Program-made: the position numbers and the translations under genes
In this document: positions 1 to 10,909 of the stretch, in pieces
Numbering within the stretch: the stretch's first letter is position 1
Layout of the letters: every line of letters begins with the position of its first letter
Assembly: GCA_021844725.1 (NCBI GenBank)
Contig: JAKBSX010000040.1
Coordinates: forward strand, 1 to 10,909
Length of the DNA stretch: 10,909 nt
Direction of reading: 5' to 3'
DNA from: Actinomycetes bacterium
GTDB taxonomy: Bacteria; Actinomycetota; Acidimicrobiia; Acidimicrobiales; Acidimicrobiaceae
Notes under the pieces: generated by a model
What the model saw: only the letters and a program-made list of their open reading frames with translations
Databases searched by the model: none
Told to the model about the DNA's origin: nothing

Positions 1-1588
1 GGACAGCGAGCTGATATCTGGCATAGGTGAGGTTGTCGATGATATCGAAGTTTTCTGGACTCGCAAGGCGATCCCCGAGATCGTTGGGTCCACCAACGTA
101 TTCAAGTGGTTCAGGAACTCTCTTAGGGAAAGAAAACTCAGACCCGTCAGGGAACTTCATCATGATCCTGTTCGTTACGGGATCATGCTCTCCGTACTGC
201 GTCTCAAGGAATTTCCGGGTTCGCCGCACCAGGAACTGACTAAGGAGTCGTTGCCAGTCCTCGCTGTACCTGGACTGCTCAAAAGCTGCAAGCGAGGTCA
301 GGCGTCCGTTGGTTCGTTGAGCAAGTTTGATCTCACCGATATGTTCGATCAATCGTTCCGGCCGAATGCCCAGGTCCTGATCTTTCTCAATCTTGAGAGC
401 AATCTGGCCTCCGATGTCGCGGTGATCTGCGTTATACATTGTGGCCGTGATGAGCACCAATTTGGAATCGTTCAATTGAATGTAGTCATGGATAACTTCC
501 CAGTCGATTCTCGACCGATGCCGCAGGTTGTGAGATTCGTCAATCATCACGAGCTTGTAGCGCCGAAGGGAACTGAGCTCGCGCGACACCATGCTCAAAC
601 TTAGAACTTTACCAGGGATGTCATATGTCTGAAGGTACTCATCCCAGGTTTCGACCATATTCTTCGGGCAGAGGACAAGAACACTTTCCCCGGTTGTCGC
701 TGCAATTGCCGATGCCGTCATGGTTTTACCGAGACCCACAACATCGCCAATGATGACGAGTCCTTGGCGTTCAAGGATTCGGCATGCGACTCGAACTGCA
801 CTTTCTTGGTGAGGCAGTAACACATTTCGAAACTGTATAGGGATATCCAGATTTATGCCACTTCGAGCATCATGTGAGAGTTCGTAGGCGATTTTGAGAT
901 GAACGAGTCGAGGATTAGGTGGAATCTCTCGAGCCCAGGAATTCTCGATAACTTCAATCAAAAGATTTGTAATATCGATTGAGTACTCATCGTTCCAATG
1001 ATTGTCGAACCAGTCAGCAAGCATCCAAGTCGTTGCATCATCAGTCTCTTCAAGATTGAGTTCACCCTGGCCGCTCAACCCTGCGGAGGTCAAATTTGAT
1101 GATCCAATCGTTGCTTGGAACCCCTTAAGTCCCGTCGCGGCATGGCAAACGTACAACTTTGCATGTAGTGGTGTTCGGGCTGCAAATTTAACTGCAACTC
1201 GTCCCAACTGAAGGTCTTCCTTGAGATGCCTAAGTCCCGCTAGGTCATTATTTGTGGGGGCACCCCATGTCAACTGGGTTGCGAACGCCGATACGGCTCG
1301 CTGTGCCATCAAGACTGCCTGTGGAAGGTCAATCCCATTTGTCGACCGATTCGAGAGTCGGTACTCGTTACGAATTTCACTTTCGCCAACTATCGCCATG
1401 CCAATCAGGAGGCGCACGCGTGGATTTTCGGATTCATGAGTTTCCATAGAAAGAATCGAATCTCGGATCCTGCGCCATCCACGCAGGTTGAAATAACCGA
1501 CGCATACGTCAAGTTGCTTACACTCTGGAAGCGTCTCCTCGAGCCGCTGCTCAAGTGATACTTTCTGGTTGTCGATTATTCGACTCAT
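1..1588 (-). CDS. PLD-like domain fused to SNF2/DEAH helicase (3' end outside window)
   Basis: I translated the minus strand from ATG at 1588-1586; the frame stays open for 529 codons to the window edge, so the C-terminal half is missing. Residues 1 to about 200 look like a phospholipase-D-type nuclease half: LHAKLYV (141-147, H142 and K144) and IGSSNLT (161-167, N165) match the HxK...GSxN signature. A superfamily 2 helicase follows: a PHQ motif (259-261), Walker A GDVVGLGKT (281-289), DEAH-type box DESH (350-353), motif III TAT (381-383) and QFLVRRTRK (451-459), typical of SNF2/HepA-like enzymes. PLD-helicase fusions are known from restriction and phage-defence loci; an ATP-driven DNA translocase with nuclease or DNA-binding activity is the likely role. 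The start lies 85 nt after a small upstream gene. A GAGG lies about 12 nt before the ATG and an AAGG directly abuts it, so the ribosome site is not ideal. The domain call is firm; the biological role is inferred. Confidence 0.88.
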   Translation of the reverse strand, partial: MSRIIDNQKVSLEQRLEETLPECKQLDVCVGYFNLRGWRRIRDSILSMETHESENPRVRLLIGMAIVGESEIRNEYRLSNRSTNGIDLPQAVLMAQRAVSAFATQLTWGAPTNNDLAGLRHLKEDLQLGRVAVKFAARTPLHAKLYVCHAATGLKGFQATIGSSNLTSAGLSGQGELNLEETDDATTWMLADWFDNHWNDEYSIDITNLLIEVIENSWAREIPPNPRLVHLKIAYELSHDARSGINLDIPIQFRNVLLPHQESAVRVACRILERQGLVIIGDVVGLGKTMTASAIAATTGESVLVLCPKNMVETWDEYLQTYDIPGKVLSLSMVSRELSSLRRYKLVMIDESHNLRHRSRIDWEVIHDYIQLNDSKLVLITATMYNADHRDIGGQIALKIEKDQDLGIRPERLIEHIGEIKLAQRTNGRLTSLAAFEQSRYSEDWQRLLSQFLVRRTRKFLETQYGEHDPVTNRIMMKFPDGSEFSFPKRVPEPLEYVGGPNDLGDRLASPENFDIIDNLTYARYQLAV

Positions 1589-1673
1589 CCTTGAAAGGTA
1601 CCTCTCAAAATAGAAATTCCTTGGCGAGTTGCCTCTTTACAATTTGATTTGCCGACGAGGTATACCATGGATC

Positions 1674-1832
1674 TCAAAGGTGAGTCCGGTCCCATCTAGA
1701 CCATGGAACATTTAGGGTCTTTAGCGCTGCCTGCACTTCTGGAGAGAACGCACCAGCTTTCACATCCTTGTGGTTTATCATGTGCTGACGGGCAACAAAT
1801 GCTCCGCTTGCGAAAACTAGACTGATGATCAC
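1674..1832 (-). CDS. Small protein with hydrophobic N-terminus, 52 aa
   Basis: A GTG start follows a strong ribosome site (GGAGGGG, then CATC, then GTG). The product is 52 residues: a hydrophobic N-terminus (MIISLVFASGAFVA) that could be a membrane anchor or uncleaved signal, then a soluble tail containing HKDVKAGAFSPEVQAALKTL and ending PWSRWDRTHL. The frame is also open upstream and encodes WVKSYEKWRG just before the GTG, so the natural start could be further upstream, though I see no ATG there in this frame. It lies between the TQTCDI-motif gene (137 nt upstream) and the PLD-helicase gene (85 nt downstream) on the same strand, so it may belong to the same unit. I do not recognise the family. 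Confidence 0.5.
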   Translation of the reverse strand: MIISLVFASGAFVARQHMINHKDVKAGAFSPEVQAALKTLNVPWSRWDRTHL

Positions 1833-1952
1833 GATGCCCCTCCACTTTTCATATGACTTTACCCAGTTTACATTAAGGTTAAACGGGGAAGGGTAAATTC
1901 ATATAAGTAGCGCTGTGATAGTAGGTAGGAATTGGAGGCTGATTGTTGGGGT

Positions 1953-1965
1953 GTCTACCGTAGAC
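1953..1965. other. Perfect short inverted repeat after the three-gene operon
   Basis: GTCTAC and GTAGAC flank a single C, just beyond the stop codon of the TQTCDI-motif gene. The loop would be tight and no T run follows on the minus strand, so a classical terminator is unlikely. It could be a protein-binding site or a weak RNA hairpin. Confidence 0.3.
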
Positions 1966-1969
1966 TAAT

Positions 1970-2953
1970 TTAGTTGCGTGACAAGTTGTCTAGATCAAGC
2001 TTAGGCTCCAACCAAGAACGAAAAATGGGGTATTCAGAAGCGCTTTCAGGAAAAGCCCCCACTATACGAACGCGTCCTTGATTGTCTACTGTACACTTCT
2101 TGTACCAACACTCCACCAACAAATGCCACAGAAAAGACCGTTCTGATGGCTCTCCAGTTGATTGTAAATATTTTGCAATTTTTTCTATCTTGTCATTAGC
2201 ATGATAGTTATTCAGTTGAGAGATCTTTTCAGACACCCCGTACTCATCTCCCTCAATTGGTGGAAGCGTATCCGGGTCTATTATGAAGACTAACTCGATC
2301 TCAAGTGGAACCGAATACCAAGATTTTTCTTTAGGTTTCCTTGCCCGTATTTCTTTCACTTGGCCGATCAATATAGATTCTGCTCCGCTGCCGTTGCGTT
2401 TGTCACGAAAACGTTCTCGCAATGGTTTAATTGCAACATCAAAACCATCAGGAAAGGCAAAACGACTCTTGCTTCGAGCAACTGCGTTTGCAAATTCGGC
2501 CTTATCATTGTCGTCGTGACAGCCGGGAATGGGGTTCCCTAAATGTGCCAACACAACTTTTTCCATAGTGGAACAGATATTAAGGTCAGCGAATTTATCT
2601 TTGCCAAGTCCAGGCAGAGGTGCGAAGCGCGCAGAATGACCGGCAGCAGCTTCGTTGCGAATGGGTCCACTGAGTTCAACAACTGGAGCCACTTGTACAA
2701 AAGGCCAGGGATCTCTTCCTCCATAAGAAGGCTTCCTAATATCACAAGTTTGCGTCACTACTACGATGAGGTCTTGGTTGACGATTGTTGCTCCAATGCC
2801 AATGGCACCTAGATCAGACGTAGGCTTGGTAAATGGATTGTCTCTGTCGGCTAGCCAAACAACTGGTCCACGAACTGTATCTCCCTGGCTCCAGGCTTGC
2901 ATTAAGCGATCGGTTTCATTGACTAACTCGGCTTTCGGCCGCCAAACCTCCAC
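1970..2953 (-). CDS. Unrecognised protein with TQTCDI motif, third gene of the TIGR04255 operon
   Basis: The 327-residue product starts at GTG (2953), with GAGG five bases upstream inside the end of the preceding gene; only 2 nt separate the two genes, so they are surely co-transcribed. The N-terminal third has a hydrophobic strand followed by a Cys-Asp motif (VVVTQTCDI, about 64-72), then PFVQVAPVVEL (84-94). Similar T/SQTCDI...VAPV patterns occur, from memory, in uncharacterised bacterial proteins. The C-terminal half is more polar, with a KEIRARKPKEK segment and a Trp/Cys-containing tail (LLVECWYKKC). No transmembrane segment, signal peptide, Walker or recognised nuclease motif is seen. 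Two-gene linkage to a helix-turn-helix protein and a TIGR04255-like protein suggests the three act together, possibly in defence. Function unknown. Confidence 0.85.
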   Translation of the reverse strand: MEVWRPKAELVNETDRLMQAWSQGDTVRGPVVWLADRDNPFTKPTSDLGAIGIGATIVNQDLIVVVTQTCDIRKPSYGGRDPWPFVQVAPVVELSGPIRNEAAAGHSARFAPLPGLGKDKFADLNICSTMEKVVLAHLGNPIPGCHDDNDKAEFANAVARSKSRFAFPDGFDVAIKPLRERFRDKRNGSGAESILIGQVKEIRARKPKEKSWYSVPLEIELVFIIDPDTLPPIEGDEYGVSEKISQLNNYHANDKIEKIAKYLQSTGEPSERSFLWHLLVECWYKKCTVDNQGRVRIVGAFPESASEYPIFRSWLEPKLDLDNLSRN

Positions 2954-2955
2954 AA

Positions 2956-3582
2956 CTACCTCATAATAGATTTAAACTCACTGAATTTATCGTTGGAATT
3001 GGTACCCTCCGGAATTCCAACCCCAGAATCCATTTCCCTTAGCTCAGTAAGAGTTGGTTCCCTGGTATTTCCTGCCTTGGTGCCAGCAGAATACACTTCA
3101 GCTACCATAAATGCGTACAGAGAAACCCCTTTACTGTCAACCCTGAATAAGGCCGCTCTAGTGTCGTTTGGCCCTGTGGTCCCCAGGCTTGTTATCAGCT
3201 GGCGAATGTTACGAAGACGCGACTCACTTACAGGCGACAGATTCCCACCCTCAACCCAAAAGTGTACGGCCCTGCGAGTCACTCCAAATAACTGAGCTAT
3301 TTGTTCCCAGGTCAAGCCTGTTGACTGTTTAAGGTCGCAGATTTGCTTCGAAAATTTCAAATCCGACGACTCGCTATCATGGGTCAGCGGGTCAGATAGC
3401 CACGAAAACTCCTCGCTCGTGAAGTCTTCTTGAGGGAAATAGCTAACTGGATCCAAACCTATAATGCTAAATGTATAGCTGCTCCTAATCACAAAGAATG
3501 TTTTTTCGACATCCGTATCAGTGCCTAACCATCCGGTTTGAGTTGTCGTTGAATTCATCTTGTTTTGTTCTTCAACAAACAT
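2956..3582 (-). CDS. Helix-turn-helix protein, middle gene of the TIGR04255 operon
   Basis: A central XRE-like helix-turn-helix is visible: KQSTGLTWEQIAQLFGVTRR followed by AVHFWVEG, about residues 85-112 from this start. This fits a DNA-binding protein that might autoregulate the operon. The flanks (first ~75 and last ~75 residues) match nothing I recognise. I chose ATG at 3582 because a GGAG lies 9 nt upstream; the frame also has ATG at 3597, giving 213 residues, and ATG at 3558. With the chosen start it overlaps the TIGR04255-like gene by 11 nt, which suggests translational coupling. The stop lies 2 nt before the next start. At about 208 residues it is longer than a simple XRE repressor, so the flanking parts may bind a partner or ligand. 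Gene call firm; regulatory role inferred. Confidence 0.83.
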   Translation of the reverse strand: MFVEEQNKMNSTTTQTGWLGTDTDVEKTFFVIRSSYTFSIIGLDPVSYFPQEDFTSEEFSWLSDPLTHDSESSDLKFSKQICDLKQSTGLTWEQIAQLFGVTRRAVHFWVEGGNLSPVSESRLRNIRQLITSLGTTGPNDTRAALFRVDSKGVSLYAFMVAEVYSAGTKAGNTREPTLTELREMDSGVGIPEGTNSNDKFSEFKSIMR

Positions 3583-4378
3583 TGCTCTTTGCTCCATGCT
3601 CTGACAAAAAATTGTCTGTGACTATTCCACGGAAAAACGCGTACGCGTATTCAGCAGCCCTTCGACTATCCGAGAGTGACTCATCAACTGAAAATGAAGA
3701 TTTCTCCTCCGAGAAGACATCTATATCCAAAACCCAACTCTCCTCGTCAACGGCATCTACTCCTGGAACAATCACAGCGTTAGGCGGCAATTTACCCCAG
3801 CTGGCCTTGAGCTGCAAATTGTTAATTCGATAGTGGGATTGAGTAACATTTGCTACAAGTTCGATTCCCAACGGATTTGTTTGTTGTGTAAGTCCAACGG
3901 CGTTTGGTTTTATCCATCTTCCTAGTTCCTTTGTCAAATTTGGACCCATCAGCCGATTAATATAACGAATACCAATTCGATCTTTAACCGCAGGTGCAGG
4001 GTCTAGAGATTCTAGGGAAGATAGCACGAAATGCCATTTGTCTAGGAAGTCATCGCGAGAATGGTAGTCGGTCGTTTCTAAAGCCACGAAATCATGGGCC
4101 AACGTGACAGACCAAGTTGTAGAAGCATTTGAAAGTCTCCATAGCGTTGCGGGAGATCCACCAAATTGAACCCCAGGCGCAAGAGAAAACGCCAGACGAT
4201 TTTCTGCACGCATTACTGGGTAATGAACTCTAAGACTCTCCTGAAATTTTTGCACGCCACCCAAAGTATCTATTTTTGCGATTACGGGAAACCTCACCTG
4301 AGCGATCACTTTTACCAACGGCGAGCTGTCCAAGTGAACTTCAGAGACGGGGTCTCCAGCAAATGGACTATCAGTCAC
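3572..4378 (-). CDS. TIGR04255-family-like protein, first gene of three-gene operon
   Basis: The 268-residue product starts at GTG (4378), seven bases after a strong GGAGGAAG site. The pattern matches what I remember of the sporadically distributed TIGR04255 family: an N-terminal SPLVKVIAQVRFP block (19-31), a mid segment ending DFVALETTDYHSRDDFL, then RIGIRYINRL (134-143), and a C-terminal helix with FFRGIVTDNFL. The family has no established biochemical function; its patchy distribution and habit of sitting in variable loci suggest a role in defence or conflict. It heads the operon below a good promoter and its stop overlaps the start of the helix-turn-helix gene. No membrane or signal segment is apparent. 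Family assignment is by recall of motifs, not by a search. Confidence 0.8.
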   Translation of the reverse strand: MTDSPFAGDPVSEVHLDSSPLVKVIAQVRFPVIAKIDTLGGVQKFQESLRVHYPVMRAENRLAFSLAPGVQFGGSPATLWRLSNASTTWSVTLAHDFVALETTDYHSRDDFLDKWHFVLSSLESLDPAPAVKDRIGIRYINRLMGPNLTKELGRWIKPNAVGLTQQTNPLGIELVANVTQSHYRINNLQLKASWGKLPPNAVIVPGVDAVDEESWVLDIDVFSEEKSSFSVDESLSDSRRAAEYAYAFFRGIVTDNFLSEHGAKSNVC

Positions 4379-4408
4379 ATTTCTTCCTCCACTTCACACT
4401 CTACTACA

Positions 4409-4437
4409 CATATACTGCTTCGCACCATAATTGTCAA
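4409..4437 (-). promoter_or_regulatory. Sigma-70-type promoter of the TIGR04255 operon
   Basis: On the minus strand a perfect -35 TTGACA (4437-4432) is followed after exactly 17 bp by TATATG (4414-4409) as -10. The expected transcription start falls near 4402, leaving a leader of about 24 nt that contains the GGAGGAAG ribosome site of the first gene. Confidence 0.65.
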
Positions 4438-4552
4438 TTTGCAGCCCAAATAAAGTGAGCATCGAATAACCTTTTTTGAGACCTGAGTCGTAAAGGTTTC
4501 AGGATTATCAATACGTTGTAAATTAAAATGGACTCAGGTACCATATATTAAG

Positions 4553-4583
4553 TTTTTCGATATCCATTTCTTTTTCGATATCC
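4553..4583. repeat. 13-bp direct repeat, 18-bp period
   Basis: TTTTTCGATATCC occurs at 4553-4565 and again at 4571-4583. Each copy contains the palindrome CGATATCG-like core GATATC. It could be a tandem binding site or a simple local duplication. Confidence 0.45.
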
Positions 4584-4720
4584 CACAGTTTGTGGAAAGA
4601 TCTTCAACAGATCTCTTTCTCGCACGTTAGCGCTTTCGATCTGCAAGGGTTGTTGTATCGCCATTGACTGATGGACAATTGCGTTATCAAAAAGCCTGTT
4701 GCGTATAAGACCGGGAGGTT

Positions 4721-4749
4721 GATAGCCCAATTTCCATAATGGGGCTATC
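4721..4749. other. 8-bp perfect hairpin downstream of the antitoxin gene
   Basis: GATAGCCC (4721-4728) pairs perfectly with GGGCTATC (4742-4749) across a 13-nt loop, beginning 15 nt beyond the antitoxin stop codon. Its position suits a transcription terminator or mRNA-stabilising structure of the toxin-antitoxin operon, but no T run follows on either strand, so an intrinsic terminator is not proven. Confidence 0.4.
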
Positions 4750-4764
4750 GAGGGTCATGAAGAC

Positions 4765-5046
4765 TTACGCCGATTCTAACTCCACGTGAACCTGGTGACC
4801 GGTAGCTGTGGCAATATTTACCAATGCATCGAGGGAGAAACGCGATACTCGTCCACGTAGAAGGTCGTTCATCCGTGGCTGAGTAACCCCGCAATGTTTA
4901 GCAGCTTCTGCTTGTGTCCATCCGCTTTCTGTCACGATAGCTGCAATTTTCTGCATAAGTTCTGCTCGTGCCCGGAGATTTGCTGCTTGTTCTGGCGTAT
5001 CCGCAATTGCATCCCACACGCTTTCGAAATTATCGGTCTTTGTCAT
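4765..5046 (-). CDS. HigA-like XRE antitoxin
   Basis: The 93-residue product has a helix-turn-helix of the XRE type (GWTQAEAAKHCGVTQPRMND, 42-61), followed by LLRGRVSRFSLDALVNIATATG, the usual pattern of antitoxins paired with HigB/Gp49-type toxins. It would neutralise the toxin and repress the shared promoter at 5376-5404. The ATG at 5046 lies immediately downstream of the toxin gene, preceded by GGAGGT (spacing about 5 nt). If the toxin frame were restored, the toxin stop would fall at 5032-5030 and the two genes would overlap by 17 nt, a normal arrangement for these pairs. It appears complete and undamaged. Confidence 0.92.
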   Translation of the reverse strand: MTKTDNFESVWDAIADTPEQAANLRARAELMQKIAAIVTESGWTQAEAAKHCGVTQPRMNDLLRGRVSRFSLDALVNIATATGHQVHVELESA

Positions 5047-5369
5047 CTTTACCTCCCATCAGTTCCTTGAACCGTTTCTTGGCAATCTCGATGTCTCGAA
5101 CAGATGTGGCTTGTGTCTTTTTCGCAAAAAACATGAAGAACCACCACTCTGTCGCTAAGGCGAGCAGGGTAAATAACTCGATATGCACCCGAGGCATCTC
5201 GTATTCTTATTTCTTCGACACCCTTGCCAACTGAGGGCATCGGCTTGAAGTCATCGGGCTGTTGGCCATGCTGCACCTTGTCTATTTGGTAGCCAGCATC
5301 CGTCCGAACGTCTTCGGGAAAGTCTCGCAGGCACTTCAGCGAATCGCCGAGAAATTGTACGGGTTTCAC
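5030..5369 (-). pseudogene. HigB/RelE-superfamily toxin, frameshifted near the C-terminus
   Basis: The first ~85 residues are a textbook HigB/Gp49-like toxin: start MKPVQFLGDS, then KPMPSVGKGVEEIRIRD, GAYRVIYPARL and VVVLHVF. These toxins are translation-dependent mRNA interferases. After LHV the family expects an F-x-K-K-T-Q run and a basic helix. In the current frame the tail reads instead CEKDTSHICSRHRD and stops at 5049. Dropping one T from the run of six (plus-strand A's at 5126-5131) restores HVFAKKTQATSVRDIEIA and a basic end KKRFKELMGG, ending at 5030 inside the antitoxin gene. So an insertion has removed the C-terminal part that normally carries catalytic residues, or the base call is wrong, or a +1 frameshift at the T run restores it. 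The GTG start has no Shine-Dalgarno site. Confidence 0.85.
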
Positions 5370-5375
5370 AATTCA

Positions 5376-5404
5376 AGTATATCAGTATGGATATAGTTTG
5401 TCGG
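5376..5404 (-). promoter_or_regulatory. Toxin-antitoxin promoter overlapping a palindromic operator
   Basis: On the minus strand a -35-like CCGACA (5404-5399), a 17-bp spacer and a good -10 TATACT (5381-5376) precede the toxin. The spacer contains a perfect inverted repeat: TATATC, six bases, GATATA (5378-5395), overlapping the -10. This is where a HigA-type repressor would bind. The start site is predicted about 7 nt after the -10, at or next to the GTG at 5369, so the toxin message may be leaderless. Confidence 0.6.
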
Positions 5405-5570
5405 TAGTTGACTTTAGCTTGTGGGAGTGTTTATTTCTTCTCGAGAAGCTGGTACTCGGCTTTATGTTGGATAATGGTTCGACCAAGAGGCACTGCCTTA
5501 CAGGTGCCAATCCCTCCAAGGTGAATGAACCTTTTGCGAAAAAAATACCGAAAGATCTCTCGCTACTTCT
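5405..5570. other. Divergent intergenic segment upstream of the ParA-like gene
   Basis: Frames on both strands are open (plus 5398-5604, minus 5582-5382), but neither has a good ribosome site or recognisable motifs. I see no gene here. Confidence 0.4.
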
Positions 5571-5588
5571 GTGCTGGTGCATACATAT
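5566..5588 (+). repeat. TGCATACATAT element, copy 1 (most divergent)
   Basis: The core TGCATACATAT is at 5578-5588, preceded by TTCTGTGCTGG. It sits 58 nt before the ATG of the ParA-like gene. In this copy the TCTG box is one base nearer to the core than in the other three. A promoter or operator role is plausible but unproven. Confidence 0.6.
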
Positions 5589-5646
5589 AGATAGGGAGAG
5601 TTAACCCTTTGACATCTGGAAATTGTGAGGATTAGGAGACTTTGTA

Positions 5647-6396
5647 ATGGGTAAAGTAGTTATTTTTTCGACCGGGGCAAAAGGTGGAGTTGGTAAATCC
5701 ACTCTTACCATTCTAATGGTAGAAGCACTTAGAGAAGCTGGGATTGAAGTAGCATGCGTTGTGGCAGACGAACGTTCCGCCATTACTGAGCGCAAGTATT
5801 TAGATAGCCCAATAACTCTGGTTGAGGCTGATCCCTTGAAGTTGGGGTACTCGGAAGCGATGTCTACTTTTAGAGGCATTGTGAGCGAATTGAAAGAGAA
5901 TTGGGTGGTAGTAGATACTTCGGCCACTTGGGCAAGGATATTTGATGATTCACCAGAAGAACTCGCCAGGTCGGATTGGGAAACGCGAGCAGTATGGTCT
6001 TTGGCGCTGATAGCTGATCGCGATACGTCTGGATCCGATGATGACGGATTATTTGAGTCAATAAAGAATGGAATGTTGTCTGCAATGGCTATAGAGAACA
6101 TAACCGTCGTTCTTCCGATGTTCCAACTTTCCTACCGCGGTCAACAGTTCTGGTATGACAAATCAAACGAACGAGCTGAAAAGTTGGGACTCAAGAAGAT
6201 TCAGATCAAGCGCATTCCTACGTTACTGATTCAAGCAATCCACCGTGACCGCAGTTCTATGACCGAACTAATCGCGAAGTCCAATGCCAAAGATCCGCTG
6301 ACGGGAGCCAACCTTCAATTGATTTGGCATTCCACCAAGGTATCTCTAGCGGAAACAATTTTGGCTGGAGCAAATCTTCGGCTCGGTTCGCGGTGA
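5647..6396 (+). CDS. ParA/MinD-like P-loop ATPase
   Basis: The 249-residue product begins VVIFSTGAKGGVGKST; the deviant Walker A KGGVGKST (12-19), with its signature lysine, defines the ParA/MinD superfamily. WVVVDTSATWA (about 85-95) occupies the place of the Walker A' / switch strand (normally VVDTP). The rest diverges from chromosomal Soj proteins, and it is closer in size and style to plasmid or conjugation-associated ATPases. It probably binds ATP, dimerises and positions a DNA or protein cargo. The start is well supported: AGGAG lies 8 nt upstream of ATG. No ParB-like partner follows; the next kilobase is decayed. A repeat copy lies 58 nt upstream. Superfamily firm, cargo unknown. Confidence 0.87.
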   Translation: MGKVVIFSTGAKGGVGKSTLTILMVEALREAGIEVACVVADERSAITERKYLDSPITLVEADPLKLGYSEAMSTFRGIVSELKENWVVVDTSATWARIFDDSPEELARSDWETRAVWSLALIADRDTSGSDDDGLFESIKNGMLSAMAIENITVVLPMFQLSYRGQQFWYDKSNERAEKLGLKKIQIKRIPTLLIQAIHRDRSSMTELIAKSNAKDPLTGANLQLIWHSTKVSLAETILAGANLRLGSR

Positions 6397-6779
6397 AGTT
6401 TCCTTAAGACCAATATGTTGGCGTGACCCAGTAGCCAAGGATCTGACCCAAAAAGCGTAAACCACGGGTGGCAGCGATTACAGAGAAATGAGCGGATAGT
6501 GTCGGCGTAGATTTTTGAAATCAAATGTTACGGGCTGGCGTGAGTCTTCATACACGAATAAGACGCACTGTGGTCGAACGAGGGCTGGACATTTTTGAAT
6601 GAAAACGAGTGGTGCAGATGGCTTTCATTCTGCTGCTGCTGGATAACTTAAAACCAGGAGCGCCACGCAGGTTGCAAAGTCGCCTTTCACATTATATATT
6701 TACATAGGTTTCTTGGTACTGTTCCAGGAAAAAGTCGCGAGTCCCGGAGGGCCAGCCCGAGGATACCAATAGGTATCGC
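6397..6779. other. Gene-free segment after the ParA-like gene
   Basis: The frame continuing after the ParA stop encodes PSSQGSDPKSVNHGWQ and similar short stretches, and a 29-codon plus-strand frame near 6620 encodes MAFILLLLDNLKPGAPRRL; neither has a clear ribosome site. These may be decayed coding sequence. I see no supportable gene. Confidence 0.4.
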
Positions 6780-6797
6780 CTAGGACGGGAACCGGGA
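6742..6797. other. Nested inverted repeats, potential structured RNA
   Basis: Three perfect stems nest around one centre: TCCCGG (6742-6747) with CCGGGA (6792-6797), CCCG (6756-6759) with CGGG (6786-6789), and GATACC (6762-6767) with GGTATC (6772-6777) around the loop AATA. No strong T run follows on either strand, so it is not a clear terminator. It could be a small RNA, a recombination or replication structure, or part of an element end. Confidence 0.4.
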
Positions 6798-6929
6798 TTT
6801 ACGCATTTCTTGAGTCGAACTCGAATTGATGCAGATAAGTTCCTTGATTACTCCTGCTTTTTGGAGTTGGTCGAAATAACCTGTGTCTTTAGTACCCTGA
6901 AGATACTCTCCAACGGCTGCAAAATAGCG
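6780..6929 (-). pseudogene. Decayed coding fragment, unidentified
   Basis: On the minus strand an open stretch between TGA (6932-6930) and TAG (6782-6780) encodes RYFAAVGEYLQGTKDTGYFD followed by QLQKAGVIKEL, a protein-like composition with no start codon of its own. It lies just downstream of the broken gene at 6986-7315 on the same strand and may be its distal part or a neighbour. Family unknown. Confidence 0.35.
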
Positions 6930-6985
6930 TCAGCCAACCAAAGAAGAGGTTAATCCTTTCCGTATCAGCCGTAGGTAAGCGACCC

Positions 6986-7315
6986 TTAAGAGCCAAGGTT
7001 ATTTAGCGCGTCAAGAATCGTTGCCTCATCGCGTGCATCTTCCCAGGAACCTCGAACCTCGAGCCTCAATACGAATATTCTTTGCCGATTTTTTGGGTCT
7101 AAAGATTTTTTGGGTCTAAAGATTTTTGATACCAACTTTTGTCATTGCAGCGACAATGCTTTCGACCTCGGACGGCTTCACGAATAGATCCTTGGTATCT
7201 CTACCAAACATTCCTCGAACTCTGGCCAGTCGACCTCGTCCTCTTCACCTGCCATAAATCCAAAGAACGCACTTCCACTCTAAATGTCCAGTGCAGCTAG
7301 TTGAAAGAACGAGAC
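6986..7315 (-). pseudogene. Unidentified minus-strand gene broken by frameshifts and a 17-bp duplication
   Basis: Three minus-strand frames join into one protein-like sequence. The first (from about 7255, ATG) reads MAGEEDEVDWPEFE; the second (ATG at 7211) reads MFGRDTKDLFVKPSEVESIV and AAMTKVGIK, then hits TAG; the third reads DPKNRQRIFVLRLEVRGSW followed by EDARDEATILDALNNLGS and a stop at 6986. The frame change between the second and third falls in the tandem repeat at 7087-7127, and another single-base shift lies near 7212-7220. An in-frame TAG also occurs upstream of the MAGEED segment. I do not recognise the family. The fragments are clearly more protein-like than the other frames, but this is judgement by eye. 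Confidence 0.45.
7087..7127. repeat. 17-bp tandem duplication with partial third copy
   Basis: GATTTTTTGGGTCTAAA occurs at 7087-7103 and 7104-7120, followed by a partial copy GATTTTT (7121-7127). Seventeen is not a multiple of three, so the duplication changes the frame of the minus-strand gene that it lies in. Confidence 0.8.
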
Positions 7316-7420
7316 TCAGCTGTGATCTAACTGTTTGGCCAACGCTTTTCCCCGGCTACTGCCCCCTCTTCAACACGTAAATCTCACCCCACATCGGACC
7401 TTTCCAACCATCAAATCAGA
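7316..7420. other. Short intergenic stretch upstream of repeat copy 2
   Basis: No coding frame with a plausible start or motif is visible. It leads into the repeat element and the AAA+ gene. Confidence 0.35.
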
Positions 7421-7447
7421 GATCTGTTTTCGGTGCATACATATCAA
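7421..7447 (+). repeat. TGCATACATAT element, copy 2
   Basis: GATCTGTTTTCGG (7421-7433) runs directly into TGCATACATAT (7434-7444) and CAAG? Only AA-rich sequence is shared after the core. The ATG of the AAA+ gene lies 47 nt downstream. The ATCTGTTT box and core have the same spacing as in copies 3 and 4. Confidence 0.7.
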
Positions 7448-7491
7448 GAGAAAGCATACGGCTTTTGCAAAGGGGAAGAAAGTTGGTGATC

Positions 7492-8853
7492 ATGGTGCAA
7501 GCACCAAATGAAAAGGTGAAGGATCTGAGCTGGCAACTAGAGCTGATGGTAAGCATCCATCCAGAAATAGTGCAGTCAACACTTACAGAACTTGAAATTC
7601 CAGTTGGTATGGGCGGTAATCCTTCAAGGGACGCCAAAACAATTCTTGAGTATTTTATAGGATCTGCATTTTCCGGACTTACGAAATTCTTGACCAGACT
7701 ATGTGATGTGCTTTCTGCAGATAAGCCAGATCCTATTATTGCCGGAATCATAAAATCTTGGCTGTCGTTGCTCTCATCGTTTTGCGATGAGGAGCTGTAT
7801 TCGATTGCTTTCGATGCTTATGACTTGTATAACGATTTATCTCAAAATGAGATCTTCGCTACGAATGCTTCTGGTGAGCGGGAAAGACATATAGAGCTGT
7901 TCAGTCCAAGGGCACTTTATAAATGTGGCCTCTCGCGTGGAACTCAGAACCCGGAGCGGGATGAATACGCCCGGCGAATTCTCGAAAAGCTCACCATCAG
8001 CGGACCGTATCGAAGATTCAGCTTCGAACCTGATGTGCTTCAAAAACTCGATCAGCTGAAGGAAAAGACCGCGAACTTCACTCACGTCATTGATTATGTA
8101 ATGGACGCAGTAAGTGTCTCGATCCATTACCACAAGCCCATCAAAATCACTCCGGTCATTTTGGTCGGAAGTCCCGGCATCGGCAAGTCATATTTTACAA
8201 ATCAACTATCTCAATGCCTCGGTGTTCCACTTCGTAAAGTAGCCATGGACAACCTTCAGATAGGAGCTGGTCTAAGCGGATCTTCTTATGTCTATTCCAA
8301 TACTGAAACCGGAGCAGTGTTCAAAGTTTTGACCGAGGAAGATCACATTAGCCCACTGATCATTTTGGATGAGATCGACAAAGCCGATGGCAACTTTGCT
8401 CACGGCGATCCACTCAGTCCACTTCATAACCTACTTGAGCCAATTTCTGCCAAGACGTTTGAAGATGCCAGCTTTGCTCTAACAATAGATGCCAGTCGGA
8501 TTATTTGGATAGCAACCGCCAACTCTATTGACAAAATTCCACCCGCAATACAGAGCCGATTTGAAATCTTCGAGATTTCCTCTCAAAGTCCAGATGCCCA
8601 GGCCGCGATACTTGGCTCAATCTGTGAAGAGCTAGCAAACGAATATCCAGAGATCGAATTTGGAAAAGACCTGCTTGGTATCCTTGCTCAAAGAACTCCG
8701 AGAGAACAGCGCCAGATGCTCCAACGTGCTTTGTCTCGGGCTATTCGTATCGGAGAGTCCAAAGTCACTGCCAAACACCTTGAACAAGCAGAGCCCGGCA
8801 GTTACTTGTCAAGTTCCATGAGACGTTTTGGGTTTAGAGGTAATCCTGGATAA
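7492..8853 (+). CDS. Lon-type AAA+ ATPase lacking a protease domain
   Basis: Numbering from this ATG, residues 1-215 form a helical, unrecognised N-terminal region. The AAA+ core follows: Walker A VGSPGIGKS (225-233), Walker B LIILDEIDKAD (289-299), GDPLSPLHNLLEP, sensor 1 IWIATANSID (338-347), an arginine-finger-like IQSRF (353-357) and a sensor-2 region TPREQRQMLQRALSRAI. The DEIDK...DP...LLE...TANS...IP order is that of Lon protease, but the product stops at 453 residues without the Ser-Lys peptidase domain, so it is a stand-alone remodeller or adaptor. ATG at 7492 is 15 nt from the only SD-like site (AGGGGA, 7471-7476); GTG at 7486 or TTG at 7483 has better spacing, so the start is uncertain by nine bases. 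Repeat copy 2 precedes it. Partner or substrate unknown. Confidence 0.9.
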   Translation: MVQAPNEKVKDLSWQLELMVSIHPEIVQSTLTELEIPVGMGGNPSRDAKTILEYFIGSAFSGLTKFLTRLCDVLSADKPDPIIAGIIKSWLSLLSSFCDEELYSIAFDAYDLYNDLSQNEIFATNASGERERHIELFSPRALYKCGLSRGTQNPERDEYARRILEKLTISGPYRRFSFEPDVLQKLDQLKEKTANFTHVIDYVMDAVSVSIHYHKPIKITPVILVGSPGIGKSYFTNQLSQCLGVPLRKVAMDNLQIGAGLSGSSYVYSNTETGAVFKVLTEEDHISPLIILDEIDKADGNFAHGDPLSPLHNLLEPISAKTFEDASFALTIDASRIIWIATANSIDKIPPAIQSRFEIFEISSQSPDAQAAILGSICEELANEYPEIEFGKDLLGILAQRTPREQRQMLQRALSRAIRIGESKVTAKHLEQAEPGSYLSSSMRRFGFRGNPG

Positions 8854-8891
8854 CCCAGGCAGATGATGCTTTTGTTTAGATCGATTTTCTA

Positions 8892-8920
8892 CACACGGCT
8901 GAGAGAACTAGCCAAGTGTG
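8892..8920. other. Bulged hairpin downstream of the AAA+ gene
   Basis: CACACGGCT (8892-8900) pairs with AGCC and GTGTG (8910-8913, 8916-8920) with an AA bulge and a 9-nt loop, 38 nt after the AAA+ stop. No T run follows; a weak terminator or processing site is possible. Confidence 0.35.
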
Positions 8921-8958
8921 ATTGCTAGGCGAATCGCATTGGCATAATTTCGTTCGGA

Positions 8959-9105
8959 ATGATCTTCGGAGCAATCTGGTCAGGGGTTCTGATGCTCAGT
9001 TGCTTGGGTTTGCTTAGTCGGATGCGAAAGGTTCTTTTAGGGAAAAGATCTGTTTGGCCTGCATACATATTAAGTAACAAGCGAGTGCAGGAGGAAACCA
9101 GATGA
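8959..9105 (+). CDS. Possible small hydrophobic protein, 48 aa
   Basis: An ATG at 8959 opens 48 codons: a hydrophobic segment (MIFGAIWSGVLMLSCLGLL) followed by a basic stretch (SRMRKVLLGKRS), the layout of a one-pass membrane peptide. Its TGA overlaps the ATG of the next gene (ATGA, 9102-9105). The same frame upstream holds ATG at 8863 and 21 codons (MMLLFRSIFYTRLRELAKCD) ended by TAG at 8926, so this may be a longer gene with an amber stop. Against it: no good ribosome site at 8959, and it contains repeat copy 3. I regard it as tentative. Confidence 0.3.
   Translation: MIFGAIWSGVLMLSCLGLLSRMRKVLLGKRSVWPAYILSNKRVQEETR
9047..9074 (+). repeat. TGCATACATAT element, copy 3
   Basis: GATCTGTTTGGCC (9047-9059) precedes TGCATACATAT (9060-9070) and TAAG. 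The ATG of the first small gene lies 31 nt downstream of the core. Confidence 0.7.
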
Positions 9106-9263
9106 CAAACGATCTGAAGGCATCACCAGACCTTACCGGACGAGAGGCAAAGTGCGATATCTGCAAATCAGTGCAGCCAAGCTCGAAGAGCCTTGCTTAC
9201 TTCGGATATAAGCCCGATAAGGAATTCGATGGTTTTTACTGTGGATGTATTGGGTGGGACTGA
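9102..9263 (+). CDS. Small CxxC zinc-binding-like protein, 53 aa
   Basis: The ATG at 9102 follows a strong ribosome site (AGGAGG, spacing 6 nt). The 53-residue product has CDIC (about 23-26) and CGC near the C-terminus (FYCGCIGWD), giving two cysteine pairs that could bind one zinc ion as in small zinc ribbons. Its TGA overlaps the next gene's ATG by one base (TGATG), which implies translational coupling. Repeat copy 3 lies 31 nt upstream. Small proteins like this are common in phage and plasmid modules; I do not recognise a specific family. Confidence 0.7.
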   Translation: MTNDLKASPDLTGREAKCDICKSVQPSSKSLAYFGYKPDKEFDGFYCGCIGWD

Positions 9264-9565
9264 TGACAACTACTACAGAGAAAACTTCGGCAATACAAGA
9301 TAGTTTTAGCCGATACGCACTACTTGAGAGCGAAAATGCAAAGCTCAAGCACCAGCTCGAAGTTGAGGGGTTAGTCAATCAGACTTACAAAATAGCCGCA
9401 GAGAAGGCTTCTTGTGAACTTGAGAAGCTACGCAAACTCATTAGCGAGATCGATTCGCTTCACGAGCCGTGTCATGAGTCGATGATATATTGCGAAGACT
9501 GTGGCGAAGAGTTTCCCTGTCAAACCAGGATTCTTATCGATAACAGGGAGGAGTCAGGGTTATGA
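9263..9565 (+). CDS. Coiled-coil protein with C-terminal cysteine cluster, 100 aa
   Basis: I chose ATG at 9263 because it overlaps the preceding stop (TGATG); the frame also has ATG at 9245, six codons earlier. Residues about 16-70 form a heptad-rich helix (ALLESENAKLKHQLEVEGLV, then ...ELEKLRKLISEIDSL), likely a coiled coil. The C-terminus carries CxxC-xxxxx-C (YCEDCGEEFPCQT), plus an upstream Cys and His pair (HEPCHES), which could bind zinc. It is co-transcribed with the preceding small gene. Its stop overlaps an ATG (9562) of the decayed HNH gene, so these three were probably one operon. Function unknown. Confidence 0.72.
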   Translation: MTTTTEKTSAIQDSFSRYALLESENAKLKHQLEVEGLVNQTYKIAAEKASCELEKLRKLISEIDSLHEPCHESMIYCEDCGEEFPCQTRILIDNREESGL

Positions 9566-9854
9566 AAGCACTAACGGCATCGGAAGTAGCCCGCTTTTGA
9601 AGTTAAGTTGACGTGGGTTGGCCTGACTAATGCTGGGCTTATCGAGGCGCTGTCAATTCTAATGGTTATGAGGCGTTCAAACTCAGCGGTTTGATGCTGA
9701 ACGCATCTCGTGTTGCTTATAATATCGCTTTTCCTGAGGTCGATCTTGGGCGCTCTGATTTTGTTTGTCATCATTGCGACAACCCCAGATGTTGTAATTT
9801 CAATCATCTTTTTTTGGGGATGCTGAAATCAACACGAGGAACATGAGGTTCTAA
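9562..9854 (+). pseudogene. HNH endonuclease, decayed
   Basis: ATG at 9562 overlaps the previous stop. In a single frame the sequence reads MKALTASEVARF, then TGA (9598), TAA (9604) and TAA (9628), then CWAYRGAVNSNGYEAFKL, and later VCHHCDNPRCCNFNHLFLG. This is the CW-x-W/Y-x-G...NGYG..F...HxCDNPxCvNPxHLFLG pattern of small HNH homing-type endonucleases. Each stop sits where a family member would plausibly have W, K and E, so each is one substitution from sense. After HLFLG the frame is lost in the T/G run at 9810-9819; one extra base gives DAEINTRNMRF, matching the usual T..DN..DM. The metal-binding His and Cys pairs are still present, but no intact product can be made with the standard code. 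Confidence 0.72.
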
Positions 9855-10075
9855 AGCTTCTAAAGGTTGACTGGGGTCAAGGCTTTGGTCTTGCCCGTCC
9901 TAAGCCGATAGGCCATCTTGAGTCTCTCTTTGCCTAGGTTGGCAGGAGATCGCCTCCTGCAAAGTTTGAGCTTTGCGTTCTAGATCAACTCGACTGATCA
10001 AGTAGCTGGCTTGACCTTAGCGCTATTGCTGCCAACGAAGACGCTGGTCTTCCCAAAATAAACTCTTATAGGTAA
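9827..10075 (+). pseudogene. Fragment resembling the C-terminal end of an EAL domain
   Basis: One plus-strand frame, overlapping the end of the HNH remnant, reads NQHEEHEVLKLLKVDWGQGF followed by GLARPKPIGHLESLFA, then TAG (9935), then FELCVLDQLD, TGA near 9995, then SSSWLDLSAIAANEDAGLPK and a TAA at 10073. The E..vL..L.VDWGQGFGLARPKP stretch resembles the last strand and helix of EAL-domain cyclic-di-GMP phosphodiesterases (usually G.D..QGY...RP.P). No start or catalytic EAL segment is present. It is at most the tail of a gene, with two in-frame stops. The assignment rests on one short motif. Confidence 0.38.
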
Positions 10076-10081
10076 GGGAGC

Positions 10082-10441
10082 TTACTGTGGAGATACTGTA
10101 TTTGAATGTACCACCAGTGTGCCGGAAATAATCTGTGAAGTTGGAGCTGGCTTGGCTGCTGAGTATGTTGTGCTGTTTGCAAAATAAGTTACCCCGAGGC
10201 TAATGCCCAGAGCCATCACGATACTAGAGCACCAAATACGCAGGTGTCGTCGATTATTTTTGTGGGCATAAAGTTCCTGGTTCAACCTGCTGGCAGTTGC
10301 CCCGATAATTTGGCTGCTTGAGGGAACTTCGCTCCGAAAGTTGCGGGAGTTTACTCCATATCCACTTCTCGACATGAGTGAGTTGAACTCAGACTCTGTA
10401 AGAACTTCAATTTCTTTTTCGCCAACTCTCACTGCCGTCAT
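10082..10441 (-). CDS. Small single-pass membrane protein, 119 aa
   Basis: I prefer ATG at 10441 because AAGGA lies six bases upstream of it; ATG at 10447 would add two residues but has AAGGA directly abutting. The N-terminal ~75 residues are polar (VGEKEIEVLTESEFNSLMSR...), followed by a basic run (HKNNRRHLR) and one hydrophobic segment (IWCSSIVMALGISLGVTYFA), then a Ser/Thr/Pro-rich tail. Basic residues before the segment suggest N-in, C-out topology with the tail outside. It is convergent with the decayed plus-strand sequence. I do not recognise a family. Confidence 0.6.
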   Translation of the reverse strand: MTAVRVGEKEIEVLTESEFNSLMSRSGYGVNSRNFRSEVPSSSQIIGATASRLNQELYAHKNNRRHLRIWCSSIVMALGISLGVTYFANSTTYSAAKPAPTSQIISGTLVVHSNTVSPQ

Positions 10442-10668
10442 TGCCATTCCTTCTTCGTTGCGTTCGTATATTTATTATCGGCTCAGGCCGTGGAAAACTT
10501 TAGAAGAAATTATTTACTCGAAATTTGGCTCTCGGAAATGCACTTTGACGGAATCTCGCAACTCTATTGACTATTGACCGTTCAAGTTGGTTGGTCTCTA
10601 ATAATCGTTCTTAGCCTCATGTCGCCCTGTCCTGGCACCCAATTTCAGTTATGGGTAATTCAAAGCGC

Positions 10669-10682
10669 TGAAGTTAACTTCA
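10669..10682. promoter_or_regulatory. 14-bp perfect palindrome, possible operator
   Basis: TGAAGTTAACTTCA is its own reverse complement and lies 43 nt before the core of repeat copy 4. It has no loop, so it suits dimeric protein binding better than an RNA hairpin. Confidence 0.4.
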
Positions 10683-10712
10683 CTTTTACCTTTTCAGTTC
10701 ACACGAAGGTGA

Positions 10713-10739
10713 CATCTGTTTTGGGTGCATACATATTAA
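10713..10739 (+). repeat. TGCATACATAT element, copy 4
   Basis: CATCTGTTTTGGG (10713-10725) precedes TGCATACATAT (10726-10736) and TAA. Spacing equals copies 2 and 3. No plus-strand gene follows before the minus-strand partial gene, so a simple promoter role does not fit this copy unless its target is antisense or a small RNA. Confidence 0.65.
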
Positions 10740-10787
10740 TTGACTAATTAGATCTAGAGAAACTTCATTCAATCCTGCCCATTTCAG

Positions 10788-10909
10788 CTACTTGGTTGGG
10801 GCCGTAAGACACCAGCTACCTAGTCCTGAGGCTGGATCAAGGCTTTTGAAAGATTCTATGATTTCCAAGCCTTCGCCAACGTACCGCTGGCCAGGAATGA
10901 CCATCGTTG
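10788..10909 (-). CDS. C-terminal end of an unidentified minus-strand protein (partial)
   Basis: The minus strand from the right window edge is open for 39 residues to TAG (10790-10788): MVIPGQRYVGEGLEIIESF and KSLDPASGLGSWCLTAPTK. Composition and the absence of stops look like a real protein end; the start lies outside the window. The opposite strand is also open over this stretch, so the strand is not certain. Family not recognised. Confidence 0.4.
   Translation of the reverse strand, partial: TMVIPGQRYVGEGLEIIESFKSLDPASGLGSWCLTAPTK

Follow-up and report, generated by a model that had tools for sequence, protein, structure and literature searches.

Introduction

The MazEF, Kid-Kis (PemIK) and CcdAB systems are small operons in which a toxin is joined to a DNA-binding partner and which occur on plasmids as well as on chromosomes. 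Three parts are found in retrons, including those with PtuAB-type effectors, which are defence toxin-antitoxin systems, and in the toxin-antitoxin-chaperone systems; CmdTAC is likewise described as a three-part defence toxin-antitoxin system. The catalytic residues of MazF are Arg25 and Thr48 in the numbering of the B. cereus and B. subtilis proteins (PMC7354611), and the PIN and Kid/CcdB/PemK/MazF folds are described as seeming to serve solely as toxins (PMC2701414). In the Panacea (PanA) network, as outlined by its authors, one family is paired with many unrelated toxin folds, and a sensor role is suggested for the constant domain (PMC10440598).

The operon considered here lies on the minus strand of a stretch of DNA of 10,909 nt (the window) and encodes a TIGR04255 family protein (TIG), a helix-turn-helix protein (HTH) and a protein with a TQTCDI motif (TQ). 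Its anatomy is toxin-antitoxin-like. We lean towards reading it as a mobile cassette of three parts that resembles a toxin-antitoxin system and whose most likely role is abortive-infection-type defence.

Structure of the operon

All three open reading frames are confirmed at their stated coordinates on the minus strand, in the gene order TIG-HTH-TQ. TIG (3572..4378, 268 amino acids) starts with GTG, just downstream of a GGAGG. The HTH frame (2956..3597) encodes 213 amino acids from its first ATG, which gives an overlap of 26 nt with TIG, and 208 amino acids from an internal ATG at 3582, which gives an overlap of 11 nt; a 96% identical homologue (P0028) begins at the position matching the internal ATG. 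TQ (1970..2953, 327 amino acids) starts 2 nt past the HTH stop. The 11-nt overlap and 2-nt gap given in the preliminary description of the locus are thus right if HTH starts at 3582. A promoter, TTGACA-N17-TATATG, had also been placed upstream of TIG (4409..4437, minus strand). Its letters are literally in the sequence, with TTGACA at 4437-4432 and TATATG at 4414-4409. The -10 hexamer matches the consensus at four of six positions and lacks the final T, the element is absent from the list of a consensus promoter scan, and the region 1700-4600 has no excess of promoter-like sites (4 against a shuffled mean of 4.1); the promoter is therefore unproven.

Directly upstream of the operon, a Gp49-like toxin gene (5049-5369, minus strand, PF05973) precedes an HTH_37 antitoxin-like gene (4765-5046, minus strand, PF13744), and a gene for a ParA/CbiA-like ATPase of 249 amino acids (5647-6396, plus strand; PF01656, 7.4e-7) is divergent from this pair. 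An AAA ATPase gene at 7465-8853 (plus strand) is akin to the ATPase portion of the Lon protein (TIGR00763, 4.4e-27, positions 296-507 of 795) and ends without a match to the Lon protease.

The TQ protein

A protein search returned 27 homologues of TQ, and the protein had no match in Pfam, including the PemK/MazF family PF02452, in NCBIfam or in PADLOC at an E-value of 1. Its structure model (pLDDT 94.2) is predicted to consist of a beta barrel of the PemK/CcdB type and a long C-terminal extension; the predicted fold at residues ~13-166 (2456..2917, minus strand) is of the MazF/CcdB toxin type and resembles that of the toxins of MazEF, Kid-Kis and CcdAB. Foldseek alone found no PDB match for the model at an E-value of 0.001 (MazF, 0.33), the VIA list for the fold is a mere re-alignment of the Foldseek candidates, and comparison of the TQ profile with 32 MazFs was not significant on its own (hhalign P 0.037, probability 1.4%). 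Because the model has the MazF/CcdB toxin fold, TQ is the best effector candidate, as had been supposed from the start, and we propose it as a candidate toxin-like effector.

The TQTCDI motif (residues 67-72; 2738..2755, minus strand) contains Cys70 and Asp71, both present in 69 of 69 aligned TQ sequences, and Gln68, Asp123, Lys132 and Arg164 are near-invariant. Positions of TQ and MazF were paired by the hhalign alignment of TQ with the 32 MazFs, of which 29 carry the catalytic Arg and 25 the catalytic Thr; at the aligned positions Arg or Lys occurs in 20 and Thr in at most two of the 69 TQ sequences. The MazF catalytic pair is not conserved in these sequences, and because Arg and Thr are absent, ribonuclease activity of TQ cannot be assumed. 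TQ differs from MazF, Kid and CcdB in the residues just named, in the lack of a PemK/MazF family match and in its long C-terminal extension; the operon is, like theirs, small, has a DNA-binding partner and occurs on plasmids and chromosomes alike, and it differs from theirs in that the HTH partner is of another kind and a third gene, TIG, is placed first. By the features tested, TIG-HTH-TQ is not a MazEF system.

The HTH and TIG proteins

The helix-turn-helix block of the middle protein (residues ~91-127; 3217..3327, minus strand) is indicated by weak Pfam matches to HTH_23 and MerR, which lie under the curated cut-offs, and by a block, LTWEQxAxLFxVxRRxxHFW, that is conserved among 41 relatives; a protein search gave six homologues. 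We propose this protein as a candidate cognate antitoxin and operon repressor. An identity as part of MADS was rejected, since only 24 residues of HTH match mad1 (E 0.0017), and PADLOC listed no further mad gene among the ten ORFs of the window that were scanned. The N-termini of the HTH middle proteins (for example L042:9136-9960) bear repeated TSxG-like motifs, and in some the HTH block is preceded by a run of hydrophobic residues.

With 124 bits against NCBIfam TIGR04255, TIG is well over the curated cut-off of 30, which bears out its first assignment as TIGR04255-like. TIGR04255 is a curated NCBIfam subfamily, labelled 'sporadic' and without a described function, and is not named in any paper of the literature searched. 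The structural matches of the TIG model (pLDDT 91.4) are at background level and include no clear fold relative. TIG matched phosphagen-kinase catalytic domains across ~180 residues. This likeness would fit an arrangement in which TIG is the catalytic part and TQ a non-toxic binding or sensing barrel, which we regard as improbable. We propose TIG instead as a candidate shared sensor or licensing part of the cassette.

Conservation and genomic setting

The operon was compared at 54 loci, 53 found through TQ and one through TIG. The TQ scans yielded 46 loci in species genomes, two in IMG/VR contigs and six plasmid records, five of which were opened; the sixth plasmid copy (Sinorhizobium) was reached through TIG. 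TIG, HTH and TQ stand in this order on one strand at 46 of the 54 loci, and the remaining eight comprise four with HTH and TQ and four scored as TQ only. Two of these exceptions (L026, L029) start at a contig end, five (L006, L021, L035, L043, L044) are without TIG, and at L047 TIG and HTH are present with ~2.6 kb separating HTH from TQ. The distance matrices of the three proteins at 45 loci are correlated (TIG-HTH 0.895, TIG-TQ 0.906, HTH-TQ 0.922), and none of 2000 permutations reached the observed values. The operon is confirmed as a real conserved unit, its genes remaining adjacent in other genomes as had been anticipated, and HTH and TQ are co-inherited neighbours in the manner of the antitoxin and toxin genes of type II systems. 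At L047 the ~2.6 kb between HTH and TQ (L047:1427-4039), with a TQ-like remnant at 1335-1544, suggest that something has inserted into the module.

The 45 loci span seven phyla, going by the record titles. In the tree of TQ, 13 Cyanobacteriota rows make up one side of a branch, and the Pseudomonadota require six changes, three of them forced by well supported branches; some transfer is therefore likely. Within the window's phylum, TQ occurs in 8 and TIGR04255 in 31 of 396 genomes sampled. The six plasmid copies stand alone amid transfer, integrase, prophage or symbiosis genes.

In the window's genome the operon is located among known defence genes. On the same strand, 381 nt after TQ, lies the 5' part (2..1588) of a gene for a PLD-SNF2 helicase (1107 amino acids in full on the contig; PADLOC HKD+Snf2, 9.5e-37), the PLD-helicase neighbour of the preliminary description, followed beyond the window by a type IIG restriction-methyltransferase gene (4.5e-146) and by a gene of the Schlafen/AlbA type (PF04326, 4.1e-15). 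The expectation of defence genes alongside holds for this genome. At 18 other loci the neighbours matched 117 PADLOC models against 40 in control stretches (148 ORFs each), but these matches stem from few proteins and do not establish an enrichment. The type IIG and Schlafen/AlbA-like genes (L227:12330-17046) form a restriction-type defence operon.

Several other copies neighbour housekeeping or symbiosis genes, which, like the middle position of the HTH gene, would suit an ordinary regulatory operon in which an HTH regulator, together with its two partners, governs a set of metabolic or stress genes. We hold this to be highly improbable, since the proteins match no metabolic family in Pfam or NCBIfam, as had been presumed, the distribution in the phylum is patchy, the operon is free-standing on plasmids, and TQ has a predicted toxin fold. 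An addiction module, that is, a three-part toxin-antitoxin system that keeps plasmids or islands in the cell and has no direct antiviral role, would be in keeping with the plasmid copies, most of which adjoin transfer, integrase or transposase genes, and with the predicted fold of TQ, which is that of the plasmid toxins Kid and CcdB. Many copies are, however, chromosomal and old, as the Cyanobacteriota branch indicates, the copy in the window's genome precedes restriction-type defence genes, and a third constant gene exceeds what addiction needs; we consider this explanation rather unlikely.

Proposed function

A defence cassette, which we favour, could work as follows. As the effector, TQ would join a MazF/CcdB-type beta barrel to a C-terminal extension, a conserved site made up of Gln68, Cys70, Asp71, Asp123, Lys132 and Arg164 would replace the MazF Arg/Thr pair, and the target would probably be RNA or a different component of translation or replication. 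HTH would act as the specific antitoxin of TQ and as repressor of the operon, and TIG as a common third part that senses infection or licenses neutralisation. Once TIG was perturbed, TQ would be freed and growth would stop. The cassette may be an uncharacterised antiviral switch, because its toxin-like part combines the predicted fold of an RNA-cutting toxin with the loss of the known active site of that toxin, and it plausibly confers defence against phages. It is best explained as working like known toxin-antitoxin and abortive-infection systems, with a putative MazF-fold effector. With CmdTAC, the retrons and the toxin-antitoxin-chaperone systems, as far as they are described, it would share the combination of a toxin, an antitoxin specific to it and a third part that exerts control; in contrast to them, no reverse transcriptase, ncRNA or SecB-like chaperone was seen, and TIG is unlike them by sequence.

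Other operons headed by TIGR04255

Genes behind TIGR04255 were read in the phylum sample, at other TIGR04255 copies and in Cyanobacteria, where 21 of 194 genomes have the family. In the phylum sample, with 32 distinct loci, the third gene is of the TQ type at nine (L083 being cut and L087 weak), putatively MazF-like (HPC or SHDC) at six, type C at five, HEPN at two, HicA-like at one and of other kinds at four, and at five there is none or the contig ends. TQ is also carried by L081, which was counted as none, and by L078 and L090, which were left out because they duplicate loci already counted. At the 24 cyanobacterial loci the third genes are TQ-type (8), types C, D and E (3 each), type F, HEPN and PIN (1 each) and others (4). 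At least four TIGR04255 loci (L071, L072, L073, L082) have no convincing partner. The PIN and HEPN matches reach 6.8e-11 and 4.7e-8. One third gene encodes an HNH protein (PF01844, 2.2e-5) that is related to the retron effector PtuB; its matches to the retron HNH families fall short of the cut-offs. The short TQ-type proteins are relatives of the TQ N-domain (hhalign E 1.4e-13). Three-gene operons that begin with TIGR04255 are of several kinds, and their toxin-like third genes are exchangeable.

One of these short proteins, which has the pattern 'QGD...TQxCDL' and is encoded behind a TIGR04255 gene (L209:2139-2681), has 1047 database relatives, which are hypothetical where named among the 120 matches listed, and weakly matches phrog_4575.

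The pairing of middle and third genes was followed at 116 loci, which are not independent, most having been gathered through TQ. The HTH middle family goes with 60 of 62 long TQ genes, all four HPC and both SHDC genes, and is also found at two loci with a mis-called third ORF. Another middle family accompanies all eight type C genes, three type F genes and five single ones, the HEPN (3/3), type D (3/3) and type E genes (4/5) have middle families of their own, and nine short TQ genes are paired with six different ones. Computationally, middle and third genes change together behind one TIG family, and the natural reading is that the middle gene encodes an antitoxin specific to its toxin and that TIG is shared.

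With somewhat less than even confidence we suggest, as a broader reading, that TIGR04255 is the hub of polymorphic three-gene immune cassettes, in which a matched pair of antitoxin and toxin is swapped as one unit behind a constant sensor (the third genes being MazF-like, PIN, HEPN, HNH and several unnamed), and that TQ and short TQ, with more than 1000 relatives, form a new class of MazF-fold effectors with a Cys-Asp based active site. If this is true, TIGR04255 would serve for recognition in a modular toxin-antitoxin-like system of wide distribution, and the large hypothetical group around the short TQ protein would be effectors that keep the MazF barrel with its active site replaced. TIG resembles Panacea, as that network is outlined, in being one family with many unrelated toxin folds; unlike Panacea it is a separate gene, not an antitoxin domain, and its operon has three genes. 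Pfam listed no match to Panacea, which we take to be PF13274, among the proteins of the window.

Types C, E and D are three more recurrent third-gene families (L228, L238, L247, L241, L248, L250, L233, L234, L240), and none of the four proteins scanned (L233, L241, L238, L216) reached a Pfam cut-off. On a Rhizobium plasmid (L066:5183-8762), a TIGR04255 gene without TQ adjoins genes for multiubiquitin, a ThiF-type adenylyltransferase and a DUF6527 protein.
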